Shown piece after piece: positions 1 to 64,000 of a stretch of DNA of 64,000 nucleotides. The DNA comes from Candidatus Krumholzibacteriia bacterium (GTDB lineage: Bacteria; Krumholzibacteriota; Krumholzibacteriia; LZORAL124-64-63), in the NCBI GenBank assembly GCA_016744705.1, contig JADGDU010000003.1, forward strand, positions 1 through 64,000, in the 5' to 3' direction. How positions within the stretch are numbered: position 1 is the first letter of the stretch; each line of letters begins with the position of its first letter. The notes under the pieces were generated by a model. The model worked only from the letters and a program-made list of their open reading frames with translations. It did not search any database and was not told the DNA's origin. Made by a program: the position numbers and the translations under genes.

Positions 1-21
1 CTTGAGTTGGTTTCGGAAAAC

Positions 22-54
22 AAACCGCCGCAGGAATGGTCCTGCGGCGGTTTT
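22..54. terminator. Rho-independent terminator (bidirectional)
   Basis: A perfect inverted repeat, about 13-14 bp of GC-rich stem (22-35 with 40-53) around a four-base loop (ATGG), is flanked by A/T runs on both sides, so it can terminate in either direction. It lies about 50 bases past the stop of the minus-strand reductoisomerase gene and is its likely terminator. It may also stop a plus-strand gene that ends to the left of the window. Confidence 0.85.
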
Positions 55-102
55 GTCTCTAATCCTCGGTGTATGAAATGCCCACTCTACTCAAGGCGAT
101 TC

Positions 103-1122
103 TCATTTCCCCGGATGCAACCGCGGCAAAACCCGGTGACCAGCCTTAACCAGGGCAGAGTTTTCTTCCCTGGCCCGCAAAGCTTCAATTCCCTTTTGAG
201 AATCATCATGCTGTGCCAAAAAATCCCTGGCAAATTGGCCCGATTCAATTTCAGTCAGAACTTCCCGCATGTTGCGCCGCACGTCGTCATTTATGATGCG
301 CGGACCTCGGGTCAAGCCTCCGAACGATGCGGTGCCGCTAATACGACTGCGCATACCATCGATGCCGTAGCGGTGTAAAAGATCGGTGATCAGTTTCAGT
401 TCATGCACACATTCGAAGTATGCATTCTCTTCTCCATACCCACCTTCGACCATGATGTCGAAAGCCGATTGCAAGAGCTCAATCACACCACCACAAAGAA
501 CCGCCTGTTCCCCAAATTGATCGCTGATGCATTCTTGACGGAAAGTGGTCACAAAAAGCCCACCCACAACGCAGCCCACAGCCTTGGCGTAAGCGGCGGC
601 CAGGTCCCAGGTGGCCAAGGGAGACGAGTCAGTGACAGCCAACAGACCCGGCACTCCACCACCCTGAGCAAAAGCAGCCAGAAGCATATCGCCCTGGCCT
701 TTGGGAGCCGCCAAAAAACAGGGGCCCGCCCATTGGATCTGGTCGAAAGCAATGGCAAACCCATGGGCCAATCCCACCACCGTCTCAGGACTCAGAACGG
801 GTTTGATGTCCTCTTTAAAAACCTTGGCCACCGCCTCATCCGGCAGCATCAGCATAACCACATCAGCCACCTCGGAAGCTTTCGCCACCGCTAGCACATC
901 CATGCCCTCTGCTTTGGCTTTTTCACCGGTTTTGGAGCCGGCGCGGCTGCCTACCACCACCTGCACCCCCGAGTGATGCAGATTCAAAGCATGAGCCCGG
1001 CCCATGGTGCCATAACCAATGATGGCCACCTTCAAGCCCTGCAAGGGATGCAAACTGATTTCATGGGCCTCAACCACCGTACCGGCGGGAGGCGGATATT
1101 GCGAAAAAATCTTATTGTTCAT
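103..1122 (-). CDS. ilvC: Ketol-acid reductoisomerase (acetohydroxyacid isomeroreductase)
   Basis: The product (339 aa from the chosen start) converts 2-acetolactate or 2-aceto-2-hydroxybutyrate to the dihydroxyacid with NAD(P)H and Mg2+, step two of branched-chain amino acid synthesis in the cytosol. The N-terminal Rossmann fold is seen as VAIIGYGTMGRAHALNL, the catalytic histidine sits in GLAHGFAI, and the knotted C-terminal domain carries the metal-binding DQFGEQ and the ECVHELKLI helix. The size fits class I enzymes. The ATG at 1122 is preferred over an upstream in-frame start at 1158, because the extension overlaps the tRNA promoter and has no family counterpart. No ribosome-binding site is evident for either start. 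The gene stands alone: ilvB/ilvN/leuA are not beside it within the window. The N-terminal loop differs from the usual DADLSLIKGK stretch. Confidence 0.93.
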   Translation of the reverse strand: MNNKIFSQYPPPAGTVVEAHEISLHPLQGLKVAIIGYGTMGRAHALNLHHSGVQVVVGSRAGSKTGEKAKAEGMDVLAVAKASEVADVVMLMLPDEAVAKVFKEDIKPVLSPETVVGLAHGFAIAFDQIQWAGPCFLAAPKGQGDMLLAAFAQGGGVPGLLAVTDSSPLATWDLAAAYAKAVGCVVGGLFVTTFRQECISDQFGEQAVLCGGVIELLQSAFDIMVEGGYGEENAYFECVHELKLITDLLHRYGIDGMRSRISGTASFGGLTRGPRIINDDVRRNMREVLTEIESGQFARDFLAQHDDSQKGIEALRAREENSALVKAGHRVLPRLHPGK

Positions 1123-1151
1123 GAACGAGAGAATACCGGGCCGACCGCTTC

Positions 1152-1180
1152 TTGACAAGGAAGGGCTCGTGTTTTAGATT
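1152..1180 (+). promoter_or_regulatory. Sigma-70-type promoter for the tRNA gene
   Basis: TTGACA (1152-1157), a 17-base spacer and TAGATT (1175-1180) form a near-consensus housekeeping promoter. Transcription would start near 1187, about 37 bases before the mature tRNA 5' end. The function is inferred from sequence match and position only. Confidence 0.7.
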
Positions 1181-1223
1181 CTCTGCCTGCTCGGATAATA
1201 CCGGGTTTAAAAATGTATTAGGT

Positions 1224-1300
1224 GGCGGCTTAGCTCAGTTGGTTAGAGCATCGGAATCATAATCCGAGTGTCCGGGGTTCAAATCCCTGAGCCGCTACCA
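1224..1300 (+). tRNA. tRNA with CAT anticodon (probably elongator tRNA-Met)
   Basis: A complete cloverleaf can be folded by eye. The 7-bp acceptor GGCGGCT/AGCCGCT includes a first-pair G-U. The D arm is GCTC...GAGC, the anticodon stem TCGGA/TCCGA encloses loop ATCATAA (anticodon CAT), a five-base variable loop follows, and the T arm is CGGGG/CCCTG with TTCAAAT. An encoded CCA ends the gene. CAT can be Met or, after lysidine modification, Ile2. Acceptor pairs 4-69 and 5-68 are G-C rather than the C-G pairs of E. coli tRNA-Ile2, and the acceptor resembles elongator Met, so Met is favoured. A T-run (1303-1312) follows. The lysidine synthase gene tilS starts 54 bases downstream. Confidence 0.93.
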
Positions 1301-1353
1301 GCATTTTTTTTTAGTTTTAGCCCGCTTTATCCCTCCCCACTGACGGAGGCGCG

Positions 1354-2814
1354 GTGAATCATCCATCCCTAAAAACTCACTTTCTGACTCGTCTGGACCA
1401 ACTCACTGGTCAGGCTTGCCCCGGTGTGCCCGTTTGCGGCCTCCTGGTGGGGCTCTCTGGTGGACCCGATTCTGTAGCCCTGCTGCTGGGGGCTAAAATT
1501 TGGGCCGATGAACGCCAGGCCCCTCTGGCCGCCTGCCATCTGAACCACCGCCTGCGTGGTACAGAGGCCGATGCCGACGCCCGCTTCTGCCAGGACCTTT
1601 GCCAAAGACTGGATATTCGCCTCTTTGTGCACGAAGAAGACCCCCGCCCCTTGGCGCGCAGCCGGGGTGCAGGCCTGGAGGAAGCCGCCCGCAGCCTCCG
1701 GCAAGACTTTTTCCGAAAAATTCTCCAGGAAAATGAAGATCTGCACTGCGTGGCCACCGGCCATCATCTGGACGACCAGGTGGAAACCGTCATCATGCGA
1801 TTTTTTCGGGGTACCGGACCCGACGGCATGGCTGGCATTCGCCCTGTCTCGGGGCAGATCATCCACCCTCTGCTGGATTTACCCCGCAGCCAAATTCTTG
1901 CCTGGCTGGAAACTTTGGGCCAACCCTGGCGCACCGATGCCACCAATTTGGAAGGAAACAACACCCGCAGCCGCTTGCGGCGAGAGCTCTTACCCCTGAT
2001 CCGTTCTATTTTTGGCGAAGGGGCTGACCAGACCCCGGCCCGCCTGGCTGCTCTGTGGGAAATGGATCTGGACCTACTGGAACAAAACACGGCCCAAACA
2101 ATGGCCAGTATTGCCGTAGCCCCTCAGGAGATGCCCCTTTTGCCAGTGGACCAGCTGCTGGAACTGCACCCCGCCCTGGCCGCCCGCACCCTACGCCGCT
2201 GGTTGACCTTACCAGGTCAAATGGATCCCTCCCGACTGGAATCGATCCACCTCATGAATATTCTGGCCTGGCTGCGGGAAGGTACCAGTGGCAGCACTAT
2301 GGATCTGCCCGGAGGGTGCCGCTTACAGAGGAATTTTAATCATTTGCAGATGATTCATTCCGCCGATGAACTCCCTCCCATGCGAAATGCGGGAGATTAT
2401 CGTATTTTGGTAGCCAGATCCCAAACCCCGGAAGATGTTGAATCTTACGGGCTCCGAGAAGGCCATGGCTGCCTCGCCGGACCAGAAACCTGGAACCTGA
2501 CCTGCCCTTCAAACGTCTTGAAAGGCAACTTGAAAGTCCGGAATTGGCAGCAAGGTGATCGCATTCATCCATTTGGGCTGGACGGAACCCGAAAGCTGAG
2601 CGATCTTTTCCAGCAACAACGCATTCCAGCTACAGATCGGTCCAGTGTGCTGGTGGTGGAAGACGATGCAGGAATCATCTGGGTGGTGGGCTTGGCCCGC
2701 GCCGAAAGAACCCGTCTGTTGCAACCCGGCCAACCCGCCGTTATTATCACGGTGGCCGCTCGGGGGCCCAATATTCAGAATTACGATACGAAAATCGACA
2801 ACCCAATCATCTAA
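1354..2814 (+). CDS. tilS: tRNA(Ile)-lysidine synthase
   Basis: TilS converts C34 of tRNA-Ile(CAU) to lysidine using ATP and lysine, so that the tRNA reads AUA rather than AUG. At 486 aa it is a full-length three-domain member. The PP-loop SGGPDS lies at residues 35-40, followed by the HLNHRLRG and GHHLDDQ motifs of the N-type ATP pyrophosphatase domain. A middle helical domain follows, and a C-terminal TilS domain contains HPFGLDGTRKLSDLF. The GTG start is preceded by GGAGG about five bases upstream. The gene is first in a plus-strand run with ftsH (34 bases downstream) and folP, an order often seen in FCB bacteria. A CAT tRNA is just upstream, but that tRNA lacks the acceptor identity pairs expected for a TilS substrate. 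Confidence 0.95.
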   Translation: MNHPSLKTHFLTRLDQLTGQACPGVPVCGLLVGLSGGPDSVALLLGAKIWADERQAPLAACHLNHRLRGTEADADARFCQDLCQRLDIRLFVHEEDPRPLARSRGAGLEEAARSLRQDFFRKILQENEDLHCVATGHHLDDQVETVIMRFFRGTGPDGMAGIRPVSGQIIHPLLDLPRSQILAWLETLGQPWRTDATNLEGNNTRSRLRRELLPLIRSIFGEGADQTPARLAALWEMDLDLLEQNTAQTMASIAVAPQEMPLLPVDQLLELHPALAARTLRRWLTLPGQMDPSRLESIHLMNILAWLREGTSGSTMDLPGGCRLQRNFNHLQMIHSADELPPMRNAGDYRILVARSQTPEDVESYGLREGHGCLAGPETWNLTCPSNVLKGNLKVRNWQQGDRIHPFGLDGTRKLSDLFQQQRIPATDRSSVLVVEDDAGIIWVVGLARAERTRLLQPGQPAVIITVAARGPNIQNYDTKIDNPII

Positions 2815-2848
2815 CGCAGTTCACCTGTAAAAATGAGGAAATCATCGA

Positions 2849-4843
2849 ATGAGCTCTAAGCAGCCGCCAAAGCAGAAAAAACAACCGCAAAAAGGTCCCA
2901 ATCTGAGCCAGATTCCTGGAAAAAATGCCGGGTTCTGGGTTCTCGCCGTGCTCGTGCTCTTTTTGATTTACAGCACCATCACCGGCACCCAACAGTCGGA
3001 ATTTGAAATCACCCAGAATATCTTCCTCGAACAGGTGGAAAGAGGCAACATCCGCGATGTGGCCAAAACCAACCTGGATATTCACGGTGAGCTGAACGAA
3101 AAAACCACCCTCATGGTTAAAGACGGCACCGACCAGGTTGTGGATAAATTTTATACCCGGCTGTGGAGTGATGAACCCGGACTGTCCCAGGCCATCATGG
3201 ATGCCAACCCCGGAGTGGTGCTCACCGGTGAACGCGCCAAGACCAATTGGTGGGCGCACTTCCTCATGTACTATCTGCCCTTCCTGCTGATTCTGCTGCT
3301 GTGGCTGTTCTTCCTGCGCCAGATGCAGGGCGGCGGCAACAAGGCCTTCAGCTTTGGTAAGAGCAAAGCCAAGATGTTCAACATGGACAACCCCGAGGTC
3401 ACCTTCGAAGACGTAGCCGGTTGTGATGAAGCCAAATACGAACTCCAGGAAATCATCGACTTCCTGCGTTCACCCCAAAAATTCCAACGCCTGGGCGGGC
3501 GCATCCCCAAAGGCGCTCTTCTGGTGGGCTCTCCTGGAACCGGTAAAACCTTGCTGGGCCGGGCCGTGGCCGGTGAAGCTGGCGTGCCGTTCTTCAGCAT
3601 GAGTGGCTCCGACTTTGTGGAGATGTTCGTGGGTGTGGGCGCCAGCCGTGTGCGCGATTTGTTTGAACAGGGCAAAAAGAATGCTCCCTGCATCATCTTC
3701 ATTGATGAGATTGATGCTGTGGGTCGCCACCGTGGTGCTGGCCTTGGTGGCGGGCACGACGAACGCGAGCAGACCCTGAACCAATTGCTTGTAGAGATGG
3801 ACGGTTTCGAAAGCAACGAAGGCGTGATCCTGGTGGCCGCCACCAACCGCCCCGACGTGCTGGATCCTGCTCTGCTGCGCCCTGGCCGTTTCGATCGTCA
3901 GATCGTGGTGGACATGCCGGACATTGTGGGCCGTGAAGCCATCCTCAAAGTGCACATGAAAAAAGTGCGCCTCAATGATGAAGTTTCCGCCAAAGTCATT
4001 GCCGCCGGTACACCAGGCATGGCCGGTGCCGACCTGGAAAACCTGGTCAACGAAGCGGCCCTGCTGGCTGCCCGTAAGGACCACGACAATGTCACCATGG
4101 ATGATTTTGAAGACGCCAAAGAAAAGGTCATGCTGGGCCCCGAGCGCCGCAGCCGTGTCTTCAGTGATGCCATCAAACGTGAGGTGGCTTATCACGAAAG
4201 TGGCCACGCTGTAGTGGCCTACAAATGCTCTGAGGCCGATCCCGTGCACAAGGTGACCATCATCCCCCGCGGCCAGGCCCTGGGACTGACGGCCATGCTG
4301 CCGGTGGAAGATCAGTACACCACCAGCAAACAGAAATTCCTGGATAAGATTTGCATGAGCCTGGGTGGCCGCGTGGCCGAAGATGTTTTCCTGGGTGAAA
4401 TCGGATCCGGTGCTTATGGCGACATCAAAGCCGTGACCAGCTATGCCCGCACCATGGTCACTCGTTTGGGTATGAGTGAAGCTGTGGGACCCATCGCCTA
4501 TGAAGAAGGCGGCGAACAGGTTTTCCTGGGCCGTGATTATGGTCGCGCTTCTACCATCAGCCAGAAAACTCTGGAGCTGATCGATTCAGAAGTGCACCGC
4601 ATTGTGGATGAGCAATTGAAACGCGCCAAAGAGATCCTGGAGGGACACCGCGACCTGGTGGAAGTTCTGACAGCAGCCTTGCTCGAGCGCGAGACCATTG
4701 ACTCCGAAGAGTTCATCATGCTCATGGAAGGCAAAGAATTGCCAACTCCTGAGCTGGAGATCGATCATTCCACCGATGAGGTGGAAACACCTGAGGCAGA
4801 AGCTGCCCCTCAGGAAGAAGCCGATCCTCAGGAAGAGAAATGA
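2849..4843 (+). CDS. ftsH: ATP-dependent membrane zinc metalloprotease FtsH
   Basis: FtsH extracts and degrades membrane and regulatory proteins. The 664-aa product has a Lys/Gln/Pro-rich cytoplasmic N-terminus, TM1 at about 29-45, a periplasmic domain, and TM2 at about 134-156. The AAA+ module has Walker A GSPGTGKT (227-234; Ser replaces the usual second Pro), Walker [13 protein letters not shown] (281-292), and the second region of homology around [18 protein letters not shown]. The M41 zinc site HESGH is at 449-453. An acidic tail rich in Glu/Pro ends the protein. SD-like GAGGAAATC precedes the ATG. Its TGA overlaps an in-frame ATG of folP (ATGA), and a strong terminator hairpin follows 16 bases after the stop. 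Confidence 0.97.
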
Positions 4844-5721
4844 GCTCTCTGAACCATGAAAAAGGGTCCCTTCGGGGGCCCTTTTTTGCACCCTCCTGGA
4901 ATGTGGGTCGGGCAGTCCTGACTCCTTCCAATCGCCCTTTGGTCATGGGCATCCTCAACCTCACTCCCGACAGTTTCTTTGATGGCGGCCACCACAACCA
5001 AGTGGGTGCCGCCCTGCTGAAGGCCCGCAGTATGATCGACGCCGGAGCCGACATTCTGGACCTGGGAGCCGAGTCGTCCCGGCCCGGAGCTGGCGGCATC
5101 ACCTCCGAAGAAGAGATGGCCCGATTGCTACCCGTCCTCAAATCCATCCGGGATGAGTCCAGCATTCCCATCACTGTGGATACCATTCGGCCAGTCACTG
5201 CCCGAGCGGCCCTCTCCCATGGCGCCGATGCCATCAACGACATCAGCGGAGGCCAGGATCCGGAAATGTTGAAACTGGCAGCCACCGCCGCCTGCGGCTT
5301 GATCCTGATGCACATGCAGGGCACCCCCGGGACTATGCAGGACCAGCCTGTTTACGCCAACGTGAGGGCCGAAGTCTCCACCTGGCTGGAAGGACAATGC
5401 GCAGAGGCAATCCAGCTGGGAGTGGCCGCCGATCGTTTGATGGTGGACCCGGGCATTGGTTTTGGTAAAAAACTGGAACACAATCTGGCCTTGATGCGAG
5501 ACCTTGAAAAGATTGGCAGAGGCCGCCCGGTGTTATTGGGTGCGAGCCGAAAAAGCTTCATCTCCCATTTGACCGACGCAGCAGTGGAAGACCGCCTCCC
5601 CGGCAGCCTCGCTGCTTTGGCTGCCGCCTATTTGAGCGGAACCACCATGGTCAGGGTGCACGATGTGGCAGAGTCCATCCAATTTTTGGATGTGCTGGGC
5701 TCTATCTATTCCGCAAAGTAG
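4840..5721 (+). CDS. folP: Dihydropteroate synthase
   Basis: FolP joins p-aminobenzoate to hydroxymethyldihydropterin diphosphate in folate synthesis. The TIM-barrel motifs occur in order: LVMGILNLTPDSFFDGG, LDLGAESSRPGA, PITVDT, INDISGG, MHMQGTPGTMQ, VDPGIGFGK, and GASRKSFI. The ATG at 4840 overlaps the ftsH stop and would be translationally coupled, but the first 20 or so codons then encode a terminator hairpin. A GTG at 4903 gives a 273-aa protein starting nine residues or so before the first conserved strand and is a plausible alternative with a weak ribosome-binding site. In many FCB genomes folP directly precedes cdaA; here three unrelated genes separate them. Confidence 0.95.
   Translation: MSSLNHEKGSLRGPFFAPSWNVGRAVLTPSNRPLVMGILNLTPDSFFDGGHHNQVGAALLKARSMIDAGADILDLGAESSRPGAGGITSEEEMARLLPVLKSIRDESSIPITVDTIRPVTARAALSHGADAINDISGGQDPEMLKLAATAACGLILMHMQGTPGTMQDQPVYANVRAEVSTWLEGQCAEAIQLGVAADRLMVDPGIGFGKKLEHNLALMRDLEKIGRGRPVLLGASRKSFISHLTDAAVEDRLPGSLAALAAAYLSGTTMVRVHDVAESIQFLDVLGSIYSAK
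4859..4887 (+). terminator. Strong intrinsic terminator at the 3' end of ftsH, overlapping the annotated 5' end of folP
   Basis: A 12-bp stem (4859-4870 with 4875-4886, one G-U) is closed by a C(TTCG)G tetraloop and has six T residues on its 3' side. This is a textbook Rho-independent terminator. It sits within the folP reading frame if translation starts at 4840, so it is either an attenuator between ftsH and folP or evidence that folP starts further downstream. Confidence 0.8.
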
Positions 5722-5741
5722 CATTCCCGCCGGCGGGAATG
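5722..5741. repeat. Perfect 20-bp palindrome after folP
   Basis: CATTCCCGCC followed directly by its reverse complement begins at the folP stop codon. As RNA it would form a short GC-rich hairpin, but no T-run follows, so it is not a typical intrinsic terminator. It could be an operator or a transcript-stabilising structure. The role is unknown. Confidence 0.45.
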
Positions 5742-5831
5742 TGAGCACAGATAATTTTCCGCTCAACGTTTTGGAACTCTGATTCGTTTTACTCATATAG
5801 TAAAGCACCTCAAATTCAGAGAGGATTCAAA

Positions 5832-7145
5832 ATGACCCGGTTTCTGTACCTCCTTTTTCTGGCACCACTGCTGGTCACTTTTTTCGTTTCAACCTCCTCG
5901 GCTGGAACCACCAGCCCATCTCTGCTTCCGGGAATGCCAGAGGAAATACGCCCCATCACCGAAGTCAGTATGGATAAGGAACAGTACCTGAACCTGGCCC
6001 ATCAATGGCAACAATATTCACAGGACCACCCCACTTCAGCTGTGGCCCAGATCATGATTTACAAAGCCCTCTTTTACAGTGGGGAACAAAATTCCGACAT
6101 CCTTCAAGCTTTCCTTTCCAAAGCCCTGGAGCTGGACCCTCATTGCCCGGAAGCTTTGAACTCAGCCATGCGTACATCTCTCCGCAATGGTGATCCCATG
6201 GGCACCATGGAAGAATGTTATCAATTTGGTATTCAGGCAGTGGCCGGCGCACCCGACTGGGCTACCCCCCATGCCATGCTCTATATTCTGGCCACTAATC
6301 TTGGCCGCCAGGCAGAGGCCCAACAACATTTGGTGGCTATGCTGGAGAAGGATTATTTCACCCCTGCCCTGCTCGATTATGGTTTCAACATGCTTGCCAG
6401 TGCCGCACCCGGCGGGATCATCATCACCAACGGTGACAATGATACATACCCCTGCCTTTGCCTCCAGGCCGGTCGTGGCATACGTCCCGATGTCACCATC
6501 GCCAATCTTTCCCTGATGACTCTTCACCCCATAGCCAAGCAATTCCTCACCACGGCAAGCGCCGGCTTCCCTCCTGCCTTGACAGTGCAGGAGCTCGGCA
6601 GTATCGAACAAAAATTCCATGACAACCGTTCGGCTTACCACTACATGCTGGGCAACGCTCTTGTGGAAAATCTGTGTGAGCAAACGTCTTCAGGAAAGCT
6701 GCAGCGTCCTTTCTATCTGGCGGTCACTCTTCAGTCCAATGCCACCCTCACTTGCGGCTCTTCCCTGGTGCTGGAAGGGGTCCTTCAGCGGGTGACTGCC
6801 CCTGCTATCAACGAGCCATCTGAGCCGATCACCGACATCGCAAAAACCTTCCATTTGTTTTCTCACGAGCTGCGACTGGACAGTGCCACAGGTTTGGGCA
6901 CTGATTGGAAACGCCACCCTTCTCACGTCCAGTTGATGAAAAACTACACCAACATTCTTTTCCGGATGGGCTACGATGCTGCCGGAAAGAAAGACTGGTC
7001 CATCATGGAGTACGGGTTTGAAAAGAGCCTAAAAATGGCCTCCTTCCATGAGGATCAAGCCACCGTGAAACTGATCCTGGAATATTGGGAAAAGATTGCA
7101 CCTGAGAGCCAGAATCTGCAGCCATGGCTTGCGAGAACCCCGTGA
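5832..7145 (+). CDS. Secreted TPR-like protein with a DUF2723-type C-terminal module
   Basis: The 437-aa product has a signal peptide (residues 1-24, cut near SSAG), then a helical region that looks like TPR repeats (about 50-175, with 'KALELDPHCPEALN' typical of a TPR). The following segment contains IIITNGDNDTYPCLCLQ and GIRPDVTIANLSLM. That combination (GDNDTYP...GxRPDVxxxNLSL) is the hallmark of the C-terminal part of DUF2723-family envelope proteins, which usually have many membrane helices; here the membrane part is absent. It is probably periplasmic or outer-membrane associated. The sigma factor gene begins 22 bases before its stop, so it heads an operon with an ECF sigma/anti-sigma pair and may be an envelope stress sensor or target. 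The molecular function is unknown. Confidence 0.75.
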   Translation: MTRFLYLLFLAPLLVTFFVSTSSAGTTSPSLLPGMPEEIRPITEVSMDKEQYLNLAHQWQQYSQDHPTSAVAQIMIYKALFYSGEQNSDILQAFLSKALELDPHCPEALNSAMRTSLRNGDPMGTMEECYQFGIQAVAGAPDWATPHAMLYILATNLGRQAEAQQHLVAMLEKDYFTPALLDYGFNMLASAAPGGIIITNGDNDTYPCLCLQAGRGIRPDVTIANLSLMTLHPIAKQFLTTASAGFPPALTVQELGSIEQKFHDNRSAYHYMLGNALVENLCEQTSSGKLQRPFYLAVTLQSNATLTCGSSLVLEGVLQRVTAPAINEPSEPITDIAKTFHLFSHELRLDSATGLGTDWKRHPSHVQLMKNYTNILFRMGYDAAGKKDWSIMEYGFEKSLKMASFHEDQATVKLILEYWEKIAPESQNLQPWLARTP

Positions 7146-7684
7146 GCAGCCCTCTCCTTTCCCCTCAGGCCGACCAGTTAGTGGTGGCCGCCAGATCGGG
7201 AGATGCGGCGGCCATGACCAGTCTGTACCAGGAATATGGCCCCTCAATTTTGGGTTTTCTTATCCATGAGGTGCGGGATAAACACCTGGCTGAAGATCTA
7301 CTACACGATACTTTTCTGCGGCTTTTCCAGAACCGGGCCAGGTGGCAGCCCAACGGCAAGCTGAAGTCCTGGCTATTCACCGTAGCCCACCGCCTGGCTT
7401 TGGATTCTCTGCGCACCCACAAACGGCGCCAGGAATTGGAAAAAGATTTTGATGCCAGCAGCATCATGGGATCGGCTCTCCCTCCTGACACTGATGGGCT
7501 CAACGACCTGGTGGAACAAACTCTGGCAACCTTGCCCCCGGGTTACGCCACCACCTTCCATCTGCGCGTGGCTCAGGAATTCACTTACCCGGAAATCGCT
7601 GAAATTTGTGGTGAGCCCGAAGGAACCTTGCGATCCCGAGTCCATCACACCCTGGGATTGTTAAGAAAGAGATTGGAAAAATAA
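7124..7684 (+). CDS. ECF-family RNA polymerase sigma factor
   Basis: At 186 aa with only sigma regions 2 and 4, this is an extracytoplasmic-function sigma factor. Region 2 is seen around ALYQEYGPSILGFLIHEV-like text and AEDLLHDTFLRLFQ, followed by KSWLFTVAHRLALDSLR. Region 4 contains TLPPGYATTFHLRVAQEFTY and the recognition helix PEIAEICGEPEGTLRSRVHH. It overlaps the upstream secreted-protein gene by 22 bases, and its stop (TAATG) overlaps the start of a zinc-finger anti-sigma gene. The arrangement indicates a sigma/anti-sigma switch responding to the envelope. No target promoter can be deduced from the window. Confidence 0.9.
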   Translation: MACENPVSSPLLSPQADQLVVAARSGDAAAMTSLYQEYGPSILGFLIHEVRDKHLAEDLLHDTFLRLFQNRARWQPNGKLKSWLFTVAHRLALDSLRTHKRRQELEKDFDASSIMGSALPPDTDGLNDLVEQTLATLPPGYATTFHLRVAQEFTYPEIAEICGEPEGTLRSRVHHTLGLLRKRLEK

Positions 7685-8154
7685 TGAGCAACAAAGATTA
7701 CTGTGGCTGGTTGCCCGCTTTCGCTGCCGATGACCTGGATCCACAGCAACAAGTCCTGTTCCGCCAACACCTGACGCAATGCCAGGATTGCAACCTGGCT
7801 TGGGAAAACATGTCTCTTGCTTTGGGATCTTACCGCCAAAAGAAGACATCCCCTTTACCCGAGGCCGGATGGCAGCCATTGCAAGGCTCAAAAACCCGCC
7901 CCACTCAGAGAAGACAACGAACGCGATTTACTTGGCAATACGCCTCAGCAGCCATTCTGGCCCTGGCATTTTTCACCTCCGGTTTTTGGATGGGCCGCAC
8001 CAGCGCCGACCAACCATTGCCCACAGCCCTACACTTTCCCTTAAATATTTCCCCCACAGACGACCTTCCGGAATTCATACGCCCCCCATTCACAGTGGCC
8101 CTCGCAGAAAGCATTCCCCAAGTATTTTCTCATTCCAGGACAATTCCCCGTTGA
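7684..8154 (+). CDS. Zinc-finger (HC2-type) transmembrane anti-sigma factor
   Basis: This 156-aa protein follows the ECF sigma gene with a one-base overlap. The N-terminal domain has the HxxxCxxC zinc motif in HLTQCQDC and begins with a conserved-type Cys-containing helix (DYCGWLPAF). A basic stretch (TRPTQRRQRTRF) leads into one membrane helix (about residues 86-105). The short extracytoplasmic tail has no recognisable domain. It should bind and silence the neighbouring sigma factor at the membrane until released by proteolysis or another signal. The identification rests on motif, topology and position; overall similarity to known ChrR/RsrA-type proteins is weak beyond the motif. Confidence 0.8.
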   Translation: MSNKDYCGWLPAFAADDLDPQQQVLFRQHLTQCQDCNLAWENMSLALGSYRQKKTSPLPEAGWQPLQGSKTRPTQRRQRTRFTWQYASAAILALAFFTSGFWMGRTSADQPLPTALHFPLNISPTDDLPEFIRPPFTVALAESIPQVFSHSRTIPR

Positions 8155-8188
8155 GAAACCCCTTCCCCGGTGGTAACTTAGTAAAACC

Positions 8189-9016
8189 ATGTGGGACAAT
8201 ATTACCGGCAGCATCCTCATCGACCTCCTCGATATCATCATCGTGGCCTATTTGCTGTACCGTTTGATCGTCTTCATCAAAGACACCAGAGTCATCCAGA
8301 TGTTCCTGGGCCTGGGTTTCCTGCTCTTGCTTTCCTTTGTGGCCAGCAGTCTGGGCATGATCATCGTGGGCCAAATCATCGATACCCTGCAAACGGTTTG
8401 GGTGGTCGCTTTCATCATCATCTTCCAGCCCGAGTTGCGCTCGGCCCTGACCAACCTGGGCCTGCGGCGGGGTTTTGGCATGTTCAAACAGACCGATGAC
8501 ATTCCTGCCGAAGCGGAATTGCTGGCCTCCATCACCCGCCTCAGCAAGCGGGGACTGGGCGCCATCATCGTCATTGAAGGCGAAGTGCGCCTGAACAACT
8601 GGATCAAAAAAGGCGTCACCCTGGACGCGGAGATCACCGCCCTGACCATCGAAGCCATCTTCACCGTGCCTGGCCCTCTGCACGATGGTGCTGTGATCAT
8701 CAGCCAAAATAAAATTGCTGCCGCCGCCGTCATCCTGCCTATCACCGAGCAGGAAGAGCTGGCCTACACCCTGGGCACCCGCCACCGGGCCGCCATCGGC
8801 ATCAGCGAACAATCCGACGCCATCGTCATTGTTGTCTCCGAAGAGACCCGCGCCATCAGTGTGGTTTTTGAGGGGGAAATTCGCCGAGGGCTGGCATTGG
8901 ATGATGTGACCACAGAGTTGGAGCGGATCCAGCTGAAGAAGTCTGGTCCTGTGCGCAAACAGAAGAAAAAAGTAGAGGAGACTGTAGAGGCCGGTGAAGG
9001 AACTGCCGGCGCTTAA
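8189..9016 (+). CDS. cdaA: Diadenylate cyclase CdaA (c-di-AMP synthase)
   Basis: The enzyme makes cyclic di-AMP from two ATP at the membrane; c-di-AMP controls potassium and osmotic balance in many bacteria. The 275-aa protein has three N-terminal membrane helices (about 8-30, 36-60, 66-80), then the DAC (DisA_N) domain. Both catalytic motifs are present: DGA at 166-168 (in PLHDGAVII) and RHR at 198-200 (in GTRHRAAIG). The tail is charged and Lys/Glu-rich. The start ATG has GGTGG about 14 bases upstream, a rather long spacing. The gene sits 34 bases after the anti-sigma gene. No c-di-AMP phosphodiesterase or YbbR partner is adjacent. Confidence 0.95.
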   Translation: MWDNITGSILIDLLDIIIVAYLLYRLIVFIKDTRVIQMFLGLGFLLLLSFVASSLGMIIVGQIIDTLQTVWVVAFIIIFQPELRSALTNLGLRRGFGMFKQTDDIPAEAELLASITRLSKRGLGAIIVIEGEVRLNNWIKKGVTLDAEITALTIEAIFTVPGPLHDGAVIISQNKIAAAAVILPITEQEELAYTLGTRHRAAIGISEQSDAIVIVVSEETRAISVVFEGEIRRGLALDDVTTELERIQLKKSGPVRKQKKKVEETVEAGEGTAGA

Positions 9017-9035
9017 TTATTCGGCGAGCATTCTC

Positions 9036-11240
9036 TCAGCTTGCAGGCACCAATTTTTCATCCAGGGCCTGCATTGCCTCAGCCTCCAAAAGTTCCGGTC
9101 CCACTTTGGATTCAGACAGGGCTGCCTGTAGAAAAACCGTCACAATATCCGGGTCGAAACGTCCCCCTTCATCCAGTCGCATTTCTTGGGCGGCTTCCAG
9201 GATGCTCAAAGGTTTGTCCAAACCGATACCCATAATCATGGCTACGAAATTCTCCACAACCGTTACCACACGAGCGCTCAGTGGAATGTCCCGACCGGTT
9301 AATCCTTCGGGATAACCCTGGCCATTAAATCGTTCGTGATGGCAGGCCACCACTTCCACGATGGTGGTGGGCAAGTCCTGATCTTTGATCAAATCGCGAC
9401 CGCGTTCGGGGTGCTGGTAATAGACCTGCAACTGTTCTGGCGACATATCTGTTGGCGCCACCATCAAATCGTCCGACTGGCCCACCAGACCGATATCCCG
9501 CAACAAACAACCGTAAACCAGATCCCGGTGTTGGTCCGGAGGAAAGCCCATCTCTGAGGCCAATAGATTCAACTGCTTCACCATGTTTGTTGTCACATCA
9601 TCGGCGCCGTAACAACGAACTTCCCGTTGGGACATCAATGTCTGCACTAATCCCTGGGTGATATCAGCATCTTCGTTGTGGCCATCAAACCGGGCCAACA
9701 GACGAGCCGTGGGTGCCAGCAATTGCATCAGACGCTCCTCGGGGAACATCTCCATGCCATCCAGATTGCAACCCAGCAAGACCATGCCCAGGTATTCCTG
9801 TTCCCAGTTCAATCCCACCAGCCATTCCACTCCCGCGGCCATCATTTTTTCTTTGATGTCCTTAAAAAGAGAGGGCAGGTTGGCAACCCGAACCGGGCGT
9901 TCCATGGTTCGGAAGAACATCTGCAAACGTTCCTGCCCCAAATCCAAGGCCGTCCAGCCATTGTCGTGACCGACCATGAGCTGGGGGCGTATGGCATCGG
10001 CCGCTAGAAAGGCCAGCTCATCCAAGGGCATGGCTTTGACCGCATGGCGAGAAAAAATCCGCCAAAAATGAGGGCGATCATCAGCTTCGGGCAGCTCCAG
10101 GGCCAGGTGGTACAGGGTCTCTTGAAGATCAGAGGAGGAATCTGAACTGAGAGGAGCTGTCACGCTTTGGGCAGCTTCCACCAGATTTTCACTCTTTGGG
10201 GCGACCTTTTTTAAAACTGGTTTTTCCGGCTCGACACCAGACTGAGCTAGAACATTCATCAGAAGCTCGAAAGCAAAATTATCAACAACCGTGTATTCCC
10301 GGTCCTGGCCATTGTTGTTCAGAAAAACGACGCCGATGAGTTGTTGATCCTGAAGCAGAGGTAAAATCATTTCCGGATTCATCTTCTCCAGAAAATCAAT
10401 TTCACTTTCCACCAATTCATCATCCCGCAAATCCAAAATGGTCAGAGGGCGAGCATAGTTCACCAACTGGCGAGCCAGATCCCCGCCCAGGGGAATCGTA
10501 TACTCGTCATCAACACAGCAGAGATGAATTCCCTTGGGAAAGAGCAGAGTCACTTTTTCAGCCAAACCCTGGCTGAACAAAAGGTTACTCAGAGCGTCGG
10601 CAAATTCTTTACGGTCTTCACCGTTATGCCAAGTGCCCAGGGCCTGCACCGCATCACTCAAGGACATGTAGTGATGGTCTTTGCGCCGGCCTTTGCGGGC
10701 TTCCTTGCCGGTGAATTCACCCAGCAGGTCATCCAAACCACTGTCGGCGTCTTCCTCATCTTCATCGTCGTAGAAGCTCATGGCTCCCACATCCTCGGCC
10801 TCTTCTGAAGGGCAGGAGTCCTCAGGGATCTCATGGTCTTCAGGAGCCGTCGAGGGCAGCAACGCGGAATGATCCGGCGCTGTGTATTCCTCATCATGGA
10901 AATGCTGAACCGCGTCGTCCACGGTCAGGTAATATCGCAGGGGAAGGTCCTTGAATTTTCCATCAAGGAATTGACGAACAACAGTGCCCACTCCGGCAAA
11001 CACAGCCTCGCCACCGGAAGCTATTAGCTGCCGCTGGAAGTCTGCCAGAATGCGGGCTCCGCTGCCGCCTAAACTGGACAGCTGACTCAAATCCAAGACT
11101 AACTGGACCTTACTTCTGGACATGGCCTGGTCGGCCAATTCCTGGAGAGCGGTCTTGTCGGAACGACTCACGGAACCTGTAAGGGAAACTCCAAACAAAT
11201 CCGCATCCGACAATTTTAGTGATTGAAATTTGATAGCCAT
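9036..11240 (-). CDS. STAS domain protein with a degenerate HD-GYP domain
   Basis: The 734-aa cytosolic protein begins with a STAS domain (about 1-105, LVLDLSQLSSLGGSGARIL), followed by an acidic linker. Next come two regions that read like GAF/sensor folds (about 190-340 and 390-520) and a C-terminal HD-GYP-like domain (about 535-700). The GYP half is intact (HHERFNGQGYPEGL, about 634-645), but the HD dyad reads RD (LLRDIG, 581-582), the following Lys is Leu, and the late Asp is replaced (VVENFVAM). It therefore probably no longer cleaves c-di-GMP and may be a scaffold or sensor. The ATG at 11240 is chosen because AGGTGGG lies six bases upstream; a GTG at 11261 is also in frame. It lies downstream of a small HTH gene on the same strand. 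Confidence 0.75.
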   Translation of the reverse strand: MAIKFQSLKLSDADLFGVSLTGSVSRSDKTALQELADQAMSRSKVQLVLDLSQLSSLGGSGARILADFQRQLIASGGEAVFAGVGTVVRQFLDGKFKDLPLRYYLTVDDAVQHFHDEEYTAPDHSALLPSTAPEDHEIPEDSCPSEEAEDVGAMSFYDDEDEEDADSGLDDLLGEFTGKEARKGRRKDHHYMSLSDAVQALGTWHNGEDRKEFADALSNLLFSQGLAEKVTLLFPKGIHLCCVDDEYTIPLGGDLARQLVNYARPLTILDLRDDELVESEIDFLEKMNPEMILPLLQDQQLIGVVFLNNNGQDREYTVVDNFAFELLMNVLAQSGVEPEKPVLKKVAPKSENLVEAAQSVTAPLSSDSSSDLQETLYHLALELPEADDRPHFWRIFSRHAVKAMPLDELAFLAADAIRPQLMVGHDNGWTALDLGQERLQMFFRTMERPVRVANLPSLFKDIKEKMMAAGVEWLVGLNWEQEYLGMVLLGCNLDGMEMFPEERLMQLLAPTARLLARFDGHNEDADITQGLVQTLMSQREVRCYGADDVTTNMVKQLNLLASEMGFPPDQHRDLVYGCLLRDIGLVGQSDDLMVAPTDMSPEQLQVYYQHPERGRDLIKDQDLPTTIVEVVACHHERFNGQGYPEGLTGRDIPLSARVVTVVENFVAMIMGIGLDKPLSILEAAQEMRLDEGGRFDPDIVTVFLQAALSESKVGPELLEAEAMQALDEKLVPAS

Positions 11241-11317
11241 GCTACCCACCTTTGCCAACACCAGGACAACCGACGGCTGCCCTGGTGTTCATACTTCTCA
11301 AACTGTGTGTCGAAGAA

Positions 11318-11536
11318 TCATACAAATGCTTCCGACAGCCAACTGTCTAGAACCGAGCGCATAAATCTCCATTCGCTTCCAACCTTCTTCGCAGGAATTT
11401 TACCTTCCTTGGCCAGACGACAAACAGTTTTTACGTGCATTTTCAGGTACTCGGCCGCTTCCACTGAAGTCATAACCTGTCCCTGTTGATCGGCCCCCCC
11501 TATGTAGACCTTTGACGAATCATTGTAGTTCGGCAT
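11318..11536 (-). CDS. Small excisionase/MerR-type helix-turn-helix DNA-binding protein
   Basis: The 72-aa protein carries an HTH_17 (excisionase-type) winged helix: TSVEAAEYLKMHVKTVCRL is the helix-turn-helix and GKIPAKKVGSEWRF the wing, ending with SVLDSWL. Such domains bind DNA as small regulators or recombination directionality factors. No integrase or prophage gene is nearby, so a transcriptional role is more likely. The ATG at 11536 is preferred over 11623 because GAGGAG lies about nine bases upstream. It is 77 bases upstream of the STAS/HD-GYP gene and may be cotranscribed with it. Confidence 0.75.
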   Translation of the reverse strand: MPNYNDSSKVYIGGADQQGQVMTSVEAAEYLKMHVKTVCRLAKEGKIPAKKVGSEWRFMRSVLDSWLSEAFV

Positions 11537-11607
11537 GGGGGTTTCTCCTCTCAAGTCAATTGCGATGCGTGCCACATCACACGAATACACAAAAGAAAGC
11601 AACTCCC

Positions 11608-11646
11608 GTGCCCATTGTTGCATGCCCTCCGAATGGGCACATTTTT
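11608..11646. other. Inverted repeat with trailing T-run between HTH gene and helical orphan
   Basis: A 9-bp stem GTGCCCATT/AATGGGCAC with a 15-base loop is followed on the plus strand by ATTTTT. On the minus strand it lies between the stop of the 200-aa orphan (11761) and the HTH start (11536). Its loop is long for an efficient terminator. The rest of the 11537-11760 gap shows nothing convincing. Confidence 0.35.
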
Positions 11647-11760
11647 CCTGTTTTGAGGGGATTTAGGGGAATCCAGAGAAATCATGGAGCCGTTCACGAC
11701 CAAAGAAGATGGTGCAGGATACATCAAGACCTACAAAGACATTGCAATCCGCACTCCGGC

Positions 11761-12363
11761 TCAGGGAGAAAACCCTTTCCACTGTAAAAGATTGGTGGCC
11801 GGTTGTTCGGGGGACGGTTGGAAAAGGGCGTCGCCAAAATTGCGCAACCGCTGCCAACGCTCTTTTAGTTCCTTTTCGTGATTTGGATCGAGGGCTCCAT
11901 CGCACCATGCGTCCTGCCATTGCAGCAGAACTTCTTCCATTTCATCCATCACCAAAAAAGGGCTTCCCAAGTGAGCAAACCAACTGGTCATTCTGTCCCA
12001 TTTTGAATTTATCAACCATTGCTCTCGAGAGTCGCCTGCATCCAGGCCCGCCAACATTTGATCCAGGAATTCCGCCAAACGATTTAAGGCATCTGACCAA
12101 TGGAGGGGAATATGCCCTGGATCCTCCTGGCCCAGTTGAGCCAGGTCCGAGAGTGCCTGGGCCAAAGAAGCCAACTCTTCCCAACCCGCTTCATGAGCCA
12201 GGCCCCCTAGCAAATTGGCCTGAACATCCAACCGAAAGCAAACCGGCCAGGAGGGTTGCTCATGAATGTTCTGGGCATAAGAAAGGCGGAGCTGATTTAC
12301 CAGCTCCGCCAACAGTCGGGAAAATGTTACAGTTTGTGCTTCAGAAGATGGCCCGTGCTTCAT
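11761..12363 (-). CDS. Uncharacterised helical protein downstream of the degenerate chemoreceptor
   Basis: I do not recognise this 200-aa soluble protein. It is predicted mostly alpha-helical, with Leu-rich amphipathic stretches (FSRLLAELVNQLRLSY, ASLAQALSDLAQLG, LNRLAEFLDQML) and a Trp-rich C-terminal half (WLINSKWDRMTSWF, LLQWQDAW). No signal peptide or membrane helix is present. GGGAG six bases before the ATG supports the start. It lies 38 bases after the membrane protein gene 12402-14216 on the same strand, and the two very likely form one transcript and one functional unit. A histidine-phosphotransfer-like or chemoreceptor-adaptor role is possible given the neighbour, but no phospho-accepting histidine motif is evident. 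Confidence 0.65.
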   Translation of the reverse strand: MKHGPSSEAQTVTFSRLLAELVNQLRLSYAQNIHEQPSWPVCFRLDVQANLLGGLAHEAGWEELASLAQALSDLAQLGQEDPGHIPLHWSDALNRLAEFLDQMLAGLDAGDSREQWLINSKWDRMTSWFAHLGSPFLVMDEMEEVLLQWQDAWCDGALDPNHEKELKERWQRLRNFGDALFQPSPEQPATNLLQWKGFSP

Positions 12364-12383
12364 TCCCGCTCCCGGACATTGCC

Positions 12384-12402
12384 GCGAGCCGGTTTCGCTC
12401 GC
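12384..12402 (-). other. Intercistronic hairpin between chemoreceptor-like gene and its partner
   Basis: The 38-base gap holds GCGAGC and GCTCGC arms around a seven-base loop, starting right at the TAG stop of the upstream gene and ending about 20 bases before the next ATG. Without a T-run it is more likely an RNA-stability or translation-tuning structure than a terminator. Confidence 0.4.
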
Positions 12403-14216
12403 TAGGTCAAAGTGACTGCGCCAAACTCGGCAAGGTCAAAGACCTCTTCCTCATCGGCGCCGGCAGTTTGAGGCTCATCCACCCGAACGGCCCCAAATTC
12501 CCCCAGATCGTACACCTTTTCCTCTGGTGTGGAAAGCAAGGTTTCGGGTTCACCGTAGCCATCATCCTGCCCAGGGGTCACCGAAGTCATAAACCCGGAA
12601 TCCTCAGGTGTTTCCGTCCCACCAGTAAGCAAGTTGTCAGACTGGCTGAAGGGGTCCACATCCGTAACACTTTCTTTCAGCTCGCTACCGTTGGCAAAAG
12701 GATCGTGTTGAGTCAGGTTCAAGCCACCTTCGGGGGGATTGTCAGGGTTCCCCATAGAGATATCTTCCGAGTTAAATGCTGCACCCGTGAAGTTAGCTAG
12801 GGTTTCTCCCAATTGGGTCAAACGGTCGGCCTGTTGGCTGAAGGTTTGGGAGGCATCCACCATTTCCCTTGAGACCTGGGCCGCTGCTGGGATCAATTGC
12901 CCCGTCACTTCTTTCAACTTTGCAGAATCCTGGCCTTGGTCCTGATCAAGCCGGGCCTGGACCTGTTGCAATCGATTTTTGATGCGATCCTGGGTTTCGC
13001 TTTTATTGTTTTCACCCAGCGCTTTTGTCAATTGACGGAATTCATTGGTCAACTCTTCCAAAGCCTGGGTCATAGGCAGCAGACGCTCCCCACGGGTTCC
13101 CAGCCTGGCCACTTCCATGGCAATCTGGAAGGCCAATTTGCTACCCCGGTCCACCAATTCGTTCATCTGGACCAAATCATTGCCCAAGCCGGATTCGGCA
13201 CTCCAGGAGCTCACATCGCGGGAAATATCAGTAATGGCGGCCGAAATCTTACTGCTTTCATCATTACCAGCCATTTGGTCAACCCACTGGCTCAATTGAG
13301 ACAGCTGAGAGGAGAGTTTCTCCACAGTGACACCTTGGGCACCCAATTTTTCACGAGCGCTGCGGTTCCAACTGCGAGCATCCTGAACGATGTTGATGAT
13401 TTCTTCGGATTGGTGCTGGTCTTTGCTCCGAGCTCCCTTGGCTTCATTGCGAGCTGCTTCGCTTTCATCAAAAAGCTGGACGGCTGAATCAGCCAAATCT
13501 CCGGCATAGGGGTTGTCATATCTTCCCACCATGTCATCACGGGATTTATTTTTCATGGCTTTTTGCAGCCGGTTCAATTCACCTTCGAGTCCGGTGTTTT
13601 TCTTCTGGCGAGCCATTTGCAGCCGCCAGGAGCCCAAGGTTTCCGCTACAAATGCAGCGATTTTGGGGTCAGATTTGAGGCTGTTGTGCTGCCACGCTTC
13701 TTCGTTGTCCAAGCGCAATTCAGTGATTTGCTCCAGGACTCCAGTGGCAGCCACGTGGCGCGCTTTGGCTGAAGAGACAGCCCGGGCCACAGCCCAACTG
13801 CCCAGAAAACCAAGTGCCATCACACCCACAACCAGGATATACAATAGATTCAGGGGGTATTGCTGGAAATTGAACCATTGGTCCACTTGCATCAATCCTT
13901 GAGGGTTCCAAAGAATCAAAGGATCGATTTTACCCACAAAGAGCACCGCCCCTGCCAAACCCAATCCTGAAACCAAAGTGCTTATGGCAAAAAGGAAACC
14001 CAATCCCCCAGCTGACAAGCCCAACCCAGTGCTTTGGTCCGAAACTTTGCCGGGAGTTCCCGTGCTCACATTCACATCGATTTCCGGGGGACTGACTTGA
14101 GATTCATCCCCAAAATCTGCAAGATCTTCCATAGATTCCTCTTGAGTGGCCTGTTCATCGGCCAGACTTTCAAAATCCAGGTCGTCATCCCAATCAAATC
14201 GTTCTTTTTCGCTCAT
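12402..14216 (-). CDS. Two-helix membrane protein resembling a degenerate methyl-accepting chemoreceptor
   Basis: The 604-aa protein has an acidic cytoplasmic N-terminus (FDWDDDLDFESLAD), membrane helices at about 71-96 and 121-146, then some 330 residues of predicted coiled coil. Near its middle, LAFQIAMEVARLGTRGERL aligns with the tip region of chemoreceptor hairpins ([21 protein letters not shown]), but key tip residues differ and no HAMP or ligand domain is visible. The C-terminal 140 residues are low-complexity and acidic and end with two copies of a motif: VYDLGEFGAVRV and VFDLAEFGAVTL. AAAGGA lies eight bases before the ATG. It probably nucleates a protein assembly at the membrane. Its partner may be the 200-aa helical protein encoded just downstream. 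Function uncertain. Confidence 0.65.
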   Translation of the reverse strand: MSEKERFDWDDDLDFESLADEQATQEESMEDLADFGDESQVSPPEIDVNVSTGTPGKVSDQSTGLGLSAGGLGFLFAISTLVSGLGLAGAVLFVGKIDPLILWNPQGLMQVDQWFNFQQYPLNLLYILVVGVMALGFLGSWAVARAVSSAKARHVAATGVLEQITELRLDNEEAWQHNSLKSDPKIAAFVAETLGSWRLQMARQKKNTGLEGELNRLQKAMKNKSRDDMVGRYDNPYAGDLADSAVQLFDESEAARNEAKGARSKDQHQSEEIINIVQDARSWNRSAREKLGAQGVTVEKLSSQLSQLSQWVDQMAGNDESSKISAAITDISRDVSSWSAESGLGNDLVQMNELVDRGSKLAFQIAMEVARLGTRGERLLPMTQALEELTNEFRQLTKALGENNKSETQDRIKNRLQQVQARLDQDQGQDSAKLKEVTGQLIPAAAQVSREMVDASQTFSQQADRLTQLGETLANFTGAAFNSEDISMGNPDNPPEGGLNLTQHDPFANGSELKESVTDVDPFSQSDNLLTGGTETPEDSGFMTSVTPGQDDGYGEPETLLSTPEEKVYDLGEFGAVRVDEPQTAGADEEEVFDLAEFGAVTLT

Positions 14217-14530
14217 TAGCGGATCCTTTCACAATCACAGGTCCCCGATCTCATCACGGATCAGGCCACGCCAGGCGGAGTTTTTGATTCACTGGGAACT
14301 TCATCGGCAGTTGTGAGGAAAACCAAAGCAAAAATCGCCATCTATTCTCGATATTCCGTACCACCGGTGGTTCAAAAATGACCAGAAAAAGGAATAGGAT
14401 TTATTCGCCACAATTCATGGACCCGCTACCCCCATGCCAGAGAGCAAGTTACAGCCTTACCCCAATCCTTCAATTGGCATGTTCCCTGCAAGTGCTTTGG
14501 TGAAATCATGAACTACGGAGGGTAATTTTC
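14217..14530. other. 314-bp divergent intergenic region
   Basis: This gap separates the minus-strand chemoreceptor-like gene from a plus-strand orphan. The only clear element is a sigma-54-type promoter near its right end (14475-14490). An inverted ACCACCGGTGGT (around 14371-14382) could be an operator or part of an activator site. No reading frame with coding character was found. Confidence 0.5.
14475..14490 (+). promoter_or_regulatory. Sigma-54 (-24/-12) promoter
   Basis: TGGCATGTTCCCTGCA matches the consensus TGGCAC-GRNNN-TTGCA at 12 or more informative positions, with exactly ten bases between the invariant GG (14476-14477) and GC (14488-14489). A start near 14501 would give a 30-base leader ending in CGGAGGG and the ATG at 14531. 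A sigma-54 promoter implies control by an enhancer-binding activator; none is encoded in the window. Confidence 0.65.
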
Positions 14531-15346
14531 ATGCCGAAGGCACTGTGTCAATCTCAACGGCCACAATTTCTCAGCCTGTTTCCTGACTGGAGCGGGCCCC
14601 GGCCCTTGCGATTTTTTCTCTTGGAGAACTTGCTCGAAGCTCGTCAGGGTTCTGTATTTCCCACCAACATTGCCGGCCCGGATGAAGATGTGAATATCTA
14701 CCTCGCCGGGATGTTGACCAATTTTTTAAAAGGCCAATTCCCACAGGATGTGGTATTTGGTGCCGGGTCCCAGTTAAACCCTCCGGCCAAACATCTGAGC
14801 CGCCGCCAAAGGGCCCAATTTTACCGGAACAATGCCGACCACCGTCTCATCATGTTGGGCTTGTTTGACCGGGGCGATCATTTGCGTCGTCGGCCCTCAT
14901 TCTTTGGTATGAGCCGCCAGGAGGGCCGTCAAAGAGACTTGCAAGGGGGAGTGATTGGCTACCACATGGCAGCCAATCTGTTAGAAAACAGAAAGATGGG
15001 ATGCGGCGCTCTGGTTGATATCTGGCGCAAATTGGCGGAAAATTTTGAACTCTATGTGCAAGTCCTCTCCACCATGGCTGTGAGCCGGTTGGGGTTTGGC
15101 GCTAATCTTAGCTCCGCAGAGCTTCAATTCATGACCGCTGCACCGGCTACTGCCAATCCTTCAGCGTCCCACCAGATGGATCGTTTGCTGGATCTGTTGC
15201 TGGAGATGCGCCAACCGGGCGGGCACAAAAAAAGGGCCGAGGTTTATGACCTGGCCCTTCATTTGAATTTGGATCCGGAGAAGTTGCTGCACCAAGCCGG
15301 TGATCAGTTTGACCGACCACCGCAAAACTTGATGATATCCCCATAA
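14531..15346 (+). CDS. Uncharacterised protein behind a sigma-54 promoter
   Basis: I do not recognise this 271-aa protein. It lacks a signal peptide and membrane segments, and is rich in Arg and Leu, with segments such as DEDVNIYLAGMLTNFL, RRQRAQFYRNNADHR and GALVDIWRKLAENFELYV. The start is well supported by CGGAGGG nine bases upstream and by the sigma-54 promoter just before it. The 3' end overlaps the convergent hydrolase gene by 43 bases. Sigma-54 control often marks motility, nitrogen or envelope genes, so a link to the chemoreceptor-like gene divergently transcribed on the left is possible. That link is inference only. Confidence 0.7.
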   Translation: MPKALCQSQRPQFLSLFPDWSGPRPLRFFLLENLLEARQGSVFPTNIAGPDEDVNIYLAGMLTNFLKGQFPQDVVFGAGSQLNPPAKHLSRRQRAQFYRNNADHRLIMLGLFDRGDHLRRRPSFFGMSRQEGRQRDLQGGVIGYHMAANLLENRKMGCGALVDIWRKLAENFELYVQVLSTMAVSRLGFGANLSSAELQFMTAAPATANPSASHQMDRLLDLLLEMRQPGGHKKRAEVYDLALHLNLDPEKLLHQAGDQFDRPPQNLMISP

Positions 15347-16542
15347 AGCCCCTTGTCCCCATGGTTGGCCAAAATGGCGTGACCGCCATCGGCAAAGACC
15401 CGGAAACGAGATCCTTTGTTGCGCGATTTCTTTTGCAGAAAACGCAAGGAAGCCGGTGAGGCACGGTCGTCATCCTCGCATTGGGCTCCGTAAATGGGGA
15501 TTTTAATTTTCCCGATTTTACTTCTGGCCTTGTCCATGCCCTCCATCAGATCTGCATTCCAGCCCAACCAATTGTGCACAAAGCCGATATGGTGCAGCTT
15601 CATACGCACCACCAAACGTTGCAGGAAATTTTCCCGAGGCATAATGGCAGGAGAGAGCAGGACCAAAGAAGAGACGCTTTCCACCAGAGCCAGGTGCAAA
15701 GCCAAGGTGGCACCAAAGCCCATGCCCACCACGTGCACGGATCCACCACCACGAGCCAGCAAATGGAAACACTGCCGCCCCTGTTCCAGGGCCGCCTCCC
15801 AGGAGACTTCACTGATGGTATTGTCCGGAGTACCATAATCTGGTAAACGCAGCACATAAACATTCAAATCTGCGTCGTGAAGGCGCATGGCCAACTCTCG
15901 CAAGCTGCCAGGACTGGTCGACACACCGTGGATCAACAGCACAGAGCCCGCGGCCCCTTCTTTAATTTGCAGAAAACTGCGATCCATTTCCGGAATTTTG
16001 CGTTCGCTCTCAAAGGAAGAGATCAGGCGCTGGTGCGCCCGTAGGGTCATGACCTGGCCCCGGGCAGTATCGGGCTGTTGCTTGCGCGTGCGGGCCAAAT
16101 CCCAGGCCGAGAGAGTCAGATTCTGAGTCTGTCGGGAGAGCTGGACCTTTCTTTGCGCTTTTTGCTCCGGTGAGGCAGAGGGAGTGGGCCGGGGCGCCTG
16201 AGTCTCGGGCTGAGGCCGGCCCGGCTGGCGTTGGGGACCACGACTCCTGTTGCGGTTCGCGGCACCGGCTGATCGGGTGTTGCGATTCTCTGCACCCTGG
16301 CGACCACCACGAGGGTTGGGTTTATTGCCGGATTTCGCACCAGATTTCGCACCGGATCTTCCACCGGAGTTGCCACTGGAGTTTTGCCCAGAAGGCTTAC
16401 CAGTTCTGCCACCACTTTTGCTGCGGGATGATCCTCCGCGTCTGCTATTATTTCCATCTGCGTTCAATGAAAGCCTCAATTTCCATGATGGGATTTTCCG
16501 GTCATCAAATCTGCCGGAACCGTCACTATAACGTCTGGCCAC
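15304..16542 (-). CDS. Alpha/beta-hydrolase-fold protein with basic Gly/Arg/Asn-rich N-terminus and missing nucleophile
   Basis: The C-terminal 230 residues have an alpha/beta-hydrolase fold: SVLLIHGVSTSPGSL (oxyanion HG), a strand-turn VHVVGMGFGATLALH, a late acidic region IYGAQCEDDD, and ADGGHAIL with the expected histidine. The nucleophile elbow reads G-M-G-F-G, so the Ser of GxSxG is Gly and hydrolase chemistry is unlikely. Residues about 33-140 are low complexity (SGAKSGAKSG, RNRSRGPQRQPGRPQ), strongly basic, as in RNA-binding or condensate-forming tails. The GTG at 16542 lacks a good ribosome-binding site and overlaps the HAD gene by 67 bases; a TTG at about 16479, overlapping the HAD stop, is an alternative. 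The gene probably forms an operon with the HAD and glycosyltransferase genes upstream. Confidence 0.7.
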   Translation of the reverse strand: MARRYSDGSGRFDDRKIPSWKLRLSLNADGNNSRRGGSSRSKSGGRTGKPSGQNSSGNSGGRSGAKSGAKSGNKPNPRGGRQGAENRNTRSAGAANRNRSRGPQRQPGRPQPETQAPRPTPSASPEQKAQRKVQLSRQTQNLTLSAWDLARTRKQQPDTARGQVMTLRAHQRLISSFESERKIPEMDRSFLQIKEGAAGSVLLIHGVSTSPGSLRELAMRLHDADLNVYVLRLPDYGTPDNTISEVSWEAALEQGRQCFHLLARGGGSVHVVGMGFGATLALHLALVESVSSLVLLSPAIMPRENFLQRLVVRMKLHHIGFVHNWLGWNADLMEGMDKARSKIGKIKIPIYGAQCEDDDRASPASLRFLQKKSRNKGSRFRVFADGGHAILANHGDKGLYGDIIKFCGGRSN

Positions 16543-17294
16543 TGCTGTTCATCCATGCGGCCCAGTATTTCGTGGTCAGTGTATTTTCCAGAAAGAGTAA
16601 ATACCGTGGTCATGCCCAGCTCTTTGGCTGTGATCAAATCGGCCACGGGGTCATCCGAAATAAATAGGGCTTCGTCCGGTTGCACGCCAACCCTTTTCAG
16701 AGCCTCCTTGTAGATTCTCTCCTCTGGTTTGCCTACTGTCACCACTTTTCCTGAACCACTGACTAATTCCAGGGCGGCAGCCCAGGCGCCAGGGCCCAGC
16801 CGGCGGCGGCCTTCACCGTCCAAAAAGAAATGATTCCGGTGCAGGCAGAGCAGATCTGCTCCACCGTCCAGCAGGGCAGGCAAAGCAGCATCCAGCTGGT
16901 GAATCTCTAAATGGGCGTTGGCCCCTAAAACCACCGCATCACAGGTATCGGCCTCCACCAGCTCGAAACCCATGTCTTGCCAGAACTCATTCAAGCGGGC
17001 AGCCCCCAGCCAAATAATCCGTTTTTTGCCCCGCTGTTGCAGCCAACTCACCCCCAGAGAAAGGGCTCCCACCAAATGATCTTCGGTGACGGGAAACCCC
17101 AGCCCGGAAAGCCTCTCGACCAACTCATCCGGGCGATCGGTCGTATTATTGCTGACCAGACAATACGGAACATTGCTCTGGGCGATCTCCTGCATCCAAG
17201 CCACCGAACCCTCCACGGGCTCGTATCTTTTATCCCTTACCAGCACACCTTCGATGTCGATGAGCCAGGCTTTGGGCGTTTTGAAGGGCGTCAT
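16476..17294 (-). CDS. HAD-superfamily phosphatase, NagD/HDHD2-like (subfamily IIA)
   Basis: At 272 aa this fits the HAD-IIA family of small-molecule phosphatases (nucleotide, phosphoglycolate or p-nitrophenyl phosphate types). Motif I is LIDIEGVL (nucleophile Asp, with Glu in place of the second Asp), motif II is LVSNNTTDRP, the C2 cap lies in the middle, motif III Lys is in TVGKPEERIY, and motif IV is FISDDPVADLITAKELGM. The Asp-to-Glu change at the general acid position occurs in some HDHD2-like proteins and may slow or alter activity. Its start overlaps the upstream glycosyltransferase stop by four bases, so the two are likely cotranscribed. The physiological substrate cannot be told. Confidence 0.85.
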   Translation of the reverse strand: MTPFKTPKAWLIDIEGVLVRDKRYEPVEGSVAWMQEIAQSNVPYCLVSNNTTDRPDELVERLSGLGFPVTEDHLVGALSLGVSWLQQRGKKRIIWLGAARLNEFWQDMGFELVEADTCDAVVLGANAHLEIHQLDAALPALLDGGADLLCLHRNHFFLDGEGRRRLGPGAWAAALELVSGSGKVVTVGKPEERIYKEALKRVGVQPDEALFISDDPVADLITAKELGMTTVFTLSGKYTDHEILGRMDEQQWPDVIVTVPADLMTGKSHHGN

Positions 17295-18457
17295 TTATTT
17301 TCCTCGGAGTAGGGGTCGGCAACAACACGGTCCACCAAATCATCAAATGAATGGACCAAACGTTCCCAGCAAAATTCGTCCACATCACGATCCAGGGAAC
17401 AGACATGCCCACAGGAGTCGCCGGTTAATAAATCGCTCAGAAGGGCCACCAGCCCCTCTTCGTCGTCATAGAAATGGCGGCCTTTGCAACGGGAACCATA
17501 CATACTTGGGTAGACTTGCTCCCGAGGCAAAACCGGATAACAACCAGCGTGAATGGCTTCGGCCACTGAAATGCCAAAATACTCCTGATTGGCGCAACTG
17601 ACCACTATATCACCCCGCTCCAGGATCTCATCGTATTGCTGGCGAGTGGGTTGAAAACCGAAGGCAATGCAACGAGAACCCAGGCGATGGGCCAAAGGTT
17701 GAAAGACCTCTTCATGGCTTTTCGATTCCCCCAACAAAGCCACGTCAAAATCCAATCCGGCATCCAACAATCGATTAACCGCCGCGCTGAACATCTCCGG
17801 TCTTTTATCAAATTCCCAGCGATGATTCCACACCAACAGGGGGCGGCCACTGCGGGGCCAGGCTGGGCCAATGTCCGCATGGCATTCTCCAGCGCGGTAT
17901 TGTGGGAAATGGTTTTCCGAAAGAGGCTTGCGATCCAAACCAACTCCCAGAACCTGACTGCTGGCCTCCAGCTTTTCAGGAACCCGCCGGGGCGATCCTT
18001 CGGGCATTTTACCCAAATAGCTGGCCAGACTGTTCAGAAAGAGGCGGCGATGAAATTCGCTGTTAAAAATAACCCGGTTGGCTGCCAGACAACTGATGAT
18101 GTTAGTGAATCCAAAATGAAAATCGAATTCCTCATCGGGAGAAAGAGGGTATGTCAGTTGGTTTTCATGCATGTAGAGAATGACCGGCACCCGATCCAGA
18201 GGTGGTCGCAGCATCCCCCGCAAATCCGCTACATTCAAAAATCCCGTGGCAAAGATCAGATCCACCGGCTCACCCTTACGCTCGTTGAGCAAATCTGCAA
18301 ACCAGGCCGAAGAACCCCGCATGCGCCACTTCCAAAATCGAGCTGGCAAAGTAAATGATTCGAACTCGTGCCGGGACCGCCCAATCCAACCTTCACGGAA
18401 CGCCCGATGGCTTCCACCATCATAGGGTTCAATAAAAAGGACTCTCTTTATATTCAA
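17291..18457 (-). CDS. tRNA-queuosine mannosyltransferase-like glycosyltransferase (DUF3524/GTDC1 family)
   Basis: The sequence closely follows the family of human QTMAN/GTDC1, which mannosylates queuosine-34 of tRNA-Asp. Matching motifs in order are LFIEPYDGGSH, TLPARFWKWRMRGSSAWF, the YMHENQLTYPL core, VIFNSEFHRRLFL, LVWNHRWEFDKRPEMF, LLGESKSHEEVF, and the GT4-type EYFGISVAEAIHAGCYPVLP. The TTG at 18457 is chosen because AGGAG lies nine bases upstream and family members start right before the EPYDGGSH strand; an in-frame TTG at 18511 would add 18 residues. The sugar donor and exact acceptor in bacteria are not settled. The presence of queF and queG about 33 kb away makes a tRNA-Q acceptor plausible. 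It is first in an operon with the HAD gene. Confidence 0.82.
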   Translation of the reverse strand: MNIKRVLFIEPYDGGSHRAFREGWIGRSRHEFESFTLPARFWKWRMRGSSAWFADLLNERKGEPVDLIFATGFLNVADLRGMLRPPLDRVPVILYMHENQLTYPLSPDEEFDFHFGFTNIISCLAANRVIFNSEFHRRLFLNSLASYLGKMPEGSPRRVPEKLEASSQVLGVGLDRKPLSENHFPQYRAGECHADIGPAWPRSGRPLLVWNHRWEFDKRPEMFSAAVNRLLDAGLDFDVALLGESKSHEEVFQPLAHRLGSRCIAFGFQPTRQQYDEILERGDIVVSCANQEYFGISVAEAIHAGCYPVLPREQVYPSMYGSRCKGRHFYDDEEGLVALLSDLLTGDSCGHVCSLDRDVDEFCWERLVHSFDDLVDRVVADPYSEENK

Positions 18458-18528
18458 CTGTTGCAACTCCTTACAGAACTTTTTTTCTTTCGAAACCTCA
18501 GATGGATTCAACTAAAAAACCAACCATA

Positions 18529-18557
18529 TTGATGAACATGCCATTTTCCTTTATAAT
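18529..18557 (+). promoter_or_regulatory. Sigma-70-type promoter of the secreted subtilase gene
   Basis: TTGATG (18529-18534), 17 bases, then a perfect TATAAT (18552-18557). Transcription would start near 18564, leaving a leader of about 130 bases before the ATG at 18696. It also lies just upstream of the divergent glycosyltransferase gene. Confidence 0.6.
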
Positions 18558-18695
18558 TCATTTTAAGATAAGAGCGAAAAAGTATTTCACTGGAGTCGAA
18601 ATCACGCCTTCAGTATTCTCGTTGTGTGGTCGTCATACGGTTCGCCCCGGTAAGCCGCCCTGCGGGATCCCGTTCACCTTTTGAGAGGATTCCCC

Positions 18696-21600
18696 ATGAA
18701 GAAGCTTGTGCTCATCGCCTTGCTGGGCTTGATGCTAGGCTCCAGCCTGGCCAGCGCCCAACCCTATGAAAATTCATCTGTGATTGGCCAGGTCCAGGAC
18801 CGGGTCGTCATCACAGTCAAAGCCGGCACCAAAATGGCCTTTGAGAAATCAGACCAAGGTGTCCGTGTGGGTGTGCCCAGCCTTGATGCCCTGAGTGAAA
18901 GATTTTCTGTCCGAGACATGGAACAAATGTACGACGGTTTGACCAACAACCTGAAGTCCAAATCCAATAAGGATATACTGGCTCGGGTATGGGCCGTAGA
19001 TTTTCCCGAAGAAATGGGCCTTAAAGAAGTTCAGGCCGCTTACGCCGCCTTGCCCGAAGTGGAAGACGTACGGTTGGTGGACATCTGTAAAATGTACGAC
19101 GCCTACCTGCCCAACGATGTGGCCAGCGCTCAATACTATCTGCGCAACATGAATTTGGGCGGCGCTGATCTGCGTGCCGTGGGCGCCTGGAACCAGGCCC
19201 TTGGTGATTCCAACATCATTGTGGCCGTGGCCGACTCTGGTGTGGATTGGCACCACCCCGACCTCGGTGGAAACCACCCAGACAAGGTTAACGGGGCTTT
19301 ATGGACCAACTGGGAAGAGTACTACGGTATTGAAAATTATGATGACGACGGCAACGGCAAAATCGATGACATCCGCGGCTGGGATTTTGTAAACATTCCC
19401 GCCAGCCAGGGTTATCCCGATGAAGATGTCACCACCGCCGACAACGACCCCATGGACTACGAAAGCCATGGCACCATGGCCGCTGGCTGTGTCACTGCCA
19501 TCACTAACAACGGTTACGGTATTGCAGGCACGGCTCCCGGCGTCAAAGTCATGGCCATCCGTGTGGGTTGGTTGCCAGCTGGAGAAACCGGTGGTGTGGT
19601 CCGCATGGATTTTGCTGCCCAGGGAATCCTCTACGCCATCAACAATGGTGCTAAAATCATTAATACAAGTTGGGGATCCAGCAGCTACCTCGCCCTGTCC
19701 GTGACCTCGGCCCTGGATGCAGGCACGCTCATCGTCACCGCTGCCGGTAACGACAACAACGACGAAGCATCTTATCTGGGCTCCCGTGCCGGTGTGATCG
19801 CAGTGGCGGCCACTGACCAAAACGATACCAGAGCCACTTTCTCCAACTACGGATCCTGGGTCGAGATTGCCGCACCTGGTGTGGGCATCTACTCAACGCA
19901 TTACAACAACAGCACCCAAAGCAGTGGTTACGCTTCATGGGATGGCACCAGTTTCGCCTCTCCCATCACGGCCGGAGCCGCGGCACTGTTGTGGTCCGCC
20001 AACCCAAGCATGAGCTACACAGAGATCACCAGTCTTCTGACCCGCAACGCCGATGACCTTGATGCCCAAAACCCAGCATTTGCTGGCCTTTTGGGTGCTG
20101 GTCGCGTCAATATGTTGCGTGCTTTGGGTGATACCGAACACAGATATCCTGAAGAATTCCCCACCGTTTTCGATGCCATCAATAGCTCAGCCGACGGTGA
20201 TATCATTGCCATCGAAGGCGGCATCACAGTGAATGGTCCCATGACTGTTCTCGGTCGAGAAATCCAGGTTCTGGGCGGCTACAGCTCCGACTACACTTCC
20301 CGTGATCCCATCAACAATCCCACCATCCTGCAGGGTGCCCTGAACAACTCGGTCTTGAAGTTCAATGGCACAGTGGAACACACCACTGTGGTGGATGGTT
20401 TTGTGATTCAAGGTGGCGGTGGACTCAATTTCTCAGGCATCCCCTACACCGGCATTTATGGTGGCGGAGTGCTGCTACAAAATGTTTCCCCCACCCTGCG
20501 CAACCTGGAAATCACCAACAACAGCGTGGGTAGCAACAGTATACTGGGCCTTGGTGGCGGCATCATGTTCAACAACTCCCAAGCCATTTTAGAGAACGTG
20601 CACGTGCATGACAACACAGGCATTTACGGTGCCGGTATTTTTGCCAACAACAGTGCGCCCACTCTGACCGACTGCATGATTGAGAATAATGGAGTCATCA
20701 CTGACAACCCAAGCTTCTCCCCCCAAGGCGGTGGAATGCACTTGCTTGACTCAACTGTCACCATGAACAATTGCATCGTTAATGGTCATGCTGATTGCTC
20801 TGAAGGCGGTGGAGTTTACTCCAGTGACAACTCAGCCCTCAACATGACCGGTGGCGAAATTTTGGGTAATAGTGCCAAGAATTCCGGTGGTGGCCTCTTC
20901 CAATCCGGTGGCAGTCTGAACCTCGTTGGCGTGAACATCAGCAACAACGGGAAATTGCCAACCAGCACCTTCATGAGCGGTGGTGGCATATATGCGGAAT
21001 CAGCCAGTGTGAACCTGGACAGCTTGGTCATTGGCAACAATACATCCAATGCCGGCGGTGGCATCAGCTTTACCACATGCACCCAGGCCGACATTAGCAA
21101 CTCCGTCATTCATGGTAATTCCGCTCAATTTTTTGGCGGTGCCATTCACTACAACAATACTCTCGCAGGATCTGCCAACAGCAATACCATTATAGAAAAC
21201 GAAGCGACCTTTAGCGGCGGTGGCGGAATCTATATTCAAGGTAATGTTCCCGATCTCAATAATAACATTATCGCTTACAACATTGGCGGAAGCAGTAATG
21301 CCAACGGTGTAGCCGTACCCTCGGCGCCCGCTTCCTTCCTTTGCAACGATGTCTTTGGCAATGCCTCTGCCGATTATTCCGGCATGGCCGACCCCACCGG
21401 CACTGGCGGAAACATTTCCGTTGATCCTGAATTTTGCAACCTGGCTGAAGGCAACTTCAACGTCGGCAGCGCCTCTCCCTGCGATGCAGATAACAGTGGC
21501 GGCTGTGGATTGATCGGGGCTTTGGGTGCTGGTTGCAGTGGCGATCTCACTCCCGTGCCTGACTCTGGAGACGGTCTGCCTCTGGCTTTCCGGGTGGAAC

Positions 21601-21860
21601 AGAATTTCCCTAACCCGTTTAACCCGTCGACCACGATTCGCTTTGCTTTGCCCAGCGCGGCCCATACTAAGGTGGTCATTTTCGATCTGGCTGGACGTAA
21701 AGTGAAGACATTGGTTGATGACATGCTTACTGCTCAAAGTCATGAAGCGGTTTGGATGGGTAATGATGAAGCGGGGCGTAGTGTTTCTGCTGGGGTGTAC
21801 TTCTATCGGGTCAGCTCTGGTGACCACCTATCAGTAGGCCGAATGGCACTGATCAAATAG
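18696..21860 (+). CDS. Secreted subtilisin-like (S8) protease with beta-helix region and C-terminal FlgD-like sorting domain
   Basis: The 1054-aa preproprotein has a signal peptide (1-22, ASA/QP) and a prodomain. The S8 catalytic domain has Asp180 (VADSGVDWHHPD), His258 (ESHGTMAAG), Asn352 (TAAGND) and Ser419 (DGTSFASPIT). A DDDGNGKIDD loop (about 216-225) looks like an inserted calcium site. From about 465 to 935 the sequence is a run of short Gly/Asn/Ser-rich rungs with repeated GGGI/GGGL turns, typical of a right-handed parallel beta-helix. The last 90 residues (NFPNPFNPSTTIRFALP ... GVYFYRVSSG) form the FlgD-like/type IX-style C-terminal domain used for export or surface attachment in FCB bacteria. 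GAGAGGA precedes the chosen ATG; an ATG at 18681 is less likely. Confidence 0.9.
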   Translation: MKKLVLIALLGLMLGSSLASAQPYENSSVIGQVQDRVVITVKAGTKMAFEKSDQGVRVGVPSLDALSERFSVRDMEQMYDGLTNNLKSKSNKDILARVWAVDFPEEMGLKEVQAAYAALPEVEDVRLVDICKMYDAYLPNDVASAQYYLRNMNLGGADLRAVGAWNQALGDSNIIVAVADSGVDWHHPDLGGNHPDKVNGALWTNWEEYYGIENYDDDGNGKIDDIRGWDFVNIPASQGYPDEDVTTADNDPMDYESHGTMAAGCVTAITNNGYGIAGTAPGVKVMAIRVGWLPAGETGGVVRMDFAAQGILYAINNGAKIINTSWGSSSYLALSVTSALDAGTLIVTAAGNDNNDEASYLGSRAGVIAVAATDQNDTRATFSNYGSWVEIAAPGVGIYSTHYNNSTQSSGYASWDGTSFASPITAGAAALLWSANPSMSYTEITSLLTRNADDLDAQNPAFAGLLGAGRVNMLRALGDTEHRYPEEFPTVFDAINSSADGDIIAIEGGITVNGPMTVLGREIQVLGGYSSDYTSRDPINNPTILQGALNNSVLKFNGTVEHTTVVDGFVIQGGGGLNFSGIPYTGIYGGGVLLQNVSPTLRNLEITNNSVGSNSILGLGGGIMFNNSQAILENVHVHDNTGIYGAGIFANNSAPTLTDCMIENNGVITDNPSFSPQGGGMHLLDSTVTMNNCIVNGHADCSEGGGVYSSDNSALNMTGGEILGNSAKNSGGGLFQSGGSLNLVGVNISNNGKLPTSTFMSGGGIYAESASVNLDSLVIGNNTSNAGGGISFTTCTQADISNSVIHGNSAQFFGGAIHYNNTLAGSANSNTIIENEATFSGGGGIYIQGNVPDLNNNIIAYNIGGSSNANGVAVPSAPASFLCNDVFGNASADYSGMADPTGTGGNISVDPEFCNLAEGNFNVGSASPCDADNSGGCGLIGALGAGCSGDLTPVPDSGDGLPLAFRVEQNFPNPFNPSTTIRFALPSAAHTKVVIFDLAGRKVKTLVDDMLTAQSHEAVWMGNDEAGRSVSAGVYFYRVSSGDHLSVGRMALIK

Positions 21861-21882
21861 TTGTGCCTTCGAAATTGTGTCT
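21861..21882 (+). repeat. 3'-UTR direct-repeat element, copy 1
   Basis: Directly after the TAG of the subtilase gene come TTGTGCCT, six bases, and TTGTGTCT. The same TTGTGYCT-N6-TTGTGYCT arrangement follows the stop codons at 24532 and 28342 (minus strand). Here a terminator hairpin follows seven bases later. Confidence 0.55.
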
Positions 21883-21888
21883 ATCTCC

Positions 21889-21928
21889 AGCCCGCTTTGC
21901 CAAATACTTGGTAAAGCGGGCTTTCTAT
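21889..21928 (+). terminator. Intrinsic terminator of the subtilase gene
   Basis: A 13-bp stem AGCCCGCTTTGCC/GGTAAAGCGGGCT (one mismatch-like wobble) with an eight-base loop is followed by TTCTATT. The T-run is modest, but position and stem strength fit a terminator. Confidence 0.7.
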
Positions 21929-21964
21929 TAAGCCAGGCTCAATTCATGGTGCCGTTCTCCTTCA

Positions 21965-22219
21965 ATGCCTCTCGTATTAACGGTGAGGTCGTCCCAGGTG
22001 TCACTCCCCAACCTGGCAATTTGGCGGTTTGCGTTACCACTGGCCGTCTTCATAGTGGTTCTGTCTACGATTGCAGCCAATCAACTAAATGGGCCATTGA
22101 TCAGTGGGGCCGTTGCATACAAAGGAATCCTTTGCTTAAGTTTATTACTATTTTTCCGACAACTCATAGTGAACTGGATGGGCTTCGAGCAAATGAGGAG
22201 ACGATCACATGAACATTAA
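21965..22219 (+). CDS. Possible small two-helix membrane protein upstream of the chemoreceptor
   Basis: An 84-codon frame fills most of the otherwise empty 280 bases before the chemoreceptor gene and overlaps its start by 11 bases. The predicted protein has two hydrophobic segments ([20 protein letters not shown] and [19 protein letters not shown]) and a basic end (MRRRSHEH), a plausible topology. No good ribosome-binding site precedes the ATG; a GTG at 21998 inside the frame is preceded by GAGG-like sequence. I recognise no family. It could be a real small gene or chance coding. Confidence 0.35.
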
Positions 22220-24329
22220 TCTATCATTGAAAAGAAAACTCCTGCTGACTGGAATTTTGGTTTCAGTAATTCCCCTGATGATACTCACTACGATTATCAT
22301 CAAGCAGGAAAATCAAATGAAAGAAACTGCCGGCGAAGAATGCCTCGCCCTTGCCTTTGCTGATTTGGACCATATCGCCATGGGAATTACTGCCATGTGC
22401 GAAAGTCAGGAACAAATTCTGCAGCAGAGCATCAACCACGCAGTCAATGTGGCTGAACGCTTGACATCAGACAAAGGCAACCTGAGCATCGCTTCCATAA
22501 TTGAAAGCGACGAAAACATCAACTGGAAGACAGTCAAGCATACCGACGGAAGCACCCTGAATTACCAATTACCCCCAATGCTTCTTGGTGAAAACTGGAT
22601 TGGCCAGAACTTCGACCCCAACGTTTATTCCCCCGTGGTTGACGATGTTCGAGACTTGGTCAATGCCGACTGCACCATCTTCCAACGCATGAACGCCCAG
22701 GGCGACATGATGCGCATCTGCACAAACCTGGTGAAAGATGGTAAACGGCAGCTTGGTACCTACGTGCCGCGCACTAGCGCCGACGGCCACCCCAACCCTG
22801 TTCTGACGGCTGTCTTGGCTGGGCAGGAATATCGCGGACGGGCCACCGTTTTAGGTAAGGCCTCAATCTGCACCTACCGCCCCTTGATGAACGACTCCCG
22901 CGAAGTGATCGGCCTGGTGGCTACGGCCATGCCCATTGAAAACGCCACAGCCCTGCGTCAGTCAATCATCGACACCAAAATCGGTAAGTCCGGTTACGTA
23001 TTCGTCCTCGACTCCAAGGCCAACTATATTATTTCCAAGGACGGCAAGCGAGACGGTGAAAGTCTCTGGGAAGCCAAGGATGCTAACGGGGAGTTTATGG
23101 TCCAGGAAATCTGCGCCATCGCCACGAACCTTGATCAAGGTCAAATCGGCGGTATCACTTATCCCTGGAGCAATGTCGGCGACACGGGCAGCCGTGACAA
23201 GGTCGTGCGTCTGGTGTATTTCGAACCCTGGGACTGGGTCATCGGCGTAGGCTCCTATCAGGACGAATTTGAAGTAGCCAAAGCCAACGTGGCCAAAATC
23301 GGACATCAAAACCAAATAACACTGCTCATTATCTCCGGACTGGCCCTGCTGGCTTCGATCCTGATTTGGTTCTTTGTTTCCCATGGAATTGGCAAGGGCA
23401 TCAGTGGAGTGGTCGGTCAACTGTCTTCGGCCAGCAACCAGGTGACCGCAGCTTCTGATCAGGTCGCCCAAAGCAGTATCCAACTATCTGAGGGTGCCAG
23501 TGAACAAGCCAGTGCCCTGGAAGAAATTTCTGCCTCCTTGGTGGAAATGTCATCTATGACAAACCAGAACGCCGAAACTGCCGTTGAAACCGATTCTCTT
23601 GCAAAAGAATCACTTAAATGGGCCCATGATGGCTCCAAAGTCATGGACAACATGAACGATTCCATTGAGCGAATCAAAACAAGTAGTGATGAAACGGCCA
23701 ATATCCTCAAGACCATCGATGAGATCGCCTTCCAAACCAATCTACTTGCCCTGAATGCCGCCGTAGAAGCTGCTCGGGCAGGAGATGCCGGCAAGGGTTT
23801 TGCTGTGGTTGCCGAAGAAGTTCGCAATCTCGCCGGGCGAAGCGCTGAAGCAGCCAAAAATACATCCGTGCTCATCGATACATCCCAGGAGAATGCTCAG
23901 AAGGGTGTCCAGGCAAGTCAGGAAGTAGGCAGAGTGCTGGACAAGATCGCCGAAGGCATCCAAGGAGTGACCGATTTGATCGGGCAAGTGGCCAATGCCA
24001 GCCGAGAGCAGGCCCAAGGTGTCAGCGAGATCAGCACTGGTGTGGGCCAGCTGGATCAGGTGACTCAATCCACAGCCGCCATGACCGAAGAAACCGCCGC
24101 CGCCGGCGAAGAGCTTAGCGGCCAAGCTTCTGAGCTCAATCAGATGGTTGAAGTGTTGAACGGCATCGTTGAAGGAAATTCGGGCAAGCCCAGCAGGTAT
24201 GAGCTGTCATCGGCCGACACAGCAGAAGTACTTAAACCCAGCCCCGTCTTCACCCCTTCCAAATTCCCGGAGGCCCGTTCGCCAGAGGTAGTCATCCCTT
24301 TGGAGAATGATGATTTTCTAGAAATTTAG
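22209..24329 (+). CDS. Methyl-accepting chemotaxis protein with Cache ligand-binding domain
   Basis: The 706-aa receptor has TM1 at about 10-30 and a periplasmic Cache domain (about 35-365; [33 protein letters not shown] and [14 protein letters not shown] are typical of the Cache_3-Cache_2 type). TM2 is at about 370-392. A cytoplasmic signalling domain follows almost directly, without a clear HAMP. The signalling tip reads [20 protein letters not shown] followed by [20 protein letters not shown]. The C-terminus is extended and acidic (ENDDFLEI). GAGGAG nine bases before the ATG supports the start. It should feed the CheA/CheW array; one CheW-like protein is encoded at 55875. The ligand is unknown. 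The Cache domain is closely related to that of the receptor at 37789. Confidence 0.93.
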
Positions 24330-24366
24330 TATAGGAAAAATCATTCGAATAGGTTTTGAAATACAT

Positions 24367-24389
24367 GGCGGGTTGTATCACAACCCGCC
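24367..24389. terminator. Hairpin between convergent chemoreceptor and histidine kinase genes
   Basis: A 9-bp GC-rich stem GGCGGGTTG/CAACCCGCC with a five-base loop (TATCA) lies 38 bases after the chemoreceptor stop. Only a weak T-rich tract follows (TGCTTATTC). It may serve both converging transcripts. Confidence 0.5.
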
Positions 24390-24501
24390 TGCTTATTCAG
24401 GGTATCTCAACTAAGTACTTAGGATTTGGGTAGACGGGAGGAGTCCTTGATTCAGGTGTTCATTTAAAAAACACATACCTGGCCAGTGGCAAACAAAGAC
24501 C

Positions 24502-24523
24502 AGACACAAATTCAGAGGCACAA
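24502..24523 (-). repeat. 3'-UTR direct-repeat element, copy 2
   Basis: On the minus strand, eight bases after the histidine kinase stop, TTGTGCCT and TTGTGTCT occur six bases apart. A 29-base block (24497-24525) is identical to 28314-28342. An imperfect hairpin follows (CTGGTC with GGCCAG on the transcript), which keeps pairing by a G-U relative to copy 3. Confidence 0.6.
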
Positions 24524-24531
24524 CCAACATT

Positions 24532-27339
24532 TCAGTCCAGGGCTTTGCGAACTTCGCTAATAAGCTCTATAGGAGAAAAAGGCTTAGGAATAAAATTCAC
24601 CCCATCCTCCAACACCCCATGATGAACAATTACATTGGCCGTATAGCCAGACATGAAAAGTGTTTTGATTTCAGGGTAAAGGAGCTGCAACCCCTTGTTC
24701 AGCTCGCGCCCATTCATCTGGGGCATAACCACATCAGTGAGCAACAGATCAATGTCCCCATCGTATTGTTCAGCCAAGCGTAGGGCTTCCTCTGGCCGCC
24801 CAGAGGACAACACCGTATAATTTTTTTCTTCAAGAATAATACGCGCAAGATTCAGAATTGCCTCTTCATCTTCAACTATTAGAACCGTCTCCCCTCTGCT
24901 GGGCTGAACGAGCGGCGACGTCTCATTTTCGGGTGCTAACTCCGAATGCTCATGCCGTGGAAGGTAAATTTTGAAAGTGGTTCCAAAAGTTGGTTCGCTG
25001 TAAGCATTGATGAAACCCAAATTCTGTTTGACGATGCCAAATACCGTAGCCAGGCCCAATCCAGTTCCCTGATCTACACTTTTGGTAGTAAAAAACGGTT
25101 CAAAGACGTTATCCAGCAAATCTTTGTCCATGCCACAACCGTTATCGCTGATGGCCAACATAATAAATCTACCAGGATTGAATCCAGGGTGATTGGCACA
25201 GTAAGCCTCATCAAAATAAGTATTTTTTGTTTCTAGGGTAATTTTGCCAACACCCTCAATGGCATCTCGGGCATTGACGCACAAATTCGCCAAAATCTGA
25301 TCAATCTGGCTCGGATCAATTCGGACCGGAAAGAGGTTTTCACCCGGAGCCCAAACAAGGTCAATATCCTCACCAATCAGGTGTTTGAGCATTTTGAGCA
25401 TGTGGGCCACGTTTGAATTTAAATCCAGCACGGCGGGAACGACGGTTTGCTTGCGGGCAAAAGCCAGCAATTGACGAGTAATAGCCGCTGCTCTATTGGC
25501 GGCAGCAAGGACCTGTTCAAGGTCTTCCTGCAAAGGGCCGCCGGGGTTTGCTTTCTCCATAGCCAGTTCCGTAAAACCCATGATGACACTGAGGGCATTG
25601 TTGTAATCATGGGCAACCCCACCAGCTAACCGCCCCACCGACTCCATTTTTTGTGCTTGCCTCAGTTCTGCTTCTACCTGCAAGCGATCCGTGATGTCCG
25701 TAGTAGCTAAAAGTCCACGAACCGAATCTTTTTGTCCCTTTTCAATAGTCAAACTCAGATAGATTTGCCGGGGATTTCCATTCAGGGTTTTTACTTCTCC
25801 TTCGGATTCAAACTTCAACTGCCCGGATGCCAGAGCTATAAGTTCTTCCTTAAAAACGTCCAACGATTTGGCTGTAAAAAGATTCTCCAAATTTCCCATA
25901 AGCACCGCTTTGCTCTCGGCTTCATGAAGCTTAAGGGTGGCTTTGTTGGCATCGATAATCTTGATTTTTTGGGCAAACACATCCAACTCAGAGGGATGGT
26001 CATCGAAGTAAGTTCGGAAATCCTGGACCCCGTTATTTCTGAGTTCCTCCAAGTAGGCAAAGACTTCGCCAAATTCTTCCTCCCACAGGGGAACGGGGGA
26101 ATTATCAAATAATTCCTGGAAACGTTGCTCACTGACAGTCAGAAGTTCTCTAATCTTTTTATTTTCGGTGATGTCATTGATGAAACCCTCAAGGGCTTCA
26201 ACCTTGCCATTTTCGCCCAAAACCGCATGTCCTTTTTCCCAGACCCACTTGACCTTATCATCAGCAGTTATGATACGGTACGACAATTCAAATGTGTGAT
26301 GCTGTTGCAATTGTTTCTGGACAGAATTCCGCGCAGGCTCGCGATCTTCAGGGTGGATCAAGTCAGAATAATTTATATTGGAATTGCCAACAAAGTCTTC
26401 AGGCCCATAGCCAGTGAGTGCAGTGCTTCCTTCGCTGAAATAATCAGCTGTCCAATGGGGATCGTTCAGGCACCGATATGCCATGCCAGGCAGGGTCCTG
26501 AAAAGAGTTTCAATTTTACGCTGATTTTCGACCAGGGCTTCTTCTGCCCACTTACGCGCCGTCGTATCATTGGCTTGCGCAAGGACATGAATAACGACTC
26601 CGTCCTCGTCTCTGATGGCGGTATAAGCTGCGTCTGCATGCCGATTGGTACCATCACCCACTTGATAAGTGTCTTCAGTCAATAAGGGCTCATGCATTGT
26701 TTGGCACTGTAAAACCCGTTGGCGAACAAGCTTTCTCCATTCAGGAAGATCTCGCCAGGCAGGGGACTCCCAGAAAAAACGTCCAATGTAGTCCTCCGCT
26801 TTGCTGCCTTGGGCGGCCAGGGCATAACTATTGATGTCCTGCACCTGGCCTTCTGGATTCAAGATGGCCAAAAATTGATAATGCTGATTGAAGACAGCTT
26901 CGTACCGAGCCTCATGCTCTTTTTGTCCAAAGTCAATTTTTCTTTGAATGGTAACGTCTTGTGCGGAACCATACAGACCTGTGGCCTGTCCCTCGTTGTC
27001 TGTCACCACCCGACCACGTGACTGAATGTGACGTAACTCCCCAGTGTCCTTTTGAATAATACGGAAAAATATTTGAAAATCGAAACCCTCCGCAGCAGCC
27101 CGATCATAGGCATTTTTAATACTGGAGCGGTCTTCAGGGTGGGTGACAGCTAAAATTTCACTGAAAGTCAGTGAACCCTTGGGGACTCCAAAAAGAAGAT
27201 CGCCATTGCCCGAAAAAGTCCAGGCATCAGTGGAGATATCCCAATACCAACCGCAAACGTTTGTCAGCTTCTCGGTCTCATGCAAAATATCCCGAAGAAC
27301 ACTCTGGTCTATTCCCTTGTTGGACTCTTGGTCAGGCAT
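24532..27339 (-). CDS. Multi-PAS hybrid sensor histidine kinase
   Basis: This 935-aa soluble hybrid kinase has about four PAS domains: 20-135 (CGWYWDISTDAWTFSG, then HPEDR), 145-265, 275-395 (YFSEGSTALTGYGPEDFVGN, HPEDREPAR) and 405-530. The dimerisation/phosphoacceptor helix carries the His in GGVAHDYNNALSVIMGF (about 555). The ATPase domain (about 660-775) has N, G1 and G2 boxes (NLCVNARDAIEG, ISDNGCGM, GTGLGLATVFGIV), and a C-terminal receiver has the phosphoacceptor Asp in LLLTDVVMPQMNG. No membrane segment is present, so it senses cytoplasmic signals such as redox, a cofactor or a small molecule. It lies 40 bases downstream of the outer-membrane-like gene on the same strand. No dedicated response regulator is adjacent; the receiver may act in a relay or by feedback. 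Confidence 0.93.
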   Translation of the reverse strand: MPDQESNKGIDQSVLRDILHETEKLTNVCGWYWDISTDAWTFSGNGDLLFGVPKGSLTFSEILAVTHPEDRSSIKNAYDRAAAEGFDFQIFFRIIQKDTGELRHIQSRGRVVTDNEGQATGLYGSAQDVTIQRKIDFGQKEHEARYEAVFNQHYQFLAILNPEGQVQDINSYALAAQGSKAEDYIGRFFWESPAWRDLPEWRKLVRQRVLQCQTMHEPLLTEDTYQVGDGTNRHADAAYTAIRDEDGVVIHVLAQANDTTARKWAEEALVENQRKIETLFRTLPGMAYRCLNDPHWTADYFSEGSTALTGYGPEDFVGNSNINYSDLIHPEDREPARNSVQKQLQQHHTFELSYRIITADDKVKWVWEKGHAVLGENGKVEALEGFINDITENKKIRELLTVSEQRFQELFDNSPVPLWEEEFGEVFAYLEELRNNGVQDFRTYFDDHPSELDVFAQKIKIIDANKATLKLHEAESKAVLMGNLENLFTAKSLDVFKEELIALASGQLKFESEGEVKTLNGNPRQIYLSLTIEKGQKDSVRGLLATTDITDRLQVEAELRQAQKMESVGRLAGGVAHDYNNALSVIMGFTELAMEKANPGGPLQEDLEQVLAAANRAAAITRQLLAFARKQTVVPAVLDLNSNVAHMLKMLKHLIGEDIDLVWAPGENLFPVRIDPSQIDQILANLCVNARDAIEGVGKITLETKNTYFDEAYCANHPGFNPGRFIMLAISDNGCGMDKDLLDNVFEPFFTTKSVDQGTGLGLATVFGIVKQNLGFINAYSEPTFGTTFKIYLPRHEHSELAPENETSPLVQPSRGETVLIVEDEEAILNLARIILEEKNYTVLSSGRPEEALRLAEQYDGDIDLLLTDVVMPQMNGRELNKGLQLLYPEIKTLFMSGYTANVIVHHGVLEDGVNFIPKPFSPIELISEVRKALD

Positions 27340-27379
27340 GCAATTGTGATCCTTTCAATATTCAGAGGGAAAAATCCAT

Positions 27380-28102
27380 TTACGCCCCCACCCCAAAACC
27401 AACTTTAAACTCCAAGATGTAGTCGCTGGCTTCAGTGCTATGTTCAAAGGGAATATTAAAGACAGTTGTTTCGTCAAATTCAATTCCATAATGCTTGAAG
27501 CTCACACTCCAAGATAGATTTTTGGAAAAACGCGAATATTCAATACCCAGAATGGTGCTCGTCCCTTCGAATCCGTCATCATTGGTATCGCGCCATTCAA
27601 CATCACCAAATCCATAGATGAGAAAGATGGCTTTGGTTTTTCCATTTTTTACGCCGGGCGCTTTCCAGAAAAACGGATTGAATTTGAATTGGATGTCGGT
27701 TGTTTCATAATCCATTTCAATAACTTCGTTGGGAATATCTTCAATAATACTGTTGTTGTTAAAATCGTGGCTTGCTATGCCAAAATTGTATTCCACCTGA
27801 AGGATATTTCGAAATCCCCCTCGGATGCCATAGGACCAAGTTGGTAGACCAATGCCGATACCGAAGTCATCACCGATTATACTTTCGACATCCTCCGCCG
27901 TTAAAAATGACATTCCCATGCCACCGAACAAATGGGCATAAACTTGTATAGGCTGGAAAGATTCAACCTCGGGTTTTAGTGCAAGAGGCTCCTCCGCTTC
28001 CCCCGCGACAGCCGTAGACTGTGCGAAGCTTGCCTGATACCCCAATGCCAGGACCAATGCCAAAAGAACAAAGCTATAGCAAAATATTGATTTGGATTTC
28101 AT
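27380..28102 (-). CDS. Putative outer-membrane beta-barrel protein
   Basis: The 240-aa protein starts with a signal peptide (about 1-28, LGYQASFAQ). The mature part is built of alternating hydrophobic/polar strands with aromatic ends (VYAHLFGGMGMSF, YGIRGGFRNILQVEYNFGI, IQFKFNPFFWK, AIFLIYGFGDVEW, LSWSVSFKHYGIEF, YILEFKVGFGVGA), as expected of an eight- to ten-strand barrel. No specific family is recognised; it is probably a porin-like or structural barrel. GGAG seven bases before the ATG supports the start. It is followed at 40 bases by the hybrid kinase gene and may be cotranscribed with it. Confidence 0.7.
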   Translation of the reverse strand: MKSKSIFCYSFVLLALVLALGYQASFAQSTAVAGEAEEPLALKPEVESFQPIQVYAHLFGGMGMSFLTAEDVESIIGDDFGIGIGLPTWSYGIRGGFRNILQVEYNFGIASHDFNNNSIIEDIPNEVIEMDYETTDIQFKFNPFFWKAPGVKNGKTKAIFLIYGFGDVEWRDTNDDGFEGTSTILGIEYSRFSKNLSWSVSFKHYGIEFDETTVFNIPFEHSTEASDYILEFKVGFGVGA

Positions 28103-28295
28103 GATTTACTCCATTCCCCAGCAGTTCCACCCATAGTGAGAAGACAACTCTTAACACAATTGGGAGCTATAACTTTGTGGAGACTACAGAAACGATTATC
28201 GGAGAGCAAGCAGTTTTAGACTGGCCTCATTGAGGAGGCCGGGAGTCAAGCCACTATATCTGAGGGGCATTCCGGCCTTGGATCAGGAATCATGC

Positions 28296-28340
28296 CTGGT
28301 CTGTAAGATGAACAGACCAGACACAAATTCAGAGGCACAA
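28296..28340 (-). repeat. 3'-UTR direct-repeat element, copy 3, with hairpin
   Basis: One base after the stop of the RnfB fusion gene, the minus-strand transcript reads TTGTGCCT-N6-TTGTGTCT (28319-28340), running into a perfect 8-bp hairpin CTGGTCTG/CAGACCAG (28296-28303 with 28313-28320). The block is identical over 29 bases to copy 2. It probably acts at the 3' end of the long Rnf transcript. The remaining 28103-28295 region holds only the upstream region of the barrel gene. Confidence 0.6.
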
Positions 28341-28341
28341 C

Positions 28342-30432
28342 CTAATGTTCAACCTCTTCAGCCGTTTTAGACTGTTCCATTTCCTCATCATGGTCATAGC
28401 AGTAAGTGCCACAGTTTAAACAACGCCCAGCCTCGTACTTGGCATCCTCTTCATCAATGGTCCCTTCCACTTCCTTGAAGGTTCCCAGACGATCTTCCAG
28501 AGAAGCCACCGGTTCATGCACCTTGGGCTTGGGAATCACACCCACAATGGAATCAAAAATGGAATCAGGCACCAGTTCTGTTTGCCGGTGTTCGATGGGT
28601 GGAATTTCTCCCTGGGTCATATAGTAATGGATGGAACGGGCAGCAAACCGACCGGCACCGATGGCATCGACCATCAGAGCCGGGCCAGTGAAACAATCAC
28701 CGCCGGTGAAAATATAAGGCACGTCTGTTTGCAGGGTGTCCTCACTGGCATCAATGGTCGTCCAACGCGTGGTAGGCAGAGTGGGCATGCCATCTTTTTG
28801 CAGGAAGTCCAGGTTGGGCATCTGGCCCACAGCCTCCACCAGTTGTTCGCAAGGTATGATTTCTTCGGACCCGTCCATGGGTATGGGTCTGCGCCGGCCA
28901 CTGGGGTCGGGCTCTCCCAATTCCATCTTGAGAATTTCCAGGCCTTTTAATTGGTTGCCCTCGGTGATAAATCCTTTGGGAGAACACAGAAAACGGAACT
29001 CGATACCCTCTTCTTCGGCTGCCACAATTTCCACTGGGTTGGCAGGCATTTCGTTGCGGCCCCGGCGGTAAACGATGGTCACGGAATCGGCTCCGGCCCG
29101 TAATGAGGTGCGCGCCGCATCAATGGCCGTATTTCCACCACCAATGACAATGACCCGTCCCTTAACTCGCATATCGGGTTCAAACTGGAAATGCTCCAGG
29201 AAACCAATCCCACTGATCACTCCTTCAGGCGAGGTATCTGCAAGACCAAGTTCTCGGTCTCGCCAAGCCCCCACTGCCAGGAAGATTGCGTCGGCACCAT
29301 CAGCTTTCAGGAAATCGAGAGTGAAATCACGGCCCAGTTCCACTTCAGTCCTGGCTTCAATGCCCAACTCAAGGATGCCTTGAATCTCCCAATCCAAAAT
29401 GGCTTTGGGCAACCGGTATTCGGGGATTCCATAACGCAACATGCCGCCCAGGAAGGGCATTTTTTCAAGAATAGTCACGGCATGTCCCAGTCGGCGCAGG
29501 AAGTAGGCTGCACTCAAACCAGCAGGACCACCGCCGATAACCACTACTTTTTTCCCAGTATCCGGAGCCACGGGAACATGCAAGCGTTTCTCCAAGCCCA
29601 TCTCATAATCCGCAGCAAATCGTTTCAGATAGTTGATGGCAACGGGCTCATCTTCAATCTGGCGGCGGCAAGCCAAAGAGCATGGTTCGGGGCACACCCG
29701 GCCAGTACTCAACGCAAGGGGGTTGGTCTCCTTAACCGTCAACAAGGCCAGGTCGTATTCTTCATTCTTGATGTGTTCGATGTATTTGGGGACATTGACC
29801 TGAGCAGGGCATTTTTGCCTGCAGGGGGCCAGGCATTCTGAATAGAGATTCCAATGCAGAATCTTTGTAGTTTCCGAGATGATATTGATGATGCCTTTGG
29901 GGCACGCCCGAACACAGGCACCGCATCCCACACAACGGGTGGGGTCAAAAACCGGCAAGCCCTCAGGTCCCATGGTGATGGCCCCGAACAGGCAGGAGCG
30001 CACGCAGGTTCCCAAGCCCAGGCAACCATGGTTACATTGGATGGGGCCCTGGTACAACAGCATGGCAGCCCGGCAATCATTGAAGCCATCATATTGGTAC
30101 TTGCGAGTGGCCCGGGAGCCTCCCTGGCAATCAGGGCAGGCAATTTGGGGTTCGGTGCCCACCATCTCCATGCCCATAAAAACCGCGATACTGTTGGCCA
30201 CTTCGGTTTGACCAATGACGCAGGCGTTCACTTGGGCTTCTCCGGCAACGATCCCGCCAGCGCATGCAGAGCATCCGGCAAAACCACAACCTCCGCAGTT
30301 GGCACCTGGCAAGAGATCCAAAACACCTTGTATTCGGGGGTCTTCATCCACGTGAAAAACCCGGGCGGCAACGCCCAAACCAACAGCTGAAACAACTGCG
30401 ATTCCACCCAAAACCATGGCCGGTATTAACAT
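28342..30432 (-). CDS. rnfB: RnfB ferredoxin subunit fused to a GltD/NfnB-like FAD-NAD(P)H oxidoreductase
   Basis: The 696-aa protein starts as RnfB: an N-terminal anchor helix (1-24), the 4Fe-4S motif CGGCGFAGC with C46, C49, C54, C71, and two ferredoxin clusters (C133/C137/C143/C147 and C167/C170/C173/C177). Instead of ending there it continues into a GltD-type module. This has its own Fe-S cysteines (C200/C204/C208 and C247/C251/C255), an FAD site VVVIGGGPAGLSAAYFLRR (297-315), and a dinucleotide site VIVIGGGNTAIDAARTS followed by YRRGRNEMPA, a pattern seen in NADPH-linked members. A C-terminal CLNCGTYC could bind another metal. It is the last gene of Rnf operon 1. The fusion suggests that NAD(P)H or NAD(P)+ reacts directly at RnfB. 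Which nucleotide is used, and the electron direction, are inferred. Confidence 0.9.
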   Translation of the reverse strand: MLIPAMVLGGIAVVSAVGLGVAARVFHVDEDPRIQGVLDLLPGANCGGCGFAGCSACAGGIVAGEAQVNACVIGQTEVANSIAVFMGMEMVGTEPQIACPDCQGGSRATRKYQYDGFNDCRAAMLLYQGPIQCNHGCLGLGTCVRSCLFGAITMGPEGLPVFDPTRCVGCGACVRACPKGIINIISETTKILHWNLYSECLAPCRQKCPAQVNVPKYIEHIKNEEYDLALLTVKETNPLALSTGRVCPEPCSLACRRQIEDEPVAINYLKRFAADYEMGLEKRLHVPVAPDTGKKVVVIGGGPAGLSAAYFLRRLGHAVTILEKMPFLGGMLRYGIPEYRLPKAILDWEIQGILELGIEARTEVELGRDFTLDFLKADGADAIFLAVGAWRDRELGLADTSPEGVISGIGFLEHFQFEPDMRVKGRVIVIGGGNTAIDAARTSLRAGADSVTIVYRRGRNEMPANPVEIVAAEEEGIEFRFLCSPKGFITEGNQLKGLEILKMELGEPDPSGRRRPIPMDGSEEIIPCEQLVEAVGQMPNLDFLQKDGMPTLPTTRWTTIDASEDTLQTDVPYIFTGGDCFTGPALMVDAIGAGRFAARSIHYYMTQGEIPPIEHRQTELVPDSIFDSIVGVIPKPKVHEPVASLEDRLGTFKEVEGTIDEEDAKYEAGRCLNCGTYCYDHDEEMEQSKTAEEVEH

Positions 30433-30445
30433 TCAAAACTCCAGA

Positions 30446-31021
30446 TCAGTTGGTCATTCCCACAAAACCCATGAAGGCCAGTGACATGACGCCTGCGGTT
30501 ACCAGGGCAATGGCCGTACCACGCATGGCAATAGGCACCGGTGATATAAACAATCTCTCTCGCACACAGGCGAAGAGGATGATGGCCAGGGCAAATCCTG
30601 AGGCGCTGGCCGCTGAAAAGACCAAAGTCTCAATAAAGCCAAAACCATGTTTGATATTCAAAAGGGCAATACCCATGACAGCACAATTGGTGGTGATCAG
30701 GGGCAGGAAAATTCCCAAAGAATCATAGAGAGCTTTGCTTTGTTTCTTGATGAAGATTTCCACAAACTGAACCAAAGCTGCGATGACCAGAATAAAGACC
30801 AAAGTCTTGAGATATTCCAGGCCCAGGGGCAGCAACAGGTAGTGGTACACAGCCCAGGTCAGGGCGGAAGCCACGGTGGCTACAAAAGTCACAGCGGCGC
30901 CCATACCACTGGCTGTACCCAGCTTCTTGGAGACTCCACAGAAGGGGCAGTTTCCCAAATATTGCGCCAACAGAATGTTGTTGACGAAAATCGCTCCGAA
31001 TGTCAGTAGCAACAGGTCCAT
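30446..31021 (-). CDS. rnfA: Rnf complex subunit A (operon 1)
   Basis: RnfA is a six-helix membrane subunit that, with RnfE, forms the antiporter-like core holding a membrane-embedded Fe-S cluster. The 191-aa protein has the conserved cysteine motifs LGNCPFCGVSKK (about 23-34; the second Cys is extra relative to operon 2) and LITTNCAVMG (about 110). The end is the usual RGTAIALVTAGVMSLAFMGF. It lies 14 bases from both rnfE (upstream) and the RnfB fusion (downstream). The divergence from the operon 2 copy (41198) indicates old paralogues or separate acquisition rather than recent duplication. Confidence 0.93.
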   Translation of the reverse strand: MDLLLLTFGAIFVNNILLAQYLGNCPFCGVSKKLGTASGMGAAVTFVATVASALTWAVYHYLLLPLGLEYLKTLVFILVIAALVQFVEIFIKKQSKALYDSLGIFLPLITTNCAVMGIALLNIKHGFGFIETLVFSAASASGFALAIILFACVRERLFISPVPIAMRGTAIALVTAGVMSLAFMGFVGMTN

Positions 31022-31035
31022 GGGACGCGCCTCTC

Positions 31036-31647
31036 TCAGGTCTGGATGAAAATTTCGCCTCTACGCCGGCTCCAGGCATTCATGAGCCCCAACATCACTC
31101 CCAGGCAAAGAAAAGCACCGGGGGCCTGAACCATAAATCCGAAGGGTTCAAAACTGGCGGGAAAGACGGGCATGCCGAACCAAGTGCCTTGGCCAAGAAT
31201 TTCCCGGATGGAACCTACGACCGTCAATGACATGGTAAAACCCAGTCCCACACTCAGGCCGTCGGCCATGGACAAGTGCACCGGATTGCGGGACGCAAAA
31301 GCTTCGGCCCGGCCCAGGATGATACAGTTCACCACAATCAGCGGGATGTAGATGCCCAACTTCTGGGACAGGGGGAAGAAGTAGGCTTTCATGAACAACT
31401 CCACCAACACCACCAAGGTGGCGATCACCACAATGAAGCTGGCAATGCGCACCTTATTGGGGATCACATTTCGTAGGAGAGAGATGAACATGTTGGAAAA
31501 GATCAATACGAACGTCACAGCCACACCCATGCCCAAGCCGTTCTCAGCCGCCGAGGTGACAGCCAGCGAAGGACACAGTCCCAAGACTAGACGAAAGGGT
31601 GGCAAGTCACGCCAGAGACCATGGGTCAATGTTTGACGAAGGTTCAT
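31036..31647 (-). CDS. rnfE: Rnf complex subunit E (operon 1)
   Basis: This 203-aa membrane protein is homologous to RnfA in fold and pairs with it in inverted topology. Family motifs are present: FRLVLGLCPSLAVTSAAENG near the start (Cys ligand), ISLLRNVIPNKVRI, and PLIVVNCIILGRAEAFASRN (second Cys). The C-terminus reads PPGAF-like as APGAFLCLGVMLGLMNAW. Its start overlaps the rnfG stop by four bases (ATGA), typical of translational coupling. It should help carry ion translocation linked to ferredoxin oxidation. Confidence 0.93.
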   Translation of the reverse strand: MNLRQTLTHGLWRDLPPFRLVLGLCPSLAVTSAAENGLGMGVAVTFVLIFSNMFISLLRNVIPNKVRIASFIVVIATLVVLVELFMKAYFFPLSQKLGIYIPLIVVNCIILGRAEAFASRNPVHLSMADGLSVGLGFTMSLTVVGSIREILGQGTWFGMPVFPASFEPFGFMVQAPGAFLCLGVMLGLMNAWSRRRGEIFIQT

Positions 31648-32267
31648 AAGGTTTGACCTCCAGTAGTTTCATCATCAGAGGACAAACCCAGAATGATAGT
31701 GACAATTTCTTCCTGATGGTCCTGAAGAAGTCGTGCCACCTGATTGGTGCCAGCAACCATTGCATTTGAGGAATATGTGGCTCCCGTGATGGCATCCAGC
31801 TGGCCTCCATTGGATATCAGAGCCACGGAATGATCCAGGATCACACCGTTCCACTGCCGACGAAAACTTTCCAGCTCCACTTTGGCGCCTACGCCAGGGG
31901 TTTCGCTGTGGCTGACGATCTCCACACCGATAACAGAGCTGTTGCGTGGATCCAATCCGACCATGAATACGATATCTCCCCCGTATCCTCCCTGGCCCAC
32001 CGCCTCCACGGCCAATCCTGTCACTTCACCGGCTTCACGCCGATAAAAGATGGGGAAATCGTGATCCTCTGCGGCGTAGGTCAATTTCTCTGAAAGCATG
32101 TCCTCGGCTGGCTGTTGAAACAGTCGTTCGAGAGCGGGGCCCCGGACATAAAAATCCTCTTGCATTTCAATGCGTTCTGCCAAATTGGTGCGCACAAAGG
32201 AGAGGGCTCCAGCGCTGAAGGAGCAAATGGTTCCCAGAACAAGGACCAGTCGAAAAATCTCACCCAT
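31644..32267 (-). CDS. rnfG: Rnf complex subunit G, covalent-FMN subunit (operon 1)
   Basis: The 207-aa protein has one N-terminal membrane helix (about 5-25) and a periplasmic FMN-binding domain. The flavinylation motif DAITGATYSS is intact, so ApbE can attach FMN to its Thr, and the upstream SHSETPGVGAKVE matches the family. ApbE is encoded at 46249 in the same window. In this operon RnfG is the only subunit that keeps a flavinylation site, which makes it the likely flavin partner of the periplasmic multiheme cytochrome. It overlaps rnfD by eight bases upstream and rnfE by four downstream. Confidence 0.93.
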   Translation of the reverse strand: MGEIFRLVLVLGTICSFSAGALSFVRTNLAERIEMQEDFYVRGPALERLFQQPAEDMLSEKLTYAAEDHDFPIFYRREAGEVTGLAVEAVGQGGYGGDIVFMVGLDPRNSSVIGVEIVSHSETPGVGAKVELESFRRQWNGVILDHSVALISNGGQLDAITGATYSSNAMVAGTNQVARLLQDHQEEIVTIILGLSSDDETTGGQTL

Positions 32268-33240
32268 TTTTCGAAACCTCCAGTCCCACCACCGGTGGGG
32301 TCATGCGGTCCATCAGGGGACTGCTGATGTTGGCCAAAAGGACGGCAAAAATGACGCCATCGGTGTGGCTCGAAAAAGTCCGGATAAGGACCAACAAAGA
32401 TCCGATTAACAGACCATAAAGAATCATGGGCCAGGGATTAACCGGAGACGTGGTATGTTCGGGAGCTAGGAAAAAAGCCAGGAGAATCGTACTGCCAGCC
32501 AAAAGATGAAACAGCGGTGTGGCCGCACGGTCGCCAGCCAACCATTGCAGGAGCAGAGCAGTAACCACCACCCCCACGAGACAGCTCAGAGGAATTTGCC
32601 AGGGTACTTGCCGGGCCACTACCAGACAGAGTCCACCAATCAACAACCAAAGCACCATGGCGTTGCCGACTCCACCAATCTGTTTACCCAGCAGGAGGTC
32701 CAGAAAGTTATATTGGGATTCGGCGCCAACACCCAGAGTTTTGACCAGGCGCATAGGCTCGATCATGGTGACAGACCATGTTTTGCCCACCAGGGAAGCG
32801 GTATAATCCAGCCTTGAAGGCCAGGAAACCAACAGCATGGCATAACCAAGAGCCACGGGGTGCACGGGATAGGCGCCCCATCCACCATAAAGTTTCTTAC
32901 CGAAGATAATAGTGAGAAAAGCTCCCACGGTGACCAACCACCAGGGGGCTCCCACGGGCAATAGCAGCGCCAAGAGCACACCAAGAGAGACACTGCTGAA
33001 ATTGGATGCGTGGTCTTTGTTTTCTACGAAATGGTTCCAAACCACTTCAGCTACCACCGAGGCGGTGACCGCCAGAGCGATGACTCGCAGAGATGCCATT
33101 CCAAAAATGACGGTGCTGGCGATGATGGTTGGCAACAAAGCCAAAAGCCAGCTCCACTGGATTCCTGGCAAGGTGCTTCCATCGTGCCAGTGAGGACTGG
33201 CAGCAACATTGTATTTCACACGTTCATTGGCAGGATTCAT
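32260..33240 (-). CDS. rnfD: Rnf complex subunit D (operon 1), lacking the flavinylation threonine motif
   Basis: The 326-aa polytopic protein matches RnfD through YNVAASPHWH at the start, FSSVSLGVLLALLLPVGAPWW, FGKKLYGGWGAYPVHPVALGY, PLFHLLAGSTILLAFF and the end NISSPLMDRMTPP. In canonical RnfD a loop carries [ST]GATPL, where FMN is esterified; operon 2 has DAATGATPLG at the equivalent place. Here the loop reads WSVTMIEPMRLVKTLG and no [ST]GAT is found anywhere in the protein. It therefore probably lacks covalent FMN. The rest of the fold is retained, so the gene is not decayed. Confidence 0.92.
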   Translation of the reverse strand: MNPANERVKYNVAASPHWHDGSTLPGIQWSWLLALLPTIIASTVIFGMASLRVIALAVTASVVAEVVWNHFVENKDHASNFSSVSLGVLLALLLPVGAPWWLVTVGAFLTIIFGKKLYGGWGAYPVHPVALGYAMLLVSWPSRLDYTASLVGKTWSVTMIEPMRLVKTLGVGAESQYNFLDLLLGKQIGGVGNAMVLWLLIGGLCLVVARQVPWQIPLSCLVGVVVTALLLQWLAGDRAATPLFHLLAGSTILLAFFLAPEHTTSPVNPWPMILYGLLIGSLLVLIRTFSSHTDGVIFAVLLANISSPLMDRMTPPVVGLEVSKNG

Positions 33241-33241
33241 C

Positions 33242-34540
33242 TCATTGGCTCCCGTTTTGACAGGCCAGTTTGATCAGTTGCAAAAGCGGCCGGTGGGCGG
33301 GGCATACGAAAGCGCAGAGACCGCATTCCAGACAGGCTTCAGGATGGTACTGGGCGGCTTCATTGATCCAGTCGAACTCGACGTTGCGCCCAATCAAATG
33401 GATTTGAAGATTGACCGGACAAGCCTGGGTGCAGCGCCCACAATTGATACAGGTTTGATTCACATCAGAGATGACTTTTCGGGCCCTCTGCACATGGATA
33501 CCTGCCTGGAATTTACTCAAAGGAGTATCCAGGGTGAATTGGGCCGTGCCCGCCATAGGGCCACCCATGATAACGCGATCGCCTTCTTCCAGTGACAAAC
33601 CCTGGCTGGCCAACAGGTCGCCAATAGAGGTTCCAATGGAAGCTCGCACGGTTTTGGGCGTAAATCCGTCGTCAGTGGAGATGGTCAGGGCTTTCCGGAT
33701 GCAGGGTTGCCCCTCCAGGGCCCGGTACATATCCAGTAACTGTTCGGCGGAGATAACCGCAATTCCAAAAGAACGGTAGGATGCACGGCTGGGGACCGTG
33801 GTTCCGGTCAAGCGGCCCATGGCTGGTCGTTCGATGCGGCCCCGATAGTCATCGGGCATCGGAGTCACTTCAGCTAGATCGGAAAACATTTCCCTGGCCC
33901 ACTGCTTGTCCTTTTTGCAAACCGTCAGCCGGATGCGGGCTTGGGGAAGAATTTCCGCCAACCGCTGCAGAGCACTTTTCATCTCTTCAGTGTGAGCCCT
34001 CATCAAGGTGTGAAAGCTACAGATGGTGGGTTCCTGATTGAGGCCTTTTATGACAATCTGGGTAATATCCGGGTAGTTTTCGATATCAATTTCACTGTCA
34101 TCCCGCCCGGGTGTTGTCCAGGGTGAGACAACTCCGGCGGCCCGCAAAAGGTCCACTCGACTGGCGGACTGGGGATCAATGCCACATTCCCGAAGGATTT
34201 CTTCTTTGCCCAAAGAATGATTGGCGCCTTTTTTGATCACTACCGCCGGTACATGGAAACCACGAGCGGACCAAACTGACTTTAATTCCGTCACCGTTCC
34301 ACTGATGGAAGCATGGATGAAATTTCCCATTTCCGATTGGCCAATGATCTGGTTCTGGGCCACTTCATCGCCCCCTTCAACCAGGGGCCGGAAAAGGATT
34401 TGGCCGGGGTACTCCAGGGGGATAACCACCTGGTCTGGTTCGGGCAGCTCGACGATTCCAGGTGTGCATTCAATACCCTTGGGAACCCTCAAGGCAGGTA
34501 CTTTAAAACAATCCAGGACACTCATGACCGTTCCTTTCAC
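33242..34540 (-). CDS. rnfC: Rnf complex subunit C (operon 1), with lost NADH/FMN motifs
   Basis: The 432-aa protein has the RnfC architecture: an N-terminal barrel-sandwich (VVIPLEYPGQILFRPLVEGG), a central Rossmann-like domain, a SLBB region (ISTDDGFTPKTVRASIGT) and two 4Fe-4S clusters (CINCGRCTQACP and CLECGLCAFVCP). In ordinary RnfC the nucleotide/FMN motifs are GLGGAxFPT and NGAECEPYLT, both present in operon 2. Here the same positions read AAGVVSPWTTP and KGLNQEPTICS. NADH oxidation by this subunit is therefore doubtful. It follows the cytochrome gene directly (stop-to-start gap of three bases when ATG 34540 is used; ATG 34525 is an alternative with a closer match to family length). Confidence 0.92.
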   Translation of the reverse strand: MKGTVMSVLDCFKVPALRVPKGIECTPGIVELPEPDQVVIPLEYPGQILFRPLVEGGDEVAQNQIIGQSEMGNFIHASISGTVTELKSVWSARGFHVPAVVIKKGANHSLGKEEILRECGIDPQSASRVDLLRAAGVVSPWTTPGRDDSEIDIENYPDITQIVIKGLNQEPTICSFHTLMRAHTEEMKSALQRLAEILPQARIRLTVCKKDKQWAREMFSDLAEVTPMPDDYRGRIERPAMGRLTGTTVPSRASYRSFGIAVISAEQLLDMYRALEGQPCIRKALTISTDDGFTPKTVRASIGTSIGDLLASQGLSLEEGDRVIMGGPMAGTAQFTLDTPLSKFQAGIHVQRARKVISDVNQTCINCGRCTQACPVNLQIHLIGRNVEFDWINEAAQYHPEACLECGLCAFVCPAHRPLLQLIKLACQNGSQ

Positions 34541-34543
34541 ATC

Positions 34544-35182
34544 TCAGATCAGATGACAGGATTTGCATATGGCCTCGCCCTGGTCGTTGATAAAACGCTC
34601 GGGTTCTTCGCCGCGATGACAAGCTGTGCATTCCAGGTGGTAAATTTCTCCAATGGGGCCCGGTTGGTGGCAACCCGTGCAACTGTGGTCTTCCAATTCC
34701 TGCAGCTCCTGGTGCGTAAAATCTTCCACAACGTAGTCGGGATCATCATGGCATTGCTGGCAATTGGCCGCATCGATTTCCGGTTCGGATCCGGTGGTGA
34801 ATGCTGGATGACAGTGGCGACAACTGCGCGCCTCAGAATCAGGCAGGAGATCATGGCAATCCAGGCAACTGTGATCCTCGACCTCGACGATTTCCTCATG
34901 GGAATAATCATCAATGGTGTATTCCGGCTCGTCATGGCAATCACTGCAGTCCACGGCGTCGGTCTGGATCAAAGCGTGGTGGCATGATACGCATTTTGTA
35001 TCATGTTGCTGGTGAGCGGCGTGAGTAAAAAGAACCGCTCCTCCGGCATTGTCCAGATAGAACTGGTCACCAGTGGCTGGCGGGTCCGGCTGCAAATACC
35101 CGTAAATGGATAGCACCGCAGCGACCAGAAACAAAAGAGTTAATGGCCTGTTTGGGGATGGGAATTCTTTTCCGAATAACAC
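34544..35182 (-). CDS. Membrane-anchored octaheme c-type cytochrome of Rnf operon 1
   Basis: From the GTG at 35182 the protein has 212 aa, with one N-terminal hydrophobic helix (LTLLFLVAAVLSIYGYL) acting as a signal anchor, and eight CxxCH haem-binding sites: CVSCH, CSDCH, CLDCH, CRHCH, CQQCH, CTGCH, CTACH and CKSCH. Additional histidines supply distal ligands, as in class III and NrfH/cytochrome c7-like proteins. The GTG is chosen because GGAGTGG precedes it and it lies four bases after the upstream stop. A multiheme cytochrome directly before rnfCDGEAB is also found in Methanosarcina (MmcA) and Desulfovibrio, where it takes electrons from Rnf to quinone-like or periplasmic acceptors. Confidence 0.9.
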   Translation of the reverse strand: MLFGKEFPSPNRPLTLLFLVAAVLSIYGYLQPDPPATGDQFYLDNAGGAVLFTHAAHQQHDTKCVSCHHALIQTDAVDCSDCHDEPEYTIDDYSHEEIVEVEDHSCLDCHDLLPDSEARSCRHCHPAFTTGSEPEIDAANCQQCHDDPDYVVEDFTHQELQELEDHSCTGCHQPGPIGEIYHLECTACHRGEEPERFINDQGEAICKSCHLI

Positions 35183-35186
35183 CTTG

Positions 35187-35660
35187 TCACCACTCCATGC
35201 TGTCGTCGAGGAGGATTTTGTGTTCGTCGTTGAGGTCGATTGTGTGCCAGGTACAACCGGTGCGCATACAGAAATAGAAAGGAACACGGACTGAGGAAAT
35301 GCCTACCATAATGCAGGCCACATGGGAGTCGCCCCTGTCGCACTTTCGGTCTCCTGCGCGTAAGGAGGTATGGCATTGCCAACATCGGATATCATGAACC
35401 TCTTCCCCCTCGGCGAGTTTGAGATTGCTTTTCCGTTCGAAGGCGTTGAGATAAGGACAGAGCTCTACCCAGCCGGGCTCATCATCAGCGCTTAATGTCT
35501 CCAGGTGGATCCCATTGTTTTTCATCAAACTGAGAGAACAGTAGGGACAATAGCAATTCAGGTATGAGCCGGACTTTAAGACTGTCCGATTGTTGAAATT
35601 GTGCTCATCCCAGACGATTTTTTCCCAGCTGTCTTTTTGGTTGGGTTTTTCGTTATCCAT
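35187..35660 (-). CDS. Cysteine-rich zinc-ribbon-like protein heading Rnf operon 1
   Basis: This 157-aa soluble protein is not a family I recognise. It holds three cysteine clusters: CYCPYC, RCWQCH and FCMRTGC, plus DRKCDRGD, spaced as in two zinc ribbons or Fe-S sites. CWQCH formally matches a haem motif, but there is no signal peptide and it is likely metal binding. The ATG at 35660 is preferred over 35705 because AAGGGGA lies upstream. It is the first gene of the operon, four bases before the cytochrome gene, so it could be an assembly factor, redox sensor or ferredoxin-like partner for the complex. Confidence 0.7.
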   Translation of the reverse strand: MDNEKPNQKDSWEKIVWDEHNFNNRTVLKSGSYLNCYCPYCSLSLMKNNGIHLETLSADDEPGWVELCPYLNAFERKSNLKLAEGEEVHDIRCWQCHTSLRAGDRKCDRGDSHVACIMVGISSVRVPFYFCMRTGCTWHTIDLNDEHKILLDDSMEW

Positions 35661-35784
35661 ACGAGTCCCCTTTATTATGCATATGCTCAATTGCTCTTCT
35701 GACAAATGATAGGGGCTGGAAATCCCAAAAACAAGCTAAACCATTGATTTAAATGACCTTAATTCATATTGGGATGATAGGACT

Positions 35785-37431
35785 TTAGAGATTTCCCTGA
35801 TCTTTCTTTAGCCGCGGAGGAAGGGCATCTTCACAAATATCTTCCAGCCGGGCCACCATTTGCGCCAGACCGTCGGAGGTTTTAGGGATATCTGTATCGT
35901 CTAACTCTAAGTTTGTAGTGGCACCACTCAGGCTATGGCCTTCAAAGACATCGGCCACGCCATCAGAGGCCAGTTGGAAGCTGAGAGAAACATAATCATG
36001 AATTTCCTGCCCAAGGTTTTCCAGTTCGGGCCGGGGAATCAACGCTTTTTCAATGAGGGTTCCCACAGCGGATAAAAAGGCCTGGACGTGTTTGGCTTCG
36101 AAGCCCTCCATCTTTCGGCGGGCGGCAATGACCTGATAATAATTCAGAAAGACTTGCCGGTCCCCAGTGCGAATGGAAGTCACCAGAATCTGGTGCACGA
36201 GAGTAATAAACCAGAGCAACGTTTCTCGGGGCATCTCGTGATACCGGCAATATTTTTCCCGAGCGGCCATGGAAGTGAGGTGTTTGGCAATGTCTTCCAC
36301 AAGTTCGTCGCGAAGATCTTCGAGTTCATAACTGATCAGCAGGTTGGGGCGGCGGGCGATGCGTTGCAATGCCCTTTCGTTACGCAGATTCCAGGCACCA
36401 CTTTGAGTTTTCATATTTTCAATCATGAAAAGCAACCGCCGTTGCACATCCAGGCGTTCCGTGGGTTTCCAGTTGAGTTGCTTTTGACTGCGACTGGCAT
36501 CAACCCTCAACTCCCTGTCCACATATTTCATCATCCAGGGTGCCTCGAAAGGGGGATTGCCCAAAAGACGGCCCAGGGTCCAGCGCATCCACACTCCCGG
36601 TACAGCCAACCATTTGGGCATGCAAATGGGCTTGGGCGCCTGGTGAAAGTGGTAGCGGGTGGCAGCTGAAAACAGCTCTTTGTGACTCGATGTGTAGCTG
36701 GGACTGGCATTATAAACCCCGTACCGGGGCAACTGTTCGCTGTGGTCAATGATCAGGTGCAGAAGCTTCAAGAGGTCCTGGATGTGCAAGTAGGGTACCG
36801 CAGAATCTCCATTGCCTCCCAGAACACGCGCATTCCAGGATTGGCCCAGCCAGGTTTCCATCATTTTGTACAATGGTGGGTACTCACACCAATCACTGAA
36901 AACCGCAGCCAGGCGCAATACGGAACACGCAAAATATTCCGTGTGCTCTAACACCATTTTCTCACCCTGGCGTTTGCTTTGGGCGTAAGGTATGGAAGCA
37001 TCAGCGGGGGTGTCTTCAGTGATCACTTGGCCAGGAGCAGGAAATTCGCAGGCCGCCAGTGAGCTGGAAAACAGAAAACGCGCTGCTCCAATTTGCCGGG
37101 CCAGCTTGAGCACATTGTGGGTACCCTGAACGTTGGTGCGATGGTATTCAGGATTGGGCCTGTTTTGGAAATCGTAATAACCAGCCAGGTGGACAACGTA
37201 ATCGGCACCGCCGTGTTCCTTGATGCAATCCACCACCTCGCGCATGGTTTCCCAACGGGAGATGTCAACCTGGGTCCAGCGTTGCCCTTCGTACTCCGGA
37301 ATTCCCGCTTCTCGTCGAGAGCGTCGAGCCAGGCAAAAGACCCGGTATTTCCCAACAGCACTGGACAGGAAATGTCTCCCGATGAACCCGGATGCTCCAG
37401 TAACAACAACTCCTGGCAGTTCTTTTTTCAT
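35785..37431 (-). CDS. NAD-dependent epimerase/dehydratase fused to a helical regulatory domain
   Basis: Residues 1-330 form an extended SDR: VVVTGASGFIGRHFL (NAD-binding GxxGxxG), HLAGYYDFQ, SSSLAACE, and the catalytic YxxxK in PYAQSKRQGEKM. The C-terminal 200 residues are an unrelated all-helical domain (about 345-500) with LLISYELEDLRDELVEDIAK, WFITLVHQILVTSI and AARRKMEGFEAKHVQAFLSAV. The last of these resembles RsbRD-N/sensor-type helical domains seen in partner-switch regulators. The fused architecture is unusual. The substrate is unknown; NAD-sugar or sterol/isoprenoid dehydrogenase relatives share the fold. It lies 124 bases upstream of the Rnf operon on the same strand, which may or may not be cotranscribed. 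Confidence 0.78.
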   Translation of the reverse strand: MKKELPGVVVTGASGFIGRHFLSSAVGKYRVFCLARRSRREAGIPEYEGQRWTQVDISRWETMREVVDCIKEHGGADYVVHLAGYYDFQNRPNPEYHRTNVQGTHNVLKLARQIGAARFLFSSSLAACEFPAPGQVITEDTPADASIPYAQSKRQGEKMVLEHTEYFACSVLRLAAVFSDWCEYPPLYKMMETWLGQSWNARVLGGNGDSAVPYLHIQDLLKLLHLIIDHSEQLPRYGVYNASPSYTSSHKELFSAATRYHFHQAPKPICMPKWLAVPGVWMRWTLGRLLGNPPFEAPWMMKYVDRELRVDASRSQKQLNWKPTERLDVQRRLLFMIENMKTQSGAWNLRNERALQRIARRPNLLISYELEDLRDELVEDIAKHLTSMAAREKYCRYHEMPRETLLWFITLVHQILVTSIRTGDRQVFLNYYQVIAARRKMEGFEAKHVQAFLSAVGTLIEKALIPRPELENLGQEIHDYVSLSFQLASDGVADVFEGHSLSGATTNLELDDTDIPKTSDGLAQMVARLEDICEDALPPRLKKDQGNL

Positions 37432-37788
37432 GGGCTTTCCTCAAATATTTGAAGCCGGAAGTGCGGTCGGTGTTTACAACATATCCAATAGTTCTCCGGT
37501 AGATCATCCTCTAAAATGAAAGACTTTCAGCTGACTGTCAACCAACGTAACTCAATATACAACAGCAACATACCCAACCACTACACTGGGAGTTTGTTCT
37601 AAAAGCATGCGCTTCCTCCAGCTAACTCAAAATAGAAGAAATTCAGTCCCAGATTTCAGGAGGAATAAAAATCCCAAAACAAAAATGCCCTAAAGCTTCC
37701 TTAATCATTAGCCGACACCAGTAATAAGAAGATTCTAAGGGATGTTCACGGGAATCCAGGTTGGGTCATTTAGAAGGGGACTTTTTCA
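37432..37788. other. 357-bp intergenic region between divergent SDR and chemoreceptor genes
   Basis: The stretch is AT-richer than its neighbours and has no convincing frame. It must contain promoters for both genes, but no clear -35/-10 or -24/-12 pair stands out. An AGGAGGAATAAAA stretch near 37661 looks like a ribosome-binding site without a start codon after it. I see no RNA gene or repeat. Confidence 0.45.
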
Positions 37789-40101
37789 ATGTTTTTATTA
37801 CGTTCTGTGCGTACACGTTTGATTGCGATGAGTTTAACCCTGGTTTTAATACCATTGGCAGTTGTGTTGGGGGTTTCAGTCAACCAACAGCACCAATCGG
37901 CCAAAATCGCTGGCCAGGAATGCCAGAAACTCAATCTGGAAGCACTGGACACCATCGCTCATACGGTTTTTGATATCTGCGAGACACAAAACGAAATTCT
38001 GCAGAGTATGGTGGACTCCGGCCTGAAAGTGACAAAATCCGAACTGTCACGAGCAGGAGAGTTGCGCGAAGAAAAGGATGTTGTGACTTGGCAGGCGACC
38101 AACCAATACACCAAAAAAGCTGCGGCCATTGAACTGCCCCGCATGGTGGCCGGTGATACCTGGCTGGGGAAGAATTCCCTGGGCAATGTTCCTTCACCCA
38201 TTGTGGATGAAGTACGGGCTCAATTGGGCGGCACCTCTACCATCTTCCAGCGCATGAATGATGCCGGAGATATGCTACGAGTGTGCACCAACGTCTTGAA
38301 GAAAGACGGCACCCGGGCCATCGGCACTTATATTCCCGCCACCAACCCGGACGGCAAAGCCAACCCAGTGATTGCCAAGGTATTGCGCGGCGAAACATTT
38401 CGCGGTCGAGACTTTGTTGTTGACCGCTGGTATCTCACAGCCTACGAACCCGTGAAAGATTCTCGGGGTAACGTCATGGGCATTAGCTACTTTGGCATTC
38501 CCATGGAAACCGCCGAAAATATGCGTAAAACCATCACTGACTTTGTGATTGGAGAAACTGGCTATGTTTTTGTTCTCAACGGGGCCGGTGAATACATCAT
38601 CTCCAAGGATAGCAAACGGGATGGCGACAAACTCTGGAATGTGAAGGATGCTGACGGCAATTACTTCATCCAGGAAATAGTCGAAGGTGCAAAAGCTGGA
38701 AACGCCAAGGAAACTTACAAACAGCAATACATGTGGCAAACTGCTGGCAGTCAGACGCCACAGGAAAAAGTAGTGCACTGTTTATACTATGAACCGTGGG
38801 ATTGGGTCATTGGCGCCAGCAGTCTCCTGGAAGAATTCCGCGAAGCGGAACACAGGATCGAAGCCAATGGCAAACGGGCCAACACCCTGTTAATCTTCTT
38901 GGTCTTAGTGGCCGGTGTAAGTGCCGGTCTTGCCGCATGGTTTATGAGCACACGCATCACCAACCCCCTGGTTCGCGCCGTAGCCGTGGCAGACGCCGTT
39001 GCCAATGGTGATCTCTCCCACCGTTTGAACAATCATCAAAAAGATGAAGTGGGAGATCTGGCTCGAGCTTTGGATCGCATGAGCGCAGGACTGCAAGTCA
39101 AAGCCGACGAAGCCAAAGCCATTGCCGATGGCGACTTGACGGTGGACGTCAAAGTGGGTGGCTCCATGGATTCCTTTGGAAACGCCATCAAAAATATGGC
39201 CACCAAATTGCGCAGTGATTTGAACCAGGTGAAAACCACCGCCGACCAGGTCAGCACCGGTGCCGGCGAAGTCTCCCAGGGTAGCTTGAGTCTGTCTCAA
39301 GGCGCCACCGAACAGGCCGCATCATTGCAGGAAATCAGCAGCAGCATGACGGAATTGGCCAGCCAGGTTAAAACCAACGCAGACCATGCCAACGAAGCCG
39401 ACCGGTTAACCGATGACGCTTCCGTGGCTGGTAACGAAGGTCTGGAGAGCATGGGGCAAATGACCAGGGCCATGACGGAAATCAACGCCGGCAGTGAAGA
39501 GATTGCCAAGATTATCAAAGTGATCGATGACATTGCCTTCCAAACCAACCTGTTGGCCCTGAATGCTGCGGTGGAGGCCGCCCGTGCAGGCAAGCACGGA
39601 AAGGGATTTGCTGTGGTGGCCGAAGAGGTGCGCAGCCTGGCTGGCCGCAGCGCCAAAGCCGCCCGTGAAACGGCCCACCAAATTGAAGGCTCATTGAGCA
39701 AGGTGAACGAGGGATCCAAAATCGCTGCCGAAACAGCTTTGGCCCTGGAAAACATTGTTGGCGGCTTGGACAAAGCGTCTGACCTTGTGCGGGAAATTGC
39801 CAAAGCCAGCACCGATCAAGCCCGAGGCATTTCCGAAGTCACCGAAGGCCTGGGCCAAATCGACACAGTCACTCAAAACAACTCGGCCAGTAGCGAAGAA
39901 ATGGCCTCGGCCTCCCAGCAATTGCGTGGCCAGGCTGAAGAACTGCAAGTTCTACTGGGCCGATTCCGCTTGGACAGCACCACCGTTTCAGCCCGCAACA
40001 ACCGAGAAGCGGAGCAACAGGCAGTGGCCACCGCCAGCCAGCTTGCTGACATCATGCAACCGGAAGAATTGACCTCCCCAGCAGGCAGTTGGGGCAATTA
40101 A
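37789..40101 (+). CDS. Methyl-accepting chemotaxis protein with Cache domain and HAMP
   Basis: The 770-aa receptor has TM1 (about 10-28) and a Cache_3-Cache_2 ligand domain (about 35-360; [51 protein letters not shown]). TM2 is at about 366-386, followed by a HAMP ([20 protein letters not shown]) and a second HAMP-like segment ([14 protein letters not shown]). The signalling hairpin contains [20 protein letters not shown] and [20 protein letters not shown]. No CheR-binding pentapeptide ends the protein. AAGGGGA lies eight bases before the ATG. It is the sister of the receptor at 22209, with which it shares the ligand domain but not the HAMP, so the two may sense related ligands. A terminator follows the gene. 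Confidence 0.93.
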
Positions 40102-40129
40102 CAGAGAGCAATTCGATCGCTCACATCAC

Positions 40130-40181
40130 AAGGACCCGCGCTGAGCACTGAACAAGTGCCAACCGCGGGTCCTTTTCTTTC
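40130..40181 (+). terminator. Intrinsic terminator of the chemoreceptor gene
   Basis: AAGGACCCGCG (40130-40140) pairs perfectly with CGCGGGTCCTT (40164-40174); the 23-base loop holds further pairing (GCAC/GTGC). TTTTCTTTCC follows. This lies 29 bases after the stop. Confidence 0.8.
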
Positions 40182-40227
40182 CTTCACCACACCCATCCTA
40201 AAAAGATGCCTTCCCAAATTCTTCTCA

Positions 40228-40243
40228 GACCATAATATTGGTC
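40228..40243. promoter_or_regulatory. Inverted repeat upstream of the CpeT-like gene (possible operator)
   Basis: GACCA-TAATAT-TGGTC lies 44 bases before the start codon. Its centre could double as a -10 element (TAATAT), but no -35 box is clear. This is a candidate operator only. Confidence 0.35.
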
Positions 40244-40286
40244 CGGTTCCATCAGTGTTTTTTAGCCGTATTGCCAAGGAGACCTC

Positions 40287-40925
40287 ATGAATCGATCGCA
40301 CCTGATGATGGTTATTGTCTTGCTTTTGGCCACAGTGGCGCTGTCCGCCTGCAACGACCAAGGACCTTCTGAACTAGACCAATTGGCTTCTTTGATGACT
40401 GGCTCTTTCAGTAGCCAGGCCCAGGCAGAAGCCGATACAAATTTTTTTGACATCCGCTTGGAAATGGTTCCCATCTGGCAGGACAAAGTCGAACCGGGCC
40501 AGGGCCGTTACCTGTATGTGGAACAAGCCGCTGGCTGGACTCTCGACAAACCTTATCGCCAAAGAGTTTATCATGTGACCGATGCCGGTGACGGTGTATT
40601 CAGCAGCATGGTCTACGCTTTGCCCGACCCTGAGGCCGCCATCGGCGCCTGGAAGCTGGATACCCCCCTTGCTGACCTCAACCCTGCGGACTTGATTGAA
40701 CGGGAAGGCTGCGCCGTCTATCTGAGCAAACATCCCGACGGCACCTATCAGGGTTCCACCCGGGAAAAAGAATGCACCAGCACCATGCGCGGGGCCACTT
40801 ACGCCACCAGCATCATCACCATCGCCAATGACCAGGTCTTAAGCTGGGACCAGGGCTGGAATGACGAAGGAGAGCAAGTCTGGGGTGCAGAGATCAGTGG
40901 CTATGTGTTTTTGAGGATTCAATAA
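40287..40925 (+). CDS. CpeT/CpcT-family lipoprotein
   Basis: The 212-aa product starts with a lipoprotein signal (lipobox LSAC, Cys22). The rest follows the CpeT/CpcT (DUF1001) family: QLASLMTGSFSSQAQAEAD, RYLYVEQAAGW, KPYRQRVYHV, REGCAVYL, GSTREKECTSTMRGATYAT and LSWDQGWNDEGEQVWG. In cyanobacteria relatives attach bilins to phycobiliproteins. Here there are no phycobiliproteins, so it more likely binds another tetrapyrrole or hydrophobic ligand in the envelope; that is inference. AAGGAG six bases before the ATG supports the start. The gene is monocistronic, between a terminator and two hairpins. Confidence 0.85.
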   Translation: MNRSHLMMVIVLLLATVALSACNDQGPSELDQLASLMTGSFSSQAQAEADTNFFDIRLEMVPIWQDKVEPGQGRYLYVEQAAGWTLDKPYRQRVYHVTDAGDGVFSSMVYALPDPEAAIGAWKLDTPLADLNPADLIEREGCAVYLSKHPDGTYQGSTREKECTSTMRGATYATSIITIANDQVLSWDQGWNDEGEQVWGAEISGYVFLRIQ

Positions 40926-40949
40926 GAATCTGCAGCTGAAAAATTGTAG

Positions 40950-40980
40950 GTGCAGGGGAAGGGTAGTTCTTCCCCTGCAC
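40950..40980. terminator. Hairpin after the CpeT-like gene
   Basis: An 11-bp stem GTGCAGGGGAA/TTCCCCTGCAC with a nine-base loop lies 25 bases past the stop. It has no T-run, so it may terminate weakly or protect the mRNA end. Confidence 0.5.
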
Positions 40981-41061
40981 GCTTCAGAATCCATGCTTCC
41001 CATTCGAATGCTTCAATACAGGACACTTACCCTTTTGTTTTCAAAAATCACGTGAGAAAAT

Positions 41062-41098
41062 AGGCTCAAACTGCCAAAGAGCCTCTTTGTCTATTTTT
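41062..41098 (+). terminator. Weak terminator-like hairpin before Rnf operon 2
   Basis: AGGCTC/GAGCCT (6 bp, 11-base loop) is followed by CTTTGTCTATTTTTA. It could end read-through from the CpeT-like gene or act in the leader of the rnf operon. Confidence 0.4.
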
Positions 41099-41197
41099 AG
41101 TTTTAATAATATCTATTTATCCCCAAGTTCCCCTTGATTTCCCGCTATTAAGTCATCACTCTTGCATGAGGTTAAAACATTAACAGGTGGTCTTTTT

Positions 41198-41773
41198 ATG
41201 AACCTTTTGCTGCTGGTGATCAGTGCCATTCTGGTCAATAACTTTGTTTTAGCGCGCTTTTTGGGGATCTGTCCCTTCCTGGGCGTCTCTAAAAAGCTCC
41301 CCACCGCCCTGGGCATGACCGGGGCCGTGATGTTTGTGATGACTTTGGCCAGCATTGCCAGCTGGCTTATCTATCATCTGGTCCTTGAACCCATGGACCT
41401 TGTTTTCCTGCAAACCATCACCTTCATCCTCATCATTGCCTCCATGGTACAACTGGTGGAATTGGCCTTGCAAAAGCTTAGCCCTCCCCTGTACCGCTCC
41501 CTGGGAATTTTCCTGCCCCTGATCACCACCAACTGTGCTGTGCTCGGTTGTGCGGTGATGAGCATTCAGAATGATTATTCTCTCCTTGAAACCACCGTAT
41601 TCTCTCTGGGTGCAGGCATTGGTTTTGGGTTAGCCCTGATCCTCTTTGCGGGCATCCGGGAAGTCCTTGATCTGGCCGATACGCCCAAATCTTTTCGGGG
41701 TACGGCCATCGCCCTCGTCACTGCCGGTGTTCTCTCCATGGCCTTCATGGGATTCGCGGGATTGGTAAAATGA
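41198..41773 (+). CDS. rnfA: Rnf complex subunit A (operon 2)
   Basis: The first gene of a canonical rnfABCDGE operon encodes a 191-aa, six-helix protein with the Fe-S cysteine motifs LGICPFLGVSKK and LITTNCAVLG, ending RGTAIALVTAGVLSMAFMGFAG. It forms the membrane core with RnfE and couples ferredoxin oxidation to Na+ or H+ transport. The ATG at 41198 is chosen because CAGGTGG lies eight bases upstream; an ATG at 41162 would add residues without a family match. Its stop overlaps rnfB (ATGA-type). Confidence 0.95.
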   Translation: MNLLLLVISAILVNNFVLARFLGICPFLGVSKKLPTALGMTGAVMFVMTLASIASWLIYHLVLEPMDLVFLQTITFILIIASMVQLVELALQKLSPPLYRSLGIFLPLITTNCAVLGCAVMSIQNDYSLLETTVFSLGAGIGFGLALILFAGIREVLDLADTPKSFRGTAIALVTAGVLSMAFMGFAGLVK

Positions 41774-42600
41774 ATATCATGTTAACCCCCACCGCCGTAT
41801 TGGCCGGCATCGGTCTGGTTTCTGGTCTTGGCCTGGCTGTAGCAGCCAAAGTCTTCGCTGTGGAAGTGGATCCCCGTCAGGAAAAAATCAACGACGTCTT
41901 ACCTGGCGCCAACTGTGGCGGCTGTGGCTATGCCGGTTGTGCCGATTTTTCCGCCGCTCTCGTGGATGGCAAAGTCACTCCTTCAGATTGCCCTGTCTGC
42001 GATGAGACTACCCGCCAATTGCTCGGGGAAATCATGGGCGTGGAAGTGGGCGAATCTGTTCGTGAAGTGGCACTGATCATGTGCCAAGGTGGCTTAAGCA
42101 CTGCCAACATTGACGGCCGGTACAATGGCCACGCAAGTTGCGCCAGCGCTGATTTGGTGGGCGGCGGAGAAAAACTCTGCAACCACGGTTGCCTGGGCCT
42201 GGCCGACTGCCAGGAAGTGTGCGCCTTCGGAGCCATTGAGATCACTGAAGACGGCATAGCCCAAGTCATCCCTGCCCGCTGCACCGCCTGTGGAAAATGC
42301 GTTGCCGCCTGCCCCAAAAACCTGATCAGCATGGTGCCCGCCACTGCGGAGATTCACGTTCTCTGCAACAATACCGACAAGGGTGCTGCGGCCCGGAAAG
42401 CCTGTGGCGTATCCTGCATCGGCTGCAAAAAATGCCAGAAAAGCTTTGAGGATGACCCCCGCATCACCATCCACAATTACCTGGCCAGCGTAGATTATAA
42501 GAACCCGCCCACCGACCAGTCGGTTTTGGATACCTGCCCCACTGGGGCCCTCACCGTGCGGCTACTTAATAATCAAAACGGGGGGCAACAGTCATCATGA
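41770..42600 (+). CDS. rnfB: Rnf complex subunit B (operon 2)
   Basis: The 276-aa ferredoxin subunit takes electrons from soluble ferredoxin. It has an N-terminal anchor helix (about 5-28), the 4Fe-4S motif CGGCGYAGCADF, and two ferredoxin clusters (CNHGCLGLADCQEVC and CTACGKCVAACPKN). A further cysteine-rich stretch (CGVSCIGCKKCQKSF) plus a last DTCPTGAL match longer RnfB forms with extra clusters. Unlike the operon 1 homologue it ends here, with no flavoprotein fused. Four-base overlaps with rnfA and rnfC indicate coupled translation. Confidence 0.95.
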   Translation: MNIMLTPTAVLAGIGLVSGLGLAVAAKVFAVEVDPRQEKINDVLPGANCGGCGYAGCADFSAALVDGKVTPSDCPVCDETTRQLLGEIMGVEVGESVREVALIMCQGGLSTANIDGRYNGHASCASADLVGGGEKLCNHGCLGLADCQEVCAFGAIEITEDGIAQVIPARCTACGKCVAACPKNLISMVPATAEIHVLCNNTDKGAAARKACGVSCIGCKKCQKSFEDDPRITIHNYLASVDYKNPPTDQSVLDTCPTGALTVRLLNNQNGGQQSS

Positions 42601-43922
42601 AGTTTAAAGGTGGAATTCATCCCAGCTACCACAAAATGACGGCCGAATCAAAAACGGTTTTCATGCCTCTGCAAGAGCGCTATGTGGTGCCTGTCTCCCA
42701 ACACATTGGCGCCCCTGGTGAAATCATTGTGGAGCGGGGCCAAGAGGTGAAGCGCGGGCAACCTTTAACAAAGCCAGCTGGGTTTGTTTCGGTGCCCGTT
42801 CACGCACCCACCAGTGGCAAGATCAAAAAGATCGGTGAGTTCCCTCACCCCATGGGCAAACCCCAGGCAGGCATTGAAATCATTCCTGATGGTGAAGATG
42901 CCTGGTTTGAGGACCTTGAAAACCGGGGAAACTGGCGTGATCTGGATGCTGGTGTGCTGAAAGATATCATTCGTGATGCCGGGCTGGTGGGTCTTGGTGG
43001 GGCCTCATTCCCCACCCATGTAAAGCTCAGTCCTCCCAAAGACAAACCCATCGACCTGCTCATACTCAATGGAGCCGAGTGCGAACCGTACCTCACCAGC
43101 GATCACCGGGTGATGCTTGAAAACCCCGAACCCGTCATGGAAGGCATTGGCCTGATGATGAAGGTTCTGGGAGTTAAAAAAGCCATCGTCGGCATTGAAT
43201 CCAACAAAGCTGACGCCCTGGATGCCCTCAAAAAAGCCTGCCCTGCTGATCTGGATATTGAGTTGCAGTTGCTGGAAACCAAGTATCCTCAGGGTTCAGA
43301 AAAGCATCTCATTTACGCTCTGACCGGGCGCAAAGTCCCTGCCGGTGGATTGCCCATGGATTCCGGCGTCGTGGTGCAAAATGTGGGCACAGCCATGTCT
43401 GCTTTTGACGCCGTTCGTTTTGGCCATCCACTCACCGAAAGAGTGGTCACCGTCACCGGCAGTGCCCTCAACAATCCGTCCAACGTCATGGTACGGGTAG
43501 GAACACCGGTCAAAGACGTCATCGACTTCTGTGGGGGCCTGAAGAACGAGGTTGGAAAAGTCATCTTTGGCGGGCCCATGATGGGCATTGTCCAGTTCAA
43601 CCTGAACGCACCGGTGCTTAAAGGTACCAGCGGAATTCTCTGCCTGGTGGAAGAGGAAGTTTCGCAATTTCAGGGCGCCCCCTGCATCCGATGCGGCAAC
43701 TGCGTGGATGCCTGCCCCATGTTTCTGGTCCCCAGCGCCATGGGGCTTTTGGTGGAACGCCATCGTTTTGAAGAACTGGGCGATTACCACATCACCGACT
43801 GCATTGAATGTGGCAGTTGTGCCTATGTCTGTATCAGCCATCGTCCCTTAGTCCAGTTTTTCAAACGTGGGAAACTGGAATGGCGCGAGCATCTCAAAAA
43901 TATTGAAGGCAGCGCATCATGA
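42597..43922 (+). CDS. rnfC: Rnf complex subunit C, NADH-binding (operon 2)
   Basis: This 441-aa peripheral subunit reduces NAD+. All expected motifs are intact: an N-terminal lipoyl-like barrel, the FMN/NADH-site GLGGASFPTHVKL, NGAECEPYLTSDHRVM, the SLBB region, and two 4Fe-4S clusters (CIRCGNCVDACP and CIECGSCAYVCI). The contrast with operon 1 RnfC, which lacks the first two motifs, is sharp. It overlaps rnfB and rnfD by four bases. Confidence 0.96.
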   Translation: MKFKGGIHPSYHKMTAESKTVFMPLQERYVVPVSQHIGAPGEIIVERGQEVKRGQPLTKPAGFVSVPVHAPTSGKIKKIGEFPHPMGKPQAGIEIIPDGEDAWFEDLENRGNWRDLDAGVLKDIIRDAGLVGLGGASFPTHVKLSPPKDKPIDLLILNGAECEPYLTSDHRVMLENPEPVMEGIGLMMKVLGVKKAIVGIESNKADALDALKKACPADLDIELQLLETKYPQGSEKHLIYALTGRKVPAGGLPMDSGVVVQNVGTAMSAFDAVRFGHPLTERVVTVTGSALNNPSNVMVRVGTPVKDVIDFCGGLKNEVGKVIFGGPMMGIVQFNLNAPVLKGTSGILCLVEEEVSQFQGAPCIRCGNCVDACPMFLVPSAMGLLVERHRFEELGDYHITDCIECGSCAYVCISHRPLVQFFKRGKLEWREHLKNIEGSAS

Positions 43923-44944
43923 GTACCACTGAAAGCACTCCGAGAAAATTCATCGTCAGTGCCTCTCCCCACGTGCACAGTGGGCAAGATGTCACCGGCG
44001 TTATGCGTGATGTGATTCTGGCTCTGACCCCCGCCCTGCTGGCTGGGATCTGGTTCTTTGGTTTTGACGCCTTCCGGGTGCTGCTGCTGGCAGTCCTCGG
44101 ATGTGTGGGCTTCGAAATTATGATGAACAAATTGCTGGGCCGGGCCTCCACAATCAAAGATCTCAGCGCGGCCTTGACTGGTATCCTGCTGGCCATGAAC
44201 CTGCCTTCGGGAAGCCCCTGGTGGATGGTCATCGTGGGATCGGGTGCGGCCATAATCCTGGGCAAAGCCATTTACGGCGGACTGGGCTATAACCCCTTTA
44301 ACCCCGCTCTGGTAGCTCGGGTTTTCCTGCTCATTTCTTTCCCCGTGCAAATGACACGTTGGGTTGTTCCGGCGGGTATCACCACCCCCATGGATGCCGC
44401 CACCGGGGCCACCCCCCTGGGTGCAGCCAAAGAGGCCGCCAGTCTGGGTAAACCACTCAGCGACGCGGGTATTGGTGACAACATGCACCTGCTTTTGGGA
44501 AATGTCGGTGGCAGTTTTGGCGAAGTCAGTGCTTTGGCTTTGTTGGCTGGTGGTGCTTTTCTGCTCTATCGCGGGCTCATCCGTTGGCAAATCCCCGTGG
44601 GCTTTATCGGCTCTGTTGTGGTAATCACTGGCATCGCCCATCTGGCCGCGCCCGAGCGGTACCTCAGCCCGCTGTTTCACGTGCTGGCCGGTGGCCTCAT
44701 CCTGGGTGCCTTTTTCATGGCCACAGATATGGTTACCAGTCCGGTCACCCGCAAGGGTATGTTGATTTTCGGCATCGGCTGCGGGGTGCTCACCAGTGTC
44801 ATCCGACTTTGGGGCGGATACCCCGAAGGCGTCAGTTTCGCCATCCTGCTCATGAACGCGGTGACTCCTTTGATCGATCGCTACACCAAACCAAAGGTCT
44901 TCGGACAGGTCACCCGCAAACTGTATGAGGAGGAGGCAAGCTGA
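43919..44944 (+). CDS. rnfD: Rnf complex subunit D (operon 2)
   Basis: The 341-aa membrane protein of about ten helices carries covalent FMN at the Thr of DAATGATPLG (about 160). Other family signatures are FIVSASPHVHSG at the start, DLSAALTGILLAMNLP, GKAIYGGLGYNPFNPALVARVFLL, FHVLAGGLILGAFFMATDMVTSPV and AVTPLIDRYTKPKVFG. Its ATG overlaps the rnfC stop. Ion passage is thought to involve this subunit. Confidence 0.96.
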   Translation: MSTTESTPRKFIVSASPHVHSGQDVTGVMRDVILALTPALLAGIWFFGFDAFRVLLLAVLGCVGFEIMMNKLLGRASTIKDLSAALTGILLAMNLPSGSPWWMVIVGSGAAIILGKAIYGGLGYNPFNPALVARVFLLISFPVQMTRWVVPAGITTPMDAATGATPLGAAKEAASLGKPLSDAGIGDNMHLLLGNVGGSFGEVSALALLAGGAFLLYRGLIRWQIPVGFIGSVVVITGIAHLAAPERYLSPLFHVLAGGLILGAFFMATDMVTSPVTRKGMLIFGIGCGVLTSVIRLWGGYPEGVSFAILLMNAVTPLIDRYTKPKVFGQVTRKLYEEEAS

Positions 44945-45555
44945 TGAAATCCATCATCAACATGGCCTTGCGCCTGTCCCTGATTTGCGCCATCGCCGCC
45001 TTTGCTTTGGCCAATGTGGCTGAGGTAACCCGTGGTCCCATCGCCGCCTCCGAAGCCAGGGCTCAACGGGAAGCTGTGGAAGCTGTGCTGCCTTCTTTTG
45101 CCAAGCTGGCCATCGATACGCTCCATGCTGAAACTGATGCCCCCGCCTTGTATTTCTCAGGTGTGGGCGATGAAGGTCCCACCGGCACGGCTTTCAAATC
45201 CGCCAGCGGGTTAGGCTATTCCGGAAATATCGAAATCATGATGGGCGTCAACCCCCAAGGGATAATCAGCGGTGTGCGCGTGCTGAGTCATGCGGAAACA
45301 CCCGGTCTCGGGGCCAACTATGCAGCTCCTGAAATGCTGGATGAGTTTTATAAAGACCGCCTGATCGGTGACAACTGGAAACTGAAAAAAGACGGCGGAG
45401 AAGTGGATGCCGTCACCGGTGCCACCATCACGGGTCGGGCCATTGCCGACGCCATCGAAACCGGCCTGCAAAAATATCTCAACGACCAAAACAGCATCAA
45501 AGCTGTGGTGGCCCCCGTTGTCGCTCCTGCAACTGAAGAAGGAATAACGCCATGA
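44944..45555 (+). CDS. rnfG: Rnf complex subunit G (operon 2)
   Basis: The 203-aa protein has an N-terminal membrane helix (about 8-26) and a periplasmic FMN-binding domain with the flavinylation motif DAVTGATITG. The family motif SHAETPGLGANYA lies upstream of it. Its start shares one base with the rnfD stop and its stop overlaps rnfE. FMN attachment needs ApbE, encoded just beyond rnfE on the opposite strand. Confidence 0.95.
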   Translation: MKSIINMALRLSLICAIAAFALANVAEVTRGPIAASEARAQREAVEAVLPSFAKLAIDTLHAETDAPALYFSGVGDEGPTGTAFKSASGLGYSGNIEIMMGVNPQGIISGVRVLSHAETPGLGANYAAPEMLDEFYKDRLIGDNWKLKKDGGEVDAVTGATITGRAIADAIETGLQKYLNDQNSIKAVVAPVVAPATEEGITP

Positions 45556-46265
45556 GTTACGCACAAACCTTTACCCGTGGCTTCTGGAAGGAAAATCCTA
45601 TTTTCCGTCTGCTGCTGGGGTTGTGCCCCACCCTCGCGGTGACCACCAGTGTAGAGAACGGCATCGGCATGGGACTGGCTTCCACCTTCGTTCTCATTTG
45701 CAGCAACGTGATGATTTCTCTTTTACGGAATTTCATCCCCAAAAAAGTACGCATTCCAGCCTACATCGTGGTCATTGCGTCCTTTGTGACCATCGTTGAT
45801 CTGGCGATGCATGCCTGGTTCTTCGAATTGCACAAAAGCCTGGGGCTGTTCATCCCCCTGATTGTGGTGAACTGCATTATTCTTGGGCGGGCCGAAGCGT
45901 TTGCCAGCCGGAATCCATTGCCTTTGGCTTTGGTCGACGGTGTAGGCATGGGTCTGGGTTTCACTCTCGGGTTGGCTGTTCTGGGTGGTGTTCGGGAAAT
46001 CTTTGGTTCCGGTAGCCTTTTGGGCTTTTCCGTCTTTGGTCCCAGCTATCCCCCCGCCTTAGTGATGATCCTGCCCCCCGGAGCTTTCCTCACCCTGGGA
46101 TTCCTCTTGGCGGGCATGAACCGCCTGGAAGAGAAACGGGCCATCAGAGCCGGCGAAACTTACAGCCCACCCCGTGAAATGGATTGCGGCAGCTGTGTTC
46201 TGTGCAAGCTGGATGAGAACATTTCTCAGATGGATGCAGAGGATTCCGTCAGTCCGGAAAAATAA
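45552..46265 (+). CDS. rnfE: Rnf complex subunit E (operon 2)
   Basis: The 237-aa subunit has six membrane helices with FRLLLGLCPTLAVTTSVENG and PLIVVNCIILGRAEAFASRN (Cys ligands of the membrane Fe-S centre with RnfA). It is about 30 residues longer than the operon 1 copy because of a C-terminal cytoplasmic tail containing DCGSCVLCKLDEN, whose three cysteines (CxxCxxC) could bind metal. It is the last gene of the operon and overlaps the convergent apbE gene by 17 bases, so no terminator hairpin separates them. Confidence 0.94.
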   Translation: MSYAQTFTRGFWKENPIFRLLLGLCPTLAVTTSVENGIGMGLASTFVLICSNVMISLLRNFIPKKVRIPAYIVVIASFVTIVDLAMHAWFFELHKSLGLFIPLIVVNCIILGRAEAFASRNPLPLALVDGVGMGLGFTLGLAVLGGVREIFGSGSLLGFSVFGPSYPPALVMILPPGAFLTLGFLLAGMNRLEEKRAIRAGETYSPPREMDCGSCVLCKLDENISQMDAEDSVSPEK

Positions 46266-47340
46266 TCTGGTATTGGTCTTCAAAGCCAGGTAGCAATTTC
46301 AACCGGCCACGCAATCCCGGCGTGGCCCTGACGGTATCCATGCCCTCGTTTATTCCCGGTACCACCAGCACCACTTCCACATCAGGATAATAAGCGTCTA
46401 AAAAATCCCATGCGGCATCTGGTCCCAGGACAAAGAGAGTGGTCGACAGCCCGTCTGCCAGAATCCCCTCATGGGCAATCACCGAAGCGCTCAGTAAACC
46501 TTCTGCCGGTCGCCCTGTAGCCGGATTCATGATGTGACCATAGCGATGGCCATCAATAGTCACAAAGCGTTCGTAAGAGCCGCTGGTGGCCACTGAAGCT
46601 TCGCTGATGGTGACAGTGGCAAAAAGCTCGTCGCGGTTGCGCGGGTTTCTAATGCCGACACGCCAATCCTCCCTATCGGGCGCCCCGCCCAGGCAATACA
46701 GGTTGCCCCCTAAATCCAGCAAACCATCCTTCACTCCGGCTTTTCTTAACCGGGCCACAGCCAGATCAACAGCCAAACCTTTGGCGATCCCACCCAGATC
46801 AAAATGAGTTCCCGGCTTCTCTTTGACAACCAATGCGGGGTTACCCTCCAGTCGCCACTTCCCCAGATCGGCCAAGGCAGAGTCCAGGGCCGTGGTTGAG
46901 GGTAAAACACCCTTCCGGCGATAGAATCCCCATAAGCGCATCAGCCTCTCGGCGGTGGGATCAAAAGCTCCGCCACTTTGTTCATGAAGCTTCAACGATC
47001 TTGTCAGGCAGGTTCGCAACAGAGGGGATAGGTTCACTGCGGAATCCGCGGCTGCCCTGCTCAATCGGCTAATTTCTGAATCAGGAGACCATGTGCTTAA
47101 TGCTGTGTTCACTTCGGCAAAAGAGTCTTCAACAATTCCGATGGCTTTCTCGGCCGGTAGGTCCGTTGGGAGCATGAGCCGTAAGGAGGCCACGGTGCCC
47201 ATGGTTTCAAAACTGAACTGGCATTCTTCTGTCTCCTGGCCGCAGCCGGACAGAATTAAGAACAGAAGGAAGCTTCCAGCCAAAAGAACAAATCCGACAC
47301 TCTTTGAGGCTGGCCTGAAGTCGGTGGTTTGCTTTTTCAT
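46249..47340 (-). CDS. apbE: FAD:protein FMN transferase ApbE (lipoprotein)
   Basis: ApbE splits FAD and links FMN to Thr in [ST]GAT motifs of RnfD/RnfG. From the ATG at 47340 the 363-aa protein has a lipoprotein signal (LSGC), the ETMGTVASL start motif, HFDLGGIAKGLAVD, GLLDLGGNLY, TSGSYERF and HIMNPATGRPAEG, then ADGLSTTLFVLG with the Mg2+-binding Asp. GGAGGAG lies immediately upstream of the start; a much longer in-frame extension to 47574 lies inside the neighbouring gene and is rejected. It overlaps the LysE-like gene by four bases upstream and thus belongs to the headgroup-like operon transcriptionally, while functionally serving Rnf. Confidence 0.95.
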   Translation of the reverse strand: MKKQTTDFRPASKSVGFVLLAGSFLLFLILSGCGQETEECQFSFETMGTVASLRLMLPTDLPAEKAIGIVEDSFAEVNTALSTWSPDSEISRLSRAAADSAVNLSPLLRTCLTRSLKLHEQSGGAFDPTAERLMRLWGFYRRKGVLPSTTALDSALADLGKWRLEGNPALVVKEKPGTHFDLGGIAKGLAVDLAVARLRKAGVKDGLLDLGGNLYCLGGAPDREDWRVGIRNPRNRDELFATVTISEASVATSGSYERFVTIDGHRYGHIMNPATGRPAEGLLSASVIAHEGILADGLSTTLFVLGPDAAWDFLDAYYPDVEVVLVVPGINEGMDTVRATPGLRGRLKLLPGFEDQYQIIFPD

Positions 47341-47963
47341 ACTCCTCCAAAAAAGTATGTAACGATGGCAGTAACAATCAGTAACAGCCCCATACCCCGC
47401 ATGATCCATTGGATTTTTTCGGGACCAAATCTGGTACGGTAGGTATCCAGAAGTTTGAGCAAAAGAGCAAACCACGCGACGATGCCCAAAGCCACTCCAG
47501 TAACAAAAATCCAGGGGGAAGCCGTTTCTGGGTGGAAACCCAGGCCCACCGCCACAGTCAGCAAAGCCAACCAATTCAAAGGCACCGAAATGTTGCCGCC
47601 CACCAGAGAAAAACCCAACCAGAAATCGCGCCCATAGTTTGCTGTGGCCAGAGTATCCTCATCCACAGGCAGAGCAGAAGATTTACGAGTCAGGAAAAAG
47701 AGCCCCAGAGCCAGGAGAATAATTGCGCCTACCACCTTGGCGATGCCTTCGGCAGCTGGCCAACGGGTCATGATTTGTTCAGCGCCCAACATAGCAACCA
47801 AACACCAAAGGGCCTCGGCTACAGCGGCGCCCACAGAGAGTGAAAGTCCAGCTTTCAGTCTCCCGGACAAACCTCGTTGGAAGACAAAAATCGAAACAGC
47901 ACCAGCAATGGGCATGGAACCAACCCAACCCAAAACAAACCCTGCCGCCAAATGAGTGATCAT
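47337..47963 (-). CDS. LysE/RhtB-type membrane transporter-like protein
   Basis: The 208-aa protein has six predicted helices and begins like the LysE family (HLAAGFVLGWVGSMPIAGAVSIFVFQRGL, matching the usual GxxxGxxPGPxxxxxxxxG pattern with substitutions), with the two halves separated by a hydrophilic loop (about 94-112). It probably exports a small amino- or phospho-compound. It overlaps genes on both sides by four bases, so it is cotranslated with the nucleotidyltransferase and apbE. Its substrate may be linked to the preceding headgroup-like genes; that is inference. Confidence 0.72.
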   Translation of the reverse strand: MITHLAAGFVLGWVGSMPIAGAVSIFVFQRGLSGRLKAGLSLSVGAAVAEALWCLVAMLGAEQIMTRWPAAEGIAKVVGAIILLALGLFFLTRKSSALPVDEDTLATANYGRDFWLGFSLVGGNISVPLNWLALLTVAVGLGFHPETASPWIFVTGVALGIVAWFALLLKLLDTYRTRFGPEKIQWIMRGMGLLLIVTAIVTYFFGGV

Positions 47964-48685
47964 CGGTTTATAAATACCTGGCGGGCCACATCCAGGTCTT
48001 CCGGAGTATCAATCTCCATGCAAATCAGCGACCCCAGATCCACAGGTCGTACGTCCTGACCAGATCCCATCAACTCCACAAAAGAAGCTTCGTAATACTC
48101 ATTGATGAAACCATCCACTTTCATGCGGCGCGTCAGAACAGTCTTCAATTCATTCACAAAATCCCCGGAAAAAACTTCCAACCCCACGGACTCACCCGCC
48201 GCTTCACTCAAGGGCATTTCCTTGGTCAAATTGCAGACCCGGCCATCAGGCCCCAGTGATACTTTCATCTCTTCCTCACCCACACTGCCGGTGGTGCGCA
48301 AACCCAACCTGTTAGGAGCACCGGATGCCAGTAATTTGCTGATGACTTTGGGCTCAAACAGAATATCACTATCCAGAAGAAATATGGGCTCACCGGCGGG
48401 CAGGTTGGCCAGCATCAGAGACCAAGCATTGTTTGTGGTGCTGAAGTCTTCATTGCGGATGAACTGGAATTCAAAAGAGGAGAAAGATGCAAGCAACGTT
48501 TCCCGGATCATATCACCGCAAAAACCATCCACTACGGTGAACTGGCGGATGCCATTTTCACCCAGAATGCGCACCGCTCTTTCGAGAATGCTTTCATCCC
48601 CTACCTTCAACAGGCATTTGGGACAATGGTCGGTCAGGGGTCGCAGCCGGGTGGCCTGGCCAGCGGCCAGTAGAATCGCTCTCAT
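47960..48685 (-). CDS. Sugar/choline-phosphate-type nucleotidyltransferase
   Basis: The 241-aa protein has the nucleotidyltransferase signature ILLAAGQATRLRPLTDHCPKCLL at the N-terminus, the metal-binding Asp in FLLDSDILF and a later INEYYEASF. This pattern, short length and lack of a left-handed helix match CTP-dependent choline-phosphate, inositol-phosphate or aminoethylphosphonate cytidylyltransferases (LicC/PntC type) better than glucose-1-phosphate enzymes. It lies four bases from the CDP-alcohol phosphotransferase gene, suggesting it makes that enzyme's CDP-linked substrate. The exact alcohol is unknown. Confidence 0.82.
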   Translation of the reverse strand: MRAILLAAGQATRLRPLTDHCPKCLLKVGDESILERAVRILGENGIRQFTVVDGFCGDMIRETLLASFSSFEFQFIRNEDFSTTNNAWSLMLANLPAGEPIFLLDSDILFEPKVISKLLASGAPNRLGLRTTGSVGEEEMKVSLGPDGRVCNLTKEMPLSEAAGESVGLEVFSGDFVNELKTVLTRRMKVDGFINEYYEASFVELMGSGQDVRPVDLGSLICMEIDTPEDLDVARQVFINR

Positions 48686-48689
48686 GAGG

Positions 48690-49589
48690 TTATTCCTTTG
48701 CTATTTCCATTCGGAATTTCCGTTCGGTCCAGAACTTCAGCGCCAGAACCAGAAGCCCCCAAAGGGTGCCAAAGACCAGAGAGAACCAAACATACCACAA
48801 CAGGGTATCGGTCAATCCTGTCGCAATGATCAGGAAGAGGTGCATAGTCGGGCCTGTGAAAATGGCCATGCGCATTACCGGCAATCGCAGCTGTTTCCAC
48901 CTCTCCAGGTGGCGGCCTTCGCACTCTCCCGACTGGCTATGCACGGGTCCTGAGTACCATAAAGAGACATAGAAAGTATAAAAATTGATGAGCAGGCGTT
49001 GCCCTGGATGCGATCCCGTGGATTTCCATTCTGCGGAAATTTCACGCAGCTCTCGCACTTCTTCTGCAGGGTCAGTACGCTTTTGATAAACCCTGGCCTG
49101 CCATTGGTTGCGGAAACGATCCACCATGGCGCACCACCAGGCAAAACTGAGGCCACCCGGCACACCAATGCCCCAGATGAATCCAGGATCTCCCGTGCGC
49201 AGGGAAAGCCCGTGCAGGATGCTGACAAAGACCACAATGTGGGTAATGTAATCCACCATGCCGTCAAGGATGTAACCAATAACGGAACTGGACCCGCGAA
49301 CCCTGGCCAACATACCATCGGCACAATCAAAAACGTTGGTCCAGAAAAGGAAGATGGCTCCGGTCAGAACCCAGGCTGTGCTTCCCTGCCAAAAACAATA
49401 GCCGGAAATGAGGCCCAGAATGAGGCTGATCAAAGTGATCTGGTTGGGAGTCACCGGAGTGGGCTGGAATATTTTCACCAGTACAAAAGCAAAGGGACGG
49501 AAAAGAATCAGATCCAGGCCCTCTTCTGTTTCCGTCGCCTTAAGCATACTCCGGTACTGCTTGAAATAGCCCCTGAGTGAGTCGATCAC
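48690..49589 (-). CDS. CDP-alcohol phosphatidyltransferase family protein
   Basis: This 299-aa integral membrane enzyme carries the complete family motif DxxDGxxAR(x8)GxxxDxxxD, visible as DCADGMLARVRG followed by GYILDGMVD. Six helices surround it. Such enzymes move a phosphoalcohol from its CDP form to another alcohol (diacylglycerol, inositol-P, etc.). The size and an inserted hydrophilic loop of about 70 residues (about 165-235) distinguish it from PgsA/PssA. It overlaps the aminotransferase-like gene by four bases. Together with the cytidylyltransferase it suggests a dedicated phospholipid headgroup or a soluble phosphodiester osmolyte. Confidence 0.86.
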   Translation of the reverse strand: MIDSLRGYFKQYRSMLKATETEEGLDLILFRPFAFVLVKIFQPTPVTPNQITLISLILGLISGYCFWQGSTAWVLTGAIFLFWTNVFDCADGMLARVRGSSSVIGYILDGMVDYITHIVVFVSILHGLSLRTGDPGFIWGIGVPGGLSFAWWCAMVDRFRNQWQARVYQKRTDPAEEVRELREISAEWKSTGSHPGQRLLINFYTFYVSLWYSGPVHSQSGECEGRHLERWKQLRLPVMRMAIFTGPTMHLFLIIATGLTDTLLWYVWFSLVFGTLWGLLVLALKFWTERKFRMEIAKE

Positions 49590-50659
49590 CCAGCCTCTGC
49601 AATCTGAGATGGCTGGCAGCTCGCATCAGGCCAGGCCTTCTGCACCGCATCCAACAACTGTGCATTTTCTTCGTCGGTACCCAAACTGATGCGGGCATAT
49701 CCCAGGAAGCACTCTTCGGTAAAGAACTTTACGATTAAGCCCTGACTATCCAGAGCTTCTTTCAAAATGGGCACCACCCATTGGGGAAATTTCACCAGAA
49801 TGAAATTGGCTTCCGATTCAAAAGCCTGGCAGCCCAAGTCCCGAAATACCTTATACATTTTCACCCGGTCAGAAGCCATACGGGACGCAATGTCTTCGTA
49901 ATATTCGGGGCTGTTAAGGGCAGCCAAAGCCAGCTGCTCACTGATCCGGTTGTAACCCAGATTGCGGGCGCAGAATTTCTGGAATCCACCCAGTCCCTGA
50001 CCGATCACACCATACCCAATGCGCACTCCAGCCATGGCAAACAACTTACTGAAAGTCCGCAGGAAAATAAGATTCGGGTACTGCTCTGTCAGGCTGGCAA
50101 AATCATCCACTTCACCGGCGGTGTGACCAAAGTAGGCCTGGTCCAGCATCACGGGAGTATCGCGGTAGGCTTCCAGAATGCGCACAAGGTCGGGCCGGGC
50201 CAGGACGTTTCCAGTGGGATTATTGGGAGAGGCAATTAAGACGATGCCCGGATTGTGTTCGGCCTTCATCTTGATCAGGGTATCTACGTCGTATTCATAG
50301 CGATCATCAGTTTCCACAAGGGGGAACTGAACGGTCACCCCACCCACCTCATCGGCGATAGCTGTGTAATACCACCAACTGGCCGAAGGGATCAAAATGG
50401 TGCGTCCCTTTTCAAGGAAATAATGCACGGCTTCTTTGAGAATGTCTTCACAGCCGTACCCCAAAATAACCCGTTTTTCATCCACATTGTGCAGCTTGCT
50501 CAAGTGCACGGAAAGGTCGCTGTAATTCCCCTGCTTGAAGGCGCGGGTGTAGTTGAACAACAGTTCCTTGTCCGCCTCGTGCAATACTTTCAAACAAGCA
50601 GGCGCAGGGCCATAACGGTTTTCGTTGCGGTCGAAAAGAATCGGTTCCGGCTGGTTCAT
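49586..50659 (-). CDS. HisC/CobD-like PLP-dependent aminotransferase or amino acid-phosphate decarboxylase
   Basis: The 357-aa fold-type I PLP enzyme shows SASWWYYTAIADEV, SPNNPTGN, VMLDQAYFGH (PLP ring Asp and Tyr) and the Schiff-base Lys in RTFSKLFAMAGVRIGYG. It resembles histidinol-phosphate aminotransferases but sits away from his genes and heads an operon with a CDP-alcohol transferase and a cytidylyltransferase. CobD-type relatives decarboxylate Thr-phosphate or Ser-phosphate to amino-alcohol phosphates, which would feed those enzymes. ATG 50659 has GGGGAA upstream; an extension to 50773 is unlikely. Specificity cannot be decided from the sequence. Confidence 0.82.
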   Translation of the reverse strand: MNQPEPILFDRNENRYGPAPACLKVLHEADKELLFNYTRAFKQGNYSDLSVHLSKLHNVDEKRVILGYGCEDILKEAVHYFLEKGRTILIPSASWWYYTAIADEVGGVTVQFPLVETDDRYEYDVDTLIKMKAEHNPGIVLIASPNNPTGNVLARPDLVRILEAYRDTPVMLDQAYFGHTAGEVDDFASLTEQYPNLIFLRTFSKLFAMAGVRIGYGVIGQGLGGFQKFCARNLGYNRISEQLALAALNSPEYYEDIASRMASDRVKMYKVFRDLGCQAFESEANFILVKFPQWVVPILKEALDSQGLIVKFFTEECFLGYARISLGTDEENAQLLDAVQKAWPDASCQPSQIAEAG

Positions 50660-50829
50660 TAATTTCCCCAAAAATTGGCCTTCAAAAAAAAGGCACTCTT
50701 TAAAAAAAATGAACCAGGTCACCTGATCCACTGGAAAACGGTTTCGCGCTAAAAATAGACCTTCAGAGTTCATAATTCAAAACAAACTATTTCCGACAAA
50801 GTTCAATAGCTAAAGAGATTCTTAACTAA

Positions 50830-50854
50830 CCAGAGGATCAAGTCTGGCCTCTGG
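50830..50854. other. Stem-loop in the queF upstream region
   Basis: CCAGAGG and CCTCTGG flank an 11-base loop, 65 bases before the queF start. The position and stem size recall a class I preQ1 riboswitch, but the loop and the following tail lack the C-rich/A-rich pseudoknot pattern, so it is recorded only as a stem-loop. The rest of the 259-base gap (50660-50918) holds presumed divergent promoters with no clear boxes. Confidence 0.35.
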
Positions 50855-50918
50855 GCATCATTTTGTTTACTATCCCCCTGTAAAATGTCACCCATTCTCA
50901 CAACAAGGCAGGCCTTGC

Positions 50919-51284
50919 ATGTCCTCGCAACCCACTAAGAATCTTGATGTTTTCGAAAATCCCAATCCTGAGCGGGACTATGAAATTGAATTTGACTGCC
51001 CTGAATTCACCTGTCTCTGCCCCTTGACCGGCCAACCGGATTTTGCTCATTTTTGGATTTCCTACGTGCCCAATGAGAAATGTGTAGAGCTCAAAAGTTT
51101 GAAGCTTTACCTCTGGGCCTACCGCAACGAGGGTGCTTTCCATGAAAAAGTCACGAACCAGATTCTGGAAGATCTGGTGAAAGCCATCAACCCACGCATG
51201 ATGGAAGTCAAAGGCGAGTGGTTTGTCCGCGGCGGCATCACCACCTATGTGACGGTCAGCCATGTGGATGAAAACTGGGGCTGA
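50919..51284 (+). CDS. queF: NADPH-dependent 7-cyano-7-deazaguanine reductase QueF
   Basis: QueF reduces preQ0 to preQ1 in queuosine synthesis. The 121-aa protein is the short, unimodular type. The catalytic Cys lies in FTCLCPLTGQPDFAHFWISY together with the conserved Asp, and the substrate/NADPH motif is CVELKSLKLYLWAYRNEGAFHE. The T-fold ends with FVRGGITTYVTVSH. It stands alone on the plus strand; its stop abuts the convergent radical SAM gene with no spacer. QueG is encoded about one kilobase to the right. Confidence 0.95.
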   Translation: MSSQPTKNLDVFENPNPERDYEIEFDCPEFTCLCPLTGQPDFAHFWISYVPNEKCVELKSLKLYLWAYRNEGAFHEKVTNQILEDLVKAINPRMMEVKGEWFVRGGITTYVTVSHVDENWG

Positions 51285-52277
51285 TCAGATCCTGATCACA
51301 GGCAGAAGATGGCCACAGCCCGAACAATGGCTGTCTTCTGTCAAATTTACCTGGGCCTGGGAATAGGCTCGATTGATGACCACTTTCCCGCACTCCGGGC
51401 AACCAGTATCCCTGCCTGTTTCTCCACCGATATTTCCCAGATAAACCCAGGGCAGTTTTTTTTGAGCCCACTCCAGGGCCCGCAGCATGGTGCTGCCTGG
51501 AGTGGGCGGAGCATCCATTTTCCAGGCTGGACGATAAGCTGAAAAATGCAGTGGAATTTGGGGGTCCAGGGCAGCAATAAAATCCACCAGCTGGTTGATC
51601 TCTCCCTCTGAATCGTTGTGACCGGGGATCAACAAATTGGTCAACTCGAGGTGCACCCCCGCGGCATGAAATTGCCCAATCGCATCCAGAACGGGTTGCA
51701 GTTCGGCTTTACAAATTTTCTTATAGAAGGAGTCATCCATAGATTTGAGGTCGATATTTGCTGCATCTATATGGGGTAGCAATTCTGCCAAAGGCCCTGT
51801 ATTCAAAAAGCCATTGGTCACCAGTACCGTTTTCAGGCCTGCCTGCTGAGCCACACGAGCCGTGTCCCTAACAAATTCAAACCACACCAAAGGCTCACTG
51901 TAGGTGAAGGCAATCCCCATGGAATTCCGGGCCAAGGCCACGTCCACCACTTGTTGGGGCGTGGAGCTGCTGGTGTGGTGCTGCTGGCCCTGGCTGATAT
52001 TGGAATTCTGACAGAACATGCAATGCAAGTTGCACCCGGGAGCCGCCACCGAAAGGATCTGTTCTCCAGGGTGAAAATGATAGAGTGGCTTTTTCTCAAT
52101 GGGATCCATGGCCGCGGCCACCAACTCGCCATAATGCAGAGGGTGCATCTCACCACCGGTGTTGGCTCGGGTCCCACAAGGCCCACTCTGACCATCCTGC
52201 AAAGTACAGGCAATGGGACACAATTCACACTTCACTTTGCCACCGGATTGAGGTTTCCACCAGGCCGCCTTGATCAT
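51285..52277 (-). CDS. amrS: AmmeMemoRadiSam-system radical SAM protein
   Basis: The 330-aa protein is of the PFL-activase-like AmrS family. It has the N-terminal zinc-type cysteines (CELCPIACTL, GPCGTRAN), the radical SAM cluster motif GCNLHCMFCQN (CxxxCxxC), a TIM-barrel region with FTYSEPLVWFEF and NIDLKSMDDSFYKKIC, and a C-terminal cysteine pair set (GCPECGK, CSGCGH). The partner proteins AmmeR/AMMECR1 and MEMO are not in the window. The system's biochemical role is unknown. It starts four bases before the end of queG, so the two are translationally coupled. Confidence 0.9.
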   Translation of the reverse strand: MIKAAWWKPQSGGKVKCELCPIACTLQDGQSGPCGTRANTGGEMHPLHYGELVAAAMDPIEKKPLYHFHPGEQILSVAAPGCNLHCMFCQNSNISQGQQHHTSSSTPQQVVDVALARNSMGIAFTYSEPLVWFEFVRDTARVAQQAGLKTVLVTNGFLNTGPLAELLPHIDAANIDLKSMDDSFYKKICKAELQPVLDAIGQFHAAGVHLELTNLLIPGHNDSEGEINQLVDFIAALDPQIPLHFSAYRPAWKMDAPPTPGSTMLRALEWAQKKLPWVYLGNIGGETGRDTGCPECGKVVINRAYSQAQVNLTEDSHCSGCGHLLPVIRI

Positions 52278-53386
52278 TTTTCATCCTCCTCCAGGTTTCG
52301 CCGCACCAACCGGGCGTTGCGCTGCATCCCTTCAGGGTGGCAGCGCCAAATGGGGGTTTTCTTGAATTGCTTCCGGAAATCCTCAGGAGAAATGCGTTCC
52401 AAATCTGTGAGGGATAAATCCTCATAACCGGGCAGTGTGTTGTAGGCTTCGTTCACCCCGGATAGAGTCTGCGCTCTTTCTGCGGACCTGATATTCCAGG
52501 GACAAACCGCCTGGCATATATCGCAGCCAAAGAGCAATCCCCCTTGAAGGTGGGCCGATTCTTCCGGTGCTCCCCCGCGCCACTCAATGGACCAGGACGA
52601 CAGGCAGAGGTTAGCGTCTAACCCCTTGGTGATATCCAGGGCTTTGGTGGGACAGGCATCCAGACAACGGGTGCATGAACCACAGAGATTCACCGGAGGG
52701 ATGGTTGGAGGGCGGCGGCGGCGAGGCTCTATGGTGTAAAGAGCATCGGCGGCGGGCACTCCCGGCGAGGGCAAACCAGCCAACTGAAGATTGGTCAAGG
52801 CCACCCCTAAAAACATCCCCGAGCCCAACTTTTCATGTATCAAGCATTGGTTATGCCCGAGAAAACCAAGGCCAGCCAGCCAGGCATACTCTCTCTCCAG
52901 ATAGGGCCCTGTGTCCGTGGAAGGAAAGGCCTCAAAACCAGGGATTTTTCCTTTCAACCCACGCAAAACCTGCTTCATGGATTTCAATAAAACGTGGTGA
53001 TAATCGGCACCCCTGGCATAACGGGATACCCGGCGAATCCAGGGTCCATCCAAGGACATTTCCCCGCCGGCGGATGGGTCTTTGTCGCCCTCAGGCCAAC
53101 CCGCGGTGTACCGGTGAGCCATCACCAGAATCGACTTGGCCCAGGGGTTTTTCAGATGGGGGTTAGCCCGATTTTCGGGCTCCCGCGTGAGGTATTCCAA
53201 CCCTCCATGCCGCCCATCTTCAACCCACTTCATCCATTGATCATGGTGGGGCAGCGGACAGGGAAGGCTCACAGCGCCCACGATTTCAATACCCGCCGGG
53301 GGGCATAAATCTTTTAACCAATCGCTCAACTGGTGGGTTGATGAGGACACAGTTTGGATGCCGTCCCGGTTTTTCAACCGCCACAC
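52274..53386 (-). CDS. queG: Epoxyqueuosine reductase QueG
   Basis: QueG performs the last queuosine step, reducing epoxyqueuosine on tRNA using cobalamin and two 4Fe-4S clusters. At 370 aa it has the N-terminal cobalamin domain (RVSRYARGADYHHVL; DTGPYLEREYAWLAGLGFLGHN) and two clusters CGSCTRCLDACP and CDICQAVCPWN, and the C-terminal PRxxQRNA-like MQRNARLVRRN. The GTG at 53386 overlaps the upstream gene stop by 13 bases; a GTG at 53350 is an alternative. It forms a pair with amrS. Activity needs reduced B12, so the cell must make or import cobalamin. Confidence 0.93.
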   Translation of the reverse strand: MWRLKNRDGIQTVSSSTHQLSDWLKDLCPPAGIEIVGAVSLPCPLPHHDQWMKWVEDGRHGGLEYLTREPENRANPHLKNPWAKSILVMAHRYTAGWPEGDKDPSAGGEMSLDGPWIRRVSRYARGADYHHVLLKSMKQVLRGLKGKIPGFEAFPSTDTGPYLEREYAWLAGLGFLGHNQCLIHEKLGSGMFLGVALTNLQLAGLPSPGVPAADALYTIEPRRRRPPTIPPVNLCGSCTRCLDACPTKALDITKGLDANLCLSSWSIEWRGGAPEESAHLQGGLLFGCDICQAVCPWNIRSAERAQTLSGVNEAYNTLPGYEDLSLTDLERISPEDFRKQFKKTPIWRCHPEGMQRNARLVRRNLEEDEK

Positions 53387-54330
53387 AACCGAGACAAAGT
53401 GGCGTCGTATTGGTCCAGCAGGCGAGTCATAAGTTCCGCCACAGGTGGGATGTCGTTGATAAGGCCGGCCACCTGGCCAATTTCCAGTTCACCATTTTCC
53501 ATATCGCCTTCGAGCATACCGGCCCGGGCGCGGCCTGTGCCCAGCAAAGTCATTAATTCCTCTCGGCTGGCGCCACTAGCCTCCAGGTCCATCACCGTTT
53601 CCCGGAAATCATTGGCCAGCAAACGCACCGGAACATGGGCCTTCATCACCAGATGAGTGTCCTCAGCACCTGCTTCCACCACGGCCGCTTTAAACCGGGC
53701 ATGCCCGCTGCTTTCAAGGGTGATGGCAAAACGGGACCCAATCTGCACGCCCTCAGCGCCCAAAGCCAACGCCGCCGCAATTTGGCTCCCGGTGGCAATG
53801 CCTCCGGCAGCGATGACTGGTATTGTTAAGGCTGTGGCACATTCGGGAACCAGCACCATGGTGGTGATTTCCTCTCGCCCATTGTGCCCCCCGGCTTCAA
53901 ATCCTTCCACCACCACTGCGTCGCAACCGGCCTCCTGGCACTTCATGGCCAGCTTGGCACTGGCAGCCACATGCACCACCACGCAACCAGCTTTTTTCAA
54001 GGGTCCGATGGCGCGTTTGGGGGATCCTGCTGAAGTGAAGAAGATTTTGATGCCCTCTTCCAAAGCCACTTCCATGCTCTCTTTGGCAGAAGAAAACAAA
54101 AGAGGTAAATTCACACCAATGGGCCGATCTGTCAGTCCCCTAGCTTTGCGAATTTGGGCTCGCAGCAATTCCGGCCGCATGCTGCCCGCACCGATGAGAC
54201 CCAACCCACCGGCCTCAGAAACGGCCGCCGCCAATTTGGCACCACTGTTATAAACCATGCCACCCTGGACAATTGGGTGGTCTATGCCCAGCAATGTGCA
54301 AAGGCGGTTTTTCTTCCAGCGTGGGGTCAT
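53374..54330 (-). CDS. Nitronate monooxygenase / FabK-like FMN enzyme
   Basis: The 318-aa TIM-barrel flavoprotein has the family hallmarks HPIVQGGMVYNSGAKLAAAVSEAGGLG, GVNLPLL, GFEAGGHNG (FMN/catalytic His region) and AAGGIATGSQIAAALALGAEGVQIGSRF. Members include nitronate monooxygenases and the enoyl-ACP reductase FabK, and the sequence alone does not decide between them; no fab genes are adjacent. GGGAGAAG lies before the ATG at 54330, preferred over 54369. It overlaps queG by 13 bases on the same strand. Confidence 0.85.
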   Translation of the reverse strand: MTPRWKKNRLCTLLGIDHPIVQGGMVYNSGAKLAAAVSEAGGLGLIGAGSMRPELLRAQIRKARGLTDRPIGVNLPLLFSSAKESMEVALEEGIKIFFTSAGSPKRAIGPLKKAGCVVVHVAASAKLAMKCQEAGCDAVVVEGFEAGGHNGREEITTMVLVPECATALTIPVIAAGGIATGSQIAAALALGAEGVQIGSRFAITLESSGHARFKAAVVEAGAEDTHLVMKAHVPVRLLANDFRETVMDLEASGASREELMTLLGTGRARAGMLEGDMENGELEIGQVAGLINDIPPVAELMTRLLDQYDATLSRLCGG

Positions 54331-54412
54331 GAGCTTCTCCCGAATGTGGTTTATTGTAGTGGAGCACAAGATACCTCAAGAGGGTGTTCGAGCCCAAGGT
54401 CCAGCCCCAGAA

Positions 54413-54976
54413 TCAAAGCCCCAGGTCTTCTCCCACCCCAACCAAAGCGGCCAGCACATGAGCAATGACCTCGTCCCGCTCCAGGCCCAGGTCGGCGGCG
54501 CCTTCATCAATGTCTTCCCGACTGACCTTGGCGGCGAAGTCCTTCTTTTTCAGCTTTTTTCGTACTGATTTCACCTTCACCTGGGCAATTTTTTTATCAG
54601 GTTGCACCATGGCGCAGGCCATGCAGAATCCGCACAATTCATCCACCGCAAACAGCCAGCGGGCACAATCATCTTCCCGTGGCACTCCCGTGTACGGAGC
54701 ATGGGATAAGATTGTGCGCACAAATTTTTCATCGTACCCGCGCTCCCGCAGGATGTCCGCACCCTTCAGGGGATGATCCGGAGGTTCAGGATACATTTCA
54801 TAATCAAAATCATGTAACAGGCCCACGGCTCCCCAGTATTCTTGGTCGCCGCCGGTTCGCTCGGCCGCGGCCCGCATGGCCGCTTCCACTGCATAGCCAT
54901 GACGCCGCAAGCCATCAGTTTTCGTGTATTCGTGCAGCAGATCCAGCACAGTGGAACGTTGGAATAATTCGCTCAT
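54413..54976 (-). CDS. HD-domain hydrolase
   Basis: The 187-aa protein has an HD phosphohydrolase domain: the His of RRHGYAVEAAMRA, the dyad in GLLHDFDYEM, SHAPYTGVP and the last Asp in FAVDELCGF. Such small HD proteins are often called cyanamide-hydratase-like or HDIG family and act on nucleotides or small phosphates. The substrate is unknown. Its C-terminal part is Lys-rich (KSVRKKLKKKDF), then acidic. The gene lies 82 bases upstream of the flavoprotein gene on the same strand. Confidence 0.82.
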   Translation of the reverse strand: MSELFQRSTVLDLLHEYTKTDGLRRHGYAVEAAMRAAAERTGGDQEYWGAVGLLHDFDYEMYPEPPDHPLKGADILRERGYDEKFVRTILSHAPYTGVPREDDCARWLFAVDELCGFCMACAMVQPDKKIAQVKVKSVRKKLKKKDFAAKVSREDIDEGAADLGLERDEVIAHVLAALVGVGEDLGL

Positions 54977-55073
54977 GATTTCTCCACAGAGGTTAAAGTT
55001 GTGCTACCCATGATGCCCCAAGCAAACTCAACAAACAATGAGATTCCATAATAATTATGCAGGGATGATAGCC

Positions 55074-55796
55074 TTATAATTTTATATCCCGGGCATTTTC
55101 CTGAAGCCACAGCCGAACTTTCTCATATTCGGGGATGTATCGATTCACCAAGGCCCAAAATTGTTGGCCGTGGTTCTGATGGCGCAGGTGGCACAATTCA
55201 TGGACCACTATGGCATCCAAAACTTCCGGCGGTGCCAGGATCAAACGATAGCAGAAGGACAATGTCCCCCGGGAAGAACAACTCCCCCAGCGCGAGATCC
55301 GTTCACCCACAAGGATCCGGCGGGGAACCAGACCAGTGATCTCCGACCAGACGGCCACCCTCTCCTGAAAAACGGATTTGGCTTCTTTTTTTAAATACTT
55401 GATCAGAGCCGGGAGCGGTTGCAGGACCCCTTCAGGTGGCAGCTCCATTGTAATGATTCCACCCTCCACCGTAATCCGGCTTCGCTTCCGACCGGAAGGC
55501 AATCCAGTAATTTCCAGAACATGGGGCTCCCCTCGTAAAAGGATCGTGCTACCACTGGCAAATTGCCGAACCACCGGACCTTCCCAAACACCTTCTTGTT
55601 GAATTTTTTCTTCTAACCAATCTTCGAATTGTTTAAAAAAATCATCAATTCCCGCTAGCGAGCCTCGTGGGGGCAAGGTCACCACCACACCCTTTTCGGC
55701 ACAAACTGTCACCTTGTGGTGACGAGCCCGAGGATGTCTGCGCACGCTGTATTTCAGAGGACGACCCTTAATGAGAGCCACACGGTGTTTCAGCAA
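55074..55796 (-). CDS. YgjP/WLM-type (DUF45) zinc metallopeptidase
   Basis: The 240-aa protein matches the UTP-pyrophosphatase-annotated YgjP-like metallopeptidase family. An N-terminal beta domain (LKYSVRRHPRARHHKVTV) is followed by ERISRWGSCSSRGTLSFCYRLILAPPEVLDAIVVHELCHLRHQNHG, in which HELCH plus the later His form the zinc site. It is cytosolic with unknown physiological substrate. It faces the CheW-CZB gene head to head across 78 bases. Confidence 0.88.
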   Translation of the reverse strand: MLKHRVALIKGRPLKYSVRRHPRARHHKVTVCAEKGVVVTLPPRGSLAGIDDFFKQFEDWLEEKIQQEGVWEGPVVRQFASGSTILLRGEPHVLEITGLPSGRKRSRITVEGGIITMELPPEGVLQPLPALIKYLKKEAKSVFQERVAVWSEITGLVPRRILVGERISRWGSCSSRGTLSFCYRLILAPPEVLDAIVVHELCHLRHQNHGQQFWALVNRYIPEYEKVRLWLQENARDIKL

Positions 55797-55874
55797 ATCT
55801 GTTTCTCCATCTTTTTGCTAATCATTCCCAGAACCATGACGATACATAAATCATCAAACCGGGAGGCTGAAGAC

Positions 55875-58773
<2,899 letters not shown>

Positions 58774-58797
58774 GGTCGTCCTCCAATGGGGGGGGGG

Positions 58798-59520
58798 TTA
58801 ACAGGAAGGGCCGCTGGTGGCCCCGCCTTCCTCAGCTTTTGCTTGCTGGACCTGGAGGTCCAAAGCCCGCAACCGATCTCGTTCGCGGATAATATCATTG
58901 ATCTTGGTGGCGATCAAATCGATGGCCACGGTGTTGTGGCCACCTTCGGGAATGATCAACTGGGCGTAGCGCTTGCTGGGCCAGACAAACTGCAAATGCA
59001 TGGGACGCACTACGTTGAGATATTGGTCAACGACTGAGTCCATGGACCGTCCACGCTCATTGATATCCCGTTTCAATCGGCGCAAAACACGTTCGTCGGC
59101 ATCCACATCCACATAGAGGCGCATATCCATCATTTTTCGTAAAATGGTGGACTCGAGGACCAGGATCCCTTCAACAAATATAATATCAGTGGGTTCGCAG
59201 GTATCGGTTTCCGGCAAACGGCTATGAATACTGTAGTCGTAGCGGGGAATCTCCACCGCTTCACCTCGGCGCAAAGCCGTCAGGTGGTCTACCAGAAGTC
59301 GGGTTTCAAAAGCCTTGGGGTGATCGTAGTTGATGGAGGCGCGTTCATCTATGGGTAGGTGGGAATTGTCTTTGTAGTAGGAGTCGTGGTGGATGATTTG
59401 GATGGTTTTTCCGGGGCAAGCTTCACGAACACGGTAGGCCACTGTGGTCTTACCCGAGCCCGATCCGCCGGCAACACCAATGATCACCGGTGGCAGAGGT
59501 TTTGTCTTTGAATCATCCAT
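58798..59520 (-). CDS. udk: Uridine kinase
   Basis: Udk phosphorylates uridine and cytidine. From the ATG at 59520 it has 240 aa with the P-loop GVAGGSGSGKTTVAYRV, the nucleoside-binding HHDSYYKD, INYDHPKAFET, RYDYSIHSR and the lid IFVEGILVLE then RLKRDINERGR. A longer frame starting at 59616 has no ribosome-binding site and no family support, although the ATG at 59520 also lacks an obvious one. It is first in the udk-hpt-guaB operon and divergent from the FHA-PP2C gene across 146 bases. Confidence 0.93.
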   Translation of the reverse strand: MDDSKTKPLPPVIIGVAGGSGSGKTTVAYRVREACPGKTIQIIHHDSYYKDNSHLPIDERASINYDHPKAFETRLLVDHLTALRRGEAVEIPRYDYSIHSRLPETDTCEPTDIIFVEGILVLESTILRKMMDMRLYVDVDADERVLRRLKRDINERGRSMDSVVDQYLNVVRPMHLQFVWPSKRYAQLIIPEGGHNTVAIDLIATKINDIIRERDRLRALDLQVQQAKAEEGGATSGPSC

Positions 59521-59666
59521 GGGCGTAAAGTACCCGGCTTGGTGGTGGCTGTCAATAACTGGGGTGAATTCAGTTGGTATTTTTGCCACTTTATTGCCAA
59601 CCCGCCAAAGCCCCATTATTTTACTATGAATTAAGTGCTATTTGATGTCCGTGAAAAGGGTTCTTC

Positions 59667-61322
59667 ATGAATGAAAACATTTTATCCACTGCAGACCTCA
59701 CCTTGGTGGGCATGATCGAAAACAAGGAAGTCCGCTTCCCCTTGGTGGAAGGAACCCACCTTATAGGGCGTTCCGATACGGCCGCCCTGAGAATCCCTTT
59801 GTCCAGTATATCCCGCCAACATGCAGAAATTTTGGTTTCCGGAAGCCAGGTCTCCGTGCGAGACCTGGGCAGCCACAACGGCACGCAAATCAACGGGGCC
59901 AAAGTGGATAAGAGCACTCCCCTGCACCAGGGTGACCACCTGGAATTGGCCAATATTTCTTTCATGACCGAAAGCGCTGAACATCCCCTATCCACGATTA
60001 TCCCCAAAGTATCAATCAGCTGGGATGAGGTTCGCAGCCAGCAAAGCGAGAAAAAGGATCTGCAGTCTTTGCTCTTCAGGGTGCTGGCCGATGCCGGTGA
60101 CTTGCTCACCATTTCCCGGGAACCTGAAGATATGTTCGAACCCATTCTGGACTTGGTGGAGACCGCCCTGCTCAAGCCTGAACGCATTTTCATTTTGCTG
60201 CATGAAGACAAATCCCATGAGCTCCTTCGGGCCGCCTCCCGAACCCATGGCCCCCAGGATACCGGAGATCTCGCATTAAGCACCACCATGATCCAGCAGG
60301 TTCTGGATGAGAAAAAGTCATTTCTGACTTCGGACCCCCTCAACGATCCAGGCTATGGCGGTATGATGAGCATGATCAGTCAGGGCATTCGCTCTGCCAT
60401 CGCCGTGCCCCTCTTTGATAACGAGGAGGTCATCGGCATTCTCTATGCCGACGACTCCCGCCCCAACCACTCCTTCATCCGAGACCAACTGGCAGCCTTC
60501 ACTCTGCTGGCCAACATCATCGCCGTGGCTTTCACTCACGCCAGGTACCACGTCATGGAACAGGAAAAAATCCGCCAGGACGCCCAGATGGCCACAGCCA
60601 GTGAAATTCTGGATAATATCCTACAACCAGTTCTGCCTCCTATTGAAGGGTACGACATTCTGGCCAGTTTGGAGCCCTGCTTCGAAGTGGGTGGCGACCT
60701 CTATGACGCCCAACAAATGCCTGATGGCCGATATGTATTTCTCATTGGCGACGTGGTAGGCAAAGGCCTGGGCGCCGCTCTCCTGGTCAGCCACATCCTT
60801 TCCTGGACCCGCTTTATGATTGGCGAAGAATGGGAACCGGCGGCTCTAATCACCCGGCTCAACCAACAGATTTTTGATTGCACCGATTATGTGCGTTTCG
60901 CCACTTTCTTCATTGCCTACCTCTGCCCCAGCTCCGGCCACATCACGTACGTCAACGCCGGCCATAATCTGCCCATCATGGTGCGTCATGATGGAAGCAT
61001 CGAAGAGTGTGCCCCCACAGGTATGCCGGTGGGAATGATGGATGGTTCCACTTACAAAACGGGAGAAATCACCCTAAATCCAGGAGATATGCTGACGCTA
61101 TTCAGTGATGGCATACCCGAAACCCAACGCATGGATGATGAGGAATATGGCGACGACAATTTCAAAAAGCTTCTGGTTATGGAACGGCAAGGTAGCTTGA
61201 AGGAAATATTTGAGATCCTTCAGGGAGAATTGAAGGATTTTCGGGGGGATACAGAAATTGGCGATGATGTGACTATGGTGACCGTACGCCGCCTGCAAAA
61301 TGTGGGAATTCAAAATGATTAA
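59667..61322 (+). CDS. FHA-GAF-SpoIIE (PP2C) signalling phosphatase
   Basis: The 551-aa cytosolic protein has an FHA domain (about 15-105; LIGRSDTAALRIPLSS, ISRQHAEI, LGSHNGTQING), which binds phosphothreonine. A GAF-like sensor domain follows (about 140-295; IRSAIAVPLFDNEEVIGILYADD), then a C-terminal SpoIIE/RsbU PP2C domain (about 325-545; FEVGGDLYDAQQM, IGDVVGKGLGAALLVSH, NAGHNLP, TLFSDGIPE, GDDVTMVTV) with metal-binding Asp residues intact. It probably dephosphorylates an anti-anti-sigma (STAS) partner. A STAS protein is encoded at 9036 but a link is not shown. It shares eight bases with the following secreted-protein gene. Confidence 0.92.
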   Translation: MNENILSTADLTLVGMIENKEVRFPLVEGTHLIGRSDTAALRIPLSSISRQHAEILVSGSQVSVRDLGSHNGTQINGAKVDKSTPLHQGDHLELANISFMTESAEHPLSTIIPKVSISWDEVRSQQSEKKDLQSLLFRVLADAGDLLTISREPEDMFEPILDLVETALLKPERIFILLHEDKSHELLRAASRTHGPQDTGDLALSTTMIQQVLDEKKSFLTSDPLNDPGYGGMMSMISQGIRSAIAVPLFDNEEVIGILYADDSRPNHSFIRDQLAAFTLLANIIAVAFTHARYHVMEQEKIRQDAQMATASEILDNILQPVLPPIEGYDILASLEPCFEVGGDLYDAQQMPDGRYVFLIGDVVGKGLGAALLVSHILSWTRFMIGEEWEPAALITRLNQQIFDCTDYVRFATFFIAYLCPSSGHITYVNAGHNLPIMVRHDGSIEECAPTGMPVGMMDGSTYKTGEITLNPGDMLTLFSDGIPETQRMDDEEYGDDNFKKLLVMERQGSLKEIFEILQGELKDFRGDTEIGDDVTMVTVRRLQNVGIQND

Positions 61323-62601
61323 TCCCAATCTGAAACCCTTATCATGGTTATGCATTGGCCTCTTTTATATTTGCCTGGTATCCACTGCAGCCCCTGCCCA
61401 GATGGTGGCCTTCGATGACGAATTCAACCTGCAATTGGGAGCAGTCCTGGAAGTGGAGGCCCCCGGCATTTTAGACAATGACTTGCTGCACGAAGAGTCG
61501 GCTCCAGAAATGGGCGCCACCGCCGTACTGGTCACCGATGTCCTTCACGGGGATTTGCAAATGCTTGCCGATGGGTCGTTCACCTACTATCCCGATGACT
61601 CTTTCGATGGCCTTGACAGCTTCACATACGCTGTGGTTTTCGAGCAATATTCTGATGAAGCCACCGTCTATTTCTCAGCATGTTCCAGTGGCCCCGATGT
61701 TTTCTTTTGCTGGAAGGAAACCTCCTGGCTGGCCAAAGCGGCAGAATATGGGTACTTCGCCAGAACTGAAAGCTTCGAGGACGAAGCCGCCTTTGAAGCG
61801 GTCCACTATCCCAACACGACACCTGTGGTTTATAACATGGGAATTGGATGGTCCACCAACCATCCAGACGAACCCGCCGGAAATGGGCTCAGCGTGGCAA
61901 GCGGGCCCGCCAGAACGGGTATGTGGTCAATACTGGACCCCATGCATGGAATTGCTGAAGGATCCACAGGCATGTGTGACGTGGACAATCCACCAGAAAC
62001 ATGTCTTTACCACGATGGATTCACCGGAGTACTTCAGGAGGGGCAACCTCCCCTGGTGGGTGTTGGGGGATACATCAATGGGACCATTGGAGCAAGTATG
62101 GACCTCATCATCGATGGCACCACTCAATACCCCGGTGGTTTTGTTTTTGGTCACCAATTTTTCGGGGTGGTAGATTCACGGCCTGAAGGTTTCACCCAGT
62201 TTTCTTTTGAAGAACAGAATGGTAAAATTGGACAACCATTTTTTGTTTTCGGAGATGATTTTACTTTCCTGTCCACAGAAGCACCCATCACATCGGCACC
62301 CCAACCGGAATCTCAGTTTCTCTTTGCTGGAGCTGGACCCAATCCCGCAAGTGGCAACACCACTTGGCGTTTCACTCTCCCTACCGCAGGAATCACGGAT
62401 TTATCTATTTTTGACACCCGCGGGCGTTTAGTCCGGCAGTTGAGTAGCGGGCCAGCCCATGCTGGCGCCCATGCTGTAGCCTGGAACAGCCGGGACGACC
62501 AGGACCAACCAGTGGCAGCCGGAACTTATTTTGGCAAACTCAGGGTAAACATTGGTGGGCTCAGCAGTGTTCAAGTTCGAAAAATAGTCATTCTTCATTG
62601 A
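61315..62601 (+). CDS. Secreted protein with cadherin-like repeat and C-terminal FlgD-like sorting domain
   Basis: The 428-aa protein has a signal peptide (about 1-30, TAAPAQ) and an Ig/cadherin-like tandem segment typified by VEAPGILDNDL and HGDLQMLADGSFTYYPDDSFDGLDSFTY (about 38-110). A central region of unknown fold contains several Cys, and the last 85 residues (GAGPNPASGNTTWRFTLP, DTRGRLVRQL, AAGTYFGKLRV) form the same class of sorting/anchoring domain as in the subtilase at 18696. It is likely surface-exposed or secreted by a type IX-like route. The start overlaps the phosphatase stop, so the two may be coexpressed. The function is unknown. Confidence 0.8.
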   Translation: MINPNLKPLSWLCIGLFYICLVSTAAPAQMVAFDDEFNLQLGAVLEVEAPGILDNDLLHEESAPEMGATAVLVTDVLHGDLQMLADGSFTYYPDDSFDGLDSFTYAVVFEQYSDEATVYFSACSSGPDVFFCWKETSWLAKAAEYGYFARTESFEDEAAFEAVHYPNTTPVVYNMGIGWSTNHPDEPAGNGLSVASGPARTGMWSILDPMHGIAEGSTGMCDVDNPPETCLYHDGFTGVLQEGQPPLVGVGGYINGTIGASMDLIIDGTTQYPGGFVFGHQFFGVVDSRPEGFTQFSFEEQNGKIGQPFFVFGDDFTFLSTEAPITSAPQPESQFLFAGAGPNPASGNTTWRFTLPTAGITDLSIFDTRGRLVRQLSSGPAHAGAHAVAWNSRDDQDQPVAAGTYFGKLRVNIGGLSSVQVRKIVILH

Positions 62602-62731
62602 ATAAAAAAAGCCAATACCTTCCTCAGCTTCAACCACCACCAAAAAATATTGAACACGTATTTCCTTTAGTTCCTGCCGCAGTGTCCGAAATACAAAAGA
62701 CGGATATTCTGTAATGCACCCAGGAGCTAAA

Positions 62732-64000
62732 ATGTACTCAGGCAGACAAATGTGGATCAATGAGGAAAAGGACCAAACGTTCTTCCGCATGGGTATCTCC
62801 GTTTTCACCTTTTGTGCCATCCTGGGCACCCATTTGATGTCCGGCAGCACTCTCACTCCTGCTATCATCCAGGGCCTCTCGGTCATCCTGTTCCACGCTA
62901 CTTTTTCCATTTGTTGGTTTTTTTACATCAAAAAGTGCCCGGCAGGTTGGCCCCCCCGGATTTACGTGGCCATGTTCATGGATGTCACAACCACCTCCCT
63001 GGCCTTTTATTTTGCCGCGCGTTTTGGATCTTTTTTCTACCCGGTATTTTTGTGGGTCATAGTAGGCTACGGGTTGAGATTTGGAAAAAGAGCCCTGTTC
63101 TTTGCCTCGATGATGGCGTTCATCGAATATGGTCTCGTCCTGCAATTCAACGAATACTGGTTGCAAAACAGAATGACCGGGGTTGGCCTTTGGTGGGGCC
63201 TTTTGATCCTTCCCGCTATTTTCATGACTGTTCTCCAGCGTGTCTCCGCATTGAACAAAAAACTCCAAATAGAGCTTGTGCGGTCAAAGGCCGCAGAAAA
63301 GGCCAAAGGAGAATTTCTGGCTAACATGAGTCATGAAATTCGCACCCCCTTGAACGGAGTTCTGGGGATGGCCACCATATTAGAAGATGCCCAAATCGAT
63401 TCAGAAGGGGCCAAACATCTGGCCATTTTGAAGAGATCGGCCGAATCCCTGTTGGATATAGTCAACGACATTTTGGATTTTTCAAAAATCACTTCGGGTA
63501 ATGTGGCCATGGAAAAAGTATCGTTTAATTTGAATTCAGTGCTTACTGAAGTGGCTCAAATTTTACAACCTGCCGTGGTCACCAAAGGCCTGGAATTGAG
63601 TTTGGATTTCCCTTCTGATTTAAACAGAAACTTCGAAGGCGATCCCGTCAGAATTCGCCAAATTATTCTCAACCTGGCAGGCAATGCTGTCAAGTTCACC
63701 AATAGCGGTTACGTTAAATTGGGTGTCCAAATCTCAGATCTGCAGAACGGAACCAACCAAATATACGTGAAAATCCAGGATTCCGGAGTGGGCATTCCCG
63801 AAGATCGTTTGCCCTATATTTTCGATCAATTCGAACAGGCTGAAACCTCTACCACCCGAAATTTTGGAGGAACTGGTCTGGGATTGGCCATCAGCCGACA
63901 CCTGGCCAGAAATATGGCTGGCGATGTGCTGGTAGAGTCGTCAGTCGGTGCAGGTTCGACGTTTATCGTTTCCATGATTCTGGCCACCGGAGACGCAGTC
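62732..64000 (+). CDS. Membrane sensor histidine kinase (truncated by the window end)
   Basis: The frame stays open for 423 codons to the window edge. The N-terminal 175 residues have about six hydrophobic helices (GISVFTFCAILGTHLM ... FMTVLQRVSALN), a MASE-like membrane sensor. A short coiled coil leads into the HisKA domain with FLANMSHEIRTPLNGVLGMA (phosphoacceptor His). The ATPase domain has N, G1, F and G2 boxes (QIILNLAGNAVKFTNSG, IQDSGVGIPEDRL, FDQFEQ, GGTGLGLAISRHLA). The rest (perhaps receiver domains) is beyond the window. The ATG at 62732 follows AGGAG by six bases. The sensed signal is unknown. Confidence 0.9.
   Translation, partial: MYSGRQMWINEEKDQTFFRMGISVFTFCAILGTHLMSGSTLTPAIIQGLSVILFHATFSICWFFYIKKCPAGWPPRIYVAMFMDVTTTSLAFYFAARFGSFFYPVFLWVIVGYGLRFGKRALFFASMMAFIEYGLVLQFNEYWLQNRMTGVGLWWGLLILPAIFMTVLQRVSALNKKLQIELVRSKAAEKAKGEFLANMSHEIRTPLNGVLGMATILEDAQIDSEGAKHLAILKRSAESLLDIVNDILDFSKITSGNVAMEKVSFNLNSVLTEVAQILQPAVVTKGLELSLDFPSDLNRNFEGDPVRIRQIILNLAGNAVKFTNSGYVKLGVQISDLQNGTNQIYVKIQDSGVGIPEDRLPYIFDQFEQAETSTTRNFGGTGLGLAISRHLARNMAGDVLVESSVGAGSTFIVSMILATGDAV

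What the first reader, a model, noticed from the sequence alone, without database searches (positions are those of the whole stretch)
28342..30432. RnfB-GltD/NfnB fusion with at least five predicted Fe-S sites plus FAD
One chain carries RnfB clusters (C46-C71, C133-C147, C167-C177), a GltD-type N-terminal Fe-S region (C200-C255), FAD and dinucleotide sites and a C-terminal cysteine quartet. This is a covalent wire from ferredoxin to NAD(P)H. The nucleotide motif GGGNTAIDAARTS...YRRGRNEMPA is typical of NADPH-linked GltD-type enzymes, unlike the NADH of ordinary Rnf. Bifurcation is conceivable but not shown.
Basis: partly seen in the sequence, partly recalled or inferred. Interest (0 to 1): 0.65.

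Follow-up and report, generated by a model that had tools for sequence, protein, structure and literature searches.

The report
Electron-pump subunit fused to NADPH flavoenzyme
A bacterial membrane electron pump (an "Rnf2"-type Rnf complex) carries its NAD(P)H-handling enzyme fused onto subunit RnfB, while the usual NADH site on RnfC and a flavin anchor on RnfD are gone, so it probably connects NAD(P)H to a periplasmic multiheme cytochrome rather than ferredoxin to NADH; the type is known from sulfate reducers but its chemistry has never been tested.

Summary
The fusion is real: 696 aa on the minus strand (28342-30432), with the same architecture in six related genomes. It is the last gene of an operon: 8-heme cytochrome c, rnfC, D, G, E, A, rnfB::GltD. 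An ordinary rnf operon lies 11 kb away. The architecture is published: it is the "Rnf2"/Tol2-type complex of Desulfobacteraceae (about 700-aa RnfB, RnfC without its NADH domain), mechanism unverified. Here it sits in another, single-class phylum, probably by horizontal transfer (sister to Desulfopila, support 100). New from this work: in this class not only the RnfC FMN/NADH motif but also the RnfD residue that anchors FMN (A. woodii Thr156; Glu161 here) is lost, while the RnfG flavin site and the RnfA/E cluster cysteines stay. Methanosarcina Rnf, which feeds a multiheme cytochrome and not NAD, shows the same losses independently. The GltD module also replaces RnfB's outermost ferredoxin module. 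So "ferredoxin-to-NAD(P)H wire" is probably the wrong reading: NAD(P)H sits at the pump's input side and electrons most likely leave, or enter, through RnfG and the cytochrome. The "C-terminal quartet" is three cysteines; C200 and C675 replace each other exactly across homologues, marking one junction site. Cluster distances could not be measured.

The parts
28342..30432 (-). rnfB::gltD fusion gene, 696 aa
   Evidence: conserved in six related genomes
30358..30432 (-). N-terminal membrane helix of RnfB (residues 1-25)
   Evidence: hydropathy, AF2 helix 2-25
30217..30312 (-). FdI domain (residues 41-72; C46 C49 C54 C71), the mobile cluster that reaches RnfA/E in solved Rnf
   Evidence: PF04060; 7zc6_B/9eri_B alignment
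29887..30045 (-). FdII domain, two [4Fe-4S] (residues 130-182; C133 137 143 147 / 167 170 173 177)
   Evidence: Fer4 models; invariant cysteines
29599..29841 (-). GltD-type Fe-S helical domain (residues 198-278; C200 204 208 247 251 255)
   Evidence: PF14691
28612..29553 (-). FAD + NAD(P) Rossmann domains (residues 294-607)
   Evidence: PF07992; fold match to NfnABC/StnABC chains
29035..29145 (-). NADP(H) motif GGGNTAIDAARTS...VYRRGRNEMPA (residues 430-466)
   Evidence: PMC6405883
28399..28422 (-). C-terminal cysteines C671 C674 C678 (RCLNCGTYC), permuted counterpart of the N-terminal RCx2C of NfnB
30446..31021 (-). rnfA (C25, C113 of the membrane [2Fe-2S] kept)
   Evidence: TIGR01943 above cut-off
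31036..31647 (-). rnfE (C25, C108 kept)
   Evidence: TIGR01948 above cut-off
31644..32267 (-). rnfG (covalent-FMN motif DAITGAT kept)
   Evidence: NF045876 best hit, 160 bits, below cut-off
32260..33240 (-). rnfD; FMN threonine replaced (TGATPL -> TMIEPM, Glu161), riboflavin N->H and D->E
33242..34540 (-). rnfC without FMN/NADH motif (GLGGAxFPTHVK and NGAECEPYLT lost), two [4Fe-4S] motifs kept
34544..35287 (-). membrane-anchored octaheme cytochrome c, 8 CxxCH; true start probably near 35194
   Evidence: HmcA model E=5e-11; PF14522/PF14537
41162..46265 (+). ordinary rnfABCDGE operon with all canonical motifs (built-in control)
46249..47574 (-). ApbE-like flavin transferase reading frame (upstream end uncertain)
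   Evidence: sequence; homologues lie next to the fusion in relatives L009-L011

Best explanation
The ORF is the RnfB subunit of an Rnf2 (Tol2-type) complex. Its GltD/NfnA-like module holds FAD and binds NAD(P)H, most likely NADPH; its Fe-S clusters and the RnfB clusters carry single electrons between that FAD and the mobile FdI cluster, which exchanges electrons with the membrane [2Fe-2S] of RnfA/RnfE and the covalent FMN of RnfG on the periplasmic side. In ordinary Rnf the electron then returns through RnfD (FMN, riboflavin) and RnfC (2x[4Fe-4S], FMN) to NAD+. Here the RnfC FMN/NADH site and the RnfD FMN anchor are gone, so the periplasmic partner is most likely the co-encoded octaheme cytochrome c. 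The complex would be an ion-translocating NAD(P)H:cytochrome c oxidoreductase, reversible, with NQR-like polarity (pyridine nucleotide at the input side). Shown here: the fusion, the operon, the intact and lost motifs, one clade. Inferred: NADP preference, the electron path, the cytochrome as partner, the direction, ion pumping.
For: Operon and domains. FAD and NADP motifs intact in almost all operon fusions of this kind. RnfC: all canonical RnfCs in the set keep GxGGAxFP/ECEP; the operon-linked fusions readable at that site do not, although both 4Fe-4S motifs stay. RnfD: every canonical operon (about 40) has T/N/D at the FMN-threonine and riboflavin positions; about 22 of 24 class members have lost the threonine. 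RnfG TGAT/SGAT kept; RnfA and RnfE cysteines kept. Built-in control: the ordinary operon in the same window has all sites. Independent parallel: Methanosarcina loci L071/L078 (5-heme cytochrome upstream) show the same losses, and that Rnf reduces cytochrome/methanophenazine, not NAD(P) (PMC4023990). A 4-10-heme cytochrome precedes most members. RnfB homology ends at residue 191-192, where solved RnfBs continue with their ferredoxin-docking modules. In a tree of RnfA+E+D the class is one clade, support 100.
Against: RnfC keeps both [4Fe-4S] motifs in every member, which suggests it still handles electrons. Losing the RnfD threonine does not prove that the flavin is absent; it could bind non-covalently. 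Two Desulfarculales-type members (L031, L033) keep the threonine and have no cytochrome beside the operon. The loss happened only twice on the tree, so the link with a cytochrome cannot be tested statistically (too few independent pairs). Two rnf operons (L037, L044) carry a fusion whose NADP motif is itself degenerate, and in Desulfopila YRR reads FRF. In D. alaskensis, mutants in the cytochrome gene next to rnf showed no fitness effect on ethanol, formate or H2 (PMC4841214), although that Rnf was not shown to be of this fused type. L130 (Desulfotignum) pairs a motif-less RnfC-like protein with an intact RnfD.
Confidence: 0.5

Rival explanations
1. Ion-pumping oxidoreductase with both partners cytoplasmic: NAD(P)H at the RnfB/GltD end and ferredoxin (or another one-electron protein) at the two exposed [4Fe-4S] clusters of RnfC; the cytochrome is a side branch.
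For: RnfC keeps both 4Fe-4S motifs in all members; riboflavin Asn is kept in the Desulfobacula/Desulfamplus members; the literature describes Rnf2 as linking NADH, ferredoxin and NADP pools (PMC11887813).
Against: RnfD FMN threonine lost in nearly all members; in the window clade the riboflavin Asn is also changed (N to H). The polarity is unfavourable: flow from RnfB through RnfA/E to RnfG exports the ion in A. woodii (PMC11889175), which an endergonic NADPH-to-ferredoxin reaction cannot drive.
Confidence: 0.2
2. One reading: ferredoxin donates to RnfB clusters and the fused GltD domain reduces NADP+ directly, a membrane-tethered ferredoxin:NADP+ reductase with or without pumping.
For: FdII clusters lie between the mobile FdI and the GltD module; NfnB itself is predicted to dock ferredoxin near its distal cluster (PMC6405883).
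Against: GltD sits where the ferredoxin-docking modules are in solved RnfBs; such a direct route would bypass the pump; it does not explain the coordinated loss of RnfC/RnfD flavin sites or the conserved cytochrome.
Confidence: 0.15
3. Flavin-based bifurcation: NADPH oxidised at the GltD FAD sends one electron down the Fe-S chain to low-potential acceptors and the other to a second acceptor.
For: Nearest solved relatives are chains of bifurcating NfnABC/StnABC.
Against: No NfnA-type [2Fe-2S]/FAD partner in the operon; many relatives of these domains (GltD, DPD) do not bifurcate.
Confidence: 0.08
4. The fused GltD domain is non-catalytic, an Fe-S scaffold, and ferredoxin is the cytoplasmic donor as in Methanosarcina.
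For: A sister clade of fusions, including two in rnf operons (L037, L044), has lost the NADP motif and the second FAD motif.
Against: In the window and in six related genomes the motifs are intact as far as each sequence reaches.
Confidence: 0.07

Closest known systems
Rnf2 (Tol2-type Rnf) of Desulfobacteraceae: Desulfobacula toluolica, Desulfococcus multivorans (PMC5109826; PMC11887813)
   Same: About 700-aa RnfB with NAD-binding sites, RnfC without the NADH domain; in D. multivorans a second, ordinary rnf cluster lies nearby, as here.
   Different: Here in a different phylum; octaheme instead of tetraheme cytochrome; the loss of the RnfD FMN threonine was not found described in the papers read.
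Desulfovibrionaceae rnf operons described as having 'lost rnfB' and gained an 'FAD-dependent oxidoreductase' (PMC11434368)
   Same: Ten-heme cytochrome plus rnf plus a terminal FAD oxidoreductase; in Pseudodesulfovibrio MC-06 and Salidesulfovibrio that terminal gene is this fusion.
   Different: The paper reads it as replacement of RnfB; the sequences here show RnfB retained and fused.
Methanosarcina acetivorans Rnf with multiheme cytochrome c (PMC4023990)
   Same: Cytochrome gene in the operon, RnfC without FMN/NADH motif, RnfD threonine region lost, RnfG FMN motif kept (Methanosarcina loci L071, L078).
   Different: Plain RnfB fed by ferredoxin, no pyridine nucleotide site.
Na+-NQR
   Same: Pyridine nucleotide and FAD on the mobile input subunit (NqrF); RnfC counterpart NqrA lost its cofactors.
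   Different: NqrF is an FNR-type fusion, not GltD; NqrB keeps its FMN threonine; the acceptor is a quinone.
NfnABC / StnABC (9bov, 9n5u, 8oh5)
   Same: Closest fold and sequence of the GltD module; the same C-terminal RCLxCG cysteines.
   Different: Soluble bifurcating complexes without RnfB or a membrane part.

Membership tests
Rnf2 / Tol2-type Rnf complex | about 700-aa RnfB with NAD(P)-binding domain | tested here: met
   696 aa, Pyr_redox_2
Rnf2 / Tol2-type Rnf complex | RnfC without FMN/NADH-binding domain function | tested here: met
   both motifs lost, 4Fe-4S kept
Rnf2 / Tol2-type Rnf complex | phylogenetic grouping with the sulfate-reducer Rnf2 membrane core | tested here: met
   one clade, support 100, RnfA+E+D
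Rnf2 / Tol2-type Rnf complex | formed as a complex in the cell | not testable with these tools
   proteomic evidence exists only for Desulfobacteraceae (PMC11887813)
canonical Rnf (ferredoxin:NAD+ oxidoreductase) | RnfC FMN/NADH site | tested here: not met
canonical Rnf (ferredoxin:NAD+ oxidoreductase) | RnfD covalent-FMN threonine | tested here: not met
   Glu161 at the A. woodii T156 position
canonical Rnf (ferredoxin:NAD+ oxidoreductase) | RnfG FMN threonine and RnfA/E cysteines | tested here: met
Nfn bifurcating transhydrogenase | NfnB-like FAD/NADP module with two [4Fe-4S] | tested here: met
Nfn bifurcating transhydrogenase | NfnA-type [2Fe-2S]/FAD partner | tested here: not met
   none encoded in the operon

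The most novel reading that the evidence does not exclude
The whole class (large-RnfB Rnf2 plus the cytochrome-linked archaeal Rnf) runs half of the U-shaped Rnf circuit: electrons cross the membrane once, through RnfA/E to RnfG, and are handed to or taken from a periplasmic multiheme cytochrome, with NAD(P)H on RnfB. If so it would be an ion-pumping NADPH:cytochrome c oxidoreductase, a reaction not assigned to any characterised Rnf/NQR enzyme that I know of.
Probability: 0.45. Interest if true: 0.7.

Novelty: new member of a known kind. Interest (0 to 1): 0.5.

Why it matters
Rnf2 is reported as core-genome and abundantly formed in Desulfobacteraceae, which dominate carbon oxidation in marine sediment (PMC11887813), yet its reaction is unknown and it is usually modelled as ferredoxin:NAD. 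The coordinated loss of RnfC and RnfD flavin sites, repeated in Methanosarcina, gives a concrete, testable reason to reassign it to NAD(P)H:cytochrome c and would change energy budgets for sulfate reducers. It also gives a sequence rule (RnfC GGAxFP, RnfD ATP threonine) for telling NAD-linked from cytochrome-linked Rnf in genomes.

Tried and rejected
Assembly artefact or chance ORF rejected (orthologues). Plasmid search gave only partial GltD hits. The idea that all fused RnfBs in the genome scan belong to rnf operons was rejected: most of L034-L066 show no rnf genes on the fetched stretch and have lost the NADP motif. A statistical test of cytochrome versus RnfC loss has too few independent events. 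The taxonomic name of the window genome was not obtained; 80 held genomes in its phylum, all of one class, and a subtilase with a secretion-type C-terminal tail argue against Desulfobacterota.

Full report
What is there. The minus strand of 28342-30432 holds one open frame of 696 codons (the plus-strand reading is interrupted by stops). Pfam finds, in order, the RnfB FeS domain, two Fer4 modules, Fer4_20 and Pyr_redox_2; NCBIfam gives RnfB above its cut-off and, for residues 195-683, the NAD(P)-binding GltD-like subfamilies PRK12771 and PRK12814, below theirs. The gene ends an operon read on the minus strand: octaheme cytochrome c, rnfC, rnfD, rnfG, rnfE, rnfA, rnfB::gltD. A second, ordinary rnfABCDGE operon on the plus strand starts 11 kb further along, followed by an ApbE-like reading frame on the other strand. 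The fusion is in 7 of 38 genomes of the same family (counting this one) and in none of the 42 other genomes of the phylum that are held.

Checking the cysteines. Residues C46/49/54/71 form the FdI cluster; C133/137/143/147 and C167/170/173/177 form two FdII clusters. The GltD part belongs to the NfnA/StnC subfamily: the best PDB matches are NfnABC (9bov, 9n5u) and StnABC (8oh5), by sequence and by fold. In ordinary NfnB the first cluster motif RCx2C is at the N-terminus (PMC6405883); here the matching segment (query 635-675 against residues 6-46 of P. furiosus NfnI-L) is at the C-terminus. So C671/C674 are part of the GltD clusters. Left over are C102, C120, C200 and C678. Across 46 fusions with complete ends, C200 and C675 exclude each other: 42 have C200 only, 4 have C675 only, none has both or neither. 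The four C675 rows fall in two separate places of the domain tree (L028; L135/L137/L138). This is what two alternative ligands of one cluster would do, and suggests a sixth cluster at the RnfB-GltD junction. This is inference from conservation; no structure supports it yet.

What the GltD module replaced. Homology to solved RnfBs (9eri, 7zc6) runs through residues 1-192 only. In those structures the chain continues with further ferredoxin modules, and ferredoxin docks at the cluster end farthest from the membrane (PMC9588780, PMC11889175). The GltD module takes that place. Hence NAD(P)H, rather than ferredoxin, is the natural partner of the RnfB end.

The other end of the circuit. In solved Rnf the electron passes RnfB, the RnfA/E [2Fe-2S], RnfG FMN, RnfD FMN (on Thr156 in A. 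woodii) and riboflavin (Asn123, Asp249), RnfC clusters and FMN, then NAD+. I aligned RnfC, RnfD and RnfG of all fetched operons. All RnfCs with the FMN/NADH motif pair with an RnfD that has Thr, Asn and Asp at those places (about 40 operons, including the ordinary operon of this window). RnfCs of the fused class lack GxGGAxFP and ECEP, and their RnfDs have Glu, Tyr, Ala, Asp, Asn, Ser, Ile or Pro in place of Thr; only L031 and L033 keep it. In the window the changes are T to E (Glu161), N to H and D to E. RnfG keeps its FMN motif in nearly every row where that region is on the contig, and the cluster cysteines of RnfA (C25, C113) and RnfE (C25, C108) are kept. One outlier, L130 (Desulfotignum), pairs an RnfC-like protein without the motif with an intact RnfD.

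An independent parallel. Methanosarcina loci L071 and L078 show the same losses and a 5-heme cytochrome upstream. Their Rnf type does not reduce NAD or NADP and passes ferredoxin electrons toward the cytochrome and methanophenazine (PMC4023990). On a tree of concatenated RnfA, E and D the fused class, with the unfused L068 and L157, is one clade (support 100) and the window clade is sister to Desulfopila (100); the motif-less RnfC state needs two changes on the tree, the second being Methanosarcina. With two events the link cannot be tested statistically, and I do not claim that it is.

Explanation. I think the complex is an ion-translocating NAD(P)H:cytochrome c oxidoreductase with the pyridine nucleotide on RnfB, as in NQR it is on NqrF. 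Two arginines of the YRR motif fit NADP(H). Direction is open: NADPH to cytochrome would export ions; periplasmic low-potential electrons to NADP+ would consume the gradient. The chief difficulty is that RnfC keeps both [4Fe-4S] motifs everywhere, so a cytoplasmic partner at RnfC is not excluded.

What is known already. Large RnfB with NAD-binding sites plus an RnfC without NADH domain was reported for Desulfobacula toluolica and as Rnf2 of Desulfococcus multivorans, where a mode of action different from the classical Rnf is said to await experimental verification (PMC5109826), and Rnf2 as core genome of Desulfobacteraceae (PMC11887813). A 2024 study of Desulfovibrionaceae describes the same layout as loss of rnfB and gain of an FAD-dependent oxidoreductase (PMC11434368); the Desulfovibrionaceae loci fetched here show RnfB retained and fused. 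A recent Rnf/NQR review has no mention of fused RnfB or NADPH by term search. I did not find the RnfD threonine loss described in the papers read; subscription papers, the original D. toluolica paper and supplementary texts were not available to me.

Verdict. Real, well conserved, functionally interesting, but a new member of a published kind; the added value is the RnfD loss, the Methanosarcina parallel, the C200/C675 exchange and the occurrence in another phylum.

Noticed in passing
L034-L066 (for example L040:9941-11995, L060:10001-12055): A sister clade of membrane-anchored RnfB-GltD fusions in Desulfobacterota, mostly without rnf genes nearby, that keeps the Fe-S cysteines but has lost the NADP motif and the second FAD motif. 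In L040 it sits between NuoE/NuoF-like genes and an RseC-like gene.
   Followed up: partly
L156:5858-7657 (Desulfofervidaceae genome G065): A soluble 599-aa version (FdII + GltD, no membrane helix, no FdI) beside sucCD, a 2-oxoacid:ferredoxin oxidoreductase and a fumarate reductase/succinate dehydrogenase-like pair, while rnfB of the same genome is plain.
   Followed up: partly
L164:4708-7093 (own genome, contig C87): A third, orphan RnfB without other rnf genes on the 12-kb stretch, directly upstream of a pyridine nucleotide-disulfide oxidoreductase-like FAD protein.
   Followed up: no
window 40287-40925: A CpeT/CpcT family protein (PF06206, E=1.7e-43), a family known from phycobiliprotein lyases, in front of the ordinary rnf operon.
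   Followed up: no
window 35187-35705 (-): A cysteine-rich 172-aa protein without any Pfam match directly upstream of the cytochrome gene; a similar reading frame seems to precede the cytochrome in relatives L158 and L159.
   Followed up: no
window 22209-24329 and 37789-40101: Two methyl-accepting chemotaxis receptors with similar sensor regions flank the Rnf2 operon.
   Followed up: no
own genome contig C68, L002 and L171: A 1231-aa NfnA/StnC-like and a 608-aa frame with an RnfC/NuoF-like stretch lie together, so the genome probably also has a soluble NfnABC/StnABC-type complex.
   Followed up: no
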